Shown piece after piece: positions 1-64,000 of a stretch of 64,000 nucleotides of DNA. This stretch comes from an uncultured Pelagibacteraceae bacterium (GTDB lineage: Bacteria > Pseudomonadota > Alphaproteobacteria > Pelagibacterales > Pelagibacteraceae), in the NCBI GenBank assembly GCA_902628635.1, contig CACONQ010000003.1:1-64000 (forward strand). Direction: 5' to 3'. Position numbers and translations under genes: made by a program. Numbering within the stretch: position 1 is the first letter of the stretch; each line of letters opens with the position of its first letter. The notes below the pieces were generated by a model, which made no database searches, had not been told where the DNA came from, and worked only from the letters and a program-made list of their open reading frames with translations.

Positions 1-1641
1 TTAAGTTCGATAACGGTAGATACTACTCCTGCAAATTTTAAATCTGATATTTCAACAAATGTTGCCATGGTTTTATCTAAACCTAATAAAAAAACTCCAA
101 TCGAGATAGGGGAGATTATCAAAAAAAAAATCCTTGAGGATGCTGATGTTGCAGATGTTGAGATTGTAAAACCAGGTTTTTTGAATATTACATTAAAGCC
201 AACTCTATGGAACAAGTTATTAGAAACTATCATTAAAAAACCAAATGAATTCGGTCTTAAGAAAAACTCTGAAAAGAAAAATTTTATAATAGAGTTTGTT
301 TCAGCAAACCCAACTGGCCCTCTTCATGTAGGTCACTGTCGTGGAGCTATCTTAGGCGATGTTGTAAGTAATATATTAAAGTTCAATAAACATAAAGTTT
401 TTAAAGAATATTATGTAAACGACTACGGGAATCAAATTATAAATTTTACTAAATCAGTATTTCATAGATGTAGAGAAATAATTTTTAAAGAAAAATTTCC
501 AAATGATGTGGATTTATATCCTGGTGAATATATCATTCAGATATCGAAAAATATAATTAAAAATAATCCAAAAATTAAATTTGAAAATTTTGAAAGTATT
601 GCAAAACAGCTTACTTTGCTTTCAGTATCAGAGTCGCTCTTACTAATTAAAGACAATTTAAAAAGCCTTGGAATAGAGCATGATAATTTTCAGAGCGAAA
701 CTAAAATTGTTGAAAATAATGAGGTTCAAAAAGTTGTAAATAAACTCAAGGAAAAAAAATATATTTTTAGTGGAAAAATAAAAGCTCCCATGAACGAAAA
801 AAAAGAGGATTGGGTTGAAAGAGAACAGCTACTTTTTAAGTCAAGTGATTTTGGCGATGATAAAGATAGAGCACTACAAAAGTCAGATGGTAGCTGGACA
901 TATTTTGCAAGTGATGTTGCCTATCATAATAATAAACTTGAGAGGAAATTCGATGTTCTTATAAATATATTAGGTGCAGATCATGCAGGTTACATTAAAA
1001 GAATTACTTCTTCTGTAGAGGCTTTATCAGGTGAAAAAAACAAATTAGTTTGCAAAGTAAGTCAACTCGTAAAACTCATTAAAGAGGGAAAACCATTTAA
1101 AATGTCAAAAAGGAAAGGTGATTATATAACTGTAGACGATTTAATTAAGGAAGTAGGAAAGGATGCTACAAGATTTATAATGCTTAGCAGAACAAGTGAT
1201 GTAGAATTAGATTTTGACTTTGACAAGGTTAAAGAAAAGTCAAAAGATAATCCATTGTATTATGTTCAGTATAGTTACGCAAGAATCTCATCTGTTTTTA
1301 GACACATTAATAAAAATATTAATGATGAAATTAGTATAAAAAATTATGATTTTAACTATTCAAATGAAGAAATAAAAATTATTCAAAAATTATCTCAGTG
1401 GCCACTTGTAATAGAAATTGCTACCAATAAACTTGAACCTCATAGAATCCCAACTTATCTGTACGAACTAGCATCAGAGTTTCACTCGTATTGGAATTTA
1501 GGAAAAGATGATATTAACAAAAGATTTATTAACAATGAAAAAAAAATTAGTGAGGATAAAATTGTATTTTTAAAATCAATCTCAAATGTTATCAAGTCTG
1601 GAATGCAAATTGTAGGTGTGGAAACTCCAGAAAAAATGTAA
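1..1641 (+). CDS. argS: Arginine--tRNA ligase, 5' end outside window
   Basis: Class I aminoacyl-tRNA synthetase that charges tRNA-Arg in the cytoplasm. The frame is open to the left edge, so the N-terminus is missing; an internal ATG at 67 is not the start, because the 22 codons before it continue a normal ArgS N-terminal domain. The HIGH signature appears as HVGH near 324-335 and the KMSKR loop as KMSKR near 1099-1113, followed by a normal C-terminal helical anticodon-binding domain (DALR type). The stop overlaps the next ATG by one base (TAATG), so translation is probably coupled. In alphaproteobacteria argS commonly precedes a SPOR protein and nagZ, as the layout here suggests. Confidence 0.97.
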   Translation, partial: LSSITVDTTPANFKSDISTNVAMVLSKPNKKTPIEIGEIIKKKILEDADVADVEIVKPGFLNITLKPTLWNKLLETIIKKPNEFGLKKNSEKKNFIIEFVSANPTGPLHVGHCRGAILGDVVSNILKFNKHKVFKEYYVNDYGNQIINFTKSVFHRCREIIFKEKFPNDVDLYPGEYIIQISKNIIKNNPKIKFENFESIAKQLTLLSVSESLLLIKDNLKSLGIEHDNFQSETKIVENNEVQKVVNKLKEKKYIFSGKIKAPMNEKKEDWVEREQLLFKSSDFGDDKDRALQKSDGSWTYFASDVAYHNNKLERKFDVLINILGADHAGYIKRITSSVEALSGEKNKLVCKVSQLVKLIKEGKPFKMSKRKGDYITVDDLIKEVGKDATRFIMLSRTSDVELDFDFDKVKEKSKDNPLYYVQYSYARISSVFRHINKNINDEISIKNYDFNYSNEEIKIIQKLSQWPLVIEIATNKLEPHRIPTYLYELASEFHSYWNLGKDDINKRFINNEKKISEDKIVFLKSISNVIKSGMQIVGVETPEKM

Positions 1642-1898
1642 TGTTAAAAGAAATTAAAATTTTATTATACTTTTTTGTTATAGTTCTATTCTTTTTTTTA
1701 ACAATTAAATTTTATTTATCCGATGAATTTGAAAAAGATGTCTACAGATCTTATAATAATCATGAAACCATCGTAAATGAGTACTCTGAAAAATTAGAAT
1801 TAATTAAAAGCGATACGGATAATATTATTGAGTATAATAACAATACAAATAATTCCAAAAAGAAATACCAATTTTGGAAATTAATCGAAAATGATTAA
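1641..1898 (+). CDS. Small membrane-anchored protein between argS and nagZ
   Basis: An 85-residue protein with a basic N-terminus, one hydrophobic segment (residues about 7-27) and a polar, Asn/Glu/Lys-rich tail that should lie in the periplasm. I see no known domain. In many alphaproteobacteria this slot holds a longer single-pass protein with a C-terminal SPOR (peptidoglycan-binding) domain. This one stops before any SPOR domain, so it may be a shrunken remnant or an unrelated small protein. It overlaps argS by 1 base and nagZ by 8 bases, which supports it as a real translated gene. Function unknown. Confidence 0.7.
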   Translation: MLKEIKILLYFFVIVLFFFLTIKFYLSDEFEKDVYRSYNNHETIVNEYSEKLELIKSDTDNIIEYNNNTNNSKKKYQFWKLIEND

Positions 1899-2847
1899 AA
1901 GTCGTAGAAGTTTTATTATTGGGATTAAAGGAATAAAATTAAACAGAAAAGAAATTTCGTTTATTAAAAAATATAAGCCCTGGGGTGTAATTTTATTCAC
2001 AAGAAATATAAAAACCATTGAACAAACAAAAAGACTTACGAATAGTATTAGAAAAATTTATAAAGATAAAAATTTTCCAATATTAGTTGATCAAGAAGGG
2101 GGTCGTGTTGCTCGATTAAATAGCATAATTTTATCAACAGCATTCCCAGGCAATTTTTTTGGAAATATGTATAAAAAAGATCCAAAAAATTTAAATTATT
2201 ATTTAGATATTTATATTAATCAAATTTCTTATTTATTAAGGGAAATTGGTATAAATTTGAATACGAGTCCAGTTTTGGATTTAAAAGTTAAAAATACCAC
2301 AAAAATAATAGGAGACAGAGCATTCTCTAGCAATATAAAAATTGTTAATAAAATTGGTGACTTAGTAATAGAGAAATTTCATTATAATAAAATTGGCACT
2401 GTGATAAAGCATATACCCGGACATGGTTTAGCAAAGTCTGATAGTCATATACGAACTCCTTATATATATAAAAATTTGAATTATTTAAAAAGGAATGATT
2501 TCAAAGTATTTAAAAATAAAAAATCTATTTTTGCTATGACCGCACATATAATATTTAGTAAAATTGATCCTACATATACGGTTACACATTCTAAGAAATT
2601 AATTAATATTATAAGAAATGATATAAATTTCAAAAATTTGATAATTTCAGACGATATTTCTATGAAGTCTCTAAAATTTTCAACATTAATTAATACCCAA
2701 AAAGCATTTCAAGCAGGTTGTAATTTAGTTTTACATTGCAACGCCAGGATGTCTGAAATGAAAGTTGTAGCTGAAAATTCACCAAAATTAGATAATTTTT
2801 TGCTGAAAAAAACTTTAGAATTTTATAAGCTAGTAAACATTAAATGA
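1891..2847 (+). CDS. nagZ: Beta-N-acetylhexosaminidase, GH3 (NagZ)
   Basis: Cytoplasmic glycoside hydrolase of family 3 that removes N-acetylglucosamine from muropeptides during peptidoglycan recycling. At 318 residues it is the usual single-domain NagZ length. It has the family loop KHIPGHG followed by DSH, carrying the catalytic His-Asp dyad, and the nucleophile region SDDISM. There is no signal peptide, consistent with a cytoplasmic enzyme. It overlaps the upstream gene by 8 bases and the following scpA by 4 (ATGA), so it sits inside a run of translationally coupled genes. Confidence 0.92.
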   Translation: MIKSRRSFIIGIKGIKLNRKEISFIKKYKPWGVILFTRNIKTIEQTKRLTNSIRKIYKDKNFPILVDQEGGRVARLNSIILSTAFPGNFFGNMYKKDPKNLNYYLDIYINQISYLLREIGINLNTSPVLDLKVKNTTKIIGDRAFSSNIKIVNKIGDLVIEKFHYNKIGTVIKHIPGHGLAKSDSHIRTPYIYKNLNYLKRNDFKVFKNKKSIFAMTAHIIFSKIDPTYTVTHSKKLINIIRNDINFKNLIISDDISMKSLKFSTLINTQKAFQAGCNLVLHCNARMSEMKVVAENSPKLDNFLLKKTLEFYKLVNIK

Positions 2848-3581
2848 AAGAAGATGAAAAATTACAATTTAATGTAAATCTAAGTACTTTTAGTGGTCCA
2901 CTAGATACGCTTTTAGATTTAGCAAAATCACAAAAAGTTAATCTAGAAAATATTTCAATTACAAAGTTAGCTGATCAATTTCATGAATTTATAACTAAAT
3001 CCTTGGATCTTAATTTGGAATTAGCTTCGGAATATCTTTTGATGGCAACTTGGCTGGCCTATTTAAAATCTAAACTTTTGTTACCAGAAACAGATGAGGA
3101 AGAGTTTAAAGCATTAGAAGTTGCTGAAAAATTAAAATTACAATTAAAAAAACTTGAATTAATTCGTTTACTTTCAGATCAAATGCTAAAAAGAAAAAGA
3201 CTAGGTAAAGATATATTCATGAGAGGTGTAAAAGGGCAAATTAAATCAATATATAGTTCAGAATACAATGTTTCTCTTTTTGAGCTTTTAAAGACCTATG
3301 CAAACATAATAATGACTAAAGATTTTCAAAGAATTAATATTCCAAGATTACCAGTCTTTACAACAGAGGATGGGATTAATGAAATCAAAAAATATTTTGG
3401 TAAACTTAAAAATTGGAAAAATCTTGAGGATTTAATTCCTAAAAATTTTAATAAAAAAAATAATTTGAGAAGAACAGGACAAGCAGGTATTTTTGCTGGA
3501 TCTTTGGAATTAGCAAAAGAGGGAAATATATCATTAAAACAAGAAAAATTATTTGATAAAATTTTGATTAAAGAAAACTAA
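2844..3581 (+). CDS. scpA: Segregation and condensation protein A (ScpA)
   Basis: Kleisin-family subunit that bridges SMC heads and binds ScpB in chromosome condensation and segregation. The 245-residue protein opens with the typical kleisin N-terminal pattern (FSGPLDTLLDLAKSQK) and the helix containing LLMATWLAYLKSKLLLP, and ends in a winged-helix-like region. It starts on a 4-base overlap with nagZ and its stop is directly followed by the scpB ATG. The scpA-scpB pair next to nagZ is a standard alphaproteobacterial arrangement. Confidence 0.93.
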   Translation: MKEDEKLQFNVNLSTFSGPLDTLLDLAKSQKVNLENISITKLADQFHEFITKSLDLNLELASEYLLMATWLAYLKSKLLLPETDEEEFKALEVAEKLKLQLKKLELIRLLSDQMLKRKRLGKDIFMRGVKGQIKSIYSSEYNVSLFELLKTYANIIMTKDFQRINIPRLPVFTTEDGINEIKKYFGKLKNWKNLEDLIPKNFNKKNNLRRTGQAGIFAGSLELAKEGNISLKQEKLFDKILIKEN

Positions 3582-4274
3582 ATGAAAAAAAATAAAGAAG
3601 ATAATATAGTTAAATTCCCTTCAAATTTAAGCAGTGGTGAACGTGAAGTTGAAGCAATCTTGTTTGCAGCTGCTGAACCCTTAGAAATAGAGTCTATTGA
3701 AGTCAAAGTCTCAAAAAATATTAATGTAAAAAAAATCCTTGAAAAATTACAAAAATTTTATTCTGTTAGAGGTATTAATTTAGTCTGCATTTCAAACAAA
3801 TGGTCTTTTAGAACAGCACAAAATTTATCTAAACTAATGTCACAACAAAAAACTGTCGAAAAAAAATTGTCTAAAGCTGCTATAGAGACCTTAGCAATCA
3901 TAGTTTATCACCAGCCAGTGACAAGAGCTGAAATTGAGGAAATCAGAGGTGTTGCTTTTGGAACTAATACATTAGACATATTAATGGAATTGAATTGGGT
4001 AAAACCACAAGGTAGAAAAGATGTACCTGGGAAACCTATCCAATATGGGACCACAGACGATTTTTTAAGTCATTTTAACCTTCAAAAACTCACAGATTTA
4101 CCTACAGTAGACGAATTAGGTTCTGCAGGCTTAATTGACTCAAGCGCAATAGATGCATCTGTTTTTGGAACAGGAAAATTTTATCAAGAAAAACAAGAGG
4201 AAAAAAAAGAGAATATTTATTCCAATATCGATGAAATGTTGTCTAGTACTTTAAAAGATAAAGAAAGTGAATAA
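3582..4274 (+). CDS. scpB: Segregation and condensation protein B (ScpB)
   Basis: Winged-helix partner of ScpA in the SMC condensin complex. The 230-residue sequence has the two winged-helix units expected. The conserved middle segment reads ALAIIVYHQPVTRAEIE-like with IRGV after it, and then the KDVPGKPIQYGTT strand. The gene starts immediately after the scpA stop with no gap. The acidic and lysine-rich C-terminal tail beyond the second winged helix is poorly conserved in the family. Confident from both sequence and neighbours. Confidence 0.93.
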   Translation: MKKNKEDNIVKFPSNLSSGEREVEAILFAAAEPLEIESIEVKVSKNINVKKILEKLQKFYSVRGINLVCISNKWSFRTAQNLSKLMSQQKTVEKKLSKAAIETLAIIVYHQPVTRAEIEEIRGVAFGTNTLDILMELNWVKPQGRKDVPGKPIQYGTTDDFLSHFNLQKLTDLPTVDELGSAGLIDSSAIDASVFGTGKFYQEKQEEKKENIYSNIDEMLSSTLKDKESE

Positions 4275-4317
4275 AAAGGTACTTTTAAAAATTTAATAAA
4301 AGATATATAAATAAATC

Positions 4318-4515
4318 ATGAGTATAGGTTTTTGGCAAATAGCAATCGTAGTAATATTAGTTGTTCTTCTATTTGGAAGAGGAAAAATATCCAGCCTAAT
4401 GGGTGATGTCGCAAAGGGTATAAAGAGTTTTAAAAAAGGAATGGCTAATGATGGTGAAGATAGTGCACCAAAAAACATATCCGAAAATAATCAAGACACA
4501 GATAAAAAAGAGTAG
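4318..4515 (+). CDS. tatA: Sec-independent protein translocase subunit TatA
   Basis: Small pore-forming or membrane-weakening subunit of the twin-arginine translocase. The 65-residue protein has one transmembrane helix (about residues 5-21), the FGRGK hinge and an amphipathic helix, followed by a short charged tail. The hinge motif and short length separate it from TatB. It is first of three consecutive tat genes (A, B, C), spaced 5 bases from tatB. A Tat-type lipoprotein signal is visible on the M48 protease at 19343-20170, a possible client in this same window. Confidence 0.93.
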
Positions 4516-4520
4516 ATCAA

Positions 4521-4754
4521 ATGCCACAAATTGGCTGGTTTGAAATATTAATTATAGTTTCAATTGCTATCATTGTAGTTGGTCCAAAAGATTTTCCTAT
4601 AATGTTAAAAAAAATTGGATCATGGATAGGTTCAGCTAAAAGATATGTTGCTAATGTTCAAAATGAAGTTTCAACACTGGGTGAAAATGAAATTATAAAC
4701 GACGAAAATAAAAGTGATAACAACAAAGAAAAAGATTTAAATGACACCAAGTGA
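4521..4754 (+). CDS. tatB: Sec-independent protein translocase subunit TatB
   Basis: TatB forms the Tat substrate receptor with TatC. It has 77 residues, one N-terminal transmembrane helix, the VVGPKDFP hinge typical of TatB (with Pro after Gly), then an amphipathic helix and an acidic/lysine tail. It is much shorter than enterobacterial TatB (about 170 residues), a size reduction that fits a streamlined genome. The end overlaps the tatC start by 14 bases. Confidence 0.9.
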   Translation: MPQIGWFEILIIVSIAIIVVGPKDFPIMLKKIGSWIGSAKRYVANVQNEVSTLGENEIINDENKSDNNKEKDLNDTK

Positions 4755-5511
4755 AGAAAAAATGGGATTTTTTAGCCATTTAGCAGAATTAAGAAAAAGA
4801 TTAATTAATTGTTTAATATTTTTATTTATTTTTTTTATTATTTGTTATTTTTTTTCTGAGTATATTTATGGTTTTCTAGTAGAGCCTTATTCATCAGCTG
4901 TTCAAGATGATGGAGTTCAAAGAAGATTAATTTTTACAGCTTTACAAGAAACGTTCTTAACTTATTTAAAAGTATCTTTTTTTACTTCTTTTTTTATAAC
5001 ATTTCCTTTTATATTAATTCAGATTTGGTTATTTATCGCTCCTGCATTGTATAAGAATGAAAAGGCTGCAATTATGCCTTACTTAATCGTGACACCAATT
5101 TTATTCCTTCTTGGTGGAATGTTGGTTTATTATTTAATAATGCCTCTCGCAATTAAATTTTTCATTTCCTTTGAAAGTAGTGGCACAATTACAAATCTAC
5201 CAATTCAATTAGAAGCAAAAGTAAATGAGTATTTGTCCTTAATTATGAAATTAATATTTGCTTTTGGCTTAAGTTTCCAATTACCGGTTGTCTTAAGTCT
5301 ACTTGCTAGAATTGGTTTAATTGATTCGTTATTTTTGAAACAAAGACGAAAGTATGTTGTAGTAATGATTTTTGCAGCTGCAGCAATATTAACTCCACCA
5401 GATCCAATAACACAAATAGGTTTAGCTATACCTCTTTTAATTTTGTATGAATTATCTATTTTTTCTGTAAGTATGATAGAGAAAAAAATTAAAGAAAAAG
5501 AGCATGCATAA
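4741..5511 (+). CDS. tatC: Sec-independent protein translocase TatC
   Basis: Polytopic membrane protein that recognises twin-arginine signal peptides. The 256 residues contain six predicted transmembrane segments and the conserved N-terminal FFSHLAELRKRL motif, which contributes to signal peptide binding. The ILTPPDP-like motif before the last helices is also present. The start lies inside the tatB end and the stop overlaps serS by 8 bases, so the tat genes and serS are likely one operon. Confidence 0.96.
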   Translation: MTPSEEKMGFFSHLAELRKRLINCLIFLFIFFIICYFFSEYIYGFLVEPYSSAVQDDGVQRRLIFTALQETFLTYLKVSFFTSFFITFPFILIQIWLFIAPALYKNEKAAIMPYLIVTPILFLLGGMLVYYLIMPLAIKFFISFESSGTITNLPIQLEAKVNEYLSLIMKLIFAFGLSFQLPVVLSLLARIGLIDSLFLKQRRKYVVVMIFAAAAILTPPDPITQIGLAIPLLILYELSIFSVSMIEKKIKEKEHA

Positions 5512-6763
5512 CATTAAAGATATTAGAGATAATCTCGATAATTTTAAAAAGTTAATATCTAAGAGAAATGTTAAAGTAGAGACAAATAATATCAGTGAAT
5601 TAGATAAACAAAATAGGACTTTAATTCAAAATAAAGAATTACTAGAAAAAGAAAAAAAAGATATTTCTAAAAAAAAAGATCAAAATTTATTTGAAAAGTC
5701 TAAAGAAATATCAAAAAAAATAGAAAAAATTAGCTCTGACCAATCTCAAGTTAAATTTAAATTAGATGAAATTTTATCTTCGATACCAAATATACCTTTA
5801 GATGATGTGCCTGAGGGAAAAGATGAAAATTCAAATCTAGAAATTGAAAAGTCAGGAGAAATTAAGAATTTTGATTTTAAACCAAAGTCACATATTGATC
5901 TTGGAGATAATCTAAAAATGCTTGATTTTGATCTAGCATCCAAAACTTCTGGTTCTAGATTTGTTTTTGTTACAAAAAAGCTAGCCATGTTAGAGAGGGC
6001 TTTATCAAACTTTATGATAGATACACATGTAAACAAAAACAATTACTTGGAGATATCGCCACCCTTGATTGCTAATGAAAATACTATGTATGGCACTGGT
6101 CAATTGCCAAAATTTGAAAATGACCAGTTTGAACTAGTGTTAGAAGATAAAAATGATCGTAAATTTCTTATACCTACAGCAGAAGTTATTTTAACAAATA
6201 TGGTTAAGGATCAAATTTTAGATATAAAAGATTTACCGCTTCGATTTGTTGCTTCAACCCCATGCTTTCGTAAAGAAGCGGGAAGCTATGGTAAAGATAC
6301 AAAAGGAATGATTAGACAACACCAATTTTACAAAGTTGAGTTAGTAAGTATTGTAGAGCCTATCCATTGTATAGAAGAGCTAGAAAGAATGACTAATTGT
6401 GCGACAGATATTTTAGATCAATTAAAATTGCCTTACAGAAAAGTTTTATTATGCACTGGTGACATGGGTTTTAGTGCAGAAAAAACTTATGATATTGAAG
6501 TATGGATACCGTCTGAAAAAAAATATCGAGAAATCTCAAGCTGTTCTTCATGTGGTTCATTTCAAGCTAGAAGAATGAAAGCAAGATATAAAAATTCAAA
6601 AAAAGAAACAAATTTTGTTGGCACTCTAAATGGAAGCGGACTAGCAGTTGGAAGAACGTTAATAGCTTTAATAGAAAATTACCAGCAAGCAGATGGATCA
6701 ATCATAATACCGGAAGTTCTTAAGCCATATATGAATAATTTAGAAAAGATTGATAACAATTAG
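5504..6763 (+). CDS. serS: Serine--tRNA ligase
   Basis: Class II aminoacyl-tRNA synthetase that charges tRNA-Ser and tRNA-Sec. The protein has 419 residues with an N-terminal long antiparallel coiled coil (about residues 30-100, Lys/Glu rich) that contacts the tRNA long arm. Motif 2 is visible as FRKEAGSYGKDTKG and motif 3 as GSGLAVGRTL. It overlaps tatC by 8 bases. Many alphaproteobacteria carry surE and pcm between serS and yajC; here the next gene is yajC, so those are absent from this position. Confidence 0.97.
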   Translation: MHNIKDIRDNLDNFKKLISKRNVKVETNNISELDKQNRTLIQNKELLEKEKKDISKKKDQNLFEKSKEISKKIEKISSDQSQVKFKLDEILSSIPNIPLDDVPEGKDENSNLEIEKSGEIKNFDFKPKSHIDLGDNLKMLDFDLASKTSGSRFVFVTKKLAMLERALSNFMIDTHVNKNNYLEISPPLIANENTMYGTGQLPKFENDQFELVLEDKNDRKFLIPTAEVILTNMVKDQILDIKDLPLRFVASTPCFRKEAGSYGKDTKGMIRQHQFYKVELVSIVEPIHCIEELERMTNCATDILDQLKLPYRKVLLCTGDMGFSAEKTYDIEVWIPSEKKYREISSCSSCGSFQARRMKARYKNSKKETNFVGTLNGSGLAVGRTLIALIENYQQADGSIIIPEVLKPYMNNLEKIDNN

Positions 6764-6815
6764 AGTTGTTTTAGTAAATCTTTTGGTATAAAAAATTAGT
6801 AACTTAGGAGTAATA

Positions 6816-7106
6816 ATGTCAAATTCTGGAATAGGTCAATTTATACCACTAATACTAATATTTGTTATTTTTTATTTTTTCTTAATAAGACCACAACAAA
6901 AAAAAGTAAAAGAACATAAAATTATGGTTGAAAATTTAAAAAGAGGAGACAAAGTTATTACCGTCGGTGGGATCGTAGGAACAATTGATAGAATTATTGA
7001 TGCTGAAAAAGTTGAAGTGGAGATCGCTGATAACGTTAAAGTTGAGATAATTAAATCTACTGGAATTCAAAGCTTAGTCACTGCCAATCAAGAAACAAAA
7101 AAATAA
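6816..7106 (+). CDS. yajC: Preprotein translocase subunit YajC
   Basis: Small Sec accessory protein that associates with SecDF. The 96 residues have one N-terminal transmembrane helix ending in RPQQKK, the family hallmark, then the compact cytoplasmic domain with GDKVITVGGIVG. A clear Shine-Dalgarno sequence AGGAG (6806-6810) sits five bases before the ATG, stronger than most starts in this window. A TATAAA box lies upstream at about 6787, so yajC-secD-secF may have their own promoter in the 52-base gap after serS. Confidence 0.95.
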   Translation: MSNSGIGQFIPLILIFVIFYFFLIRPQQKKVKEHKIMVENLKRGDKVITVGGIVGTIDRIIDAEKVEVEIADNVKVEIIKSTGIQSLVTANQETKK

Positions 7107-7123
7107 TAGTAAATTTTTAAAAA

Positions 7124-8683
7124 GTGCTTTATTTTTCAAAATTAAGAATTTTTACTATACTAATAGCTTCATTATTTTTTCTTTTTTTCACTTTATCAAA
7201 CTTTACTAAATTAGACGATAGTTTCTTTAACAAAAAAATAAATTTGGGTCTTGATCTTCAAGGAGGTTCTTATCTCTTATTAGAAATAGATAATAAACCA
7301 GTTATTACAAAAGAGCTTCAAAATAAAATAACTTTTTTAAAAACATATTTTAAAGATAAAAATATAAATATTTTTAATCTTAAAATTTATAATCAAAATT
7401 CTATAAGATTTGAAACCGATGAAACAAATGTTGAATTAATTAAGGATATTTTCGTTGATAAAGAAGAGTCAGTAAATCCTTTTTATGAAAAATATAAATC
7501 ACATCAATTTGATTTAGAAAATCAAAATAATATTTTTACAATAACATTATCAAAATATGGAATTATAGAACTCAAAAACTCTTCTTTAGATCAAGCTATT
7601 GAAATAGTCAGAAGAAGAATTGATGAAGTTGGTACAAATGAACCAAATATTTTAAAAAGAGGCAATGATAGAATTCTCGTTGAGTTGCCTGGACTTGATG
7701 ATCCAATGCGTATTAAAAATCTTCTTGGTAAAACAGCAAACTTAACCTTTAGGTTTGTTTCAAAATCTACTGAGGCAGAATTTGGTACAGATTTAATGGA
7801 ATTTGAAGATGGATCTGAGTCTCCGGTATATATAAATAAAAGAATTATTTTAAGTGGTGAAAATTTGCTTGATGCCCAACCAAGAGTCGACTCTCAGACT
7901 AATGAAACTGTTGTGACATTTAGTTTAGATAGGGTGGGTGCAAAAAGATTTGGTAAAGCTACAATTTCAGGTGTTGGGAAAAGATTTGCTATAATTTTAG
8001 ATGATAAAATAATAAGTGCTCCAGTAATCCAAGAGGCTATTGTTGATGGCTCTGGACAAATAACTGGCGGTTTTACTTTTCAATCAGCAACTGACCTTGC
8101 CTTACTACTAAGATCTGGTGCATTGCCAGCTCCTATGAATATTATTGAGGAGAGAACTGTTGGACCTGGTCTAGGAAAGGACTCTATCAAGGCTGGGGTT
8201 TTAGCTTTAATTATAGGTTTCTCATTAGTAATAGCTTTTATGATATTTAAATATAAGATTTTTGGATTGATTGCTAATACTGCACTAATTTTCAATTTAT
8301 TTTTTTTGGTCGGTATACTCACATTATTTGAGGCTACTTTAACTCTTCCTGGTATTGCGGGTATTATTTTAACAGTGGGTATGGCTGTTGATGCTAATGT
8401 CTTAATTTTTGAAAGGATAAAAGAGGAAAAAGCACATGAAAAAAATCAACTTATAGCATTTGACTCAGGCTATACAAAATCTAGAACAGCTATTTTAGAT
8501 GCTAACATAACTACTTTTATTGCTGCAATTATACTTTTTTTTCTTGGCTCAGGACCAATAAAAGGTTTTTCTATAACCTTGGGAGTTGGAATACTGACAA
8601 CTTTATTTTCTGTTTATTTTATAGCAAGATTACTAACATCACTTTACATAGTTCGAAATAAAGATAGGGAAATTAAAATATAA
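7124..8683 (+). CDS. secD: Protein translocase subunit SecD
   Basis: RND-family membrane protein that uses the proton gradient to assist late protein export. At 519 residues it has an N-terminal transmembrane helix, the D1 motif LGLDLQGGSYLLLEID, a large periplasmic P1 domain, then five more helices containing the GMAVDANVLIFERIKEE motif. The start is GTG at 7124, 17 bases after yajC; the first residues (MLYFSKLRIFTI) lead straight into the first helix. Followed by secF after 3 bases. Confidence 0.96.
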   Translation: MLYFSKLRIFTILIASLFFLFFTLSNFTKLDDSFFNKKINLGLDLQGGSYLLLEIDNKPVITKELQNKITFLKTYFKDKNINIFNLKIYNQNSIRFETDETNVELIKDIFVDKEESVNPFYEKYKSHQFDLENQNNIFTITLSKYGIIELKNSSLDQAIEIVRRRIDEVGTNEPNILKRGNDRILVELPGLDDPMRIKNLLGKTANLTFRFVSKSTEAEFGTDLMEFEDGSESPVYINKRIILSGENLLDAQPRVDSQTNETVVTFSLDRVGAKRFGKATISGVGKRFAIILDDKIISAPVIQEAIVDGSGQITGGFTFQSATDLALLLRSGALPAPMNIIEERTVGPGLGKDSIKAGVLALIIGFSLVIAFMIFKYKIFGLIANTALIFNLFFLVGILTLFEATLTLPGIAGIILTVGMAVDANVLIFERIKEEKAHEKNQLIAFDSGYTKSRTAILDANITTFIAAIILFFLGSGPIKGFSITLGVGILTTLFSVYFIARLLTSLYIVRNKDREIKI

Positions 8684-8686
8684 TTT

Positions 8687-9577
8687 ATGAAAAATATTCA
8701 ATTTAATAGATATTATAAATTATTTACACTTATCTCTAGTGGAATGTCTATTATTTCGATTTTATTACTTATATTTAAAGGACTAAATTTTGGTATAGAT
8801 TTTAAAGGAGGAACTTTGATTGAACTCAGGGCCATTGATAAACAAATTAATATTTCGAGTTTAAGAAGTTCTTTTTCAAAAATGAATTTAGGAGATGTAG
8901 CAATTAAAAATTTTGGCGAGGATTATGATTTCCTAATTAAATTTGAAAAAAAAGGTCCAGAGAAAGATTTGATTCAAAATATAAAAAAGAATTTAAATGC
9001 ATCAATTGGATCAGGATACGAAATTAGGCGAGTAGAAAATGTAGGTCCAAAAGTGAGTGCAGAATTATTAAAAGGAGGGTTAATAGCAATAGCTGTATCA
9101 CTTGGAGCCATGCTTTTTTATATTTGGATACGTTTTGAATGGCAATTTAGTATTGGAGCAATCCTGGCTCTTTTCCATGACGTTCTTATAACTATGGGAA
9201 TATTTTCATTAATAGGTTTAGAAGTAAATCTTTCAATTGTTGCAGCAATTTTAACTATCGTTGGATACTCAATGAACGATACGGTTGTAATTTTTGATAG
9301 AGTTAGAGAAAATTTAAAAAAACATATTGATCTAAAAATTTTTGAGTTAACAAATCTTTCTATTAATGAAACCTTATCTAGAACTATTATTACATCGGTA
9401 ACAACACTTTTAGCACTATTATCAATATTTTTATTTGGTGGTGAGATTTTAAAAGGTTTTTCTTTTGCAATGATACTTGGTGTTATCCTGGGTACCTATT
9501 CGTCAATTTTTATAGCTAATCCAATTTTAGTAAATTTAAAAGTTAATTATAAAACTATTGTTAAAGAAGAGGATTAA
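8687..9577 (+). CDS. secF: Protein translocase subunit SecF
   Basis: Partner of SecD in the SecDF-YajC complex. The 296-residue protein has the first transmembrane helix, the GIDFKGGTLIEL motif and the D4-type VGYSMNDTVVIFDRVREN segment expected of SecF. It follows secD with a 3-base gap. The final 4 bases overlap the end of the convergent gene on the minus strand. Confidence 0.96.
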   Translation: MKNIQFNRYYKLFTLISSGMSIISILLLIFKGLNFGIDFKGGTLIELRAIDKQINISSLRSSFSKMNLGDVAIKNFGEDYDFLIKFEKKGPEKDLIQNIKKNLNASIGSGYEIRRVENVGPKVSAELLKGGLIAIAVSLGAMLFYIWIRFEWQFSIGAILALFHDVLITMGIFSLIGLEVNLSIVAAILTIVGYSMNDTVVIFDRVRENLKKHIDLKIFELTNLSINETLSRTIITSVTTLLALLSIFLFGGEILKGFSFAMILGVILGTYSSIFIANPILVNLKVNYKTIVKEED

Positions 9578-10176
9578 TATAGATTTTGAGCAGCCACCAT
9601 TGATAATAACATTGGCAAAGAAAATAAAGTGTTTGTTCTAGAAATTAACATTGCGGTTTTTGCAGATTTTGCTTTTGTATCAGGATCACTCTCTACTATT
9701 CCAAGGGCTCTTTTTTGATTAGGCCAGATTATAAACCAAACATTAAAAGCCATTATTAAACCTAGCCACATGCCTATTCCAATAGCAGTATTTTTACCTC
9801 CACCAGATCCTATGCCTAATATTAATGCATCATACAAATAACCGTTTAGCCAAGCTAATATAAGACCAGATAATATAGTCGCAAAAGCTGCCCATCTAAA
9901 ATAAAAAAGCGCAGCAGGAGCTATTACTTTACCTATTGCAGGTTTTTGTTCATCTGGAATTTTTGGCATATTTGGAATTTGAACAAAATTAAAATACCAT
10001 AATAATCCAATCCACATAATTGCTACTACTACGTGGAAATATCTTAATAACCAACTCCAAAAAATTCTATCAAAATCGAAACCTTCATTGTTGAAAAAAA
10101 GTCCTAAAAAGAGAAGTATGGATATAGCTATTGAGGTGTGAATTGTTTTTGGTAACGATGTTAAAATTTTATTCAT
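9574..10176 (-). CDS. PuuD-like (urate oxidase N-terminal type) membrane protein without cytochrome domain
   Basis: A 200-residue integral membrane protein with about five transmembrane helices. The region RYFHVVVAIMWIGLLWYFNFVQ, the later WPNQKRALG segment and the arrangement of helices match the membrane domain of PuuD-type urate hydroxylases (Urate_ox_N). Full-length PuuD adds a C-terminal cytochrome c domain with CxxCH; none is present here, and no purine catabolism gene is nearby. The conserved His residues suggest haem or quinone contact, but the substrate is unknown and urate should not be assumed. The 3' end overlaps secF convergently. Confidence 0.7.
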   Translation of the reverse strand: MNKILTSLPKTIHTSIAISILLFLGLFFNNEGFDFDRIFWSWLLRYFHVVVAIMWIGLLWYFNFVQIPNMPKIPDEQKPAIGKVIAPAALFYFRWAAFATILSGLILAWLNGYLYDALILGIGSGGGKNTAIGIGMWLGLIMAFNVWFIIWPNQKRALGIVESDPDTKAKSAKTAMLISRTNTLFSLPMLLSMVAAQNLY

Positions 10177-10205
10177 AAATCATAATATTATATTTTTATA
10201 TATTA

Positions 10206-13082
10206 TTATGCAATTTTTTTGATCTTGTTTTCTAGCATTTCCTTTAGAAATTGCCCAGTATAGCTTTCTTTAATTTTAATTATTTCTTCGGGTTTTCCCT
10301 CTGCGATAATATTTCCACCTTTAACACCACCATCAGGCCCCATATCAATAATGTGATCAGCAGTCTTAATTACATCTAGGTTATGTTCAATAACCACAAC
10401 GGTATTTCCTGTAGCAACAAAAGTATGCAATATTTCTAAAAGTTTTTTAATATCATGTTGATGTAAACCTGTGGTTGGTTCATCTAATATGTATATTGTT
10501 CTACCAGTTGATCTTCGTGATAGTTCCTTTGCCAACTTTATTCTCTGAGCTTCACCCCCAGATAAAGTAGTAGCTTGTTGACCAATTTTTATATACCCCA
10601 AACCGACTTTTTTTAAAGTTAAAAGTTTTGATCTTATATTTGGAATATTTTCAAAGTAATCACATCCTTCATCAACTGTCATATTAAGAACATCTGCAAT
10701 GCTTTTATCTTTAAATTTAATTTCTAAAGTTTCTCTGTTGTAACGACTTCCTTTGCAATCATCACAGGTTATATAAACATCAGGTAAAAAATGCATTTCA
10801 TATGTTATAACTCCATCACCTTCACATGCTTCACATCTTCCTCCTCTAACATTAAAAGAAAATCTTCCTGGTTTGTAACCTCTACTTTTTGATTCTGGTA
10901 AACTTGTGAACCAATCTCTAATAGGACCAAATGCTCCAGTATATGTAGCAGGATTTGATCTTGGTGTTCTGCCAATTGGGGATTGATCAATATTTATAAT
11001 TTTATCTACCAACTCTACTCCTTTGAAAGTTTTAAAAGGCATTGGTATCTTTCTTGATTTGTTATTGTTTAAACTCAGGTTTAAGGCGTTATAAAGAGTT
11101 TGTAAAATTAGGGTCGATTTTCCACTACCAGATACACCAGTAACGCATGTAAAACATCCAAAAGGAATTTTTAAATTTACATTTTTTAAATTATTACCTG
11201 TAGCTCCGCCTAATTGTAAAAATCTTCCATTTTTTGCTAACTTTCTATTTTTTGGTATTGGAATATATTTTTTATTTGAAAGGTATTTGCCAGTTATACT
11301 AGTTTCATTTTTAGTAATATCAGAAAATGACCCTTGTGCTATTACTTCACCACCTCGATTTCCTGCTTCTGGTCCTAAGTCTATAATATGATCAGCATTT
11401 TCCATTGTCTCTGTATCATGTTCAACCACGATTACAGTGTTACCTAAATCTCTTAATCTTTTTAAAGCATTTATTAATTTAACATTATCTTTTTGGTGTA
11501 AGCCAATAGATGGTTCATCTAGAACATATAAGACACCGGTTAAACCTGATCCTATTTGTGAGGCTAACCTAATTCTTTGTGCTTCACCACCTGATAAAGT
11601 TCCAGACTCTCTTGACAGAGTTAAATAGTCAAGACCAACATTTAATAGAAAATTTAATCTTTCATTAATTTCCTTTAGTATATGTTCTGCAATTTTCAGA
11701 TCTCTTTTAGTCAAATTATTTTCTAGATCTTTAAACCAGATTTGGGCCTCTGTTATTGATTTTTCAGTAACTTGGCTTATATGGAGACTATTAATTTTTA
11801 CACATAAGGCTTCTTCTTTTAGTCTATATCCTTTACATACCTCACACTTTGTATCGGATTGATATTGTGATATTTCCTCTCTTTTCCAATCACTATCAGT
11901 TTCTAAATATCTACGCTCAAGATTATTAATTACACCTTCAAATGTTTTTTTATGAGAATATTTTTCATATCCATCATCATAGCTAAATTTTATTTCCTCT
12001 TCATCAGATCCATACAAAATTATATCTTTTATTTTTTTTGGAAGTCTTTCCCATTTATCATTAAGAGAAAAATCATAATGTTTTGCTAAGGATGACAACG
12101 TTTGTGCATAATATAAGCTTGAAGATTTAGCCCATGGTTCTATGGCTCCATCGGCTATGGTTTTTTTTACATTAGGCACAACTAGATTAGGATCCACATT
12201 TAATTTAATACCTATTCCCTCACATTCTTCACATGCACCATAAGGACTATTAAAAGAAAATAATCTTGGTTCAATTTCTTCAATGGTAAAACCACTTTCA
12301 GGACATGCAAATTTTGATGAAAATATAATCTTCTCGGTTTTTCTATATTTTGCAGGCAATGTTTCATTTTCATGTTCAACAAAAACTAAACCATTTGCAA
12401 GATTTAAAGCTGTCTCCAGTGACTCGGCTAATCTATTACCTAAATTATTATTCAAAACTATTCGGTCTACTAAAACATAAATATCGTGTTTTACTTTTTT
12501 ATTTAATTCAGGAACCTTATCTATTTCGTAAAGCTGACCATCAACTTTAATCTTTCTAAAACCACGTCTCTTAAAACCCTGTATATCTTTTTTGTATTCA
12601 CCCTTACGACCTCTTACTACTGGTGCAAAAATATAAATAGTCGATTTTTTTGGTATATCTTTAATCTTATCAACCATTTGTGTAATAGTTTGAGATTCAA
12701 TTTTTTTTCCAGTAAAAGGTGAGTAGGGTATACCAACTCGTGCATATAGTACTCTCATATAGTCATAAATTTCTGTTACTGTAGCAACAGTCGATCTAGG
12801 ATTTTTTGAGGTATTCTTTTGTTCAATTGATATTGCTGGACTTAATCCTTCAATCAAATCAACATTTGGTTTTTTCATCTTGTCTAAAAATTGACGTGCG
12901 TAAGCTGATAGACTTTCCACATATCTTCTCTGACCTTCAGCATAGATTGTATCAAAGGCTAATGAGGATTTACCTGATCCAGAAAGTCCTGTAATTACCA
13001 CAAATTTTTCTTTTGGAATGGTTAAAGATACATTTTTTAAATTATGTTCTTTTGCCCCTTTAATAACTATGTTTTTGAGCAT
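10206..13082 (-). CDS. uvrA: UvrABC system protein A
   Basis: DNA damage recognition ATPase of nucleotide excision repair. It has 958 residues with two ABC modules: Walker [15 protein letters not shown] near the N-terminus and [10 protein letters not shown] in the second half, and two signature motifs beginning LSGGEAQRI. The zinc module near residues 260-287 has CPES where CPxC is expected (Ser263 replaces a Cys), while the second-half module with CEACEGDG and CDDCKG is intact. It diverges from ssb across an 89-base gap that contains a perfect palindrome. Confidence 0.97.
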
Positions 13083-13128
13083 AATTTTTGTTGCTTTAAA
13101 TAAATAAAATTAATATTCAAGTTGTTTT

Positions 13129-13159
13129 ATGATATAAATAATAATTATATTTATATCAT
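13129..13159. promoter_or_regulatory. Perfect 12-7-12 inverted repeat between uvrA and ssb
   Basis: Left arm ATGATATAAATA (13129-13140), spacer ATAATTA (13141-13147), right arm TATTTATATCAT (13148-13159). The arms are exact reverse complements. It ends 12 bases before the ssb ATG and starts 46 bases upstream of the uvrA ATG. The genes are divergent, so this is not a terminator for either. Inference: an operator or promoter element shared by two DNA repair and replication genes. The alphaproteobacterial LexA box (GTTC-N7-GTTC) is not visible here. Confidence 0.6.
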
Positions 13160-13171
13160 CTTTAAAATATT

Positions 13172-13621
13172 ATGGCTGGAAGTTTAAATAAAGTATTATT
13201 AATTGGTCGTTTAGGCGCAGATCCTGAAATAAAAGAAATGGTAAATGGGAAAAGTGTTGCCAGGCTTAGTTTGGCTACTAGTCAATCCTGGAAAGATAAA
13301 AATACTGGTGAAAAAAAAGAAAAAACGGAGTGGCACCGTATAGTTGTATTTAATGAAGGTTTAGTAAATGTTGTTAAGCAGTATCTAAAAAAGGGTGCTC
13401 AAATTTATGTAGAGGGCCAGATTTCAACTAGAAAATGGAAAGATGAAAGTACTGGTCAGGATAAATATTCTACTGAAGTAGTTATCCAAGGATATAACTC
13501 ATCACTCACAATGTTAGGTAGTGGTAATAGTTCAATATCATCAAATCAAGATAACAATCAATCAATTGAAAATACGTCTCAAGCATCTCAAAACGATTTG
13601 GATGATGAAATTCCATTTTAG
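13172..13621 (+). CDS. ssb: Single-stranded DNA-binding protein
   Basis: Tetrameric OB-fold protein that coats ssDNA in replication, recombination and repair. The 149 residues start [15 protein letters not shown], then the OB fold to about residue 110 including [12 protein letters not shown], a low-complexity Ser/Asn/Gln linker, and the acidic tip DDEIPF that recruits partner proteins. There is no obvious Shine-Dalgarno sequence; the palindrome described at 13129 occupies the leader. The gyrA ATG follows after 5 bases. Confidence 0.97.
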
Positions 13622-13626
13622 TTTTT

Positions 13627-16206
13627 ATGCCAGAAATTGAAAAAATTAAAAACAATAATATAAAACCCATAGCTATGTATGATGAGATGAGCTCATCTTA
13701 TCTATCATATGCAATGAGTGTAATTGTAAGTCGAGCTCTTCCTGATGTTAGAGACGGTCTCAAACCTGTTCATAGAAGAATTATTTATGCTATGCACAAA
13801 GGAGGTTTTGATTGGTCAAAACAATTTAGAAAATCAGCAAGAATTGTTGGTGATGTAATAGGTAAATATCATCCACATGGTGATCAAGCTGTTTACGATG
13901 CTTTGGTAAGAATGGTACAAGAATTTTCAATGAGCCTTCCTCTTATAGATGGCCAGGGAAATTTTGGATCTATCGATGGAGACCCGCCAGCAGCCATGAG
14001 ATATACAGAGACAAAACTTGCAAAAATTTCACAGTTTTTAATCGATGATATTGATAAAGAAACTGTAAATTTTAAAAGCAATTACGATGAAACTGAAAAA
14101 GAGCCTGTTGTTTTGCCTGCACAATATCCAAATTTATTAGTAAATGGTGCTGGAGGTATAGCCGTTGGTATGGCAACAAGTATTCCGCCTCATAATCTTG
14201 GAGAAGTAATTGATGGTACTTTAGCTTTTATTAATAACAGAGATATAAAGATCAATGAATTAATGAAACATATTCCTGGTCCAGATTTTCCAACTGGTGG
14301 AACAATAATTGGGAAAAATATCATCAAAGAAGGTTATAAAAATGGAAGAGGCTCATTTAAAATTAGGGGAGAAATTAAAATAGAGCAAAGAACTAATGGA
14401 AAAGAAAGAATTGTTATAACATCAATACCTTACCAGGTTAACAAATCATCTCTCAATGAAAGAATTGTAGAACTAGTAAGAGAAAAAAAGATTGAGGGCA
14501 TCAGTGATATTCGTGATGAGTCAAATAGAGAAGGTGTTAGAGTTGCAATTGACTTAAGAAGAGGTGTTGAGCCAGAAACAGTTAAAAGACAATTGTATAA
14601 ATATACGTCAATAGAAAGCTCATTTGGATTTAACACTTTAGCTATTGTAGATCAAAAACCCAAAACATGTAACCTCAAAGATTTTATAGATCATTTTTTA
14701 AAATTTAGAGAAGATGTCGTAATTAAAAAAACAAAACATGATTTAAAAAAAGCAGAAGATAGAGCACATGTTTTAATTGGATTATCAGTTTCAGTTGAAA
14801 ATTTAGATAAAGTTATAAAAGTAATCAGATCATCAAAAACACCTGATGATGCAAAAAAAGAATTATCAAAAATAAAATGGAAAATTAATAAATCAGTGAA
14901 ATTTATAAAAATGATTGAAGGAAAAAATTCAAAAAGTTCATATAGTCTTACTGATATACAAATCAATTCTATATTAGAGTTAAGATTACAAAAACTTACA
15001 GCTTTAGGTATCAATGAGATAGAAGTAGAAATAAAAAAACTTTCAGATCTTATAACTCAATTTAAAAAAATAATTAATTCAAAAAAAGAATTAATGAATG
15101 TAATAAGCAGTGAGCTTAAGGCTATTAAAGAAAAATTTTCAGTTCCAAGAAGAACTAAAATTATAGATGCTGTCTTGAATTATGATATTGAAGAAACAAT
15201 TCAGAAAGAATCTGTTTTGATAACAGTTACTTTACAAGGCTACATAAAAAGAGGATCATTAAGTGCGGTTAAACAACAAAAAAGAGGTGGGAAGGGAAAA
15301 GCAGGTATAAAAACACGACATGAGGATTCAGTTGTACAAACTCTGTCTGTAAATACACACACATCAGTTTTATTTTTCTCTACTGAAGGTTTAGTATACA
15401 AAATCAAAGCATGGAAAATACCTGAGGGCACATCTTCATCAAAAGGTAAATCATTGTTTAATATATTACCTCTTAAAAACCACCAATCTATAAGCTCAAT
15501 TATGCCTTTCCCTGAAGAAAAAGAAAAAATAGATGATATGCATATAGTTTTTGCAACAAGTAAGGGCAAAATAAGAAAAAATAGTTTGGATGATTTTTCA
15601 TCTATAAATGCCTCTGGTAAAATTGCTATGAAATTGGATAATAATGACAGGATTATAGGTGTAAAAATTTGCAAAAATGATCAAGACATTATTTTAAGTA
15701 CCAAGCTTGGAAAATGCATAAGATTTGAGTCAAAAAAACTTAGAGTTTTTAAAGGAAGGTCTTCAAAAGGCATTAGAGGACTAAATCTTGCTGAAAACGA
15801 TGAAGTAGTTTCTTTATCTATAATTCAACATAATGAGGAGAAAAACTCAAAAAAGAAAAGTAAAGATGAAGCTTTAGAATCTAAAGCAAAAGAAAAATTT
15901 ATTTTATCCATCACAGAAAATGGATATGGCAAAAGAACATTAGACCATGATTTTAGAGTTACAAATAGAGGGGGAAAGGGAATAATCGGCATTGTGAATT
16001 CGACAAGAAATGGAAATGTCTCCTCATCTTTTTCTGTAAATGAAGGTGATGAAATTTTGATATCAACTAATAAAGGAAGAGTTATCAGAGTAGCCGTGAA
16101 AGAAATTAGAGTTGCTGGTAGAAATACCCAAGGTGTAAGAATAATAAAGCTAACAGGTGATGAAAAAGTAGTATCGGCAATTAAAATTGATGATAATTTA
16201 ATATAA
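13627..16206 (+). CDS. gyrA: DNA gyrase subunit A
   Basis: Cleaves and rejoins DNA in the type II topoisomerase that introduces negative supercoils. At 859 residues it has the winged-helix and tower domain with the catalytic Tyr in AAMRYTE (about 13990-14010), then six beta-pinwheel blades. The gyrase-specific GyrA box is present as QKRGGKG (near 15276-15296), which separates it from ParC. A lysine-rich insertion ([15 protein letters not shown]) lies in a pinwheel loop. It follows ssb closely and overlaps the coaD ATG by one base. Confidence 0.97.
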
Positions 16207-16697
16207 TGAAAACTATTTTATATCCAGGGACTTTTGATCCAATTACCTTTGGACATATTGATTTAATTAAAAAAGCCCTAAAAATTGGAGACAGATTAAT
16301 AGTAGCAATTTCCGAAAACAGTAATAAAAATTACCTGTTTAACTCTGAGGAAAGAGTTTCTTTGGTCAGAAAATCTCTTTTTACTGATTTAAAAATGAGT
16401 CAAAGTAAAATTAAGATAATTTCATTTAATTGTTTAACTACAGCTCTATGTAAAAAAATGAAAGCTAATATAATTCTAAGGGGGCTTAGAGCTGTTTCTG
16501 ATTTTGAATATGAATTTCAACTTGCTGGAATGAACAGAAAATTAAATACTAACGTGGAAACTATGTTTTTAATGTCTGATGTAGAAAATCAAATTATTTC
16601 ATCAAAATTCGTAAAAGAGATTATCGAATTAGGTGGATCAATAAATAAATTTACTTCAAAGAGTGTAATAAAGGCTTTAAAACAAAAGTATGAATAA
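16206..16697 (+). CDS. coaD: Phosphopantetheine adenylyltransferase
   Basis: Transfers AMP to 4'-phosphopantetheine in the penultimate step of CoA synthesis. The 163-residue enzyme is of normal length and has the nucleotidyltransferase motif YPGTFDPITFGHIDLI (T/HxGH type) and the C-terminal ISSKFVKEI motif. It is coupled to gyrA by a 1-base overlap (TAATG) and overlaps the following isomerase gene by 8 bases. The gyrA-coaD-ppi-tgt string is familiar in alphaproteobacteria. Confidence 0.96.
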   Translation: MKTILYPGTFDPITFGHIDLIKKALKIGDRLIVAISENSNKNYLFNSEERVSLVRKSLFTDLKMSQSKIKIISFNCLTTALCKKMKANIILRGLRAVSDFEYEFQLAGMNRKLNTNVETMFLMSDVENQIISSKFVKEIIELGGSINKFTSKSVIKALKQKYE

Positions 16698-17244
16698 ATT
16701 TTATATTTTAATCTTTTTTTTCTTATTAATAACAAACATAACCCAATCAAAGGAGAATATTATGATACTTAAATTAAAAGATGGAGATGTTGAAATTCAA
16801 TTATTTCCTGATGTAGCACCAAAACATGTTGAAAGAATACAAAAATTAGCAAATGATGGACTTTATGATAACGTTGTCTTTCACAGAGTTATTGATGGTT
16901 TTATGGCACAGACAGGTGATGTAAAGTTTGGAAATTCTTCAAGTAAAGATTTTGATTTGAGTAGAGCAGGTATGGGCGGTTCAGATTTACCTGATCTAAA
17001 AGCTGAGTTTAATAATATGCCTCATGTAAAAGGCACAGTTTCGATGGCAAGGTCATCAAATCCAGATAGTGCAAATAGTCAATTTTTTATTTGTTTTGAG
17101 GAAGCATCTCATTTGGATAGAAGTTATACTGTATTTGGCAAAGTCATTAAAGGTATGGAATTTGTTGAAAAAATTAAAAGAGGTGATGGACCTAACGGGT
17201 CTGTTAGTGATCCAGACAAAATATTAAGTTTTAAATCTAAATAG
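16690..17244 (+). CDS. Cyclophilin-type peptidyl-prolyl isomerase, exported
   Basis: Cyclophilin that isomerises X-Pro bonds. Residues 1-20 form a signal peptide (basic start, hydrophobic FYILIFFFLLITNI), so it should act in the periplasm. The catalytic core has FHRVIDGFMAQTGDV with the active Arg, the NSQFFICF strand and the LDRSYTVFGKV segment. An internal ATG within the signal region (at 16762, after GGAGAATATT) could give a cytoplasmic form starting MILKLKDGD, which is how PpiB-type proteins begin; the longer form is preferred because of its 8-base overlap with coaD. Confidence 0.9.
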   Translation: MNKFYILIFFFLLITNITQSKENIMILKLKDGDVEIQLFPDVAPKHVERIQKLANDGLYDNVVFHRVIDGFMAQTGDVKFGNSSSKDFDLSRAGMGGSDLPDLKAEFNNMPHVKGTVSMARSSNPDSANSQFFICFEEASHLDRSYTVFGKVIKGMEFVEKIKRGDGPNGSVSDPDKILSFKSK

Positions 17245-17252
17245 TATGTTGA

Positions 17253-18365
17253 ATGACATTAAAAAAATTTACTTTTAATGTTGAAAGCAATGATCATTTA
17301 GCACGAACTGGTATAATAAGAACTCATAGGGGCGATATTAGAACACCGGCTTTTATGCCCGTAGGAACCCAAGCTACTGTTAAGGCAACTTTTATGGATG
17401 ACATAAAAGAAACTGGTTCTGATGTAATTTTAGGTAATACATATCATTTAATGATAAGACCAGGAGTCGATAGAGTGGTTAGCGCTGGAGGTTTACATAA
17501 ATTTATGAACTGGCCTTATCCAATATTAACAGACTCTGGTGGTTTTCAAGTAATGTCATTATCTAAATTAACAAAGATTGATCGCGAAAAAGGAGCAATA
17601 TTTAATTCGCACATTGATGGTAAAGAGTTTATTCTTAGTCCCGAAGAGAGTATTAAAATTCAAAAAGGACTAAACTCGGATATTTTAATGGTATTAGATG
17701 AATGTCCTAAAAAAACTGTTGATAAAAATATTATTAAGGAATCGCTTTCTCTATCAACATATTGGGCCCAAAGATCAAAAAAAGCTTTTGGTTTGAATCC
17801 ACACAAAGCATTATTTGGGATAATTCAAGGGGGATTATTTAACGATTTAAGACAAGAGTCATTAGAGCAATTAGTAAAAATAGATTTCGATGGATACGCT
17901 GTAGGAGGATTAGCAGTAGGAGAAACCCAAACAGAAATGTTCAATGTTTTAGATGGTATTACAAAATTTATGCCTGCTGATAAACCACGATATTTAATGG
18001 GTGTTGGAACGCCAGCAGACATTTTGGGTGCTGTAAAACGAGGTATAGATATGTTTGATTGTGTCATGCCCTCTCGATCAGGTAGAACAGGATTAGCATT
18101 TACTTGGCAGGGAAGAATAAATTTAAGAAATTCAAAGTATCAGAAGGACAATATGCCTCTAGATGCTAATTGTGACAAATTTAACCTTAATAAATATTCA
18201 AAAAATTATTTAAATCATTTATTTAATACGAATGAAATATTAGCATCAATGTTGTTAACTCTTCATAATATTAACTTTTACCAAGAATTAATGCACTCTA
18301 TAAGAGATAATATTAAAAAAGGAACATTTTTAAAGTTTCACGATAAATATATAGATATCTTGTGA
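17253..18365 (+). CDS. tgt: Queuine tRNA-ribosyltransferase, zinc site degenerate
   Basis: Exchanges G34 for preQ1 in GUN-anticodon tRNAs. The 370-residue protein has the TIM-barrel motifs DSGGFQVMSL with the active Asp and GGLAVGE, and a second active-site segment MGVGTP-DIL. In characterised bacterial enzymes zinc is bound by three Cys (CxCxxC) and a His. Here the Cys triad reads C-D-K-F-N-L: Cys307 is kept, Lys309 and Leu312 replace the other two, and His338 is kept. The fold looks intact, so the gene is probably functional but without a normal zinc site. Confidence 0.93.
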   Translation: MTLKKFTFNVESNDHLARTGIIRTHRGDIRTPAFMPVGTQATVKATFMDDIKETGSDVILGNTYHLMIRPGVDRVVSAGGLHKFMNWPYPILTDSGGFQVMSLSKLTKIDREKGAIFNSHIDGKEFILSPEESIKIQKGLNSDILMVLDECPKKTVDKNIIKESLSLSTYWAQRSKKAFGLNPHKALFGIIQGGLFNDLRQESLEQLVKIDFDGYAVGGLAVGETQTEMFNVLDGITKFMPADKPRYLMGVGTPADILGAVKRGIDMFDCVMPSRSGRTGLAFTWQGRINLRNSKYQKDNMPLDANCDKFNLNKYSKNYLNHLFNTNEILASMLLTLHNINFYQELMHSIRDNIKKGTFLKFHDKYIDIL

Positions 18366-18416
18366 TGCTTTTTATTCGTTGATTATATTTAAAAAAACCT
18401 TATAAGAAACCTCTTT

Positions 18417-18492
<76 letters not shown>

Positions 18493-18497
18493 TAAGT

Positions 18498-19346
18498 ATG
18501 ATTAACGTATGTGTAATAAAACCTAAAAATTATATACACTACCTAGCTTTTAAAGAAATCGCTGAATTAATCTACTTTTCTATTAAAGATTTAAATAAAG
18601 AAGCTCAAATTTCATTTAATTTCTTTGATCCTGATCCTTCAAATATAAATATATTAATTGGTGCTCATCTTTTGAATGATAACCTTTTAAATTCAATTCC
18701 CCTGAATACAATAATTTTTAACACCGAGCAAATAGAGTCAATCGATGAAAATTGGAAAAAGAGAATAATTAGTTTATCCTCAAAAAATATTAAATTTTGG
18801 GACTATAGTAATTACAATTTAGAATTTTTATTTAAAAGAAATAATATTGAAGGAAAACTTTTTAACATAGGCTATCAAAAAGAGCTTAATAGAATTAAAT
18901 CTTCTTCAGATAAGGATATAGATGTTTTATTTTATGGATCAATAAATCCTAGGAGAAAGCATATAATCGACAAATTAATTGAAAATAAAATAAAAGTAAA
19001 AACAGTTTTTGGCGTATATGAAAAAGAGAGAGATACTCTTATAGCAAATTCAAAACTAGTTTTAAATATGCATATGTATGACTCAAAAATTTTTGAAATA
19101 ATAAGAGTTTTTTATTTACTTACAAATGGTGTCACAGTTGTAAGTGAGGTGGGTAGCGATACAAAATCAAATAATAAATACCTTGACTCAATTTGTGCAT
19201 GCGAATATGAGCAAATATGTGAAAAAATTATTTATCTAATCGAAAACGATAAAGAAAGAAAAGAAATAGGAATGAAAGGTTTAGATACTATTAAAAAATT
19301 TCCACAATCTTTATTTACTAAAGAAATATTAGATAATAAAATTTAA
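18498..19346 (+). CDS. Glycosyltransferase-like protein (GT4/CgeB-type C-terminal half)
   Basis: A 282-residue soluble protein starting at ATG 18498 (MINVCVIKPKNYI); a longer reading frame runs through the tRNA and is rejected. The second half has the pattern of Rossmann-type glycosyltransferases: a DVLFYGSINPRRK strand-loop, an SKLVLNMHMYD segment and an LLTNGVTVVSE segment, then a helix ending in DKERKEIGMKG. This resembles CgeB-like and GT4 proteins, but the N-terminal half is short and no substrate can be named. It is not in a polysaccharide cluster. Probably co-transcribed with tRNA-Lys. The end overlaps the convergent M48 gene by 4 bases. Confidence 0.65.
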   Translation: MINVCVIKPKNYIHYLAFKEIAELIYFSIKDLNKEAQISFNFFDPDPSNINILIGAHLLNDNLLNSIPLNTIIFNTEQIESIDENWKKRIISLSSKNIKFWDYSNYNLEFLFKRNNIEGKLFNIGYQKELNRIKSSSDKDIDVLFYGSINPRRKHIIDKLIENKIKVKTVFGVYEKERDTLIANSKLVLNMHMYDSKIFEIIRVFYLLTNGVTVVSEVGSDTKSNNKYLDSICACEYEQICEKIIYLIENDKERKEIGMKGLDTIKKFPQSLFTKEILDNKI

Positions 19347-20170
19347 GATAGCTTTATTGGCGGATAATTTATAGTTACATCATTTATCCACTCATTAATT
19401 TTTTTTATTCTATTAGCTGCTGAAGGGTGAGTACTCATAAACTCTGGCGGTGCTTTCCCTTTGTTGGCTTCTTTCATTCTATCCCAAATTTTTGTTGTTT
19501 CTCTTATGTCATATCCAGATAATGAAGAAAAAATTAAGCCTAAGTAATCAGCTTCACTTTCTTGTTTTCTGCTAAATGGATTCATTATTCCTAATTGCGC
19601 TAACAAACCAACAGTATCCATTCCCGTTGTTCTATTTACTTGGCTCACCTTACCACCTGTTAAAATATCAGTAATTTGTAATGTTGTATTTAAAATTACA
19701 CCTCTACTAGCTCGTTCAACAGAGTGTTTTGCTACAGCATGAGCAATTTCATGACCCATTATTGCAGCAAGACCATTCTTATTTTTAGTAACATCTAGTA
19801 TTCCAGTATACACAGCAATTTTTCCACCTGGCATACACCAAGCATTTTTAATTTTTTTATTATCAATTAAAATATATTCCCATTGAAAATTTACAGTTGG
19901 ATCGTTTAAATTAGATTGATAGAAATATTCACCAATTGAATCTTCCATCTTTTTGCCAATATCTTTAATCATTTTTAAATCATTTCCTTTTGTAACAAGT
20001 TTTTCCTTTTCTTTTATTTTTTCGTATATTTGGGATGCTTGAGCATTTAATTTAGCCTCTGGTATGATTCTAAGTTGTTTTCTGTCTGTGATGGGCACAG
20101 ATGCACATGAATTCAACAGCAATCCACCACAACCACAACCTAGGTATTGTATAAATTTTCTTCTATTCAT
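19343..20170 (-). CDS. M48 family metalloprotease, Tat-type lipoprotein
   Basis: Zinc endopeptidase of the M48 family (BepA/LoiP-like), probably involved in envelope protein quality control. The 275-residue sequence has HExxH as GHEIAHAVAKH and the third ligand in ESEADYLGL. The N-terminus MNRRKFIQYLG has a twin-arginine pattern and ends in a lipobox LNSC, which suggests Tat export and lipid anchoring. There are no C-terminal TPR repeats, so it is the short single-domain type. It diverges from the small gene at 20208 and is convergent with the glycosyltransferase gene. Confidence 0.9.
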   Translation of the reverse strand: MNRRKFIQYLGCGCGGLLLNSCASVPITDRKQLRIIPEAKLNAQASQIYEKIKEKEKLVTKGNDLKMIKDIGKKMEDSIGEYFYQSNLNDPTVNFQWEYILIDNKKIKNAWCMPGGKIAVYTGILDVTKNKNGLAAIMGHEIAHAVAKHSVERASRGVILNTTLQITDILTGGKVSQVNRTTGMDTVGLLAQLGIMNPFSRKQESEADYLGLIFSSLSGYDIRETTKIWDRMKEANKGKAPPEFMSTHPSAANRIKKINEWINDVTINYPPIKLS

Positions 20171-20207
20171 TTATAATATTTATTATAATAATATAAATAT
20201 AGGATTC

Positions 20208-20282
20208 ATGAACTTAAACAATAAAATTTTAGCATTTTTGTTTGTATTAGCTATTAGTTTTGTAATCTACTCAAGTTATTAA
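20208..20282 (+). CDS. Possible 24-residue single-pass membrane peptide
   Basis: ATG at 20208 to TAA at 20282 encodes a 24-residue peptide: a short polar start (MNLNNK), then a hydrophobic helix of about 16 residues, then SSY. It ends 6 bases before the DUF502 gene, so it could be a leader or a small membrane protein. A peptide this short can arise by chance in AT-rich DNA, so confidence is low. Confidence 0.3.
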   Translation: MNLNNKILAFLFVLAISFVIYSSY

Positions 20283-20288
20283 TATTTT

Positions 20289-20906
20289 ATGCCTGATTTA
20301 AAAAAAAAAAGAAAAAAATTAAGTTCGACACTAAGAAATTACTTTATAACTGGTGTAGTTGTTCTTATACCAATAGGAATTACTCTTTATTTAACAAAAT
20401 TTCTAATTCAAGTATCATCAAAAATAATACCTTCTGAGATTAATCCAAATAATTATTTGCCTTTTTCAATACCAGGTTTAGAAATTTTATTATCAGTTTT
20501 ATTTATTACTATAGTTGGTGGGTTATCTTTTTCGTTCATTGGAAAAAAGATACTTCAAATAATTAATGATTTATTAAAAAGAATTCCAATTTTAAGAACA
20601 ATATATTCAGCAATAACCCAAATGACCGAGAGCTTTACAAACAAAGATGATACTAAGAAAAGTGTAGTTTTAGTTGAATATCCAAGGAAAGGAACATGGG
20701 CAGTGGGTTTTGCAACAAAAAAAAATAAAACAGAGATTTCAAAAAAAACTGAACAAGAACTGATAAATGTTTTTTTGCCAACAACACCAAATCCTACAAG
20801 TGGATTTTTATTAATGTTTCCTGAAAAAGATGTAGTTTATTTGGATATGACATTTGAAGAAGCGTCTAAATTTATAGTTTCTGCTGGAACATCTGCACCA
20901 AAATAA
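20289..20906 (+). CDS. DUF502 family membrane protein
   Basis: A 205-residue protein with two transmembrane helices near the N-terminus (about residues 17-38 and 55-80) followed by a soluble domain. The motifs YFITGVVVLIPIGIT, IPILRTIYSAITQ, and PTTPNPTSGFLLMFPE are typical of the DUF502 family. The family is widespread in bacteria and plants, and its molecular role is unknown. It ends at the base before the convergent recG stop. Confidence 0.88.
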   Translation: MPDLKKKRKKLSSTLRNYFITGVVVLIPIGITLYLTKFLIQVSSKIIPSEINPNNYLPFSIPGLEILLSVLFITIVGGLSFSFIGKKILQIINDLLKRIPILRTIYSAITQMTESFTNKDDTKKSVVLVEYPRKGTWAVGFATKKNKTEISKKTEQELINVFLPTTPNPTSGFLLMFPEKDVVYLDMTFEEASKFIVSAGTSAPK

Positions 20907-22946
20907 TTAAACTATATCATTTAATATATCCGCTCGATCATAAAGCTTTAACAACTGAAAATATTTATCTAAGCTTTCATTACGATCCTCAATTTTTTTA
21001 ATTTCTTTCTCTGCTAGAAAAAATAAATCTTGATTTTGAATAGGATCAGCTAATCTGAAATTTTTTAAACCACTTTGTTTAAAACCTAGAAGATCACCAT
21101 AACCTCTCAATTTCATATCTTCTTCAGATATTTTAAAACCATCATTACTAGATTTTAAAATTTTTATTCTTTTTTTTGCATTTTCACTTAAATTAGTTTT
21201 AAACATCAATATACAATACGATTCCTTATCACCACGACCGACTCTTCCACGTAATTGGTGAAGTTGGGATAAACCAAATTTATTAGCATTTTCAATTACG
21301 ATTACATTTGCATTAGGAAAATCGATACCTACTTCAATTACAGTAGTTGAAACTATAAGATTAATTTTTTTATTTAGAAAATCTAATAAAATACGATCTT
21401 TTTCATTTTTTTCTAATGATCCATGAAGTAAACCAACATTATTTCTAAAAATTTTTTTTAGACTTTCGTATCTCTTAATTGATGATTGATGATCAATTTT
21501 CTTAGACTCCTCAATTAATGGACAAACCCAAAATATTTGATTTCCTAATTGGATTTGTTTATTAACAAAATTTATAACATCATTTATATTTTTATCATTT
21601 TTACTATAAGTCTTTATTTCTTTTCTATTTTTAGGCTTGGATTTTATAATTGATGTATCCATATCACCATAAATTGTCATTATCATTGTACGAGGTATTG
21701 GTGTTGCAGACATAACTAATACATCACAATTTTTTCCTGCCTTATCTGAGAGTTTTTTTCTCTGATTTACACCAAATTTATGTTGTTCATCGATAATTAT
21801 TAAGCCTAATTTTTTATAATTTATTTTTTCTTGAAAAAGCGAATGGGTTCCAATTAATAAATCTACTTTGCCATTTAATAAATTTTTTAATATAGCTTTG
21901 CGTTCTTTATTTTCAGTTTTGCCAGTTAATAGATTAATTTCTATGCTATCACTAAATAATTTCTTTGCTAAATTATAATGTTGTTTAGCTAAAATTTCTG
22001 TTGGCGCCATAAAGGCTACTTGAAATTTGCTGTATATAACATTCAAGCTAGCAACTAATGAAACTATTGTTTTTCCACTTCCCACATCACCTTGCAAAAG
22101 TCTAAACATTTTTCTATCTGACTTAAGATCTTTATTAATTTCCTCTATTGCCTTTTGTTGATCAATTGTGAGATTAAAGTTAATTTTTTTTAAAATAGAA
22201 TTATATGGATCATTACTAAATTTTTTTTTATTTTTTTTTATTTTTTTAATTTTTCGTCTAATATTACAACTAATAAGAAAGTTTGATAATATTTCGTCGA
22301 ATATTAACCTATTTAAAAAATCACCTTTAGCATTAAAATTTTTTGGATCATGAAGTTTTAAGATTGATTCTTTCCAAGAAATGTTATTAAATTTTTTTAA
22401 AACATCTTTACTCAGCCATTCATCAAGATTTGGTAATTTTTCAAGAACGTTTTGAATAATTTTTTGGTATTTTTTTTCATTTAATCCATCAGTTAAACTA
22501 TATGTAGATTGAACTTTTTTTATTGAGTTTTCATCAGATGATATATTTGTTGGATTTACAACTTGGTACCTTTTATTATAAAAATTAACTTTACCATTAA
22601 TAGTTACTTTTTGATTTAATGGTAGAATTTTTCTAATGTATCCTTCGTAGCTATTAAAAAAAATACAATCAAGTTTGCCTGTTTCATCTTCGCACAATAC
22701 TTTATTTGGTAAATTTCTAATTCGTGGAAAGTTATATTTTTTTACTATTACATTAAAAGTTTGAACCTTACCAATCTCTAATTCACTTATTTTATATGTT
22801 TTGGTCCTATCTACAAAATCTCTTGGTAAATTCCAAAGTAAATCAAAAATTGTTGTTATATTCTTTCTTCTTAGTAATTTTGCTGTTTTGGAACCTATGC
22901 CATTTATGTTATTTATATCTGATAATAAGTAATCAATATTAGCCAT
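20907..22946 (-). CDS. recG: ATP-dependent DNA helicase RecG
   Basis: Branch-migrating helicase that regresses stalled replication forks. The 679 residues have an N-terminal wedge/OB domain, then helicase motifs: Walker A GDVGSGKT, DEQH box, SATPIPRT, and QLRGRVGRG. Length is normal. It is divergent from sdhE with 17 bases between the two start codons, the usual alphaproteobacterial arrangement. Confidence 0.97.
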   Translation of the reverse strand: MANIDYLLSDINNINGIGSKTAKLLRRKNITTIFDLLWNLPRDFVDRTKTYKISELEIGKVQTFNVIVKKYNFPRIRNLPNKVLCEDETGKLDCIFFNSYEGYIRKILPLNQKVTINGKVNFYNKRYQVVNPTNISSDENSIKKVQSTYSLTDGLNEKKYQKIIQNVLEKLPNLDEWLSKDVLKKFNNISWKESILKLHDPKNFNAKGDFLNRLIFDEILSNFLISCNIRRKIKKIKKNKKKFSNDPYNSILKKINFNLTIDQQKAIEEINKDLKSDRKMFRLLQGDVGSGKTIVSLVASLNVIYSKFQVAFMAPTEILAKQHYNLAKKLFSDSIEINLLTGKTENKERKAILKNLLNGKVDLLIGTHSLFQEKINYKKLGLIIIDEQHKFGVNQRKKLSDKAGKNCDVLVMSATPIPRTMIMTIYGDMDTSIIKSKPKNRKEIKTYSKNDKNINDVINFVNKQIQLGNQIFWVCPLIEESKKIDHQSSIKRYESLKKIFRNNVGLLHGSLEKNEKDRILLDFLNKKINLIVSTTVIEVGIDFPNANVIVIENANKFGLSQLHQLRGRVGRGDKESYCILMFKTNLSENAKKRIKILKSSNDGFKISEEDMKLRGYGDLLGFKQSGLKNFRLADPIQNQDLFFLAEKEIKKIEDRNESLDKYFQLLKLYDRADILNDIV

Positions 22947-22963
22947 GAATAAGTTATATAACT

Positions 22964-23227
22964 ATGTCATTTAATAGGGAACTGTTTAAAAATAAAATTT
23001 TATACCGTGCGTCTTATCGTGGAACAAAAGAAATGGATAAATTAATGCAAGGATTTGTAAGAAGTATAATTGATAAACTTGATGAAAATGATTTAGAGGT
23101 TTTAAATGAATTTGTAAATATGGATGATCAATTATTGATGTCTATTAAAAAAAAAGAATCTCAAGATAAAATAAATAATACTAAAATGCTTAATTTAATA
23201 AAAAAGTTTCAAGAATTTAAAATGTAA
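22964..23227 (+). CDS. sdhE: Succinate dehydrogenase assembly factor SdhE
   Basis: Small protein that helps covalent FAD attachment to SdhA. It has 87 residues with the family motif RGTKEMD (normally RGxxExD) near the N-terminus and the following helix containing LDENDLEVLNEFV. The C-terminal tail is lysine-rich and variable. It is encoded head to head with recG, as in related bacteria. The 3' end abuts the convergent tRNA-Ser gene. Confidence 0.9.
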   Translation: MSFNRELFKNKILYRASYRGTKEMDKLMQGFVRSIIDKLDENDLEVLNEFVNMDDQLLMSIKKKESQDKINNTKMLNLIKKFQEFKM

Positions 23228-23317
23228 TGGCGGAGAGACTGGGATTCGAACCCAGGAAAGAGTTGCCCCTTTGCCGGTTTTCAAGACCGGTGCTTTCAAC
23301 CGCTCAGCCATCTCTCC
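23228..23317 (-). tRNA. tRNA-Ser (anticodon TGA), CCA encoded
   Basis: On the minus strand the acceptor GGAGAGA pairs with TCTCTCC, followed by discriminator G and encoded CCA (23230-23228). The anticodon stem CCGGT/ACCGG encloses CTTGAAA, giving anticodon TGA. A long variable arm (AAAGGGGCAACTCTTT region) marks it as a class II tRNA. It is convergent with sdhE, with no gap. Confidence 0.96.
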
Positions 23318-23384
23318 GTATGCAAGTGTTTTACGATTATTAATATATATTTCAAGAACAAAATAGTTTATTTGATTTGTTATT

Positions 23385-24269
23385 GTGTCAAAAAATAATA
23401 ATTTTAATAAAGGTATTTTACTCACGGCTGCTGGATCGTTCTGGTGGGGAGTAATCGGTGTTATTTATTTTAAATATATAGCCTTTGCGGGACACATTGA
23501 AGTTGTCATACATAGAAGTTTTTGGACTACTGTAATGTTAGTTCTCACTTCGCTTTTACTTTATAAATTTAGAAAAATAAGTGATGTATTCAATAACAAA
23601 AAAAAACTAACTTTACTTTTTTTTTCTGGAATTTTAATTTTTACTAATTGGGCAGTTTGGATCTACGCGGTTAGCACAGATAGAGTGATAGATGCTAGTT
23701 TTGGGTATTTTATTATGCCAATTATAAGTGTATTTTTAGGATATTTTTTTTTTAAAGAGGAATTGAGTTATAAAGGCAAGCTCTCAGTCATTATAGTTAT
23801 AGTTTCAATTATTTTTTTAATATTTTCAGATTATCAATCTATACCATGGGTTGGCTTAATTGTTGCTCTAAGCTGGAGCTTTTACAATTTATTAAGAAAA
23901 AAGGTTAAAGTAGATACTGACATCGGTCTTCTTGTGGAGAGTTTATTTATCTTACCAGTAATTTTGATAGCATTTTATTTTATAGTTCAAAATAATTTAA
24001 ATGATTTCGATATATCAGATCCTAAATTGATGTTTATCTTTATGCTAGCTGGACCTATGACTGTGATACCACTATATCTTTATGTTAGAGGAGTTGAACT
24101 TTGTGGACTTGGACCTACGGGTATGGTGTTCTATATAACTCCTACACTCCAATTTTTATTAGGTTATTATCTATATAATGAGCCATTAAATTCACAGAAG
24201 TTAATTAGTTTTATTTTGATTTGGATTGCTGTATTTATTTATTTGAATGATCTATATGAAAATAATTAA
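23385..24269 (+). CDS. rarD: EamA family transporter RarD
   Basis: Drug/metabolite transporter with ten predicted transmembrane helices in two EamA repeats over 294 residues. The start (GTG at 23385) leads into GILLTAAGSFWWGVIGVIYFK, matching the RarD subgroup, and the IHRSFW segment after the second helix is typical of RarD. Substrate is unknown. The end overlaps the mltB start by 14-23 bases, so it leads a run of same-strand genes through 31741. Confidence 0.88.
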   Translation: MSKNNNFNKGILLTAAGSFWWGVIGVIYFKYIAFAGHIEVVIHRSFWTTVMLVLTSLLLYKFRKISDVFNNKKKLTLLFFSGILIFTNWAVWIYAVSTDRVIDASFGYFIMPIISVFLGYFFFKEELSYKGKLSVIIVIVSIIFLIFSDYQSIPWVGLIVALSWSFYNLLRKKVKVDTDIGLLVESLFILPVILIAFYFIVQNNLNDFDISDPKLMFIFMLAGPMTVIPLYLYVRGVELCGLGPTGMVFYITPTLQFLLGYYLYNEPLNSQKLISFILIWIAVFIYLNDLYENN

Positions 24270-25248
24270 ATTGATAATTATTTGTATTTTAATAAATATT
24301 TCTTTTGCAAGCGCTGAAAAACACAATTTTAATGAGTGGCTTCAGAATTTTAAAACATACTCATTAAAAAAAGGAATTTCAGAAAAAACTTTTGATCTAG
24401 TAATGAAAGATGTCAAATTTTTGCCAAAAGTAATCGAGTATGACCGTTTTCAACCTGAATTTTATGAGGATACAAAAACATATATTTCAAAAAGATCTAA
24501 TAAAAAAAAAGTTATTTCTGGAATGAAAATTTATAAAAATAATCAAAAACTTATTGATACAGTAGAAGAGTCTTTTGGAGTTGAAAAAGAATTATTATTG
24601 GCACTTATGGGTATTGAAACCAACTACGGGACCTATGTTGGAAAAATGGATATAATATCTTCTTTAGCAACATTAAGTTTTGATAAAAGAAGAAGTGAAT
24701 TTTTTACAAATGAACTTATTACTGTGCTTGATTTAGTAGACAAAGATATCATAGATCATAAAATCTTATTTGGGTCTTGGGCAGGTGCATTTGGTTTTTT
24801 CCAATTTATGCCATCAACTATTGATAGGTATGCTATAGATTTTAATAATAACAACTTGATCGAGTTAAAAAAAAATGAAGATGCCTTTGCATCAGCTGCT
24901 AATTATCTCAATAGAATTGGGTGGAAAAAAAAGGAACCGTGTTTTATTCCAGTAAATCTTAAAGAAAATATTCCTGAAAAGTATTTAAATAGCTCAGCAA
25001 GAAAAATTAAAAATAAAAAAAAACTTAAGTTTTTTAAAAAATATATATTAAATGCTAATTTAAGTTATGATGATAACCAAATAGTAGGTATAATTACACC
25101 TGACTTCGAAATTGTTGAAAATCCAAATAAACTTAATCCTGCATACATAGTTTTTGATAATTACGAGAAAATACTCAAATGGAATCGATCTTTGAGATTT
25201 GCTCTTGCTGTATGCACTTTAAAAAATAAATTTATCAATGAAATATAA
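24256..25248 (+). CDS. mltB: Lytic murein transglycosylase, MltB-like
   Basis: Cleaves the glycan strands of peptidoglycan in the periplasm. The catalytic Glu is in MGIETNYGTYVGK and the family motif GSWAGAFGFFQFMPST follows. ATG 24256 gives a clean signal peptide (MKIIKLIIICILINISFASA); an ATG 9 bases upstream (24247) is the alternative. Length is about 330 residues with no C-terminal peptidoglycan-binding domain seen. It precedes rlpA-like and dacA genes, forming a cell wall remodelling cluster. Confidence 0.93.
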   Translation: MKIIKLIIICILINISFASAEKHNFNEWLQNFKTYSLKKGISEKTFDLVMKDVKFLPKVIEYDRFQPEFYEDTKTYISKRSNKKKVISGMKIYKNNQKLIDTVEESFGVEKELLLALMGIETNYGTYVGKMDIISSLATLSFDKRRSEFFTNELITVLDLVDKDIIDHKILFGSWAGAFGFFQFMPSTIDRYAIDFNNNNLIELKKNEDAFASAANYLNRIGWKKKEPCFIPVNLKENIPEKYLNSSARKIKNKKKLKFFKKYILNANLSYDDNQIVGIITPDFEIVENPNKLNPAYIVFDNYEKILKWNRSLRFALAVCTLKNKFINEI

Positions 25249-25993
25249 TTTTTTTTTAATATTGTTAATAGTTTTAATTACGTCATGTACATCGAATAAT
25301 TATAAAACCGTAAATGTAGACCCAATTCTTGAAAAGTTTTCAAACAATGGATTTGCTTTAATTTATAATGATAAATTATACAATGATAAGATTATTTCAA
25401 AAAAAATGGATGAAAGAGATCTTATTATATTTCAAAGGAATCTTAGAAAGGGAACTTCTGTAAAAATAACTAACCCTTTCAATAGCAAAACTATTATTGC
25501 AAAAGTTGGAAAAAAAGCAAATTATCCAAGTTTTAATAATTCTGTTGTTTCAATTAGAATTTCCAAAGAGCTCGAAATTGATATAAATGAACCGTATATT
25601 GTTATTGAGGAAATAAGGGATAATACTTCTTTTATTGCAAAAAAAGCAAAAACATTTGAGGAAGAAAAAAAGGTTGCTGATAAAGCGCCTGTAGATACCA
25701 TTAGTGTTAACGATTTAAATAGTACTGATGAAAAGAAAATTAAAAATAAAATAAATAGTGAATTTAAGTATGTCATAAAAATAGCTGATTTTTATTATTT
25801 AGATACAGCTAAGCAAATGGTTAAAAGAATCAAATCTGAGTTGAATATAAAGAAAACAGACATCAATAAAATTAATGAAAATAAATTTAGAGTTTTTACT
25901 GGTCCTTATTTAAGTTTAAAGGCATTACAAAAAGCATATAATAGTATAGAAACACTTGGATTTGAAAATATAGAATTAATAAAATATGATTAA
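25238..25993 (+). CDS. RlpA-like lipoprotein with SPOR domain
   Basis: A 251-residue lipoprotein: signal peptide with lipobox ITSC, then a short double-psi beta-barrel-like region (residues about 60-125, with GTSVKITNPFNSKTIIAKV), a charged linker, and a C-terminal SPOR domain (about 175-251, FRVFTGPYLSLKALQKAY). This layout matches RlpA, which acts on denuded septal glycans. The barrel is divergent and I cannot confirm its catalytic Asp and His, so lytic activity is uncertain. It overlaps mltB by 11 bases and dacA by 8 bases. Confidence 0.8.
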   Translation: MKYNFFLILLIVLITSCTSNNYKTVNVDPILEKFSNNGFALIYNDKLYNDKIISKKMDERDLIIFQRNLRKGTSVKITNPFNSKTIIAKVGKKANYPSFNNSVVSIRISKELEIDINEPYIVIEEIRDNTSFIAKKAKTFEEEKKVADKAPVDTISVNDLNSTDEKKIKNKINSEFKYVIKIADFYYLDTAKQMVKRIKSELNIKKTDINKINENKFRVFTGPYLSLKALQKAYNSIETLGFENIELIKYD

Positions 25994-27143
25994 ACAACTT
26001 TATAAAATTTTCTTTATATTTATTTGTATTCTTTTTTTAAAAAGTCATTCACACGCCTTTGATATCAAAGCAAGAACCGCAATACTTCAAGATTTTAGTA
26101 GTGGCGAAATTTTATTTGAAAAAGAGCCTGATAGAGAAATTTATCCAGCATCTATGACAAAGATAATGACCTCTATTATTGCATTCGAACTTTTGAAAAA
26201 TGGTGAACTAAGTTTAGATGATACTTTTACTGTCTCTGAAAAAGCTTGGAAACTATCAACTGCAGGATATTCATCTATGTTTATAATGGTAGGAGACGAT
26301 GTGTCCGTTGAGGATCTGCTTAAAGGTATTATTGTTGCATCTGGCAATGATGCATGTGTTGCCTTAGCCGAAGGCATAGCAGGAACTGAAGAACAATTTG
26401 CTATTCTAATGACGGAAAAAGCAAAAGAAATAGGTATGGATAATACTAATTTTTCAAATTCTTCTGGAATAAATGATCCTTATAATTATTCAACTGTAAA
26501 AGATATTTTAATTATGTCTAACTACTTAATTAAAAATTATCCTGACTATTATGAATATTTTAAAGAAAAAGAATTTACGTGGGATAGAACTGGAGGAGAT
26601 CCAATTACCCAAGGTAATAGAAATCCACTTTTATACAAAAATATAGGAGCTGATGGAATAAAAACTGGTTATTTAGCTGTAGAAAAATATTCACTTGCCT
26701 CGTCTATTCAAAAAAATGATAGACGTCTAATTGCAGTTGCTAGTGGTTTTAATACAAAGAATGATAGATCTAGGCAATCAATTAAACTTTTGACTTGGGG
26801 CATTACAAACTTTGATCTTATTAAGATTTCTACTAAGGACACTGCATTAATCGAAGTAGATGTATGGCTAGGTAAAACAAACAAAGTAGGTGTATATACA
26901 AAAGAAAATATTTTCACGACTATAAAAAAAGCAAGAAAAAAAAAAATAAAAGCATTTATTGAATATGACGGTCCAATAGAAGCGCCTATTACAAAAGACC
27001 AAGAGTTAGGTAAGCTAAAAGTATTATTTAACAATGAATTGATAAACACTTATCCAGTATATGCGTTAAATGATGTTAAAAAAGTAAACCTATTTTCACG
27101 TATTATAAAATCAATTAATTATTTAATATGGGGCGATGTCTAA
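25986..27143 (+). CDS. dacA: D-alanyl-D-alanine carboxypeptidase (PBP5/6 type)
   Basis: Trims the terminal D-Ala from peptidoglycan stem peptides. The 385 residues show a signal peptide, then SxxK as SMTK, SxN as SGN, and KTG in DGIKTGYL. A C-terminal beta domain follows, and the last residues (SRIIKSINYLIWGD) form an amphipathic membrane anchor. The gene overlaps the preceding lipoprotein by 8 bases and tmk by 8 bases. Confidence 0.95.
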   Translation: MIKQLYKIFFIFICILFLKSHSHAFDIKARTAILQDFSSGEILFEKEPDREIYPASMTKIMTSIIAFELLKNGELSLDDTFTVSEKAWKLSTAGYSSMFIMVGDDVSVEDLLKGIIVASGNDACVALAEGIAGTEEQFAILMTEKAKEIGMDNTNFSNSSGINDPYNYSTVKDILIMSNYLIKNYPDYYEYFKEKEFTWDRTGGDPITQGNRNPLLYKNIGADGIKTGYLAVEKYSLASSIQKNDRRLIAVASGFNTKNDRSRQSIKLLTWGITNFDLIKISTKDTALIEVDVWLGKTNKVGVYTKENIFTTIKKARKKKIKAFIEYDGPIEAPITKDQELGKLKVLFNNELINTYPVYALNDVKKVNLFSRIIKSINYLIWGDV

Positions 27144-27750
27144 AAAACCTGTCATTGTTTTTGAAGGCATTGAGGGATCAGGAAAAAGTTATCATTTAAA
27201 TAACGTATCCAAATTTTTAAAAAGAAAAAAAATAAAGCATGTTGTCATTAGAGAACCAGGTGGATCAAAAAATTCAGAAAAAATAAGAGATTTTATACTA
27301 CATAAAAATATTAATTTTAATAATTTAACCGACCTATTTCTTTATTTGTCTGCAAGAAATGAAAATTATAATAGTATTCTTAAAAAAAACTTTAAAAAAA
27401 AAATTATTTTAATTGATAGATTTACAGACTCAACAATTGCATATCAGCATTTTGGTATGGGTTTAAATCTTAAGATTATAAATTTGTTAAATTCGTATAT
27501 TTTAAAAGACTTTAAAGCAAGTTTTAGCTTTTTAAATACTGTAAGTACAAAAAACTTAAAATTAAGATTAAAAAAAAGAAAAAGATTAAATAGGTATGAT
27601 AAATTCAATAGTACATTTTATAGCAAGGTTCAAAAAGGATACTTTAAAATATTTTCTAAAAGAAAAAACTATATGATCATAGACTCTAATTTACCTGTAA
27701 ATGTGAATAAAAAAATAATTATTCATAAAATTTTGGATTTAATAAATTAA
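27136..27750 (+). CDS. tmk: Thymidylate kinase
   Basis: Phosphorylates dTMP to dTDP. The 204-residue protein has P-loop FEGIEGSGKSYH, the DR motif in LIDRFTDSTIAYQ, and a lysine/arginine-rich lid region. It is slightly lysine-heavy compared with mesophile relatives, as expected in this AT-rich genome. It precedes holB with zero gap, the normal alphaproteobacterial tmk-holB order. Confidence 0.94.
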   Translation: MSKKPVIVFEGIEGSGKSYHLNNVSKFLKRKKIKHVVIREPGGSKNSEKIRDFILHKNINFNNLTDLFLYLSARNENYNSILKKNFKKKIILIDRFTDSTIAYQHFGMGLNLKIINLLNSYILKDFKASFSFLNTVSTKNLKLRLKKRKRLNRYDKFNSTFYSKVQKGYFKIFSKRKNYMIIDSNLPVNVNKKIIIHKILDLIN

Positions 27751-28683
27751 ATGACTAGTATACTTAGCACCTATAAACTTTATGGATATGACAATTTATT
27801 CTTAGAATTTGACAATCTATTAAATAATAATTTATTACCAAATAAAATTTTGTTGAGTGGAGCAAATGGTATTGGAAAATATACTTTTGCAGTACATTTT
27901 ATAAACTATGTTTTATCTAAAAATGAAGACGATAGTTATTCTTTTAAGTCAAAACAAATAAATATTAATAATAAGTCTTTTAAGCTGATGAATAATTCTA
28001 CACATCCTAACTTTAGTTTGATAAATCTTAAAATTAATAAAAAAAATATAGAAATTGAGCAAATAAGAAATATTATAAACTATTCACAAAAAAGCTCATT
28101 TAATCAAAATAAAAGATTTATTTTAATTGATAATATTGAACTTCTTACTAAAAGTGCCTCTAATTCACTTTTAAAACTTTTAGAAGAACCACCAGAAAAT
28201 TTATATTTTATTTTAATACACGATAACTCATATAGAATTTTAGAAACCATTAAATCTAGATCAATCAATTTTAAAATAAATTTTACAAATAAATCAATAA
28301 TAGAAATAACAGAGAAAATTATGGGTGAAGAGGATTTTTCAAATATAAATAATACTTATCTAAAAATGTATAATTCAATTGGAGATTTGGTATTTTTAAA
28401 TAATTTTGCAAAAAAATATGAAATTAATATTAAAAGTTATACAGTTAAAGAACTACTTAATTATATTATATCAAAAAAACTATATAAAAAGGACTCCGAA
28501 TTAAATATTTTTATTTTTAGACTTATCCAGCTTTTGCTATTTGAAAGTTTTTATTTATCAAAGGATAATAAAATTTATGATTTATATAAATATTTTATTT
28601 TAAAAATGAATAACACGATCAAATATAATCTTGATATTGAAAGTTTATTTTTTGAATTTAAAAATACATTAATAAATGAGTAA
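27751..28683 (+). CDS. holB: DNA polymerase III subunit delta'
   Basis: Clamp-loader subunit. It has 310 residues with an AAA+-like fold: degenerate P-loop GANGIGKYTF, the ILIDNIELLTKSASNSLLKLLEEPP stretch typical of delta', and a helical C-terminal collar. The four-Cys zinc module found in many delta' proteins is missing, since no Cys cluster occurs after the P-loop region. The position between tmk and metG supports the call. Overlaps metG by 8 bases. Confidence 0.9.
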   Translation: MTSILSTYKLYGYDNLFLEFDNLLNNNLLPNKILLSGANGIGKYTFAVHFINYVLSKNEDDSYSFKSKQININNKSFKLMNNSTHPNFSLINLKINKKNIEIEQIRNIINYSQKSSFNQNKRFILIDNIELLTKSASNSLLKLLEEPPENLYFILIHDNSYRILETIKSRSINFKINFTNKSIIEITEKIMGEEDFSNINNTYLKMYNSIGDLVFLNNFAKKYEINIKSYTVKELLNYIISKKLYKKDSELNIFIFRLIQLLLFESFYLSKDNKIYDLYKYFILKMNNTIKYNLDIESLFFEFKNTLINE

Positions 28684-30214
28684 AAATTTTTATATCACGA
28701 CACCGATATATTATCCGTCAGCAAAACCTCATATGGGACATGCGTACTCAAGTATTGTTGCTGATTTTTTTGCAAGAATTAAAAGAATTCAAGGATATAA
28801 CGTTTTTTTTTTAACAGGTACTGATGAACATGGTCAAAAGATACAAAGAGCTGCTGAAAAAGCAAATAAAGATCCTCTAAAATTTTGTGATGAAATTAGC
28901 AAAACCTTCAAGGATCTATCATCCATATTAAACTTATCTAATGATGATTTTATAAGAACAACCGAAAAAAGACATTTCATATCTGTTGAAAACCTTTGGA
29001 ACATTCTTGAAAAAAAGGGTGAAATATATCTATCAAAATATGCTGGTTGGTACTCTGTATCAGATGAAGCTTTTTATAACGATGATGAAATCGATACGGT
29101 CAATGGTAAAAAAATATGTAAAAGTTCTGGTTCACCTGTTGAGTGGGTAGAGGAGGAGTCCTTTTTTTTTAAGCTATCAAAATGGCAAGATAAATTATTG
29201 AAGTTTTATTCAGAAAATCCAAAATTTATATTGCCGGAAACAAGAAAAAATGAGGTTATAAGTTTTGTTAAAAGCGGATTAAAAGATTTATCTATTAGTC
29301 GAAAATCATTTTCATGGGGTATTAAGGTTCCATCAAATAAAGATCATGTTATATATGTTTGGTTAGATGCTCTGACCAATTACTTAAGCGCATTGAATTA
29401 TCCCGATGAAAAAAATAATTTATTTAAAAACTTTTGGCCTGCTAACATTCATCTAATAGGAAAAGATATATTACGATTTCATGCAGTTTATTGGCCAGCA
29501 TTTCTTTTAGCTGCAGGAATTAAACCTCCATTAAGAGTTTATGGTCATGGGTGGATATTGTCTGGGGAAGAAAAAATGTCAAAATCAAAAGGTAATATAC
29601 TTGACCCAATTGAAATTATTAAAGTTTATGGACTTGATGCTCTAAGATATTATTTGTTAAAAGAGGTTTCATTTGGAAATGATGGCAGTATATCAAAAGA
29701 AAAATTAGAAAATTGTATAAATAGTGATCTAGCAAACAACTACGGAAATTTGTGTCAAAGAGTAATTGCTTTTTGTGAAAAGAATATTGGCTTAGAAATA
29801 CCTAGTACTGACAAATTTAATAATGATGATTTAAATATACTAAATAACTTTAGTTCTAATATTGATAACATTATTGATAAAATTGATAATCAAAATATTA
29901 ACTACTATATAGATTTTGTTGTAGGACAATTATTTAATGCTAATAAGTATTTTAATGATCAAGCGCCATGGACTAAAAAATCTGATACAAAAAGGTTGAA
30001 TACTATTGTTTACGTTTCGTTAGAATTAATTAGAAAGATTTCGATTTTATTATACCCTGTGATGCCCCAAACAACTTTGAAAGTTTTAAGTATTTTTTCT
30101 ATTAATGAAAAACAGATTAATTTTTCTTCGATTACAGATAACAAATTCTTAAAAGAAAAGATGAAAATTTCAAAATTAGATATATTATTTAAAAAAATTA
30201 ATAAAAATGATTGA
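28676..30214 (+). CDS. metG: Methionine--tRNA ligase
   Basis: Class I synthetase that charges initiator and elongator tRNA-Met. The 512-residue sequence has the HIGH motif as HMGH and KMSKS as EKMSKSKGN. It has no C-terminal EMAP/Trbp111 dimerisation domain and no tetra-Cys zinc knuckle in the connective peptide, so it is the short zinc-free type. Stop overlaps tatD by 8 bases. Confidence 0.96.
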   Translation: MSKNFYITTPIYYPSAKPHMGHAYSSIVADFFARIKRIQGYNVFFLTGTDEHGQKIQRAAEKANKDPLKFCDEISKTFKDLSSILNLSNDDFIRTTEKRHFISVENLWNILEKKGEIYLSKYAGWYSVSDEAFYNDDEIDTVNGKKICKSSGSPVEWVEEESFFFKLSKWQDKLLKFYSENPKFILPETRKNEVISFVKSGLKDLSISRKSFSWGIKVPSNKDHVIYVWLDALTNYLSALNYPDEKNNLFKNFWPANIHLIGKDILRFHAVYWPAFLLAAGIKPPLRVYGHGWILSGEEKMSKSKGNILDPIEIIKVYGLDALRYYLLKEVSFGNDGSISKEKLENCINSDLANNYGNLCQRVIAFCEKNIGLEIPSTDKFNNDDLNILNNFSSNIDNIIDKIDNQNINYYIDFVVGQLFNANKYFNDQAPWTKKSDTKRLNTIVYVSLELIRKISILLYPVMPQTTLKVLSIFSINEKQINFSSITDNKFLKEKMKISKLDILFKKINKND

Positions 30215-30968
30215 TTCACACTGTCACCTAGATCATGAACCCCTGTTTTCAAATTTAGATAAAGTCTTAAGTAGATCTAAGGATGTTGGAATTGAAAAAA
30301 TTTTAACCATTTGTACTAATATTAAAGGTTATTCCAACATTTTAGACATTGTTAAAAGAGATGAAATTATATTCGGAACATTTGGTATTCATCCACACGA
30401 AACAAAAAATAATTTTATTAAAAAAGAGGATATAATTAATAATGTAAAATCTAATAATAAAATTATAGGAGTAGGTGAAACTGGATTAGACTTTTATTAT
30501 AATAATAGTGACAAAGATATACAAATTGAGAGTTTTCAAAATCATATTGAGGCTGCTTCCTCTCTAAAGATTCCTATTATTGTGCACTCAAGAAGTGCAG
30601 AAAATGAAACTTTTGAAATTTTGAAAAAGAACTATAACAAAGATCTTAAAATTTTAATGCATTGTTTCACAGGATCATCATCATTTGCGGAGCAATTAAT
30701 GCCATTAAATGCCTATTTTTCTGCTAGTGGAATAATTACATTTAAAAATTCATTAGAATTACAAGAAACTTTTTGTAAAATTCCCAATGAAAAATTATTA
30801 ATAGAGACGGATAGTCCTTTTTTATCACCCGTTCCTAATAGGGGTAAAAAAAATGAGCCATCTTTTATTAAATTTACCGCTGAAAAACTAGCCAAATTAA
30901 AGAATATGAAAACTTCGGATTTAATAAAAATAACAACTGATAATTTTAATAAATTATTTTTTAATTAA
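30207..30968 (+). CDS. tatD: TatD family metal-dependent hydrolase
   Basis: TIM-barrel hydrolase of 253 residues related to TatD DNases. The first metal site is DSHCHLDH; further ligands are the Glu in GVGETGLDF and His residues in IVHSRSA and MHCFTG, plus the late Asp in LIETDSPFLSP. The role is uncertain in general (DNA or protein quality control has been proposed), and the name does not mean it belongs to the Tat translocase. Consistently downstream of metG in alphaproteobacteria. Confidence 0.93.
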   Translation: MIDSHCHLDHEPLFSNLDKVLSRSKDVGIEKILTICTNIKGYSNILDIVKRDEIIFGTFGIHPHETKNNFIKKEDIINNVKSNNKIIGVGETGLDFYYNNSDKDIQIESFQNHIEAASSLKIPIIVHSRSAENETFEILKKNYNKDLKILMHCFTGSSSFAEQLMPLNAYFSASGIITFKNSLELQETFCKIPNEKLLIETDSPFLSPVPNRGKKNEPSFIKFTAEKLAKLKNMKTSDLIKITTDNFNKLFFN

Positions 30969-30970
30969 AA

Positions 30971-31741
30971 ATGAAATTTATTATTTTAGGTTGTGGTAGT
31001 TCAATGGGTGTACCACGTGCAGATGGCTTTTATGGAAATTGTGATCCTAAAAATAAAAAAAACTATAGAACAAGATGCTCTGCAGTATTTTTATGTAAAA
31101 ACCTAAATATTCTATTTGATTCTTCTCCAGATCTTAGGACCCAATTAATTAATAATAAAATTAAATCTATTGATAAAGTATTCTATTCTCATATGCACGC
31201 TGACCAAACACACGGTATAAATGATCTACGTGTATTTTTTATAAAGAACAAAAAACCAATTGATGTTTATGCTGATGATGCTACAAGAAAATATCTTCTT
31301 AAAAATTTTTCTTATTGTTTTAAATCCAGTTCTAAAGAATATCCATCAATTTTAAAATTAAATAAAGTTAAAAAGGTTTTTAAAATGAATTACTCTAGCG
31401 AAAAGATAAGTATAAGATCCATTAAAGTAGAACACGGAAATGTTAATAGTATATGTTATATAATTAATAAAAAATTAGCATATATAAGTGATGTTAGTAA
31501 AATTTATAAGAAAGATTATAAATATTTCAAAAATCTAAAATATTTAATTATTGATTGTTTGTGGTATCGAAACCATCCATCTCATTTAAACCTTGATCAA
31601 TCTTTGGAGTTTATTAAAAAATTCTCACCAAAAAAAGCAGTTTTAACAAATTTGCATTCAGATTTAGATTATAAACAACTTAAAAAGAAACTTAATAAAA
31701 ATATTACACCAGCATATGATGGGATGAGTTTAAATTTATAA
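30971..31741 (+). CDS. MBL-fold metallohydrolase, PhnP-like
   Basis: A 256-residue metallo-beta-lactamase-fold hydrolase. It has the glycine-rich opening LGCGSSMGVPR, then the metal motif SHMHADQTHG, and later metal ligands in the LHSDLD region. Relatives are cyclic phosphodiesterases of the PhnP type, but no phosphonate genes are nearby. The gene directly follows tatD, as in many relatives. Its end overlaps the convergent glutathione peroxidase gene by 6 bases. Confidence 0.88.
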   Translation: MKFIILGCGSSMGVPRADGFYGNCDPKNKKNYRTRCSAVFLCKNLNILFDSSPDLRTQLINNKIKSIDKVFYSHMHADQTHGINDLRVFFIKNKKPIDVYADDATRKYLLKNFSYCFKSSSKEYPSILKLNKVKKVFKMNYSSEKISIRSIKVEHGNVNSICYIINKKLAYISDVSKIYKKDYKYFKNLKYLIIDCLWYRNHPSHLNLDQSLEFIKKFSPKKAVLTNLHSDLDYKQLKKKLNKNITPAYDGMSLNL

Positions 31742-32281
31742 TAAACTCTCTATTTTTGAAGTAACCTTATTTGACATTGGATTAGTGAAGGATGCAAACG
31801 TATCCTCTACTTTTCCTTTTTTATTTATTAAAATTTTATGAAAATTCCATTTTGGTACAGCAGATTTTCCATAATTTTTTTTTGCCCATTTAAAGATTTC
31901 GTGTGCATCTTCACCCTTAACTTCAGTTATTTTCGTTATAGGAAAATTAATATTAAAGTTTACCTCGCAAAAATCTTTAACATCTTTTTCATTGCTTTTC
32001 TCTTGATTAAAGCTATTTGAGGGTACGCCTAAAACAATAAGACCTTCTTCTTTATATTTTTGCCACAATTTTTGTAAATCAGAATACTGTTTAGTAAAAC
32101 CACAATAACTTGCTGTATTTGTTATAAGTACGACTTTATTTTTAAATTCATTTAAATCAATTACTTCTCCAGTAATGCTTTCGATTTTAAAATCATATAA
32201 AACTTTATCGTAGTTTTCTGAGAAGCCTTTCTTACTGAAAAACATAAATATAATTAAAATAGTAAAAATTTTTAATTTCAT
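31736..32281 (-). CDS. Glutathione peroxidase family protein, exported
   Basis: Thiol peroxidase of the GPx family. The 181-residue protein has a signal peptide (residues 1-21, hydrophobic FTILIIFMFF), then the active-site segment NTASYCGFTKQY with Cys rather than selenocysteine, and the later Trp-Asn motif KWNFHKIL. Cys-GPx enzymes usually take electrons from thioredoxin. Export to the periplasm is inferred from the signal sequence. It lies upstream of nothing obviously related and is followed on the same strand by nothing before the convergent gene. Confidence 0.9.
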   Translation of the reverse strand: MKLKIFTILIIFMFFSKKGFSENYDKVLYDFKIESITGEVIDLNEFKNKVVLITNTASYCGFTKQYSDLQKLWQKYKEEGLIVLGVPSNSFNQEKSNEKDVKDFCEVNFNINFPITKITEVKGEDAHEIFKWAKKNYGKSAVPKWNFHKILINKKGKVEDTFASFTNPMSNKVTSKIESLL

Positions 32282-32290
32282 ACAATTATA

Positions 32291-33463
32291 TTATTTATTT
32301 GGTGTAAGTAATATCAGAAAGTATCCAGCTATAGTGGATAATAGTGACCCAGTTAAAACTCCAATTTTAACACCGTCCATGTATTGCATATTTTCAACAA
32401 AAGCTAAATTACCAACGAATAAACTCATGGTGAAACCTATTCCTGTTAAAATACCAACACCATAAAAATTAAACCAGTTTGAATTGTTTGGCATTTGAGC
32501 AATTTTTAATTTTATTGAAACATATGAAAAAACAAATACTCCTAATTGTTTACCGACAAATAAACCTAAAACAATTCCCAAAGGTACCTTATCCATTAAA
32601 GATGATAAAGATAAGCCTTCTAATGAGACGCCTGCATTAGCAAATGCAAATAACGGCATTATACCAAAAGCAACATAGGGACTTATTGCGTGTTCAATTT
32701 TTAAAAGTAAAGAAAAATCTTTTTCTTTTTTTCTATGTGGAATTGTCATTGCTAAAAGTACGCCCGCTATTGTTGCATGAATTCCAGAATTGTGAGTAAA
32801 GTCCCATAGTGCTAAGCCAACTATTAGATATGGTAAAAATTTCTTAATGTTAAATTTATTTATTAATAACAATATAATAAAAGCAACGGACATTAAAGAT
32901 AGATAAACAATATTTAGATCACCAGAATAAAATATAGCAATTATTAAAATAGCACCTAAGTCATCAATAATAGCAAGAGCAGTTAAAAAAACTTTAAGGG
33001 ATATAGGCACTCTTTTTCCAAGTAATGACAAAACTCCTAAAGAAAAAGCTATATCAGTTGCAGATGGAATTGCCCAACCATTCAAAGTCTCTGGATCTCC
33101 AAAATTTATGATAACGTAAAATAGGGCAGGTACAACCATTCCTCCAATTGCAGCAATTATTGGTAACAATGCTTGTTTAAAATTAGAAAGCTCACCTTGT
33201 AAAAATTCTCTTTTAATTTCAAGTGTAACAAAAAAGAAAAAGATGGCCATTAAAGCATCATTAATCCAATGCAATATACTTAACCTCAAACCAATTTCAT
33301 TAAATCCAATAAATAAATATTTTTCTAAAGTTGAAAAGTACAAATCAGCATATGTAGAATTACTAATAATTAAAGCAAATATTGCGCTGAATAATAGAAC
33401 TAACCCGCTAGCTGCCTCTAGTTTAAAGAACCATCTGAACGGTTTTGAAATATAATTTATCAT
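32291..33463 (-). CDS. nhaA: Na+/H+ antiporter NhaA
   Basis: Electrogenic sodium/proton antiporter in the inner membrane. The 390-residue protein has about 12 transmembrane helices and the paired aspartates in ALAIIDDLGAI that bind Na+ or H+. The HSGIHATIAGVLLAM segment is also conserved. It starts one base into the preceding zinc-ribbon gene (TAATG) and is probably transcribed with it. Useful in a marine organism for sodium export and pH control. Confidence 0.96.
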   Translation of the reverse strand: MINYISKPFRWFFKLEAASGLVLLFSAIFALIISNSTYADLYFSTLEKYLFIGFNEIGLRLSILHWINDALMAIFFFFVTLEIKREFLQGELSNFKQALLPIIAAIGGMVVPALFYVIINFGDPETLNGWAIPSATDIAFSLGVLSLLGKRVPISLKVFLTALAIIDDLGAILIIAIFYSGDLNIVYLSLMSVAFIILLLINKFNIKKFLPYLIVGLALWDFTHNSGIHATIAGVLLAMTIPHRKKEKDFSLLLKIEHAISPYVAFGIMPLFAFANAGVSLEGLSLSSLMDKVPLGIVLGLFVGKQLGVFVFSYVSIKLKIAQMPNNSNWFNFYGVGILTGIGFTMSLFVGNLAFVENMQYMDGVKIGVLTGSLLSTIAGYFLILLTPNK

Positions 33464-33891
33464 TACTTTATTAAATCTATTGTAAATAAATAGAAATCTT
33501 TAAGAGTTTCATAAAAATTTTCAAGTAAAAATTCAAAACCAGGAACAAAATTATTTATTTGAATTTTAAATGTATCTAAAAATATTATTAATGCAGCAAA
33601 ACTAATTATTGTAATTAAAAGTAAATTCAAGATTGGTAAGTTATTTTTTTTTAAATTTTTTACTTTTGTGTTATTTTCCTCTGCTTCAATTATAATATCT
33701 TCAGTTTCTTTGGGTATTTTGTTAGTTTTTGTTTTTGTAGATATTCTTTCAATTTTTTTCTTTACTTCAATTGTCTTTTTAAAAAACCACTTATTATCAC
33801 AAGAACTACATTGTAATAATCTTCCTTTTTCAGGTATTAAGCTATCCTCGATATCAAATTTTTTTTTACATTTTGGACAGGCAATTATCAT
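33463..33891 (-). CDS. Zinc-ribbon membrane protein (MJ0042-type motif)
   Basis: A 142-residue protein with an N-terminal zinc ribbon: CPKCKKKFDIE then CSSCDNKW, the pattern of the MJ0042/zinc_ribbon_5 family. A charged linker and a transmembrane segment follow (about residues 89-106), then a short C-terminal part. These proteins are common in alphaproteobacteria near ftsE/ftsX or housekeeping genes, and their role is unknown. Overlaps nhaA by one base. Confidence 0.8.
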   Translation of the reverse strand: MIIACPKCKKKFDIEDSLIPEKGRLLQCSSCDNKWFFKKTIEVKKKIERISTKTKTNKIPKETEDIIIEAEENNTKVKNLKKNNLPILNLLLITIISFAALIIFLDTFKIQINNFVPGFEFLLENFYETLKDFYLFTIDLIK

Positions 33892-33985
33892 GCTTATTTA
33901 TATAGCAGATTTTATTTAAAATTCTTCAAATTTGCTATTATTTATCCTTTGAAATTCACATTATCTACTATATTAGTATTCATCT

Positions 33986-34062
<77 letters not shown>

Positions 34063-34069
34063 TTTAATT

Positions 34070-34351
34070 ATGAATAAAGTAAAAATTTATAAACCAGCTA
34101 AAACATCCATGCAATCTGGGTTAGGAAATAGTAAGAGTTGGGTATTAGAATTTATATCTAAAAGAAGTGGAGTAAATCCATTAATGGGATGGGAAAGCTC
34201 AACCCATACACTTTCTGAAGTTAAGTTAGAATTTACCAATAAAGAAAATGCCATTAAATATGCAAAGAAAAATAAATTAGATTATGAAGTAATTGAACCA
34301 AAAATAAAAAAAGTTAACAAAAAATCTTACTCAGATAATTTTATTAAATAA
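34070..34351 (+). CDS. ETC complex I subunit, NDUFS4-like
   Basis: A 93-residue protein starting MNKVKIYKPAKTSMQSG; the family is the complex I accessory subunit NDUFS4 (ETC complex I conserved region), found in alphaproteobacteria and mitochondria. Visible hallmarks are KPAKTSMQSG near the start, then WVLEF, MGWESSTHT and an alternating helix with AIKYAKKNKLDYEV. The reading frame continues upstream through tRNA-Pro but ATG 34070 is the sensible start. It stabilises NADH:quinone oxidoreductase. Overlaps the transporter gene by one base. Confidence 0.9.
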   Translation: MNKVKIYKPAKTSMQSGLGNSKSWVLEFISKRSGVNPLMGWESSTHTLSEVKLEFTNKENAIKYAKKNKLDYEVIEPKIKKVNKKSYSDNFIK

Positions 34352-35346
34352 TGTTTAAGTTTTTTACAGATAAAAGGTGGTTTACTTGGAGTATAGGAGG
34401 AACGCTACTTATTTTATTTGCTACTTGGTATCAGGTTTCATTAGACGTTAGAATTAATGAGTGGTTTGGTGAATTTTATGATACTCTACAAAAGGCTCTA
34501 GCTGAACCAGGTGCTGTTTCTGAAAAAGAGTTTATCGCTTATTTATTTACATTCGCAAAAATTGCTGCTGTTTATATTTTAGTTGTAATCTTCAGTGATT
34601 ATTTTACTAGCCATTGGACTTTTAGATGGAGAACAGCAATGGCAGACTTTTATCATGATACTTGGGATAAAGCATCCTCAATAGAAGGAGCTTCCCAACG
34701 AGTTCAAGAAGATACCTTAAAATTTGCCAGAATAATGGAGGGTCTAGGTGCTGAATTATTACGTAGTTTAATGACATTGATAGCTTTTACTCCAATATTG
34801 TGGGAGCTTTCAAAAAGTATAACTGTACTCCCATGGATTGGCGAAGTTGAACATGCATTAGTATGGGTTGCAATTATATCAGCATTAGGTGGTACAGTAC
34901 TTTTAGCGTCAGTTGGTATCAAACTTCCTGGAATTGAATACGATATTCAAAAAGAGGAGGCTGCATATAGAAAAGAATTAGTTTTAGGTGAGGACTTTAA
35001 AGAGAATGCAAAACCACAAAAAATAACAGATCTTTATGGAGGCGTAAGAAAAATACATTATAAAATGTACTTTCATTATTTATATTTTAACGCTGTAAAA
35101 TGGAGCTATCTTCAAGGTATGGTAATTGTTCCTTATTTGGCTTTAGCTCCTACAATTGTAACAGGTGCTATTACATTAGGATTTGTTCAACAAATTATAA
35201 GAGCTTTTGGACGTGTTGAAACATCTTTACAATATTTAGTAAGAAGTTGGCCAATTATAGTAGAATTAATTTCTGTTTGGAAAAGACTCAGCGAGTTTGA
35301 GGCTAAATTAAAAGCTCAAAATAAAATTGAAACACAAGCTCAATGA
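34351..35346 (+). CDS. SbmA/BacA-like peptide transporter, short form
   Basis: Inner-membrane protein of the SbmA/BacA family, which imports peptides using the proton gradient. The signature RVQEDTLKFARIMEGLG, the FRWRTAM segment and the KLPGIEYD and AAYRKELV motifs are all clear. At 331 residues it is about 75 residues shorter than E. coli SbmA; the alignment begins only at the RWxxW segment, so the first membrane helix or two are absent. There is no ABC nucleotide-binding domain. Starts on a 1-base overlap and overlaps glpX by 4. Confidence 0.85.
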   Translation: MFKFFTDKRWFTWSIGGTLLILFATWYQVSLDVRINEWFGEFYDTLQKALAEPGAVSEKEFIAYLFTFAKIAAVYILVVIFSDYFTSHWTFRWRTAMADFYHDTWDKASSIEGASQRVQEDTLKFARIMEGLGAELLRSLMTLIAFTPILWELSKSITVLPWIGEVEHALVWVAIISALGGTVLLASVGIKLPGIEYDIQKEEAAYRKELVLGEDFKENAKPQKITDLYGGVRKIHYKMYFHYLYFNAVKWSYLQGMVIVPYLALAPTIVTGAITLGFVQQIIRAFGRVETSLQYLVRSWPIIVELISVWKRLSEFEAKLKAQNKIETQAQ

Positions 35347-36290
35347 GTTTAGACGAAAAATATATAAATCTATTTGCAAAAATTACCTCAAGAGCAGCAA
35401 TTTCAACAATTCCTTATTTGGGTAAAAAAGATAAAAAAGCTGCCGACAAAGCAGCTGTAGATAATATGAGAAGCGAACTTAATAAAATTAACATGAAAGG
35501 CACTATTGTAATTGGCGAGGGTGAGTTAGACGAAGCACCAATGTTATATATAGGAGAAAAATTAGGAAATGGTAATGGTCCAGATTTGGATATAGCTGTA
35601 GATCCACTTGAAGGCACAAATTTTGCAGCAAATAATTTACCTGGTGCTCTATCTGTTATTGCTGTTTCGAAAGCTAATAATCTGTTTCATGCACCTGAAA
35701 CATATATGGATAAAATTGCTATAAACGCTAACCAAAAAGGAATTGTAGATTTAGATTTTGATATAGGAACAAATGTTAAAAATCTTGCTGAATTTTTAAA
35801 TAAAGACATAAAAGAACTAACAGTATGTATTCTAAATAGGCCTAGACATAAAAAAATAATAGATAAATTAAACGAACTAAAGGTAAAATTAAAACTTATA
35901 AGTGATGGTGATGTATCAGGTGCCTTGCTTGTATCTAACAAAAAATACAAAGTCGATCTATTTTTAGGTATTGGAGGTGGTCCCGAAGGTGTTCTAGCTG
36001 CTGCAGCATTAGACACTCTTGGATGTTATTTTCAGGGTAAGTTTATATTTGATACCGAAGAAAGCATCAACAGAGCTGAAACCATGGGTATTAGAGATAT
36101 TAATAAAAAATATGAGATAAAAGATATTATTAAAGGAGACTCTATATTTTGTGCGACAGGTATAACATCAGGTGATCTTGTAAATGGTGTGAAGGTGGAT
36201 GGAAATAAGTATATTACTGAAACCTTAATTACTCATAAAAGCTCAAATTTAAATAAAATATTAGTACAAGAGGACACTATAAAAACTTGA
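35343..36290 (+). CDS. glpX: Fructose-1,6-bisphosphatase, class II (GlpX)
   Basis: Converts fructose-1,6-bisphosphate to fructose-6-phosphate in gluconeogenesis. The 315-residue enzyme has the metal-binding segments IGEGELDEAPML and DPLEGTN, the DGDVSG loop and the GGGPEGVLAAAA segment typical of class II. Length is normal. It overlaps the transporter gene by 4 bases (ATGA). tRNA-Glu follows 35 bases downstream. Confidence 0.95.
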   Translation: MSLDEKYINLFAKITSRAAISTIPYLGKKDKKAADKAAVDNMRSELNKINMKGTIVIGEGELDEAPMLYIGEKLGNGNGPDLDIAVDPLEGTNFAANNLPGALSVIAVSKANNLFHAPETYMDKIAINANQKGIVDLDFDIGTNVKNLAEFLNKDIKELTVCILNRPRHKKIIDKLNELKVKLKLISDGDVSGALLVSNKKYKVDLFLGIGGGPEGVLAAAALDTLGCYFQGKFIFDTEESINRAETMGIRDINKKYEIKDIIKGDSIFCATGITSGDLVNGVKVDGNKYITETLITHKSSNLNKILVQEDTIKT

Positions 36291-36325
36291 TTAAGATATC
36301 TTTATACAATAAAAGATCGGAGTTT

Positions 36326-36400
36326 GGTCCCTTCGTCTATCGGTTAGGACACATGGTTTTCATCCATGAAAGAGGGGTTCGATTCCCCTAGGGACCGCCA
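36326..36400 (+). tRNA. tRNA-Glu (anticodon TTC), CCA encoded
   Basis: Acceptor arms GGTCCCT and AGGGACC pair fully. The anticodon stem CATGG/CCATG encloses TTTTCAT, giving anticodon TTC. The T arm has GGTTCGATTCC and the CCA is encoded. The GIY-YIG gene starts 2 bases after the CCA. This tRNA is the left border of the accessory glycan island. Confidence 0.96.
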
Positions 36401-36402
36401 CA

Positions 36403-36669
36403 ATGCAATATTTTGTTTACATAATTGCTACAAAAGTCAAAAATAAAACAATTTCTTATGTAGGATATACATCAAATCTATCAAAAAGATTGGATGATCA
36501 TAATGCTGGAAAAGGAGCTAAATTTACTAGAGGTAAAAAATGGAAAATTATATTCAAAAAAAAATATATGAGTAAAATTAAAGCAATGCAGGAGGAATAT
36601 AAACTTAAGAAAAACTATTTATTAAGAAGTAAAATAAAAAAAAAATATTTTTGTAATGTTAAAATTTAA
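36403..36669 (+). CDS. GIY-YIG domain protein
   Basis: An 88-residue protein that is almost only a GIY-YIG nuclease fold: YFVYIIAT with the first tyrosines, VGYTSNLSKRL with the catalytic Arg, and a downstream Glu in MQEEYKLKKN. Small stand-alone GIY-YIG proteins (YhbQ-like) are common and mostly uncharacterised. Its ATG is 2 bases after tRNA-Glu, and the last tRNA bases (AGGGA) may also serve as its Shine-Dalgarno sequence. It could be an island gene or an ordinary chromosomal one. Overlaps the next gene by 14 bases. Confidence 0.85.
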   Translation: MQYFVYIIATKVKNKTISYVGYTSNLSKRLDDHNAGKGAKFTRGKKWKIIFKKKYMSKIKAMQEEYKLKKNYLLRSKIKKKYFCNVKI

Positions 36670-37243
36670 AAAAATTAAAGGTAATTTAATTCATCCTACG
36701 GCAATAATAAATTGGGATGAACTTATAATTGGAAAAGGTAATATAATAGGTCCATATGTCGTTATAGGCAATAAAGCACAATGGAAAAATAAAAAAAATT
36801 CTGGAAAAATTAAAATAGGTAATAAAAATATATTTAATGAATACGTAAATATTCATTTGCCTACAACTTTGAAAAAAATAACATTTATAGGCAATAATAA
36901 TTATATAATGAATTCATCAACAATTGATCATGACTGCTATATTGAAAATAATGTTACTTTAAGCAGTGGTGTCATTCTTGGGGGAAACGTTCATCTTATG
37001 AAATATTCAAATTTAGGTATAAAAACAATTATTCATCAGAATCAGGTAATTGGATCTTATACAATGATTGGTATGGGAACTATTATAACCAAAAAAAAAA
37101 TAATAAAACCAGGTTATATTTATTATGGCAAACCTGTTAAATTGATAAAGAAAAATAATTTTATTATTAAAAAACTTAAAATAGATGTGAATAATCTGAT
37201 AAAAGAAACCCAAAGATTTAAAAAGATAAAAAAAGAAATATGA
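36656..37243 (+). CDS. Left-handed beta-helix acyltransferase (LpxA/hexapeptide type)
   Basis: A 195-residue protein built of hexapeptide repeats (about residues 10-140; for example IHPTAII, IGKGNIIGP, IGNKNIFNE, IGNNNYIMN), which form a left-handed beta helix. The helix contains HDCYIENN followed by LSSGVILGGNVHL, like LpxA and sugar O-acetyl or N-acyl transferases. Given the neighbouring glycosyltransferases it probably acylates a nucleotide sugar or glycan; the exact substrate cannot be told. It is the first sugar-modification gene of the island. Confidence 0.8.
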   Translation: MLKFKKIKGNLIHPTAIINWDELIIGKGNIIGPYVVIGNKAQWKNKKNSGKIKIGNKNIFNEYVNIHLPTTLKKITFIGNNNYIMNSSTIDHDCYIENNVTLSSGVILGGNVHLMKYSNLGIKTIIHQNQVIGSYTMIGMGTIITKKKIIKPGYIYYGKPVKLIKKNNFIIKKLKIDVNNLIKETQRFKKIKKEI

Positions 37244-39318
37244 AAGATATTGCAATATTACTTCCTTATAAGGAAAACTTCACTGAAAATAATGCCGGCG
37301 CGGCATCTATATGGGTAAAAGATTATTTAAACAGAAGTAAATTAAAAAAAAGATCAATTGTTTATGGTAATCTTGATGATAAATCTAAACCATTACTAAA
37401 TAATTTTAAAAATCTAAAAATAGGAAGCTCTTTTGTTAAAAAGAATATATCCTATACTGACAAATTATATAAAGAATATCTTAAACATCACTTTAAGATT
37501 ATTGAAATACATAATAGACCTGAGTCACTCCTTTATCTTATAAAAAAAAAAATAAAAGCAAAACTCATATTTGTGTACCATAATAATCCACAAGACTTAC
37601 GTTCCTCATCATCTATAAAAGAAAGAACATTTATTGCAGAAAATACAGATCAAATTTATTTTGTAAGTGGATGGGTTAAGAATAAATTTTTTGAAAATTT
37701 ACCATATAAACACCGAAATAATTGTGAAATTTTATATCCGGCTATTAGTCCTATCAAAAAATTTCCCAAAAAAGAAAATGTAATTATTTTCACAGGAAAA
37801 CTAAATTCCTCAAAAGGTTTTGATATATATGGGAAGTCAGTTATTAAGATTTTAGATAAATTTAAAAATTGGAAAGCCATGGCAATCGGTAACGAACCAA
37901 GAGAAAAATTTAATTTTAAACATAATCGGTTAAAGATTTTAGATTGGGTAAATCATAATAAAATTTTAAATTATTATAAAAAAGCATCAATTTCTGTAGT
38001 TCCATCAAGGTGGCAAGAACCTTTTGGAAGAACTGCCATGGAATCTGCTGCTTTTGGGTGCGCAACCATAACTTCAAAAAAAGGTGGTCTTCCAGAAACT
38101 TTTGAAAATTCATTATTTATTAATAAAATAAACGAACATGAGTTATACAATCTTATAAAAAAACTTGTTATAAACGTCGATTATAGGAAAAAAATACAAA
38201 AAATTAATTGGAAAAATGTAAAGCATAAACTTTCAGAACATGTTAACAAAATTGATAGTTTAAAAAATTTTTATTTAAATTCCAATTTTAATTTCAATAA
38301 AGGTTCAAAATTAAAAATTTTACATATATCAACGTTTGATGAGAGAAGTGATCACAGATTATTTAATATATCTATAGCCAATAAAATCAGTAAAGGTTTT
38401 ATAAGAAATGATCATGATGTAATTAATTTTAGCTATAGAAACTATTTAACAAAGAATTTCGTTACAAAAAAAAATAGTTTAATTAACGAAAAAATAACAA
38501 ATATAACAGAAAATTATCGTCCAAATTTGATAGTTCTTGGTCATAATAATATTTTAGAAAATAAAACATTATCCAACATAAAATCAAAATATAATTCAAA
38601 AATAGTTTTATGGTATGAAGATGCACTTGGTCAAAAAGGTGAGGGACCAAATTGGAAAAATAATTTAAATCTAATTGAAAATAACAGTCATTTAATAGAT
38701 CAATATTACCTCACTACGCACCCAGATGAAATCAAGACAAAAATACAAAAAAATAAGCTAAACTATTTACCGATTCCAGTAGATCCAAATATCGAAAATC
38801 TCAAAATTTATAATTATAAAAATAGATTTAAAGATTTATTTTTTGCACTTAGTCATGGAGTTAATTTTGGAAGACTTAAAAAGGGTAAGAGTGACGAACG
38901 TGAGAGTTTTATTAGTAGTTTGATGCAACTATTTCCAAATTTTAAATATAATATTTTAGGTATTTCAAATGAATTACCAAAATGGAATTATAATTTTTAT
39001 AAAGAATTAGCTAAATGTAAAATGTCATTAAACTTAAGTAGAGGAAAGCCCTTAAAATATACTTCAAGCAACCGTATTGCAGCGCTAATAGGAAATGGAA
39101 TATTTACATTTATTGATATCAATACAAAATTTAACGATTTTTTTAATGATAATGAGGTTGGATTTTACAAAAATGTAAATGACTTAGGTAATAAAATAGA
39201 ATTTTTACTAAGATATCCAAAAAAAATTAATGAATATGGTAAACGAGGTAAGGAAAAATATTTTAAATTATTTAATAATAAAATTATTACAAAAAAAATA
39301 ATTGAAAATACTTTTTAA
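37240..39318 (+). CDS. Two-domain glycosyltransferase (GT4 plus CgeB-like)
   Basis: A 692-residue protein with two glycosyltransferase halves. Residues about 1-340 are GT4-like: IIFTGKLNSSKGFD nucleotide-sugar loop and VPSRWQEPFGRTAMESAAFG with the EX7E-type acidic residues. From about 350 a second unit begins (LKILHISTFDERSDHRLF), with the late segment KMSLNLSRGKPLKYTSSNRI typical of CgeB/GT1-like proteins. It may add two sugars in sequence. A purely bifunctional role is inference. Very AT- and Asn/Lys-rich. Its end overlaps the minus-strand dehydrogenase gene by 4 bases. Confidence 0.8.
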   Translation: MKDIAILLPYKENFTENNAGAASIWVKDYLNRSKLKKRSIVYGNLDDKSKPLLNNFKNLKIGSSFVKKNISYTDKLYKEYLKHHFKIIEIHNRPESLLYLIKKKIKAKLIFVYHNNPQDLRSSSSIKERTFIAENTDQIYFVSGWVKNKFFENLPYKHRNNCEILYPAISPIKKFPKKENVIIFTGKLNSSKGFDIYGKSVIKILDKFKNWKAMAIGNEPREKFNFKHNRLKILDWVNHNKILNYYKKASISVVPSRWQEPFGRTAMESAAFGCATITSKKGGLPETFENSLFINKINEHELYNLIKKLVINVDYRKKIQKINWKNVKHKLSEHVNKIDSLKNFYLNSNFNFNKGSKLKILHISTFDERSDHRLFNISIANKISKGFIRNDHDVINFSYRNYLTKNFVTKKNSLINEKITNITENYRPNLIVLGHNNILENKTLSNIKSKYNSKIVLWYEDALGQKGEGPNWKNNLNLIENNSHLIDQYYLTTHPDEIKTKIQKNKLNYLPIPVDPNIENLKIYNYKNRFKDLFFALSHGVNFGRLKKGKSDERESFISSLMQLFPNFKYNILGISNELPKWNYNFYKELAKCKMSLNLSRGKPLKYTSSNRIAALIGNGIFTFIDINTKFNDFFNDNEVGFYKNVNDLGNKIEFLLRYPKKINEYGKRGKEKYFKLFNNKIITKKIIENTF

Positions 39319-40304
39319 ACAATTTTTTTTAAAGTTTTAAGAATTTTTAATGCAAAAGAAATATTTGTTATAGGCTTTTTATTTTTTTTAATACAATTAA
39401 AAAAATAATTAATTTCGTCATACAAACTATCGTTTTGCTTTACTTTTGGAGTGAAATTTTTTCCAAGATAAATTTTGGCTTTTCTATTAAAAAATTTATT
39501 GTCAAAATAGGAAATATTTGGGTATTGTGCGTATTTATTAAATATTTTAATTTTATTATCAGTGTCCATCTCATTGAATAGTAACATTTTTTTGTTAGTT
39601 ATTATTGTAAAACGTCTTATCTTATCTGGATTTAACCAACTATTATTAATATCAATAAAGAAATTTTTGAATTTAAAACTCAAATTAGAAATATCTGCAA
39701 TGTTTTTTTTTAATATTGAATAACTAGAATTTTTTATTAGTTTGGGTAATTTATTAAATATATATAAAAATATACTTAAATCATGTGAAGAAAGATCGTA
39801 AGCGGCATTTACATCACTGCGTATCGGACCTAAATTTTGTCTTTGAAATTTCATATATAAAATTTTTCCATTTTTATTTGACGAAATATATTTTTTAATA
39901 AATTTAATATTATTATTAAATAAATAGATGTAACCAAACATTAATATTTTTTTATGATTTAGTTTTTTTATTTTTTTTAAATCTGAGTAACTTTTTAATC
40001 CTGGTTTTTCAATAAATATATTTTTGTTATTTTTGATACATAATTTTAAAAGATTATAATTTTTATTAGGTGGAGTTGCCAAAATAACATTTTGTATTTT
40101 TTTGTCATTAAGAATTGTTTTTAATTTCTTAACAATAATAAATTTATTTAGGTACCTTTTTTTTAAAATGATCGAATTTAAATGTTTTTCATCATAAATT
40201 ATAATTTTATTTTTTTTTATTTTAGAGAGAACTTTAGCTATATTTGTGCCCCAATAACCACATCCAATTAAGGCTGTATCATAATTTATTGTATCAATAT
40301 TCAT
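39315..40304 (-). CDS. Gfo/Idh/MocA family oxidoreductase
   Basis: A 329-residue NAD(P)-dependent sugar dehydrogenase-like protein. The N-terminus has the Rossmann motif IGCGYWGTNIAKVLS, then ILATPP and the EKPG motif (IFIEKPG) where the catalytic Lys sits; a C-terminal substrate domain follows. In glycan clusters such enzymes make or remodel UDP- or GDP-sugars. It is on the opposite strand to its neighbours. Substrate unknown. Confidence 0.85.
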   Translation of the reverse strand: MNIDTINYDTALIGCGYWGTNIAKVLSKIKKNKIIIYDEKHLNSIILKKRYLNKFIIVKKLKTILNDKKIQNVILATPPNKNYNLLKLCIKNNKNIFIEKPGLKSYSDLKKIKKLNHKKILMFGYIYLFNNNIKFIKKYISSNKNGKILYMKFQRQNLGPIRSDVNAAYDLSSHDLSIFLYIFNKLPKLIKNSSYSILKKNIADISNLSFKFKNFFIDINNSWLNPDKIRRFTIITNKKMLLFNEMDTDNKIKIFNKYAQYPNISYFDNKFFNRKAKIYLGKNFTPKVKQNDSLYDEINYFFNCIKKNKKPITNISFALKILKTLKKIV

Positions 40305-40334
40305 TATTTTGTATTAAATAATTATAATTTAGAA

Positions 40335-41219
40335 ATGCAGTTTTCAATAATAATACCCACATTTGAAAATCATAAATATCTCAAAACATCTATTAATTCT
40401 ATTAAAAAGAATTCGAAATTTAATCATGAAATTATTGTACATATAAATGGAAAAGATAAAGAAACTGAAAATTTCTTAATTAATTCAAACATAAAATGTA
40501 CGAAAACCGAAAAGAACATTGGTTTATGTAGTGGTGTAAATATAGCAGCCAGTAAATCCAGACATGATTTTATAGTTTATGCACATGATGATATGTATTT
40601 TTGCCCGGATTGGGACACCCATTTAATAAATGAGATTAGTTTAATAAAACATAAAAAATTTTACTTTTCATCAACACAAATTTCACCCTCAAAACCACTT
40701 AAAGGATCAGTAACAAACCATATTTCTTTCGATTGTGGTGAAGATATTGAAAGCTTTAATGAGAAAAAATTAATCGAAAACTACAAAAGTTTAGAATTTC
40801 ATGATCTACAGGGATCTCACTGGGCACCTCATATCATGACACGAAAAATGTGGTCTGAAATTGGTGGTTTTAGTGAAGAATTTAACCCAGGATTTGGATC
40901 TGATCCCGATCTAAATATGAAAATGTGGAAAAATGGAGTAAGAATTTTTAAAGGAGTTAATAAATCCCGTGTTTATCATTTTGGCTCACAGACTACGAGA
41001 AAAAATAAAGATATAATTAGAAATAATGCAAATAATACTTTTTTATTAAAGTGGGGGATATCAATTGAATTTTTTGTCAAGTTTTACCTGAAGAGAGGAT
41101 TGAAATATATTAAGCCACTTGATGAATTTAAATTATCGGCAAATAATATTATTCCTTATATTTTATGTAAATTTAAATTTTTATTGATTAAATTGTTTTA
41201 CAAAAATGGAAAAAACTAA
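40335..41219 (+). CDS. Family 2 glycosyltransferase
   Basis: A 294-residue GT-A fold enzyme. It opens FSIIIPTFENHKYLKTSI, has the metal-binding acidic segment AHDDMYF (DxD type), and later the WAPHIMTRKMWSEIGGFSEEF acceptor region with GSDPDLNMK. It forms a glycosidic bond from a nucleotide sugar to an unknown acceptor. It diverges from the dehydrogenase gene across 30 bases, and its end overlaps the GT11 gene by 14 bases, so the two are probably coupled. Confidence 0.88.
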   Translation: MQFSIIIPTFENHKYLKTSINSIKKNSKFNHEIIVHINGKDKETENFLINSNIKCTKTEKNIGLCSGVNIAASKSRHDFIVYAHDDMYFCPDWDTHLINEISLIKHKKFYFSSTQISPSKPLKGSVTNHISFDCGEDIESFNEKKLIENYKSLEFHDLQGSHWAPHIMTRKMWSEIGGFSEEFNPGFGSDPDLNMKMWKNGVRIFKGVNKSRVYHFGSQTTRKNKDIIRNNANNTFLLKWGISIEFFVKFYLKRGLKYIKPLDEFKLSANNIIPYILCKFKFLLIKLFYKNGKN

Positions 41220-42108
41220 AAAAAAATTAATTGTAAGAATAGCTGAAGGCCTCGGTAACCAATTATTTATGTATGCAAATGGCTATGCTTTATCAAAAAA
41301 ATACAATTGCGACTTATATATAGATGATACTTCGGGATATTTTAAAAAAAAAAATAAAAATAGAAGTTATGAGTTAGATAATTTTTTAATTGAGTCTAAT
41401 ATTGCAGATAATAATCTTAAATACGATACATATATTAGAGATATTCGAAGAAAAATTAAAAAAAAATTAGATTTTTTTGGAAAAAAGAAATTCCTTCTTG
41501 AGTCAAAAAATAGTACAAAAAAAACTGCATTTAATAAGATAGACCTTAATGATTATTCAGATAAAATTTATATTGAAGGTCATTATGAGTCTGAAAAATA
41601 TTTTATTGATTATAAGAAAGAAATTATTCAATTTTTTAAGATAAAAAAAGAAAAAGTTGATATAAATAATAGATACAAAAAAGACATTGATAATTCAAAT
41701 TCGGTATCAATTTGTATTAGACAGAATAGATATTCAGAAGGAAAATATAAGGACCACAATAAATCCAATAAATTTACTAAAGATACAATAGATTATATTT
41801 ACAAATCCATTGAACATATAAAAAAAAACGTTGAAAAACCAAAATTCTTTATATGGTCCAATGATTTATCCAATCTTAGTGATTATTTTAATCGGGATGA
41901 GTGTATTTTTATTGATAATAAAAAAAATAAATCTGTAAACGATTTCTATTTATTTAATTTTTGTAAGCATTTCATTGTTGGTCCAACGTCTTTTCATTGG
42001 TGGGGCGCTTGGTTGAATGAAAATCCAAATAAAATTTGTATTAGACCTTCAAATTTAAATCCATCCAATAATATTGATTTTTGGCCTGAAAATTGGATCT
42101 CAATTTAG
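41206..42108 (+). CDS. Family 11 glycosyltransferase (alpha-1,2-fucosyltransferase-like)
   Basis: A 300-residue protein with the GT11 hallmark motifs: AEGLGNQLFMYANGYAL at the N-terminus, CIRQNRYSE with the conserved Arg-containing donor loop, and VGPTSFHWWGAWL near the C-terminus. GT11 enzymes move fucose from GDP-fucose to galactose. No GDP-fucose synthesis genes lie in the window, so the true donor cannot be told from context. The last 4 bases overlap the integrase gene on the other strand. Confidence 0.88.
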   Translation: MEKTKKKLIVRIAEGLGNQLFMYANGYALSKKYNCDLYIDDTSGYFKKKNKNRSYELDNFLIESNIADNNLKYDTYIRDIRRKIKKKLDFFGKKKFLLESKNSTKKTAFNKIDLNDYSDKIYIEGHYESEKYFIDYKKEIIQFFKIKKEKVDINNRYKKDIDNSNSVSICIRQNRYSEGKYKDHNKSNKFTKDTIDYIYKSIEHIKKNVEKPKFFIWSNDLSNLSDYFNRDECIFIDNKKNKSVNDFYLFNFCKHFIVGPTSFHWWGAWLNENPNKICIRPSNLNPSNNIDFWPENWISI

Positions 42109-43058
42109 ATTTTTATTTTGTTAAGCGCATTATTTTTAAATATATTTGCCTCTCTAATATATCTCCTAACCATTTGTGTAGTTTTATGACCTGTCATAGC
42201 CATTATGCTTCGCTCATCTGCGCCTGAATCTGCAGCTACTGTTGCAAAACCCGACCTTAAACTATGGCCTGAAAAATTTTTGTTTTCGATACCTGCTAAT
42301 TTTAAATACTCTTTCATTAATAAAACTACAGATTGGTCAGTTAATCTTTTGTCTGTTAATGACAAACCTTTAGAAAATCTTCTAAAAATAGGTCCAGACT
42401 TTATTTTAGAAATCTCTAACCATTTTTTTAGATTTGTAACAGGACAGTAAATTTCATTATCAAAGTAGGGTAGTCCTTTAGTCATTCCTTCTCCGAATTG
42501 GTCAGTTTTTGATCTTTTAATAGTGATTTTAAGACCCTCAGGAACAAATTCTAAATCCTCATGATCAATTGAAATAAGCTCAGTTCTTCTAAAGCCTCCT
42601 CCAAAGCCAATTAAGATTATTGATTTGTCTCTAAGTTTTTTTATTTCCTCGGTTTTTTGTTCATTTATTACATCAATAATTGATTTTAAATGATTGATTA
42701 ATATAGGTTTTTTACCTTTCTGAATACTTCCTTTAACCCTTCTTATCCCCATTAAATTTTCAACAATGATTGGATGTTTTGTGTCTAGATAATGCCCTTT
42801 AAGTCTATGAACCATGCTTATTGAAACTAATCTTCGTCTTAAGGTGCTTATTTTTGATTTCTTAGAAAGATACGTTAGGTACAAAGAAACTATTTTTGGC
42901 TCTGTTGGTAATGAATTAAATCCATGCTTTGCACAAAAAGCTCCGAAGTCTTTAAAATCAGATTTATAAGCTCTTAAAGTATTGTTTGCCTTAGAGCTTT
43001 TAAGGTTATTTAAAGTTGCCTCATGAAGCGATTTTAAATCTGTTGTCAGTTCATTCAT
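42105..43058 (-). CDS. Tyrosine recombinase, Cre/Xer-like
   Basis: A 317-residue site-specific recombinase. The N-terminal SAM-like core-binding domain spans residues 1-120. The catalytic set is Arg157 in GFRRTEL, Lys184 in RSKTDQ, His265 and Arg268 in SGHSLRSG, His291 in MTGHKT and nucleophile Tyr300 in RRYIRE. The motif SGHS followed by an Arg and the spacing to the Tyr resemble Cre. There is no arm-binding domain of the lambda type. A 14-7-14 inverted repeat lies 3 bases upstream of its start. It forms the right end of the glycan island and could be either an island integrase or a chromosomal resolvase. Confidence 0.93.
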   Translation of the reverse strand: MNELTTDLKSLHEATLNNLKSSKANNTLRAYKSDFKDFGAFCAKHGFNSLPTEPKIVSLYLTYLSKKSKISTLRRRLVSISMVHRLKGHYLDTKHPIIVENLMGIRRVKGSIQKGKKPILINHLKSIIDVINEQKTEEIKKLRDKSIILIGFGGGFRRTELISIDHEDLEFVPEGLKITIKRSKTDQFGEGMTKGLPYFDNEIYCPVTNLKKWLEISKIKSGPIFRRFSKGLSLTDKRLTDQSVVLLMKEYLKLAGIENKNFSGHSLRSGFATVAADSGADERSIMAMTGHKTTQMVRRYIREANIFKNNALNKIKI

Positions 43059-43061
43059 ATA

Positions 43062-43096
43062 ATTACTATTGATAACAATTAATTATCATTAGTAAT
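43062..43096. repeat. 14-7-14 inverted repeat, candidate recombinase core site
   Basis: Left arm ATTACTATTGATAA (43062-43075), spacer CAATTAA (43076-43082), right arm TTATCATTAGTAAT (43083-43096). Arms match at 13 of 14 positions. Arm and spacer sizes fit a two-protomer recombinase core site (loxP is 13-8-13 and dif is 11-6-11), and the inner ends ATAA/TTAT recall dif. The position just before the recombinase ATG would also suit an autoregulatory operator. Activity is inferred. Confidence 0.6.
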
Positions 43097-43140
43097 ATAT
43101 TAAGTGATTTTAAATGTCAATAGTTTAATTTAAAAAATAT

Positions 43141-43317
43141 ATGGGTTCAATTGATGGTGAAATACCAGCTTCATTTTTTTTTATAATATCGTTAGGTTTT
43201 ATATTGTTAAGTTACATTCAATATAAAAAAACTGGAAAAAGTATTGAGACAATATTTTTATCTATTATGGCTATATTATTTGTAATTAGCTATTTTATTC
43301 TAATCTTTTATCGTTAA
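43141..43317 (+). CDS. Small membrane protein, 58 residues
   Basis: ATG 43141 to TAA 43317. The 58-residue product begins MGSIDGEIPASF, then has two hydrophobic helices (about residues 12-25 and 38-56) separated by a basic loop QYKKTGKS. I do not recognise the family. Codon usage and hydrophobic layout look like a real gene, and a second tiny membrane gene follows 10 bases later on the same strand. Lies between the recombinase and the structured RNA. Confidence 0.55.
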   Translation: MGSIDGEIPASFFFIISLGFILLSYIQYKKTGKSIETIFLSIMAILFVISYFILIFYR

Positions 43318-43327
43318 ATTAAAAAAT

Positions 43328-43492
43328 ATGATTAAGTATTTAATTCCAGCAATATTAATAGTTATAATCGCATTTATACTTCTTTTTAAATGGCCAGTTG
43401 TTGATGAAAAAAATAAAAAAAAAATAAGTCTTACATTATTATTCAGCACAATTTTCTTAATTGTTGCTTTAGTTGCTTTGTTAATTGATTAA
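43328..43492 (+). CDS. Small membrane protein, 54 residues
   Basis: ATG 43328 to TAA 43492. The product starts MIKYLIPAILIV and has two hydrophobic helices with a lysine-rich loop (DEKNKKKISL). It has the same helix-loop-helix design as the preceding 58-residue protein. No family recognised. Together the two may form a paired small membrane complex, which is inference. Confidence 0.55.
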   Translation: MIKYLIPAILIVIIAFILLFKWPVVDEKNKKKISLTLLFSTIFLIVALVALLID

Positions 43493-43548
43493 AATTATCC
43501 CCATTATTCCCACCTGTTAAAAACTTAATAAATTCAACGATAAAGTGA

Positions 43549-43554
43549 TATATT
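43549..43554 (+). promoter_or_regulatory. Candidate -10 box for structured RNA/ogt transcript
   Basis: TATATT at 43549-43554 is preceded at 18 bases by the weak -35 candidate TTAATA (43525-43530). Transcription would start at about 43560, some 25 bases before the first RNA hairpin. AT-rich context makes such matches frequent, so this is tentative. Confidence 0.35.
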
Positions 43555-43569
43555 CAACCTTCCCTATTT

Positions 43570-43768
43570 GGTATTGTTAGATGAATTAAGGGGCAACCCT
43601 TAACTGGCCGACTGGGGAAAGGCCGAGAGGACCAAGCCCAGGGGGCAGAAAGCTCTACGGAGTAGCGCTAAAATCGTAGGGCGGAAGGCATGGCGGTAGC
43701 GCAATCAACGACGTGCCAAAACTACTGTTCTTTGCACCCTAAAAAGTGCAAGGAAACAGGGGTTTTTC
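43570..43768 (+). ncRNA. Highly structured RNA, candidate leader or ncRNA
   Basis: A locally GC-rich stretch with many pairings. H1: TTAAGGG/CCCTTAA (43586-43603) closed by a GCAA tetraloop. H2: GGCC/GGCC (43606-43609 with 43621-43624). A pseudoknot from the H2 loop: CTGGG (43612-43616) with CCCAG (43637-43641). H4: CTACG/CGTAG (43655-43659, 43675-43679). H5: GGCATG/CGTGCC (43687-43692, 43712-43717). A kissing pair between loops: GCGCTA (43665-43670) with TAGCGC (43697-43702). H6: 13 bp with one bulge (43725-43737 with 43746-43759), then TTTTT at 43763. The ogt-like ATG is at 43772 and AGGGG (43758-43762) may be its SD, so this may be a cis-regulatory leader. It does not look like tmRNA, RNase P RNA or SRP RNA. 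Confidence 0.7.
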
Positions 43769-43771
43769 TTC

Positions 43772-44056
43772 ATGAAAGGTACTAGATTTCAAATTAAAGT
43801 CTGGAATTACTTAAAATTAATACCTAAAGGTTCGGTAAAAACCTATAAACAGGTGGCAATAGCAATAAATAGCCCTAAATCTGCTAGAGCAGTTGCCAAT
43901 GCCTGCGCAAAGAACCCATACGCACCTAAAATACCTTGTCATAGAGTAATAAGATCTGATGGCGGTCTAGGTGGATATTCAGGTTCTGGGGGCATTAAAA
44001 CGAAGAAAAAGCTACTTAAAAATGAGGGTTTTTTGCCAAAAAAGGCGCATTTTTAA
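43772..44056 (+). CDS. Minimal alkylguanine-DNA alkyltransferase (DNA-binding domain only)
   Basis: A 94-residue protein that equals the C-terminal domain of O6-alkylguanine-DNA alkyltransferases (Ogt/Ada-C). The acceptor motif PCHRV is intact (Cys56), with the arginine finger region SARAVANACAKNP and the glycine loop GGLGGYSGSGG. The usual N-terminal domain (about 80 residues) is missing. Alkyltransferase-like (ATL) proteins have Trp in place of the Cys; this one keeps Cys, so it could transfer alkyl groups. The gene begins 4 bases after the U tract of the structured RNA. Confidence 0.85.
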   Translation: MKGTRFQIKVWNYLKLIPKGSVKTYKQVAIAINSPKSARAVANACAKNPYAPKIPCHRVIRSDGGLGGYSGSGGIKTKKKLLKNEGFLPKKAHF

Positions 44057-44424
44057 ACACTTTTTTGTTATTAATAAAAATTCATTAATGTTTTTTAATA
44101 TTTCACCCTTTAGTTGTACTATAAAACACAAAATGCTTAAATAAGACCCTCCAATGGCCTTTTAAACGCTATATTCCATATCTGCAATTCTATTGAATTT
44201 TACCCATTTTATATTGATAAATTGACCTTCTTTAATTCATAAAATTAAATTTCGATGGATTAAATATAAGAGAATAACTTAATACTTAAATTATTCAAAG
44301 TTTTAGAAATATTTTACATGAATTTTAATTATTTTATCTAATTTTACTTACTTTTTATATAAAATATATTAATTAATTTAAGCAGTAATTACACATATTT
44401 ACATTATAATATTAAAGTAAAATA
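44057..44424. other. Non-coding AT-rich gap at strand switch
   Basis: About 370 bases with no convincing gene on either strand. It is extremely AT-rich with short runs of A and T, stop codons in all frames, and no strong palindrome or RNA signature. It lies between the end of the + oriented half and the start of the - oriented half of the window, so both flanking genes converge here. Confidence 0.7.
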
Positions 44425-45300
44425 TTAGTATTTAGGTAAGTTTGTATTACCTTTTAAATTTTTTAAAATTAATTCTCTCCTGAATACATAATATCCAGAA
44501 AGGCATATTACTGTAAGTCCAGTAAATGTCCAAACATCAGGAAAATCATTAAATATTAAATATCCCAATATTATGTTTGGAATTATCTCGAAATAACCAA
44601 AAGGAGCTAATTTAGAGGCATCAGCATATCTGAGTGAGTAAATTAGACATATATGTCCTAAACAAGCAAAAATTCCCATTATACCTAACCATATCCATTG
44701 ATTCATAGTTGGATTTATCCAAACAATTGGAACAAAAAATGATGAAATGAAAGCCCCTACTACACCAGTTAATAATAATGTTAATAGTGGATTATCTGTT
44801 GAATGTAATTTTCTAGTTATTACTAAATATATTCCATAAAAAAATCCAGTACCTAAACCTGCTAAAGTGGCTAAATTAAAATCTAAATATCCTGGTCTAA
44901 TTACTATTAAACTTCCTAAAAAACCAATAAGAACTGCTGCCCATCTCCTTACTCCAACTTTTTCTTTTAAAAAAAAAGGAGATAATGCTGTCGTTATAAG
45001 TGGCGCTACAAATGCTAATGTCAGAGCCTTAGCCATTGAAATAATTGAAATTGAGTAGAAGAAACAAATATTTGCAGAAAATAAAGTCAATCCTCTAATA
45101 ATTTGCAATTTTGGATTCTCAGAAAAAGTTAAATTCTTCCTGAAAAAAAAATACATTAAAGGCAAAGTCCAAAATACTGTGAAAAAATATCTTGCCCATG
45201 TTATTTGAAAAAATGATAGTTCAGATGAAAGATATTTTGCAATAGCATCCATAAATGGCAATAATGCCCAGGCTGAAAGGTTCAAAATTATTGCCTTCAT
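44425..45300 (-). CDS. EamA/RhaT family transporter
   Basis: Drug/metabolite transporter of 291 residues with ten transmembrane helices in two EamA repeats. It starts ILNLSAWALLPFMDAIAKYLS and includes the ARYFFTVFW segment after the second helix, similar to the S-adenosylmethionine uptake or general DMT subgroup. No substrate can be assigned. Followed after one base by the AEC-transporter gene upstream on the same strand, so they share an operon. Confidence 0.85.
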   Translation of the reverse strand: MKAIILNLSAWALLPFMDAIAKYLSSELSFFQITWARYFFTVFWTLPLMYFFFRKNLTFSENPKLQIIRGLTLFSANICFFYSISIISMAKALTLAFVAPLITTALSPFFLKEKVGVRRWAAVLIGFLGSLIVIRPGYLDFNLATLAGLGTGFFYGIYLVITRKLHSTDNPLLTLLLTGVVGAFISSFFVPIVWINPTMNQWIWLGIMGIFACLGHICLIYSLRYADASKLAPFGYFEIIPNIILGYLIFNDFPDVWTFTGLTVICLSGYYVFRRELILKNLKGNTNLPKY

Positions 45301-46203
45301 TTAAGAAAAATATCTTAAAGCAAAATATACTACAATAGGAATAGTTATAAACGACATCACTGTTGATACAACAATGGTGCTGGCCACGCTATCAACAACT
45401 TTTTTAGGAGAATAAATTGAACCAACCAAATAATTCAATACTGCACTTGGCATCGAGCATTGTATTAATAGAACTCCAGCAGCAAAGCCTTCTAAATCAA
45501 AAAACCAAATCAATCCAATACCAATTAATGGTCCAATAAACATTCTAGTTATTGATGATATTACCGCTTTATTAAAAGAAAAAACCTTCAATCTAGTTAA
45601 TGCTATACCAAGAGACATTAATATTAAAAAGATAGTTACATACATTAACCACTCTGTTGTATTTATTACAAAAACCGGCATATCAATTTCATAAAATAAT
45701 ACTATAGCTGAAAAAATAATTGCATAAAAAGGAGGATTTTTAATTATTACATCCAAATTAAATTTTCTATCAGCTAAAAAAACACCAACAGTAAAATGCA
45801 TTAAGATAATTAAAGAGGTAATAGAGGCGGACACTCCTAATCCTTGTGATCCATAAGCAAATAAACAAATTGGCAGGCCCATATTTCCAGTATTTGGAAA
45901 GATTAAAGGTGGCAACTCTCTTATTATATCTTTTGTATTAATTAAAAAAAGATTAATTATACCAACAATTGAGAAACAGATAATTGCGAGTAAATAGTAC
46001 CAAAAATAGTCTCTAAATATTTCAAAATTAATTCCGGTTGAAGTAACAGCGTAAATAACCATTGCTGGAGTACCAATATTAGCTGCAAAATTTGTGATAA
46101 ATTTAGTATCAATTTTTGGGTTTTTTTTACCTAAATAATACCCAATACCAACAACAAAGAATACTGGAAATACTACCTCAAAAAGTTTGATATAGATTTC
46201 CAT
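45301..46203 (-). CDS. AEC family transporter (auxin efflux carrier type)
   Basis: A 300-residue membrane protein of the AEC (auxin efflux carrier/malonate transporter) family. It has ten predicted transmembrane helices; conserved features are the GYYLGKK region after the first helix, the PNTGNMGLPICLFAYG motif, and the MPSAVLNYLVG motif near the C-terminus. Bacterial members carry organic acids, but the substrate here is unknown. It overlaps the homoserine dehydrogenase stop by one base. Confidence 0.87.
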   Translation of the reverse strand: MEIYIKLFEVVFPVFFVVGIGYYLGKKNPKIDTKFITNFAANIGTPAMVIYAVTSTGINFEIFRDYFWYYLLAIICFSIVGIINLFLINTKDIIRELPPLIFPNTGNMGLPICLFAYGSQGLGVSASITSLIILMHFTVGVFLADRKFNLDVIIKNPPFYAIIFSAIVLFYEIDMPVFVINTTEWLMYVTIFLILMSLGIALTRLKVFSFNKAVISSITRMFIGPLIGIGLIWFFDLEGFAAGVLLIQCSMPSAVLNYLVGSIYSPKKVVDSVASTIVVSTVMSFITIPIVVYFALRYFS

Positions 46204-47489
46204 TAAAATAGTCTAATCACTATAGGTTTCTTGATTATATTTTTATTTGAACTAAAAGAATTTAAACATTTTTTTGAAAAATATTCCTTTACATTGTGTG
46301 TTATGATTATAATTGAAGCTTTCTTCTTAGAATTATCAGGAATTTGTATTAATCTTTGTATCGAAATTTTATACTTTGCTAACTGCTTAGTAATTTGCGA
46401 TAAAACACCTGGTTTATCTTTAACCTCAAATCTAAGGTAAAGAGAATTTACATAATTGTTTGAGTCATAAATTTGTATTTTTTTTCTTTTTTTTGAAGAA
46501 ATACCAAATGGGTATTTTATATTACCTCTTAATATTGATAAAAGATCCGACATTAAGGCAGATGAAGTGGGTCCAGGTCCGGCACCCTCCCCTTGTAAAA
46601 CACTTTCGCCAACTGGCTTGCCTTCTAATATGACTGCATTCATCACACCAGATACATTGGCAATATACGTATTATTTTTCACTAAGCACGGGTGTACTCT
46701 TTCAAATAATTTATTATCAATTATTTCAGTTATACCAAGTAATTTTATTCTTAAATTAAGTTGTTCAGCTATATCAAAGTCCTTACTTTCGATATTCTCT
46801 ATTCCTTCCATAAGGGATTTATTAGATGATATTCTTTTATTAAATGAAAGTGCTGACAAGATTTTAACCTTTGCCATAGCATCATAACCATTAAGATCTA
46901 ATTTTGGATTTCCTGGTTCGGCATAACCTAGCTTCTGTGCTTTTTTTAAAACATTGTGGAAATTATCTTTAGTAAATTCCATTTCTGATAATATATAGTT
47001 ACATGTACCATTTAAAATTCCATGAACTTTTGAAATTTTGTTTGTTGCAAGACCTTCTTTAATTGTTCTAAGAATAGGTATCCCTCCTCCAACAGAGGCC
47101 TCAAATTCTAGATTTACTTTATTCTTTTCCGCGATTTCCGATAGTTTATCACCGTGCTTTGAAATAAGGGCTTTGTTTGGAGTAATAACATGTATTTTTT
47201 TATTTAAAGCTTTTTCCACAATAGATTTTGAAATTCCATCAGAAAGACCTATACACTCAATTAAAATATCAATTTTATTTTTAAAAATATTTAGTGGATT
47301 AGTGTAAAAAATTTTTTTATCAATTTTATATTTCCTTTTTTTATTTTTATTTTTTGCTGAAATAGCTACGATTTTTATTTGTTTGCCTGTTTTTGTTTCG
47401 ATGTCCTTTTTTTTTATTTTTAATTCATTATAAAGATAAAGACCAACTTGACCTAATCCAACAATAGCAATATTATAATTTTTTTTCAT
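46203..47489 (-). CDS. hom: Homoserine dehydrogenase
   Basis: Reduces aspartate semialdehyde to homoserine on the pathway to methionine, threonine and isoleucine. The 428 residues have the NAD(P) loop GLGQVGLYLYNEL, the catalytic region with GILNGTCNYILSEM, the GYDAMAKVKILS segment, and a C-terminal ACT domain (about residues 345-425, FEVKDKPGVLSQITKQLAK). ACT domains commonly sense threonine. Its product feeds the O-acetylhomoserine sulfhydrylase-like enzyme encoded at 49760. Confidence 0.95.
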   Translation of the reverse strand: MKKNYNIAIVGLGQVGLYLYNELKIKKKDIETKTGKQIKIVAISAKNKNKKRKYKIDKKIFYTNPLNIFKNKIDILIECIGLSDGISKSIVEKALNKKIHVITPNKALISKHGDKLSEIAEKNKVNLEFEASVGGGIPILRTIKEGLATNKISKVHGILNGTCNYILSEMEFTKDNFHNVLKKAQKLGYAEPGNPKLDLNGYDAMAKVKILSALSFNKRISSNKSLMEGIENIESKDFDIAEQLNLRIKLLGITEIIDNKLFERVHPCLVKNNTYIANVSGVMNAVILEGKPVGESVLQGEGAGPGPTSSALMSDLLSILRGNIKYPFGISSKKRKKIQIYDSNNYVNSLYLRFEVKDKPGVLSQITKQLAKYKISIQRLIQIPDNSKKKASIIIITHNVKEYFSKKCLNSFSSNKNIIKKPIVIRLF

Positions 47490-47490
47490 T

Positions 47491-47661
47491 TTAGTTTTCT
47501 ATATTTGGAAAATCTTTATTTTTATTATAATTTATTAACATTTCTTTATATTCATCAATCGATAAATCATACAAATTATTTTCATTAAAAGAACTTGTAT
47601 CTACTTTTTTATTAGACATACATGAAGTTAGTAAAAATAAAAGTATTATAAATATTCTCAT
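47491..47661 (-). CDS. Small lipoprotein, 56 residues
   Basis: ATG at 47661-47659 to TAA at 47493-47491. The product has an N-terminal hydrophobic signal with lipobox LTSC (MRIFIILLFLLTSC), then a short polar domain rich in Asn/Asp/Lys with SIDEYKEMLINY. It is coupled to argC by a 4-base overlap: the argC stop and this ATG share TCAT on the plus strand (ATGA on the coding strand). I do not recognise the family. The lipobox and the coupling make it likely to be real. Confidence 0.7.
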   Translation of the reverse strand: MRIFIILLFLLTSCMSNKKVDTSSFNENNLYDLSIDEYKEMLINYNKNKDFPNIEN

Positions 47662-48674
47662 ATAAGTCCCATTTTTTCAGGAAAATTAAATTTTTTATTC
47701 ATGTTTTGAATGGCTTGACCAGATCCACCTTTTATTAGGTTATCGATGCTTGATAAAATTATCAGTTTATTTTTATATTTTGACTTACATACTGATATTT
47801 TACAATAATTAGTATTAATAACATCATTTGTACTTAAATAAGTATTTTTACTCATTATTTTTATAAAATGATCATTTTTATAGAAATTTAGAAGCGTTTT
47901 ATAAATTTTATCTTGGGTAATATTTTTATTCATATCTATATATATTGTAGTTAGTATTCCTCTAAACATTGGTGTTAAATGTGGTGTAAAACTAAAATTT
48001 ATTTTTTTATTAGATGCTAAATTTAATTCGTTTTGAATTTCAGAATTATGTCTATGAAAGCCTACCCCATATGCACTAAGTGATTCGTATAAGTTTTTAT
48101 TTTTATATTTTTTATGGACACCTCTCCCAGCACCTGAATAACCAGATTTAGAGTCTATAATAATATTTTTCAAACTAATCATATTTTTTTTAACAAGTGG
48201 GACAAGTGGTAATAAAATTGATGTTGGGTAACATCCTGGGCAAGATAAAATTTGAAATTTTTTTAAATTCTTTGAGTTAAGTTCGGGTAATGAATAAATA
48301 CTTTTTTTAATATTTATTTGTGCTTTATGTTTTTGTTTGTACCATTTTAGGTAGTCTTTAGCACTCAGTCTAAAGTCAGCTGCTAGATCAATTAAAACAT
48401 TATTTTTATTTAAATTATTTGATATGATCTGTGCTTCACCATTTGGCAATGCAGTAAAGATAAGGTCAACATCTTTTAATTTAGTTTTATCAAATTTAGT
48501 TATTTTGGGTAATTTTTTCTTAATAGATTTATCAAAGAAAGAAATTTTCTTTCCGACAGATGAACTCCCACAAAGATATTTAATCTCTACTCTTTTATGA
48601 TTTAGTAAGAGTTTAATTAATTGAATACCAATATAACCAGTACAACCAGCTACTAATACATTAAGTTTAGCCAT
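47658..48674 (-). CDS. argC: N-acetyl-gamma-glutamyl-phosphate reductase
   Basis: Third enzyme of arginine synthesis. The 338-residue protein has the Rossmann opening VLVAGCTGYIGIQLIKLL and the catalytic Cys in LSCPGCYPTS, with the later GYSGAGRGV segment. Length is normal for the ArgC type 1 group. It follows rpsI after 33 bases on the minus strand and overlaps the small lipoprotein gene. Confidence 0.95.
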   Translation of the reverse strand: MAKLNVLVAGCTGYIGIQLIKLLLNHKRVEIKYLCGSSSVGKKISFFDKSIKKKLPKITKFDKTKLKDVDLIFTALPNGEAQIISNNLNKNNVLIDLAADFRLSAKDYLKWYKQKHKAQINIKKSIYSLPELNSKNLKKFQILSCPGCYPTSILLPLVPLVKKNMISLKNIIIDSKSGYSGAGRGVHKKYKNKNLYESLSAYGVGFHRHNSEIQNELNLASNKKINFSFTPHLTPMFRGILTTIYIDMNKNITQDKIYKTLLNFYKNDHFIKIMSKNTYLSTNDVINTNYCKISVCKSKYKNKLIILSSIDNLIKGGSGQAIQNMNKKFNFPEKMGLI

Positions 48675-48707
48675 TTTATATTATAACAGTTTAAATTAAA
48701 AAAAGTA

Positions 48708-49142
48708 TTATCTTTTAGAGAACTGAAAACTTCGTCTAGCTTTTCTATGACCGTATTTTTTTCTTTCAACTGCCCTAGAATCTCTTGTGGTCAGTTTTTC
48801 TTTTTTAAGTGTAGTCTTCGAGTTTGCATCAAATAATACTAGAGCCTTAGAAATACCATGAACTAAAGCTCCTACTTGACCTGATAATCCACCACCCTTC
48901 ACATTACATTTTACATCATATGAAGTGGAAACATTAAGGATTTCGAATGGCCTTAATAATTGCATTTTATGGTTAGCTCTTTTAAAGTAATCTTTATAAT
49001 CTTTACCATTAATTGAAATATTGCCATTTCCTTTCTTAAGCCAGATTTTAGCTATAGATGTTTTTCTTCTGCCTGTAGCGTACTTACTTCCTTCAATATC
49101 CATTTTAGATTTTGTTGTCTGCGAGTTTGATGCTGTTTCCAT
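48708..49142 (-). CDS. rpsI: 30S ribosomal protein S9
   Basis: Small-subunit protein with a C-terminal tail that reaches the P-site tRNA. The 144 residues include YATGRRKTSIAKIWLKKG, the GLSGQVGALVHGISKAL segment and the ending RKARRSFQFSKR, invariant in S9. An N-terminal polar extension (METASNSQTTKSK) precedes the core, common in alphaproteobacteria. Its ATG directly abuts the rplM stop, so rplM-rpsI are one operon. Confidence 0.97.
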   Translation of the reverse strand: METASNSQTTKSKMDIEGSKYATGRRKTSIAKIWLKKGNGNISINGKDYKDYFKRANHKMQLLRPFEILNVSTSYDVKCNVKGGGLSGQVGALVHGISKALVLFDANSKTTLKKEKLTTRDSRAVERKKYGHRKARRSFQFSKR

Positions 49143-49604
49143 TTAATTTTTAATAATATTTTTTCTGTTTAAATTTGACAAATTTAATACAACTGGACTT
49201 TGTGATACATGTGGATGGTCACTTCCTGAATAAATTTTTAATTTTGTAAGCTGTTTTTTTGCTAATGGTCCTTTTGGTAGCATTCTTTTCACTGCTAATT
49301 TTAAAATTTCATCAGGTTTATTTTTTTCAGTTAATTTTTCTGGAGTTATCTCTTTTATACCCCCAGGGTAACCTGTGTGTTTATAATATTTTTTGTTTTG
49401 AAATTTACTTCCAGTAAATTTTATTTTTTCTATATTTTTAACTATTACAAAATCTCCTGTATCCATATGTGGAGTATATGTAGCTTTATTTTTCCCTCTT
49501 AAAATTTTTGATATCACTGTAGCAAGTCTTCCAACAACAGCGTTATTAGCATCGATCTCGTACCATTTTGAGGTTATCTCAGATTTTTTTATAAATTTAG
49601 TCAT
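49143..49604 (-). CDS. rplM: 50S ribosomal protein L13
   Basis: Early-assembling large-subunit protein that binds 23S rRNA. The start chosen is ATG 49604 (MTKFIKKSEITSKWYEID), giving 153 residues, the usual size. A longer frame starts at TTG 49643, but that TTG is the first half of a TTGACA -35 box, so the extension is not accepted. Core motifs are VVGRLATVISKILRGK, DFVIVKN, HTGYPGG and PKGPLAKKQLTKLKIY. The stop abuts the rpsI start. Confidence 0.95.
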   Translation of the reverse strand: MTKFIKKSEITSKWYEIDANNAVVGRLATVISKILRGKNKATYTPHMDTGDFVIVKNIEKIKFTGSKFQNKKYYKHTGYPGGIKEITPEKLTEKNKPDEILKLAVKRMLPKGPLAKKQLTKLKIYSGSDHPHVSQSPVVLNLSNLNRKNIIKN

Positions 49605-49614
49605 GGATGCGGGA

Positions 49615-49643
49615 TTAATACTTATAAAAGTATTGTTTGTCAA
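49615..49643 (-). promoter_or_regulatory. Promoter for rplM-rpsI, sigma70 type
   Basis: On the minus strand TTGACA (49643-49638) is a perfect -35, then 17 bases, then TATTAA (49620-49615) as -10. Transcription should start about 7 bases further, leaving very few bases before the rplM ATG at 49604. The mRNA is therefore nearly leaderless, with no room for a Shine-Dalgarno sequence. Confidence 0.65.
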
Positions 49644-49717
49644 TTAATAGGTCCTCTAAATTACTACAAAAGTTAAGTAATAAAGCGCTTTTTAGCTATT
49701 GCTTACATAACTTAAAC

Positions 49718-49723
49718 TATAAT
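49718..49723 (+). promoter_or_regulatory. Candidate -10 box for the sulfhydrylase gene
   Basis: TATAAT (49718-49723) lies about 37 bases before the ATG at 49760. The -35 side is weak (GCTATT at 17 bases). The imperfect hairpin around 49671-49714 is upstream of this box, so it would be DNA operator sequence and not part of the mRNA leader. The leader is too short to hold a SAM riboswitch. Confidence 0.5.
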
Positions 49724-49759
49724 AAAATTGAATTTCAATAAATAAGGGAGGAAACAAAA

Positions 49760-51079
49760 ATGAGTAAAAATCCAGAAACAATAGCTTTGCATGGTGGTGA
49801 TTATAGAAGTGATCCATCTACCACTTCTGTAGCAGTACCAATATATAGGACTACATCTTATCAGTTTAAGAATACCGATAATGCTGCGAATTTATTTGCT
49901 TTAAAAGAATTTGGTAACATTTACACAAGGATCATGAATCCAACTAATGATGTACTTGAAAAAAGAGTTGCTGCATTAGAAGGTGGATTAGCATGTGTTA
50001 CAGTTGGCTCAGGTCAAGCTGCATCTACTTTTGCTATTATGAATGTCTGTCAATCAGGAGATAATTTTATAAGTTCAACAGATTTATACGGTGGCACAGT
50101 AAACTTATTTACACATACTCTTAAAAAACTTGGTATTGAGTGTAGATATGCCGATCCTTCTGATCCAAAAAACTTTGAAAAATTAATCGATGAAAGAACA
50201 AGATGTTTTTATGCTGAAACTCTTCCTAATCCATATTTAAGAGTTTTTCCTATAAAAGAAGTTTCTGATATTGGAAGAAAACATAATATACCATTAATCA
50301 TGGACAACACAGCAGCTCCTGTAATATGTAAACCAATCGAACATGGTGCGGCAGTAGTAGTTCATTCATTAACTAAATTTATTGGTGGACACGGAACTGT
50401 AATTGGTGGTTGTTTGGTTGATGGAGGAAACTTTGACTGGACAGCAGATAAAAAAAGGCAACCAATGTTTAATGAACCTGATGCTAGTTATGGTGGTGCT
50501 GTATGGGGAGAGGTTGTTCCTCAATTAACTGGTGCAAATGTAGCTTTTGCTGTAAGAGCCAGAGTATGTTTACTAAGAGACTTAGGCGCTCCATTAGCTC
50601 CAGACAATGCATGGGGAATAATTCAAGGACTTGAAACAGCTCCATTAAGAATGAAACAACATTGTTCTAATGCTGAAAAAGCGGTTGCTTTTTTAAGCAA
50701 ACATAAAAATGTTGAAAGAGTAATCTATCCAACACTACATAAGGGAGATATAGCAGCACGGTCTAAAAAATATCTTAAAGGCGGAAACGGTGCTCTTGTT
50801 GGTATTGAAGTTAAGGGTGGAGTCGAAGCTGGTAAAAAGTTTATTGAGGCTTTAAAAATGTTTTACCATGTAGCTAATATTGGGGATGCAAGAAGTTTAG
50901 CAATACATCCCGCAACTACAACACATAGTCAATTAACGCCTGAAGAGCTTCTAGCTGCAGGAGTTACACCTGGTTATGTAAGATTATCTATAGGTATTGA
51001 ACATCCAGATGATATAATAGCTGATTTAGATCAAGCACTAAGTGCTTCTGGTAAGCCTAACCTTAAAGCGGTAAGTTAG
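49760..51079 (+). CDS. metY: O-acetylhomoserine sulfhydrylase-like PLP enzyme (MetY)
   Basis: Cys/Met metabolism PLP enzyme of 439 residues. It has the family start LHGGDYRSDPST, SGQAASTFAI, the MDNTAAPVICKP segment and the PLP lysine in SLTKFIGGHG, and the C-terminal HPATTTHSQLTPEEL. These features match O-acetylhomoserine aminocarboxypropyltransferase, which makes homocysteine from O-acetylhomoserine and sulfide or methanethiol. It is preceded by a strong SD, GGGAGG (49746-49751), 8 bases from the ATG. Its end overlaps ctaA convergently by 17 bases. Confidence 0.92.
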   Translation: MSKNPETIALHGGDYRSDPSTTSVAVPIYRTTSYQFKNTDNAANLFALKEFGNIYTRIMNPTNDVLEKRVAALEGGLACVTVGSGQAASTFAIMNVCQSGDNFISSTDLYGGTVNLFTHTLKKLGIECRYADPSDPKNFEKLIDERTRCFYAETLPNPYLRVFPIKEVSDIGRKHNIPLIMDNTAAPVICKPIEHGAAVVVHSLTKFIGGHGTVIGGCLVDGGNFDWTADKKRQPMFNEPDASYGGAVWGEVVPQLTGANVAFAVRARVCLLRDLGAPLAPDNAWGIIQGLETAPLRMKQHCSNAEKAVAFLSKHKNVERVIYPTLHKGDIAARSKKYLKGGNGALVGIEVKGGVEAGKKFIEALKMFYHVANIGDARSLAIHPATTTHSQLTPEELLAAGVTPGYVRLSIGIEHPDDIIADLDQALSASGKPNLKAVS

Positions 51080-52088
51080 TTTTAAAATTTTTATATAAAA
51101 TAAATAAAAAACTACTTACAACTAATATTGATCCTATTTGGTGCAAAGATGCATATATAATTTTTGCACCAGATAATAATGTAATAATCCCTAAAATAAT
51201 TTGAAAACAAATTGCTAAATCGAAAATCAATAACGGTTTAATTGGTAATCTGCTCTTTATATAAATGTAATTAAAATACAAAACTAGAAGCGTTAAAATA
51301 TAAGCAATGTTTCTATGAATAAATTGAACAATTGAAGGTGTGCTAAATGCCTCTAGGGAAAAAATCAGTTTTGCATTACTATCATTTGGTAAAAAATCTC
51401 CATTCATATCGGGCCATGTATTGTAAATTAACCCACCATCTAAACCAGCAAGAAATGCGCCTAAAATAATTTGTAAAAATATTAAGATAAAAATTGAAAG
51501 AACTAACGAAGATGAAATTTTATTACGAAAAGATTTTATCTGTAAATTTTCAAATATATACCATAGAGTAAGAGATAATATCACAAAAGCTAAAGATAAA
51601 TGTGTTGCAAGTCTATAGTGGCTCACATCTACTCTATCAACTAAACCGCTCTCAACCATGTACCAACCAACTATTCCCTGCAAACAAACTAAGAAAAATA
51701 TTGTAGTATATTTGTATATTGAAATATTTTTATTTCTGAATTTAAAAAAAAAGAATATTAATGGTATTATACAGACTAAACCAATAATTCTCCCAAGTAA
51801 TCTGTGAAAATACTCCCAATAAAAAATAAATTTAAATTCGTTTAATGAAATATCACTATTTAAATAAATAAATTCAGGAATTTTTTTATACTTTTCAAAA
51901 TATATATTCCATTCGTTTGAATTTATAGGAGGCAAAATACCTTTAAATAATTCCCATTGAGTAATTGATAGACCAGAATCAGTAAGTCTCGTTAATCCAC
52001 CTATAGCAATCATAAAGATCAATAATAAATAAATGGTTAATAACCAATATGTAATCGCTTTAGTTTTGATATCGCTATTTACAAACAT
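51063..52088 (-). CDS. ctaA: Heme A synthase (COX15/CtaA type)
   Basis: Inner-membrane enzyme that oxidises heme O to heme A for cytochrome c oxidase. The 341-residue sequence has eight transmembrane helices and the type 2 (alphaproteobacterial/mitochondrial) motifs: GGLTRLTDSGLSITQW near the N-terminus, EYFHRLLGRIIGL with a heme His, RLATHLSLAF, and FIHRNIAY. Length is normal for the type 2 enzyme. The gene is divergent from the chorismate mutase gene. Confidence 0.95.
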   Translation of the reverse strand: MFVNSDIKTKAITYWLLTIYLLLIFMIAIGGLTRLTDSGLSITQWELFKGILPPINSNEWNIYFEKYKKIPEFIYLNSDISLNEFKFIFYWEYFHRLLGRIIGLVCIIPLIFFFFKFRNKNISIYKYTTIFFLVCLQGIVGWYMVESGLVDRVDVSHYRLATHLSLAFVILSLTLWYIFENLQIKSFRNKISSSLVLSIFILIFLQIILGAFLAGLDGGLIYNTWPDMNGDFLPNDSNAKLIFSLEAFSTPSIVQFIHRNIAYILTLLVLYFNYIYIKSRLPIKPLLIFDLAICFQIILGIITLLSGAKIIYASLHQIGSILVVSSFLFILYKNFKTNLPL

Positions 52089-52130
52089 GCTTTATAAATA
52101 TAATAATTTATTATTCAACCAATTGTATAA

Positions 52131-52418
52131 ATGTCGCCATTAAATAAAAGTAAATTATCAAAAATAAGGAATAAACTAGATAAACTCGATAATACACTAC
52201 TTAATATAATAAAAAAAAGAACTCTTTTAGTTAATGAAGTTCTCAAGTTAAAAAAATATAAAAATGAAATAATAGATAAAAAAAGAATATCATTTATCCT
52301 TAAGAAAATAAAAAAGAAATCAATTCAGAAAAAGATAGATCCTAAAATTACCAATAGAATTTGGAAAAATATGATTTGGTCCTATATAGACTACGAGAAA
52401 AGAAACTTTAAAAAATAA
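52131..52418 (+). CDS. Chorismate mutase, AroQ type
   Basis: A 95-residue all-helical protein: N-terminal helix with IRNKLDKLDNTLLNIIKKRTLL, central helix with DKKRISFILKKIKKK and a third helix ending in WKNMIWSYIDYEKRNFKK. The pattern (R..ID..L..L..R) is that of AroQ chorismate mutases, which convert chorismate to prephenate. It stands alone here rather than being fused to PheA. On the + strand within an otherwise minus-strand region. Confidence 0.85.
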   Translation: MSPLNKSKLSKIRNKLDKLDNTLLNIIKKRTLLVNEVLKLKKYKNEIIDKKRISFILKKIKKKSIQKKIDPKITNRIWKNMIWSYIDYEKRNFKK

Positions 52419-52422
52419 TAAA

Positions 52423-52614
52423 CTATTTACTATGAGGAGGCAGTTTTTTCTCTACAAAAATTTCATGTTTTCTGGTGCTTGGATTATATTTTCTAGCTTT
52501 TAACTTAATCTTTGCTTTTTCACCACCTGCCGGTTTTTTAACATAATAAAAAAAAGGACTATCTGGTTTAGCTTCAGGTACCAATCTTACTTTAACATGT
52601 GTTTTTTTTGCCAT
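52423..52614 (-). CDS. rpmG: 50S ribosomal protein L33
   Basis: Small ribosomal protein with 63 residues, somewhat longer than the usual 55, with a C-terminal LPPHSK tail. The core has AKKTHVKVRLV, FFYYVKKP and KARKYNPSTRKHEIFVEKK. The zinc-binding CxxC pairs are absent, so it is the C-minus type. It sits one base from the MerR gene (1-base overlap) on the minus strand. Confidence 0.94.
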   Translation of the reverse strand: MAKKTHVKVRLVPEAKPDSPFFYYVKKPAGGEKAKIKLKARKYNPSTRKHEIFVEKKLPPHSK

Positions 52615-53000
52615 TAATTTATATCTTTTATTTCTTTTATAATTTTTAGAATTTTAGTTAATTTTAATTTTATATTTTTATCAGTGATATTTATAGATTT
52701 TTCTGAGAAATCGTCAATATTTAAAGAAGTATTTTTATTAAGCATTTTTTTCACTCCATTTATAGTGAAACCTTCTTCTTTAAGTAAAAATTTAATTTTT
52801 TTTAGCATTTCTATGCTGTTCTGGTCATAATATCTTCTTTTTGAATTAAAAACTTTAGGTTTAATTTGTTTAAAATTTTTTTCCCAAAACCGGATAGTAT
52901 GCGTACTTAACTTTCCACTTTTTTTATCACGTAAATTCAAAATTTCAGCGACCTCGCTTATTGTTTTATATGCTTTTTCAAGCTTATTGATTGTTTTCAT
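52614..53000 (-). CDS. MerR family transcriptional regulator
   Basis: A 128-residue protein with an N-terminal MerR winged helix: YKTISEVAEILNLR, HTIRFWEKNFKQIKPK and RRYYDQNSIEMLKKI, then a short helical dimerisation part. No C-terminal effector domain is present. In alphaproteobacteria a MerR regulator lies directly after ihfA, as here, and its target is unknown. Overlaps ihfA by 17 bases. Confidence 0.9.
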   Translation of the reverse strand: MKTINKLEKAYKTISEVAEILNLRDKKSGKLSTHTIRFWEKNFKQIKPKVFNSKRRYYDQNSIEMLKKIKFLLKEEGFTINGVKKMLNKNTSLNIDDFSEKSINITDKNIKLKLTKILKIIKEIKDIN

Positions 53001-53283
53001 TTATAAAATTTTTAAATTCTTTTGAAGGTTTAAATAAAATTACTTTACGCTCCTTTATCAATTTTTTTTCTTTGGTTTGAAAGTTTATCCCAGGTCTACT
53101 TTTTTTTTCTCTAATTATAAATGTTCCAAAATTAGAGATTTTTATTTTTTTATGCTGAATTAAATTTTCAATAATGCTATCAATTATATCATCAAATAGA
53201 TTATCAGCTATTTTTTTTGAAAAACCAATCTGCATATAAATAGCATTGATAATATCTTTTTTAGTTAAATTAATTCTCATCAA
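52984..53283 (-). CDS. ihfA: Integration host factor subunit alpha
   Basis: Nucleoid-associated DNA-bending protein of 99 residues. The start NLTKKDIINAIYMQIGFSKK, the KIKISNFGTFIIREKKSRPG strand with the DNA-intercalating Pro, and the FKPSKEFKNFIN end are all typical of the HU/IHF fold. Assignment to the alpha subunit rests on position after plsX. The first Met could be either of two consecutive Met codons. It overlaps plsX by 4 bases; the usual fabH between them is missing. Confidence 0.9.
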   Translation of the reverse strand: MMRINLTKKDIINAIYMQIGFSKKIADNLFDDIIDSIIENLIQHKKIKISNFGTFIIREKKSRPGINFQTKEKKLIKERKVILFKPSKEFKNFINENNQ

Positions 53284-54284
53284 GCGATATTACTTTTAAT
53301 TTTAGATATTAAATCACCTCTTACGATTTTTTCACAAACAGATAAAGAATTAGAAAAACCTATATAATCAGTAGCACCATGACTTTTTATAACTGGTGAG
53401 TCTAAGCCTATAAAAATAGCTCCATTATAAAGCCTTGGATCTAATCTTTTTTTAAATTTTTTAAAATTAAAATAATTAATTAAACCTGAAAGTTTACCAA
53501 TAATATTATTAGTAAAAGTTTTTTTTAATTCTTTTGTTATAAAATTAGCAGTGCCCTCTGCAGTTTTAAGAGCAATATTCCCGGTAAAACCATCTGAAAC
53601 GATTACATTTACATCACCTTTCATTAAATTATTACCCTCTATGTAACCTTTAAATTCATAATCTGAACTTTTTATTCTGTTTAATTTTTGATATGTTTCT
53701 TTTATTACCTCATTTCCCTTCATTTCCTCTGATCCAATATTTAGTAAAGCTACTTTTGCAATTTCATTCGGGTATAAAGATTTAAAAACTGAAGATCCCA
53801 TTACTGCAAAGTCAATTAGATTTTTATCACTACATTCAATATTAGCTCCAAGATCTAATACCACACTCATCCCTTTTTCATTTGGCCATAATGCTGAAAG
53901 CGCAGGTTTATCTATATTTTCAATCATTTTAAGATTTAATTTAGCAATGACTAATAACGCACCAGTGTTTCCAGCTGATATAATTGCATCAGCTTTTTTA
54001 TTTTTTACACTTTCTATAGCAAGCCACATACTGGTATCTTTGCCCCTTTTAGCAGCCTCTAGTGGAGTATCGGTTCCTTTGACATTATTTTTCGTATCAA
54101 AAATTTCATAAACGTCTTTACTTAAACCTGAAGGCAAATTACTTAAAATTTTTTCTTTATCACCAAAAATTTTATAAAAGATACTCTTAGTATTTTTATT
54201 ATGGTGAGCTATTCCATCAATAATTTTTTTTGGAGATCCATCTCCACCCATTGCATCAACCGCAATTGTTATGTTTTTAGACAT
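53280..54284 (-). CDS. plsX: Phosphate acyltransferase PlsX
   Basis: Converts acyl-ACP to acyl-phosphate, the first step of phospholipid synthesis with PlsY. The 334-residue protein has DAMGGDGSPK near the start, the ISAGNTGALL segment and the SDGFTGNIALK motif, all diagnostic. It is followed on the minus strand by ihfA with a 4-base overlap and preceded by rpmF. In most alphaproteobacteria fabH lies between plsX and ihfA. Confidence 0.95.
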   Translation of the reverse strand: MSKNITIAVDAMGGDGSPKKIIDGIAHHNKNTKSIFYKIFGDKEKILSNLPSGLSKDVYEIFDTKNNVKGTDTPLEAAKRGKDTSMWLAIESVKNKKADAIISAGNTGALLVIAKLNLKMIENIDKPALSALWPNEKGMSVVLDLGANIECSDKNLIDFAVMGSSVFKSLYPNEIAKVALLNIGSEEMKGNEVIKETYQKLNRIKSSDYEFKGYIEGNNLMKGDVNVIVSDGFTGNIALKTAEGTANFITKELKKTFTNNIIGKLSGLINYFNFKKFKKRLDPRLYNGAIFIGLDSPVIKSHGATDYIGFSNSLSVCEKIVRGDLISKIKSNIA

Positions 54285-54303
54285 TAAATGTATTATAAAT
54301 ATA

Positions 54304-54483
54304 TTATTCTTTAGGATCTAGAATTTGTCTGCCTTTATACATGCCGGTTTTTAAATCTAAATGGTGAGATAATCTATATTCACCACTTTTTTTGTCTTCA
54401 ATAACGTTTTTTGGAGAAACACGAATATGGGATCTCCTTTTTCCAGCTCTTGATTTTGTAGTTTTACGTTTAGGTACAGCCAT
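54304..54483 (-). CDS. rpmF: 50S ribosomal protein L32
   Basis: ATG at 54483-54481 to TAA at 54306-54304, 59 residues. It starts [19 protein letters not shown] and ends in a GRQILDPKE-like tail, matching L32 throughout, without the zinc Cys pairs seen in some bacteria. It is 2 bases downstream of the cytochrome chaperone gene and 19 bases upstream of plsX, the usual order. Confidence 0.95.
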
Positions 54484-54485
54484 AA

Positions 54486-54959
54486 TTAAAAATTGTTTTT
54501 AATTACACCTTTTGTAAAGAAATGAAAAGGTTTTTTTGATAAGAATTTTCTATATTTTTCAAAATAATCAATTAAATATGTTAAATTTCCATCAAAATTA
54601 ACATAGCTTTTAAATATTTCTTCTTTATCTTTTACTGAGAAAGCTTCCCACCTTTCAACTTTGTCTAAAATAGAGTGAAAAACATTCAAGTAATTTTTCA
54701 TTTTTTTATTTATTGATGCATCGCCATAGCCAATTTCACGAATACTTAGCTCTAGTTGGCGAAAAATATAGTCATATATGTTCTGCATTTCATTTTTGCT
54801 GATCTCACTTTTGTAATTTTTTATGAAGAAGCCTAAGTGAAATAATAAGATAGTTAAACGATCAGAAAATGTATCGTTTTTAGTAAAAATTTCGAATATT
54901 TTTTTATTTCTAGAGAAATTTACTAAATTGTTATAAATGTTAATATAATTATTGTTCAT
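54486..54959 (-). CDS. Ubiquinol-cytochrome c chaperone (CBP3-like)
   Basis: A 157-residue protein of the ubiquinol-cytochrome c chaperone family (yeast CBP3). The diagnostic stretch is [21 protein letters not shown], followed by a helix containing [14 protein letters not shown]. It supports assembly of cytochrome b in complex III. In relatives a DUF177 gene lies between it and rpmF; here only 2 bases separate them. Its ATG overlaps the divergent bamE ATG in the tetranucleotide CATG (54957-54960). Confidence 0.9.
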
Positions 54960-55407
54960 GAAATATATATTTATCTTTATATTTATTTTTATTTTAAGTT
55001 GCTCAACTAATAAAGTAGTAAAACACCACGGGGTTCATTTTTTAGACAAAAAGCATAAAAATCTTGAAATTAACAATACAAATAGAAATGATATTCTAAA
55101 ATTACTTGGTGAGCCTTCGACTAAAAGTTCATTTGACACCGACATTTGGATATATATCGAAAGAAAAATATCGACGGGATCAATATATAAACTCGGAAAA
55201 GAAAAATTAATAGTTAATAATGTTTTAGTGCTTGAAATAGATGAATTTGGACTTTTAGCCGACAAAAAGTTTTACGATAAAAATACAATGAAGAATATAC
55301 AGTTTGCAACTGCTTCAACAGACTCAGTTTACAGAAAAAGATCATTTGTTTATGATTTTTTATCTAGTATGAGACAAAAAATAAACGAACCAATTAAAAA
55401 AAAATAA
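54958..55407 (+). CDS. bamE: Outer membrane assembly factor BamE (SmpA/OmlA)
   Basis: Lipoprotein of the BAM complex. From ATG 54958 the protein has a signal peptide and lipobox ([17 protein letters not shown]), then a BamE fold including NTNRNDILKLLGEPST and the IWIYIERK strand. A TTG 6 bases upstream (54952) is a less likely alternative start. It stands alone on the + strand, divergent from CBP3-like gene and convergent with hppA (1-base spacing). Confidence 0.9.
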   Translation: MKYIFIFIFIFILSCSTNKVVKHHGVHFLDKKHKNLEINNTNRNDILKLLGEPSTKSSFDTDIWIYIERKISTGSIYKLGKEKLIVNNVLVLEIDEFGLLADKKFYDKNTMKNIQFATASTDSVYRKRSFVYDFLSSMRQKINEPIKKK

Positions 55408-57513
55408 TTATCCAGCAATAACAGCAAGTAAAAGTAGTGCAACTATGTTTGTTATCTTGATCATTGGATTTACGGCTGGACCAGCAGTATCTTTGTAAGG
55501 ATCTCCAACAGTGTCACCTGTTACTGCAGCTTTATGAGCTTCTGAGCCTTTACCACCATAATTTCCATCTTCAATGTATTTTTTGGCATTATCCCATGCG
55601 CCGCCTCCAGCCGTCATTGATACAGCAACAAATAATCCTGTGATGATTACACCAAGTAACATTGCACCTACTGATGCTAATGCAGCAACTTGTCCGCCAA
55701 TAGCAAAAATTATAAAATATAAAACTATTGGAGATAATACTGGTAACAAAGAAGGTATTATCATTTCTTTAATTGCTGCAACAGTCAACAGATCAACAAG
55801 CTTAGCATAGTCAGGTTTTTGTTTTCTTTTCATTATGCCAGGAAATTTTTTAAATTGTCTTCTTACTTCTATAACAACAGCCCCACCTGCTCTTCCAACA
55901 GCTTGCATTCCCATCGAACCAAATAAATATGGTAACATACCACCTATTAATAAACCTACGACTACATATGGATTGGATAAATCAAACGTTACAACAATTC
56001 CCTCTAATTTAGATCCAGCTTCTTTTGAAAAATGTTTAATATCCTCTGTATAAGCTGCAAAAAGAACTAAAGCGCCTAACCCTGCGGAGCCAATGGCATA
56101 TCCTTTAGTAACTGCTTTAGTAGTGTTACCTACTGCATCCAATGCGTCTGTGGTTTTTCGAACATTATTTGGTAATTTTGACATCTCTGCTATACCGCCA
56201 GCATTGTCTGTAACTGGTCCATATGCATCCAAGGCAACAACCATTCCTGCTAATGCAAGCATTGTAGTAACTGCTATTGCAATACCATATAATCCAGCAA
56301 TATAATTAGTAAGTAATATACCTGATACAATAATAAGTGCTGGTATAGCAGTAGCTTCTAATGAAACTGCAAGACCTTGAATTACATTCGTTCCATGACC
56401 AGTTGTTGATGAACTAGCTACACTCTTAACAGGTCTATAATTAGTTCCTGTATAATATTCTGTTACCCAAATTATCAGACCCGTAATAACCAAACCAATT
56501 ACACCACAATAATAAAGACTTTTACCATTAAATAAAATTCCATTTACACTATACTCTGTAGTAAAACCAATTACATAATCTGTTAGGGGATATAACAAAA
56601 TTAAAGAAGAAATTGCTGTAGCGACAAAGCCTTTATATAGGGCTGCCATAATATTTTTACTGTTACCCAATCGAACAAAGAAAGTACCTAATATTGAGGT
56701 AAGAATACAAACACCACCAATAGTCAAAGGATAAATCATCATATTTAAATCATTTACAAAAAAGATAGATGAAAGAACCATGGTTGCAACTATAGTTACA
56801 GCATATGTTTCAAACAAATCAGCTGCCATGCCTGCGCAGTCTCCTACATTATCTCCAACATTATCTGCAATAACAGCTGGATTTCTTGGATCGTCCTCTG
56901 GAATCCCAGCTTCAACTTTCCCTACTAGATCTGCACCTACATCTGCACCTTTTGTGAATATTCCACCACCTAATCTAGCAAAAATTGATATTAATGAAGC
57001 GCCAAATCCAAGTGCAACAAGTGCATTAACTATCTCTCTTTCGTTTATGTTAAATTTTAATAATAAATAATAATAAACAGCAATAGCAAGCAAAGCTAAT
57101 CCAGCAACAAGCATTCCTGTTACTGCACCAGATTTGAAAGCTACAGATAAACCATTAGACAAACCTTTTCTTGATGCCTCTGCTGTTCTTACATTAGCCT
57201 CTACTGATACTAACATCCCAACATAGCCAGCAATTCCTGAGAGAGCAGCACCAATTAAATAACCAAGTCCTACAAGAATACTAAAAGCATAACTTATTAT
57301 TATTAAGACAACAACACCGACAATGGCAATGGTTTTATACTGTCTGTTTAAATAAGCTTTTGCACCAATCTGAATAGCTGAAGCTATGTCCCGCATTTTA
57401 TCATTGCCTGAACTTGCATTTAAAATTTGTTTACCTGTAAAAAAACCATAAACTATTGATAATAATCCTGCTAATATTGTGTAAATTAATATTGTTTCTA
57501 CTGATGAGTTCAT
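55408..57513 (-). CDS. hppA: H+-translocating pyrophosphatase, K+-independent type
   Basis: Membrane pyrophosphatase that pumps protons on PPi hydrolysis. The 701-residue protein has about 16 transmembrane helices, the catalytic segment [19 protein letters not shown] and [13 protein letters not shown]. The K+-dependence signature reads GNTTKA; the Lys in place of Ala marks the K+-independent class. Common in SAR11, where it can recover energy from biosynthetic PPi. Confidence 0.95.
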
Positions 57514-57570
57514 TTTAATTCCTAGATTTAATTATTTATTAATTATTAAAAATCGGACAATACAAAAAAG

Positions 57571-57576
57571 ATTATA
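57571..57576 (-). promoter_or_regulatory. Candidate -10 box for hppA
   Basis: On the minus strand a perfect TATAAT (57576-57571) lies 57 bases before the hppA ATG. The -35 region TAACCA at 17 bases is weak. The SD-like AGG near 57521 follows in the leader. The 83-base gap between thiL and hppA holds no other signal. Confidence 0.5.
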
Positions 57577-57596
57577 AAAGGCAACGTTTAACTTGG

Positions 57597-58553
57597 TTAA
57601 AAAGTATGAAAATATCCTTTGTTTTTTAGCGATATTCGTCTTCCAGCGCCATCTAGAATAATAGATTTATGCTTATTATCTGTCATTATTCCAATTTTAG
57701 TTATTCGAATCTTATTTTTGAGTGAAAAATCCCTAATTTTTTTTTGATTGAACTTTGGTGCTGTAAATAAAATCTGATAATCATCACCATTAGATATAAA
57801 TTTAATTTTTTTAAATTTTTTATTTAAAATTAATTTTAATAACTGCTTGGAGATAGGTATTTTTTTAAGATAAATTTTATATGATAACTTTTGTTTATTA
57901 ATAAGTTTTTTTAAGTCAGCAAATAAACCATCTGAAATATCTATTGAGGAGCTAGCGACTTCTTTCAATTTTTTAATAAATTTTATGTGTAATTCAGGAG
58001 AAAAGTACTTATCGATAAAATATTTTTCTAACCGGCTATTGGTCCTAATTATATTTTTTAAAATAGATAATCCAGTAAAACTGTCGCCTAAATTTCCAGT
58101 TACATATATGTCATCATTTTTTTTTGCTTTATTACGATGAACAATTGTAGAGGCGTACCCAATCGAGGTAATTGAAAATGATAATTTGTTTGACTTTACT
58201 GTATCGCCTCCTCCAATAGAAATTTTAAATTTATTTTGCTCTGATTTAATAGAATTTGATATTTTTGCCAAATTATTTTTTGTGAAATTATGTTTATTTC
58301 CTGATGCACAAATGAAGATGTATTTTGGATAAACGCCTTTACATATTAGGTCAGATATAGAGGATCTTATTATTTTTTTAATAACCTGACCAGGCTTTTT
58401 AAAATTTAAAAAATGTGTTTTTTCAAAATAAGTGTCTGTTGAAACTGCTAATTTATTTTTTTTATCAAAAAAAATATCATCATTAAGATTTAAGGATGCT
58501 TTACTGGTCGCTAGTTTTCTAAAATAATTATTAATAATTTCGAATTCATTCAT
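57597..58553 (-). CDS. thiL: Thiamine-monophosphate kinase
   Basis: Phosphorylates thiamine monophosphate to thiamine pyrophosphate. The 318-residue protein has the AIRS/ThiL fold: FEIINNYF start, DTYFEKTHFL metal/phosphate segment, IGGGDTVKS and SSIDISDGLFADL. Other thiamine genes are not in the window. It overlaps nusB by 8 bases and follows the riboflavin cluster, a common alphaproteobacterial order. Confidence 0.92.
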   Translation of the reverse strand: MNEFEIINNYFRKLATSKASLNLNDDIFFDKKNKLAVSTDTYFEKTHFLNFKKPGQVIKKIIRSSISDLICKGVYPKYIFICASGNKHNFTKNNLAKISNSIKSEQNKFKISIGGGDTVKSNKLSFSITSIGYASTIVHRNKAKKNDDIYVTGNLGDSFTGLSILKNIIRTNSRLEKYFIDKYFSPELHIKFIKKLKEVASSSIDISDGLFADLKKLINKQKLSYKIYLKKIPISKQLLKLILNKKFKKIKFISNGDDYQILFTAPKFNQKKIRDFSLKNKIRITKIGIMTDNKHKSIILDGAGRRISLKNKGYFHTF

Positions 58554-58947
58554 TATTTTTTCTTACTTCTTTTGAGATTTTATCAAGCAAAGCATTTAAA
58601 TATTTTGTTTTAGAGCTTTCAATAAAAAAGTTTGATGCATTTAAATATTCCTTGATAATAATTTTTTTAGGGATTTTAGTTTTATACAACAATTCATAAG
58701 CAGCACTCTTAATGATTGTTTGTAAAATTTTATCCATATTTTGAAATTTTATATCATTTAATGATTTGTTTATTTCTTCATATAATACTTCGTCTCTTTC
58801 TAAAGTACCTAAAACAACATCTTTTATAAATTTTTTAAATCTATGTTTTTCAAAAGTTATTTTCTCTTCTTTATTAAAAGTTAATGAGTAAATTTTTTGA
58901 ATTACTATTACTCTTGGATTTTTTTTTGGAGAATAATGAAGTTTCAT
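58546..58947 (-). CDS. nusB: Transcription antitermination factor NusB
   Basis: Small helical RNA-binding protein in rRNA antitermination. The 133 residues have the C-terminal half IKSAAYELLYKTKIPKKIIIKEYLN with the FIESSKTKYLNALLDKI helix, typical of NusB, while the N-terminal part is divergent (PRVIVIQKIYSLTF instead of the usual ARxxAVQALYQ-like start). It overlaps ribH by one base, as in many alphaproteobacteria. Confidence 0.85.
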   Translation of the reverse strand: MKLHYSPKKNPRVIVIQKIYSLTFNKEEKITFEKHRFKKFIKDVVLGTLERDEVLYEEINKSLNDIKFQNMDKILQTIIKSAAYELLYKTKIPKKIIIKEYLNASNFFIESSKTKYLNALLDKISKEVRKNNE

Positions 58948-59336
58948 TATTTTTGAGATAATACTGATAAAACAGCTATTGCGGCTTCTTTACCTTTTTT
59001 ACCACGTGCTTCTGCTTGTTTTTTATTTAGACATGTTATTACACCATTTCCAACTGGCTTCTTAGTATCAATACTTATTTTCATTATTGCATCTGTGGTT
59101 GCAGAAGAAATAAAATCAAAGTGAGGTGTTTCTCCTTTGATGACACAACCTAAAGCTATTGCAGCATCAAATTTTTTTATAAATTTTGAAATAGTCACAG
59201 GAATTTCAAAAACACCTGGTACTTTTATAATTTTTGTTTGATGAGTATTTTTTAACTCATTAAGAGCGCTTTTTAGTAACTCATCTGCAATATTTGTATA
59301 ATAATTTGCTATTACAACTAATATTTTTTTTTTCAT
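58947..59336 (-). CDS. ribH: 6,7-dimethyl-8-ribityllumazine synthase
   Basis: Condenses the ribityl-uracil intermediate with dihydroxybutanone phosphate. The 129-residue protein is slightly short, with the VVIANYYTNIADELL start, the VPGVFEIP loop, the GCVIKGETPHFDFI segment and PVGNGVITCL. It fits the icosahedral lumazine synthase fold. Overlaps ribBA by 4 bases. Confidence 0.93.
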   Translation of the reverse strand: MKKKILVVIANYYTNIADELLKSALNELKNTHQTKIIKVPGVFEIPVTISKFIKKFDAAIALGCVIKGETPHFDFISSATTDAIMKISIDTKKPVGNGVITCLNKKQAEARGKKGKEAAIAVLSVLSQK

Positions 59337-60439
59337 TTTAAAATTTCTTGTTTTACAATTTTAATTCCATATCCATCAAGACCAACAACTTTTTTTCTTG
59401 ATCTTGTAACCAATATCATATTCTTAATACCAAGCGATTTAATTATTTGCGCCCCAATACCGTAGGTTTTTATTAATTTATCTTGTCCAATTTTATTGTT
59501 TTCATTATTTTTATGTTTTTTTAAGGTTTGTGATACGGATTTTAAATTTGGATCCCTTATAAAAATAAGCACACAATTATTAAATTTTTTAAAGTAGTTA
59601 ATTGTCTTATTAAATGAATTTGGAATTTTTTGACTAATTAAATAATTTTCAACAACATTTGAAGAAATTACTCTTAGTCTAGTTGATATTTTTTTTTTGA
59701 GATTTCCCTTGATTAAAGCAAAATGTTCTGAACCATCAATTATATTTTCATAAATTTTAATTTTATAAATTTGTTTTTGTATTTTGATTTTTGAAGTTTT
59801 TTTTAATTTAATAAGTTTCTCTTTTTTAAGTCTGTAAGATATAAGATCCTCAATTTTTCCAATTTTAAGATTAAACTTATCAGCAAATTTGATTAGATCT
59901 TGCCCCCTAGCCATTGTTCCATCTTCATTCATTATTTCACAAATAACCGCTGCGGGATTTTTCTTAGCAAGTTTAGAGATATCGATTGATGCCTCTGTAT
60001 GTCCTGCTCTAACTAACACACCACCCTCTCTACCAATTATTGGAAAAACATGTCCCGGTGAAACAATATCTTTTTTTTTTACATTTCTTCTTGTTGCAAC
60101 TTTAATAGTTTTTGCCCTATCTCTAGCAGAAATACCTGTTGAAATACCTTTTCTAGCCTCAATTGACACTGTGAAAGCTGTTTGGTTTCTTGATTGATTG
60201 ACTGGGGCCATATAATTTAAATTTAATTTTTTTGCCTGTGTATTATTTAAAGTTAGGCAAATTAAGCCCCTGCCATTTTTAGCCATAAAATTTATTTTTT
60301 TTTTATCTACGTCAGAAGCACAAAAAACAAGATCACCTTCATTTTCTCGATTTTCATCATCAACTAAGATATACATTCCACCTTTTTTAGCGGTACGAAT
60401 AATTGTTTCAATGTTTGAGTAACTATTTTTTTTTAACAT
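59333..60439 (-). CDS. ribB: DHBP synthase with degenerate GTP cyclohydrolase II half (RibBA)
   Basis: The N-terminal 200 residues are 3,4-dihydroxy-2-butanone-4-phosphate synthase, with VDDENRENEGDLVFCA and the GHTEASIDISKLA motif, making the four-carbon precursor of riboflavin. The C-terminal 165 residues align to GTP cyclohydrolase II by position and by RLRVIS, YGIGAQI and TRSRKKVVGLDGYG, but the three zinc Cys and the RQEGRG-like catalytic stretch are absent. So it is probably only RibB in activity, and RibA activity must come from another gene. Confidence 0.9.
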   Translation of the reverse strand: MLKKNSYSNIETIIRTAKKGGMYILVDDENRENEGDLVFCASDVDKKKINFMAKNGRGLICLTLNNTQAKKLNLNYMAPVNQSRNQTAFTVSIEARKGISTGISARDRAKTIKVATRRNVKKKDIVSPGHVFPIIGREGGVLVRAGHTEASIDISKLAKKNPAAVICEIMNEDGTMARGQDLIKFADKFNLKIGKIEDLISYRLKKEKLIKLKKTSKIKIQKQIYKIKIYENIIDGSEHFALIKGNLKKKISTRLRVISSNVVENYLISQKIPNSFNKTINYFKKFNNCVLIFIRDPNLKSVSQTLKKHKNNENNKIGQDKLIKTYGIGAQIIKSLGIKNMILVTRSRKKVVGLDGYGIKIVKQEILK

Positions 60440-61013
60440 ATCTCTTCACATATTTTGACAAAATATCGATTTCAATATTTACTTTATCTTTTTTTTTTAA
60501 ATTGTTTAAATTAGTAAGCTTTAAAGTGTGCGGTATTATCCATAATTTAAAACCTTTTTTTGTTATCTTTGAAATTGTAAGTGAAACACCATTAATTAAT
60601 ATAGATGCTTTCTCTATTAAATCCTTTTTGAATTTATTATCAATCAAGATGTCAAAAATAATCGATTTATCTGATTTAGTAATTTTATTAACTATTCCAA
60701 CGGTATCAACATGACCTTGACAAATGTGACCTGATATATTTTGACCATATTTCATAGGTAGCTCGAGATTTATAATGTCACTTTTTTTAATATTTTGAAA
60801 TTTTGATCTTTTAAGAGTTTCATTTGATAAATAGAAACCTTGAATATTTTTTTTAACAGAGGATAAGGTTAAACAAACTCCATCACATGATATCGAGGTT
60901 CCTAAATCTTTTTTTTTTAATCTTAATGAAGATTTAACAAAAAGAGTAAGTCCTTTTTTATATTTTATAATTTTTTCAACACTACCCTTATTAAATATAA
61001 TTCCATTAAACAT
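60423..61013 (-). CDS. ribE: Riboflavin synthase, alpha chain
   Basis: Dismutates two lumazine molecules into riboflavin. The 196 residues form two repeated beta barrels: first from [14 protein letters not shown] with SISCDGVCLTL, and second from MKYGQNISGHICQGHVDTVG with ASILINGVSLTI. The GHVDTVG motif is strongly conserved. Starts near the overlap with ribBA (17 bases) and overlaps ribD by 8 bases. Confidence 0.95.
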   Translation of the reverse strand: MFNGIIFNKGSVEKIIKYKKGLTLFVKSSLRLKKKDLGTSISCDGVCLTLSSVKKNIQGFYLSNETLKRSKFQNIKKSDIINLELPMKYGQNISGHICQGHVDTVGIVNKITKSDKSIIFDILIDNKFKKDLIEKASILINGVSLTISKITKKGFKLWIIPHTLKLTNLNNLKKKDKVNIEIDILSKYVKRYVKKK

Positions 61014-62118
61014 AATTAAAATACCTTATGATTTTATCTTTATTAGAGTAAGTGTCTAACATTTTTTTATTTTTAAAATTTTTATTTAATCCAGAAAATA
61101 TATCTGAAATTTTAATTGATCCATTTGACTTAAGACTATTATTGCTTTTAAATAAGTAAAATTGATTAAAAAAATTTTTCTTTAAAAAAGATTTTGTAAT
61201 ATCATAACCTCCCTCAACTAATAGATTAAAGACCTTATTTTTATAGATCTCTTTTGCTATTTTATATGGGTCAAATTTGTCAATATTTTCATGTTTTATT
61301 TTTATAATATTAATCCCTTTTCTTTTAAGATATTTAATTTTTTTTAATTTATTAGAGTTATGAAATATAAAAGTATTTCTTCGACTTATACAATTAAGCA
61401 CATATGAAGAATTTTTGATCCTCAAATTTCTATCTATAATAAATATTTTTGGAGAAAAATTTTCTAAACCGGGTAATCTACAATTAAGCTTTGGATTATC
61501 TGCGTTAATTGTTTTATACGAAACTAAAATACCATCATTTCTGTATCTCAATAAATGAGTTACATTTAACGACTCCTGATTTGATATATACTGAGATTTA
61601 TTTGATTTAATATAATTGTCTTTTGAGCAAGCAATTTTACCTGTTATATAAGGCAATTTATGCTTGCGATTAAAAAAATAACTCGAGTAAAAATTTTTAA
61701 CTTCTCTTTTAAGAATTCCCTTTTTGACAACAATACCTTTTCTTTTAAAGACTTTAAGAGCTTTATTAGAAGTCCTTTCATCAATATCGGGGACTGAAAA
61801 GTATACTTTTTTAATCTTTGATTTAATTAATAAACTTGAACAAGGATCAGTTTTACCCTTATGGGTGCATGGCTCCATAGTAACATAGGCAGTAGAACCA
61901 CTTACATTATCAATGCTATTTTTTACTGCATTATATTCTGCATGTGGACGTCCATTTATTGAGGTTATTCCTGTTGAGATAATTTGATTATTTTTAACTA
62001 ATACACAACCAACAGATGGATTTTCTTTTGTTAAACCAGCGTTTTCTCGAGCAAGCGCTAAAGCCAAACCCATATAATAATTATTAATTGATTTAGTTTT
62101 ATCTTTTTTTGAAGACAT
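61006..62118 (-). CDS. ribD: Riboflavin biosynthesis deaminase/reductase RibD
   Basis: Bifunctional enzyme of the second and third riboflavin steps. The N-terminal cytidine-deaminase-like domain (about residues 15-150) has zinc motifs HAEYNAV and [11 protein letters not shown]. The C-terminal reductase domain (about 155-370) has the [18 protein letters not shown]-type nucleotide region and [14 protein letters not shown]. Overlaps nrdR by 20 bases. Confidence 0.94.
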
Positions 62119-62557
62119 CTATTTTGTCAACAAATTGAATAAAATCTTTCTCTTCTCTGAAATTTCTGTACACAGATGCAAAACGTACATAGGCAACTGG
62201 ATCTAGGTCCTTTAATCCGTCCATAACCATGGTTCCAATAGTATTTGATGCAATTTCATTTTGTCCTAATTCCTCTAATGATCTAGAGATCTTGGTAATA
62301 AATTTTTCAACTGTATCAGTATCGATAGGTCTTTTTTTTAGAGCGATGTAAATTGACTTAGCTAACTTATCTCTGTCAAAAGGAGATTTTCTACCATTCT
62401 TTTTTACAACCATTAATTCACGAATTTGTACTCTCTCAAATGTAGTAAATCTTTCTCCGCAACCACAAAGCCTTCTCCTTCTTATGGTAGTTCCATCTTC
62501 TGTAGGTCTTGAGTCAACTACCGAGGTCTCACCTCTTTTACAAATTGGACATATCAT
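62099..62557 (-). CDS. nrdR: Ribonucleotide reductase regulator NrdR
   Basis: ATP-cone repressor of ribonucleotide reductase genes. The 152 residues have a zinc ribbon followed by the ATP-cone domain [20 protein letters not shown]. The ribbon reads CPIC at residues 3-6 and then CGC at 31-33; the second pair is CxC, where relatives have CxxC, so one residue has been lost. The rest of the protein is normal. It is between glyA and ribD, the usual context. Confidence 0.94.
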
Positions 62558-62567
62558 TTAAATTTAT

Positions 62568-63878
62568 TTAACCTAAGTGTTTATAAATTGGAAATTTTGA
62601 ACATAGTTCAATTACTTCCTGTCTTACTTCATTTTCCACTTTGCTATTATCTTCTGGATTTGACGAAAGGCCTTTAATAACTTTTGTAATAAGTTGTCCC
62701 ACCATTTCAAATTCTTTTAAACCAAATCCTCTAGTTGTTGCAGCTTGCGAGCCCAGTCTTATTCCCGATGTAACCATTGGGCTTTCAGTATCAAATGGAA
62801 TTCCATTTTTATTGCAAGTAATATTAGCTCTGCATAAGCTCTCTGCTGCTAAATTTCCTTTTACATTAAAAGGTCTTAGATCGACTAGCATCAAGTGAGT
62901 ATCTGTACCTCCAGAGTAAATTTTAAAACCATTATTTTTTAATGTCTCAGCTAAAATTTTTGCATTGGATAAAACAGATTTTATGTAATCTTTAAAATCT
63001 GGTCGTAATGCCTCAAGAAAACCAGCAGCCTTCGCAGCTATAACATGCATTAATGGTCCACCTTGATATCCAGGAAAAACGGCTGTGTTAAATTTTTTTG
63101 AAAGATCTTCGTGATTAGTTAAAATTATACCACCTCTTGCACTTCTAAAAACTTTATGTGTTGTAGACGTTACCACGTGAGCATAATCACACGGATTAGG
63201 ATAACCTTTGCCAGCTACAAGACCTGAGAAGTGAGCCATATCTACCATAAGATAAGCTCCAACTTTGTCAGCTATTTCCCTAAATCTTTTAAAGTCAATT
63301 ACTCTTGAGTAAGCACTACCACCAGCAATAATTAATTTTGGTTTGTGTTCTAATGCTAATTTTTCAACGTTGTCATAATCAATTAATTCTGATTTTTTAT
63401 CGACATCATAACCAATTGCATTAAACCATTTACCTGACATAGAAATTTTTAACCCATGAGTTATATGTCCTCCTGAGTTTAGGCTCATTCCTAAAAAAGT
63501 ATCACCAGGTTTTAGCAAAGCTAAAAAAACTGCACCATTTGCTTGAGCGCCCGAGTGTGGTTGAGCATTTGCAAATTTACAATTAAATAATTTTTTTAAT
63601 CTTTCGATTGCTAAATTTTCCGCAACATCAACATGCTCACATCCATTATAATACCTTTTACCTGGGTATCCCTCAGCATATTTATTTGTTAAAACTGAAC
63701 CTTGAGCTTCTAGCACAGCTTGAGAAACAATATTTTCTGAAGCTATTAACTCTATATGTTGTTGTTGTCTTCTTAGTTCATCACTAATTGCTTTAAAAAG
63801 ATCTGGATCTGTTTTAGATAAGCTATCCTCAAAAAATCCCTTGTATTGATCATTTACATATTTATTTTCACTAGACAT
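62568..63878 (-). CDS. glyA: Serine hydroxymethyltransferase
   Basis: PLP enzyme interconverting serine and glycine with tetrahydrofolate. The 436-residue sequence has [35 protein letters not shown] and the PLP lysine in [13 protein letters not shown]. It leads the glyA-nrdR-ribD operon. No glycine riboswitch is seen upstream, unlike some SAR11 glycine genes. Confidence 0.97.
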
Positions 63879-63885
63879 AATAACC

Positions 63886-64000
63886 TCAAATTTTATTTAC
63901 TCTTCTTAGATGTCTTCCCCCATCAAATTTTGTTTTTAAAAAAGTATCAATAAACAATAAAGCATTTTTTCTGGATATCAACCTTGAACCTAAGGTAATA
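63886..64000 (-). CDS. rpiB: Ribose-5-phosphate isomerase B, C-terminus only
   Basis: The minus-strand frame from the right edge to TGA at 63888-63886 encodes the last 38 residues. It ends [20 protein letters not shown], a clear match to the RpiB C-terminus (typically GGRHxRRVxKI). The body lies outside the window. rpiB-glyA-nrdR order is common in alphaproteobacteria, which supports the call. Confidence 0.9.

What the first reader, a model, noticed from the sequence alone, without database searches (positions are those of the whole stretch)
43570..43771. Unclassified multi-stem, pseudoknotted RNA upstream of a minimal alkyltransferase gene
About 200 bases of unusually GC-rich sequence in a very AT-rich genome contain six helices, a GNRA-capped perfect stem, one likely pseudoknot (CTGGG/CCCAG) and one likely kissing-loop pair (GCGCTA/TAGCGC). 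The last helix is 13 bp with one bulged A, followed by GGGG and TTTTT and, 4 bases on, the alkyltransferase ATG. AGGGG next to the helix is the only plausible Shine-Dalgarno sequence, so the helix could gate translation or terminate transcription. It does not match tmRNA, RNase P RNA or 4.5S RNA signatures I know. It may be a riboswitch-like leader or an independent ncRNA. A SAR11 sRNA family called SAR11_0636 exists; I cannot tell if this is it.
Basis: partly seen in the sequence, partly recalled or inferred. Interest (0 to 1): 0.85.

Follow-up and report, generated by a model that had tools for sequence, protein, structure and literature searches.

The report
IMES-2 noncoding RNA gene in SAR11
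This is a copy of IMES-2, an already catalogued ocean-bacterium RNA of unknown job; it is a stand-alone RNA gene that moves with its own control sequences and terminator, not a switch for the neighbouring DNA-repair gene, and the control sequences, which look like binding sites for the replication starter DnaA, give a first testable clue to when it is made.

Summary
Window 43579-43719 (+) is a full-length match to Rfam RF02035, IMES-2 (155.3 bits, gathering score 54.7), so it is not unclassified. It is not an ogt leader. One copy occurs in 134 of 197 SAR11-family genomes in four unrelated gene contexts (mnmA; ogt; selO/rmuC; SNase/SRAP). Every clade has a 3' hairpin, usually with a T-run, unrelated in sequence between clades: an intrinsic terminator. 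The kissing loop GCGCTA/TAGCGC is strongly supported by covariation. The proposed CTGGG/CCCAG pseudoknot is an ordinary nested helix. tmRNA, RNase P and SRP RNA are found separately; 6S RNA is found in none of 197. IMES-2 is missing cleanly from the same locus in 18 near-complete genomes of this genus, so it is dispensable. New here, as far as I could check: two conserved upstream DNA elements travel with the RNA, a tandem DnaA-box-like repeat (TTATCCACANNNTTMACA) and a motif CAACYAnAnAGTGAT. Their spacing falls into two classes one helical turn apart, as expected for protein-bound DNA. Best reading: an autonomous, trans-acting, protein-binding structured RNA, possibly under DnaA or DnaA-like control. 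Its target remains unknown.

The parts
43579..43767 (+). IMES-2 RNA gene: Rfam core 43579-43719 plus 3' terminator; 5' end inferred, not mapped
   Evidence: cmscan RF02035 155.3 bits, model 1-141/141; homologues
43586..43603 (+). P1, 7-bp stem with GCAA tetraloop
   Evidence: structure; 100% of cells paired, 4 of 7 pairs with double changes
43604..43648 (+).
   Evidence: 95% of cells paired, 9 of 11 pairs with double changes
43652..43682 (+). P3 hairpin with 15-nt loop carrying GCGCTA
43687..43717 (+). P4 hairpin with loop carrying TAGCGC and one G-A mismatch column that forms no standard pair in any of 60 sequences
43665..43670 (+). kissing-loop arm GCGCTA (P3 loop)
43697..43702 (+). kissing-loop arm TAGCGC (P4 loop)
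43725..43767 (+). intrinsic terminator: 13-bp helix with one bulged A, GGGG, T5
   Evidence: unrelated hairpins at the same place in other clades
43534..43550 (+). conserved upstream DNA element TCAACGATAAAGTGATA; its GAT ends 28-31 nt before RNA nt 1 in homologues
   Evidence: only one match with up to 2 mismatches in the genome
43495..43512 (+). tandem DnaA-box-like repeat (TTATCCCCA TTATTCCCA here; consensus TTATCCACANNNTTMACA)
43772..44056 (+). ogt, 94-aa O6-methylguanine-DNA methyltransferase domain protein with PCHRV; a neighbour, not part of the RNA unit
   Evidence: PF01035 E 2.6e-32; neighbour only in genus g1

Best explanation
The feature is a member of the IMES-2 family, a free-standing structured ncRNA gene of SAR11 bacteria. 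SHOWN: it has its own conserved upstream DNA elements and its own intrinsic terminator, and it occupies at least four unrelated gene neighbourhoods as one cassette. Its core folds into hairpins P1 to P4, and P3 and P4 are joined by a kissing-loop helix. It can be absent. INFERRED: the transcript of about 190 nt starts near 43579 and ends at 43767. Its production is controlled by a protein, DnaA or a DnaA-like factor, bound to the tandem repeat at about -76 or -86, which acts with a factor or polymerase at the -44 to -30 element. The finished RNA acts in trans by presenting the rigid P3-P4 domain and the invariant GAAA connector to a protein partner rather than by long antisense pairing. The target is not known.
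For: Full-length Rfam match. One copy per genome in 134 of 197 family genomes. Four gene contexts (domains). 3' hairpins in every clade examined, unrelated in sequence. Kissing-loop covariation and covariation of the whole structure, 32 of 45 pairs with double changes and 0 of 500 shuffles. Clean absence at the orthologous locus in 18 genomes, confirmed genome-wide. Upstream elements in all genera, also where the surrounding coding sequence differs: tandem repeat score 13.2 of 15 against 8.97 for shuffles, spacing 45-48 or 54-58 and never 49-53. The invariant unpaired positions lie in loops and connectors, which suggests tertiary or protein contacts.
Against: No transcript data could be examined. 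No -10 box stands out statistically: best scores 4.91 against 4.83 for shuffles. DnaA binding is inferred from motif resemblance only. In the window's genus the boxes are degenerate, and the skew-defined origin region of a g4 contig showed no matching box cluster. Nothing identifies a protein partner.
Confidence: 0.75

Rival explanations
1. A cis-acting leader or riboswitch of ogt: the last helix terminates transcription or hides the AGGGG Shine-Dalgarno sequence in response to a ligand.
For: ATG lies 4 nt after the T-run; ogt follows the RNA in all examined loci of genus g1.
Against: In the other genera examined the downstream gene is different or on the opposite strand. ogt is kept without the RNA in 18 genomes. 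The terminator hairpin is unrelated between clades and no conserved alternative pairing was seen.
Confidence: 0.04
2. A functional stand-in for 6S RNA, binding RNA polymerase, since 6S is not detected in SAR11.
For: 6S (RF00013) is found in 0 of 197 SAR11-family genomes while Caulobacter and E. coli controls ring. Similar size to 6S.
Against: The fold is four hairpins with a kissing loop, not one long rod with a central bubble. Many near-complete genomes have neither RNA.
Confidence: 0.08
3. A trans-acting antisense sRNA that base-pairs with mRNAs through its unpaired segments.
For: Independent gene with terminator; purine-rich connectors such as CGGAAGG resemble Shine-Dalgarno sequence.
Against: Most of the RNA is in covarying helices and no long conserved single-stranded segment exists; no targets were sought.
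Confidence: 0.25
4. The upstream tandem repeat is not a DnaA site but the site of another regulator, or is conserved for reasons unrelated to IMES-2 such as the C-terminus of mnmA. (This rivals only the DnaA part of the best explanation.)
For: Boxes overlap the end of mnmA in g2-g4; weak boxes in g1.
Against: The motif is kept where mnmA is not the neighbour (g1, g7, g9), and in the G009 sample the only match in 400 kb is at IMES-2, which speaks against the coding reading though not against another regulator.
Confidence: 0.5

Closest known systems
IMES-2 RNA motif (Rfam RF02035)
   Same: Full-length match, same hairpins and consensus.
   Different: The Rfam model stops at 43719: no terminator and no upstream elements, and the structure line that cmscan prints shows no kissing loop (such lines may omit pseudoknots, so it may be annotated elsewhere).
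IMES-1 RNA (RF02034)
   Same: Named in the same series of marine environmental RNAs (from memory).
   Different: No match over cut-off in 197 SAR11-family genomes.
SAR11_0636 element (Meyer et al. 2009, PMC2704228)
   Same: SAR11 intergenic structured RNA candidate found by the GC-rich intergenic approach.
   Different: Lies upstream of a hypothetical protein in strain HTCC1062; no such hit here at E up to 10.
DnaA boxes and DnaA-regulated promoters
   Same: TTATCCACA is the high-affinity DnaA 9-mer (general knowledge); here tandem and upstream of a transcription unit.
   Different: Binding untested; second copy is divergent; degenerate in the window's genus.

Membership tests
IMES-2 (RF02035) | Score above the curated gathering threshold over the whole model | tested here: met
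   155.3 vs 54.7 bits, model 1-141/141
IMES-2 (RF02035) | Consensus helices supported by covariation in homologues | tested here: met
   447 double-change cells, 0/500 shuffles
IMES-2 (RF02035) | High abundance as a small RNA in seawater (recalled from the original description) | not testable with these tools
   No transcript data available; original paper not in the held library
Riboswitch / cis-regulatory leader | Conserved position upstream of related genes | tested here: not met
   Four unrelated contexts
Riboswitch / cis-regulatory leader | Conserved expression platform | tested here: not met
   3' hairpins unrelated between clades
6S RNA (RF00013) | Match to 6S model | tested here: not met
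   0/197 genomes; no hit at the locus
tmRNA / RNase P / SRP RNA | Match to the family model at this locus | tested here: not met
   No hit at the locus; separate genes in the same genomes: tmRNA 14/14, RNase P 13/14, SRP 12/14
SAR11_0636 element | Match at the locus | tested here: inconclusive
   Only four Rfam families listed at E up to 10, none of them this; I did not check that Rfam holds this element, nor compare with its published alignment
DnaA box | 9-mer TTWTNCACA | tested here: inconclusive
   Perfect first box in most g2 and many g3/g4 loci, degenerate in g1
DnaA box | DnaA binding | not testable with these tools
   needs footprinting

The most novel reading that the evidence does not exclude
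IMES-2 is a replication- or growth-coupled ncRNA cassette of SAR11: DnaA bound to a helically phased tandem box drives or represses a locked-fold RNA that moves between loci as a unit, is lost repeatedly, and regulates a protein in streamlined cells that have few transcription factors.
Probability: 0.25. Interest if true: 0.72.

Novelty: new member of a known kind. Interest (0 to 1): 0.45.

Why it matters
To my knowledge IMES-2 has had no assigned function since it was catalogued, and SAR11 is among the most abundant organisms in the ocean. Showing that it is an autonomous, dispensable cassette with conserved upstream DNA sites turns an unknown function into concrete tests: what binds the sites, when the RNA is made, and what differs between closely related genomes with and without it.

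Tried and rejected
Leader or riboswitch for ogt: rejected on synteny. Replacement of tmRNA, RNase P or SRP RNA: rejected. Phage or viral carriage: five pattern hits in viral contigs score at most 11.8 bits, or nothing, with the model; no match to a second pattern and no phage match. IMES-1 alternating with IMES-2: no IMES-1 over cut-off. Spread beyond SAR11: no hit among the other alphaproteobacterial genomes in a sample of 385. Fixed position at origin or terminus: in genus g1 it sits at a local GC-skew maximum in the window and in G043, but in g4 it is about 130 kb from the skew minimum and in g9 it is at no clear switch, so the idea was dropped. Classical -10 box: no enrichment over shuffles. 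Literature: no functional paper on IMES-2 in the held library.

Full report
WHAT IS THERE. The stretch 43570-43771 holds a compact GC-rich RNA followed by an intrinsic terminator. Rfam identifies 43579-43719 as IMES-2, RF02035, end to end at 155.3 bits against a threshold of 54.7, and no other family comes near. The finding is therefore real but not unclassified.

STRUCTURE. I aligned 60 distinct homologues from twelve genera. The kissing loop alone (GCGCTA in the P3 loop with TAGCGC in the P4 loop) has 94.2% of cells paired. Its two variable inner pairs switch between C-G, U-A and A-U and between G-C, A-U and U-A with no mispaired sequence among 60. Sliding the partner by 1 to 3 columns destroys the pairing. 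These sequences are related, so cell counts overstate independent events, but the variants GTTCTA/TAGAAC, GAACTA/TAGTTC, GTACTA/TAGTAC, GTGCTA/TAGCAC and GCACT/AGTGC are spread over several genera. CTGGG/CCCAG is the nested inner helix of P2, not a pseudoknot.

GENE UNIT. In genus g1 the RNA lies upstream of ogt. In genera g2, g3, g4, g6, g10, g11, g13 and g14 the upstream neighbour is mnmA where the contig shows it; in g7 it lies between selO and rmuC; in g9 between an SNase gene and an SRAP gene. Every clade has a 3' hairpin, but the hairpins are unrelated in sequence; most are followed by a T-run, while most g4 hairpins lack a run of four T. This is what terminators look like, not a conserved expression platform. 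Together these make a leader role for ogt very unlikely.

DISTRIBUTION. 134 of 197 family genomes carry one copy. With my own model no other alphaproteobacterium in a sample of 385 has it, and 20 near-complete g1 genomes lack it: nothing above 14.9 bits even at E 1. In 18 of those, ogt was located and the RNA unit is absent upstream of it. Presence and absence interleave on a tree of the locus proteins. Support is moderate and SAR11 recombines, so I conclude only that gain or loss probably happened more than once. The RNA is thus not a universally essential housekeeping RNA. tmRNA, RNase P and SRP RNA are separate genes in genomes with and without it; the one RNase P miss is the 84%-complete own genome.

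UPSTREAM ELEMENTS. Two conserved DNA elements accompany the RNA. The nearer one, CAACYAnAnAGTGAT, ends 28 to 31 nt before RNA nucleotide 1 and has no second match with two mismatches in the own genome. The farther one is a tandem repeat, TTATCCACANNNTTMACA, whose first half equals the high-affinity DnaA box in many g2, g3 and g4 loci and in g10. It scores 13.2 of 15 on average, against 8.97 in shuffles and 8.78 in neighbouring sequence. It is present where the flanking coding sequence is mnmA, where it overlaps the SNase stop codon (g9), and where neither gene is present (g1, g7), so coding constraint does not explain it. The distance from the start of the repeat to the end of the nearer element is 45-48 or 54-58 bp, never 49-53. 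A difference of about one helical turn is the usual sign of two proteins touching on the same face of DNA. I did not find this described, but the original IMES-2 paper is not in the held library, so novelty of the elements and of the kissing loop is not proven.

MECHANISM. Shown: autonomous unit, covarying fold, terminator, upstream DNA sites, dispensability. Inferred: transcription start near 43579, control by DnaA or a similar protein, action in trans on a protein partner. DnaA identity is about even odds: the motif match is striking in several genera, but it is degenerate in g1, no -10 box stands out, and the skew-defined origin region of a g4 contig lacks a matching cluster.

LIMITS. No expression data could be examined. 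From memory, IMES-1 and IMES-2 were described in 2009 as very abundant marine RNAs of unknown function; that was not checked here.

Noticed in passing
43062-43096: Near-palindrome ATTACTATTGATAACAATTAATTATCATTAGTAAT just upstream of the tyrosine recombinase gene (42105-43058, -), conserved in related genomes and near the local GC-skew maximum: looks like a Xer/dif-type chromosome-dimer resolution site.
   Followed up: partly
window 40001-48000: GC skew changes sign from positive to negative near 43 kb, as at a replication terminus; the same is seen around IMES-2 in closed genome G043, but not in g4 or g9.
   Followed up: partly
SAR11-family genomes: 6S RNA (RF00013) is not detected in any of 197 genomes, although controls including Caulobacter are; either lost or too divergent for the model.
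   Followed up: partly
43142-43495: Two tiny putative membrane-protein ORFs between the recombinase and IMES-2; in genomes without IMES-2 a similar small ORF ends directly before ogt (L058-L062).
   Followed up: no
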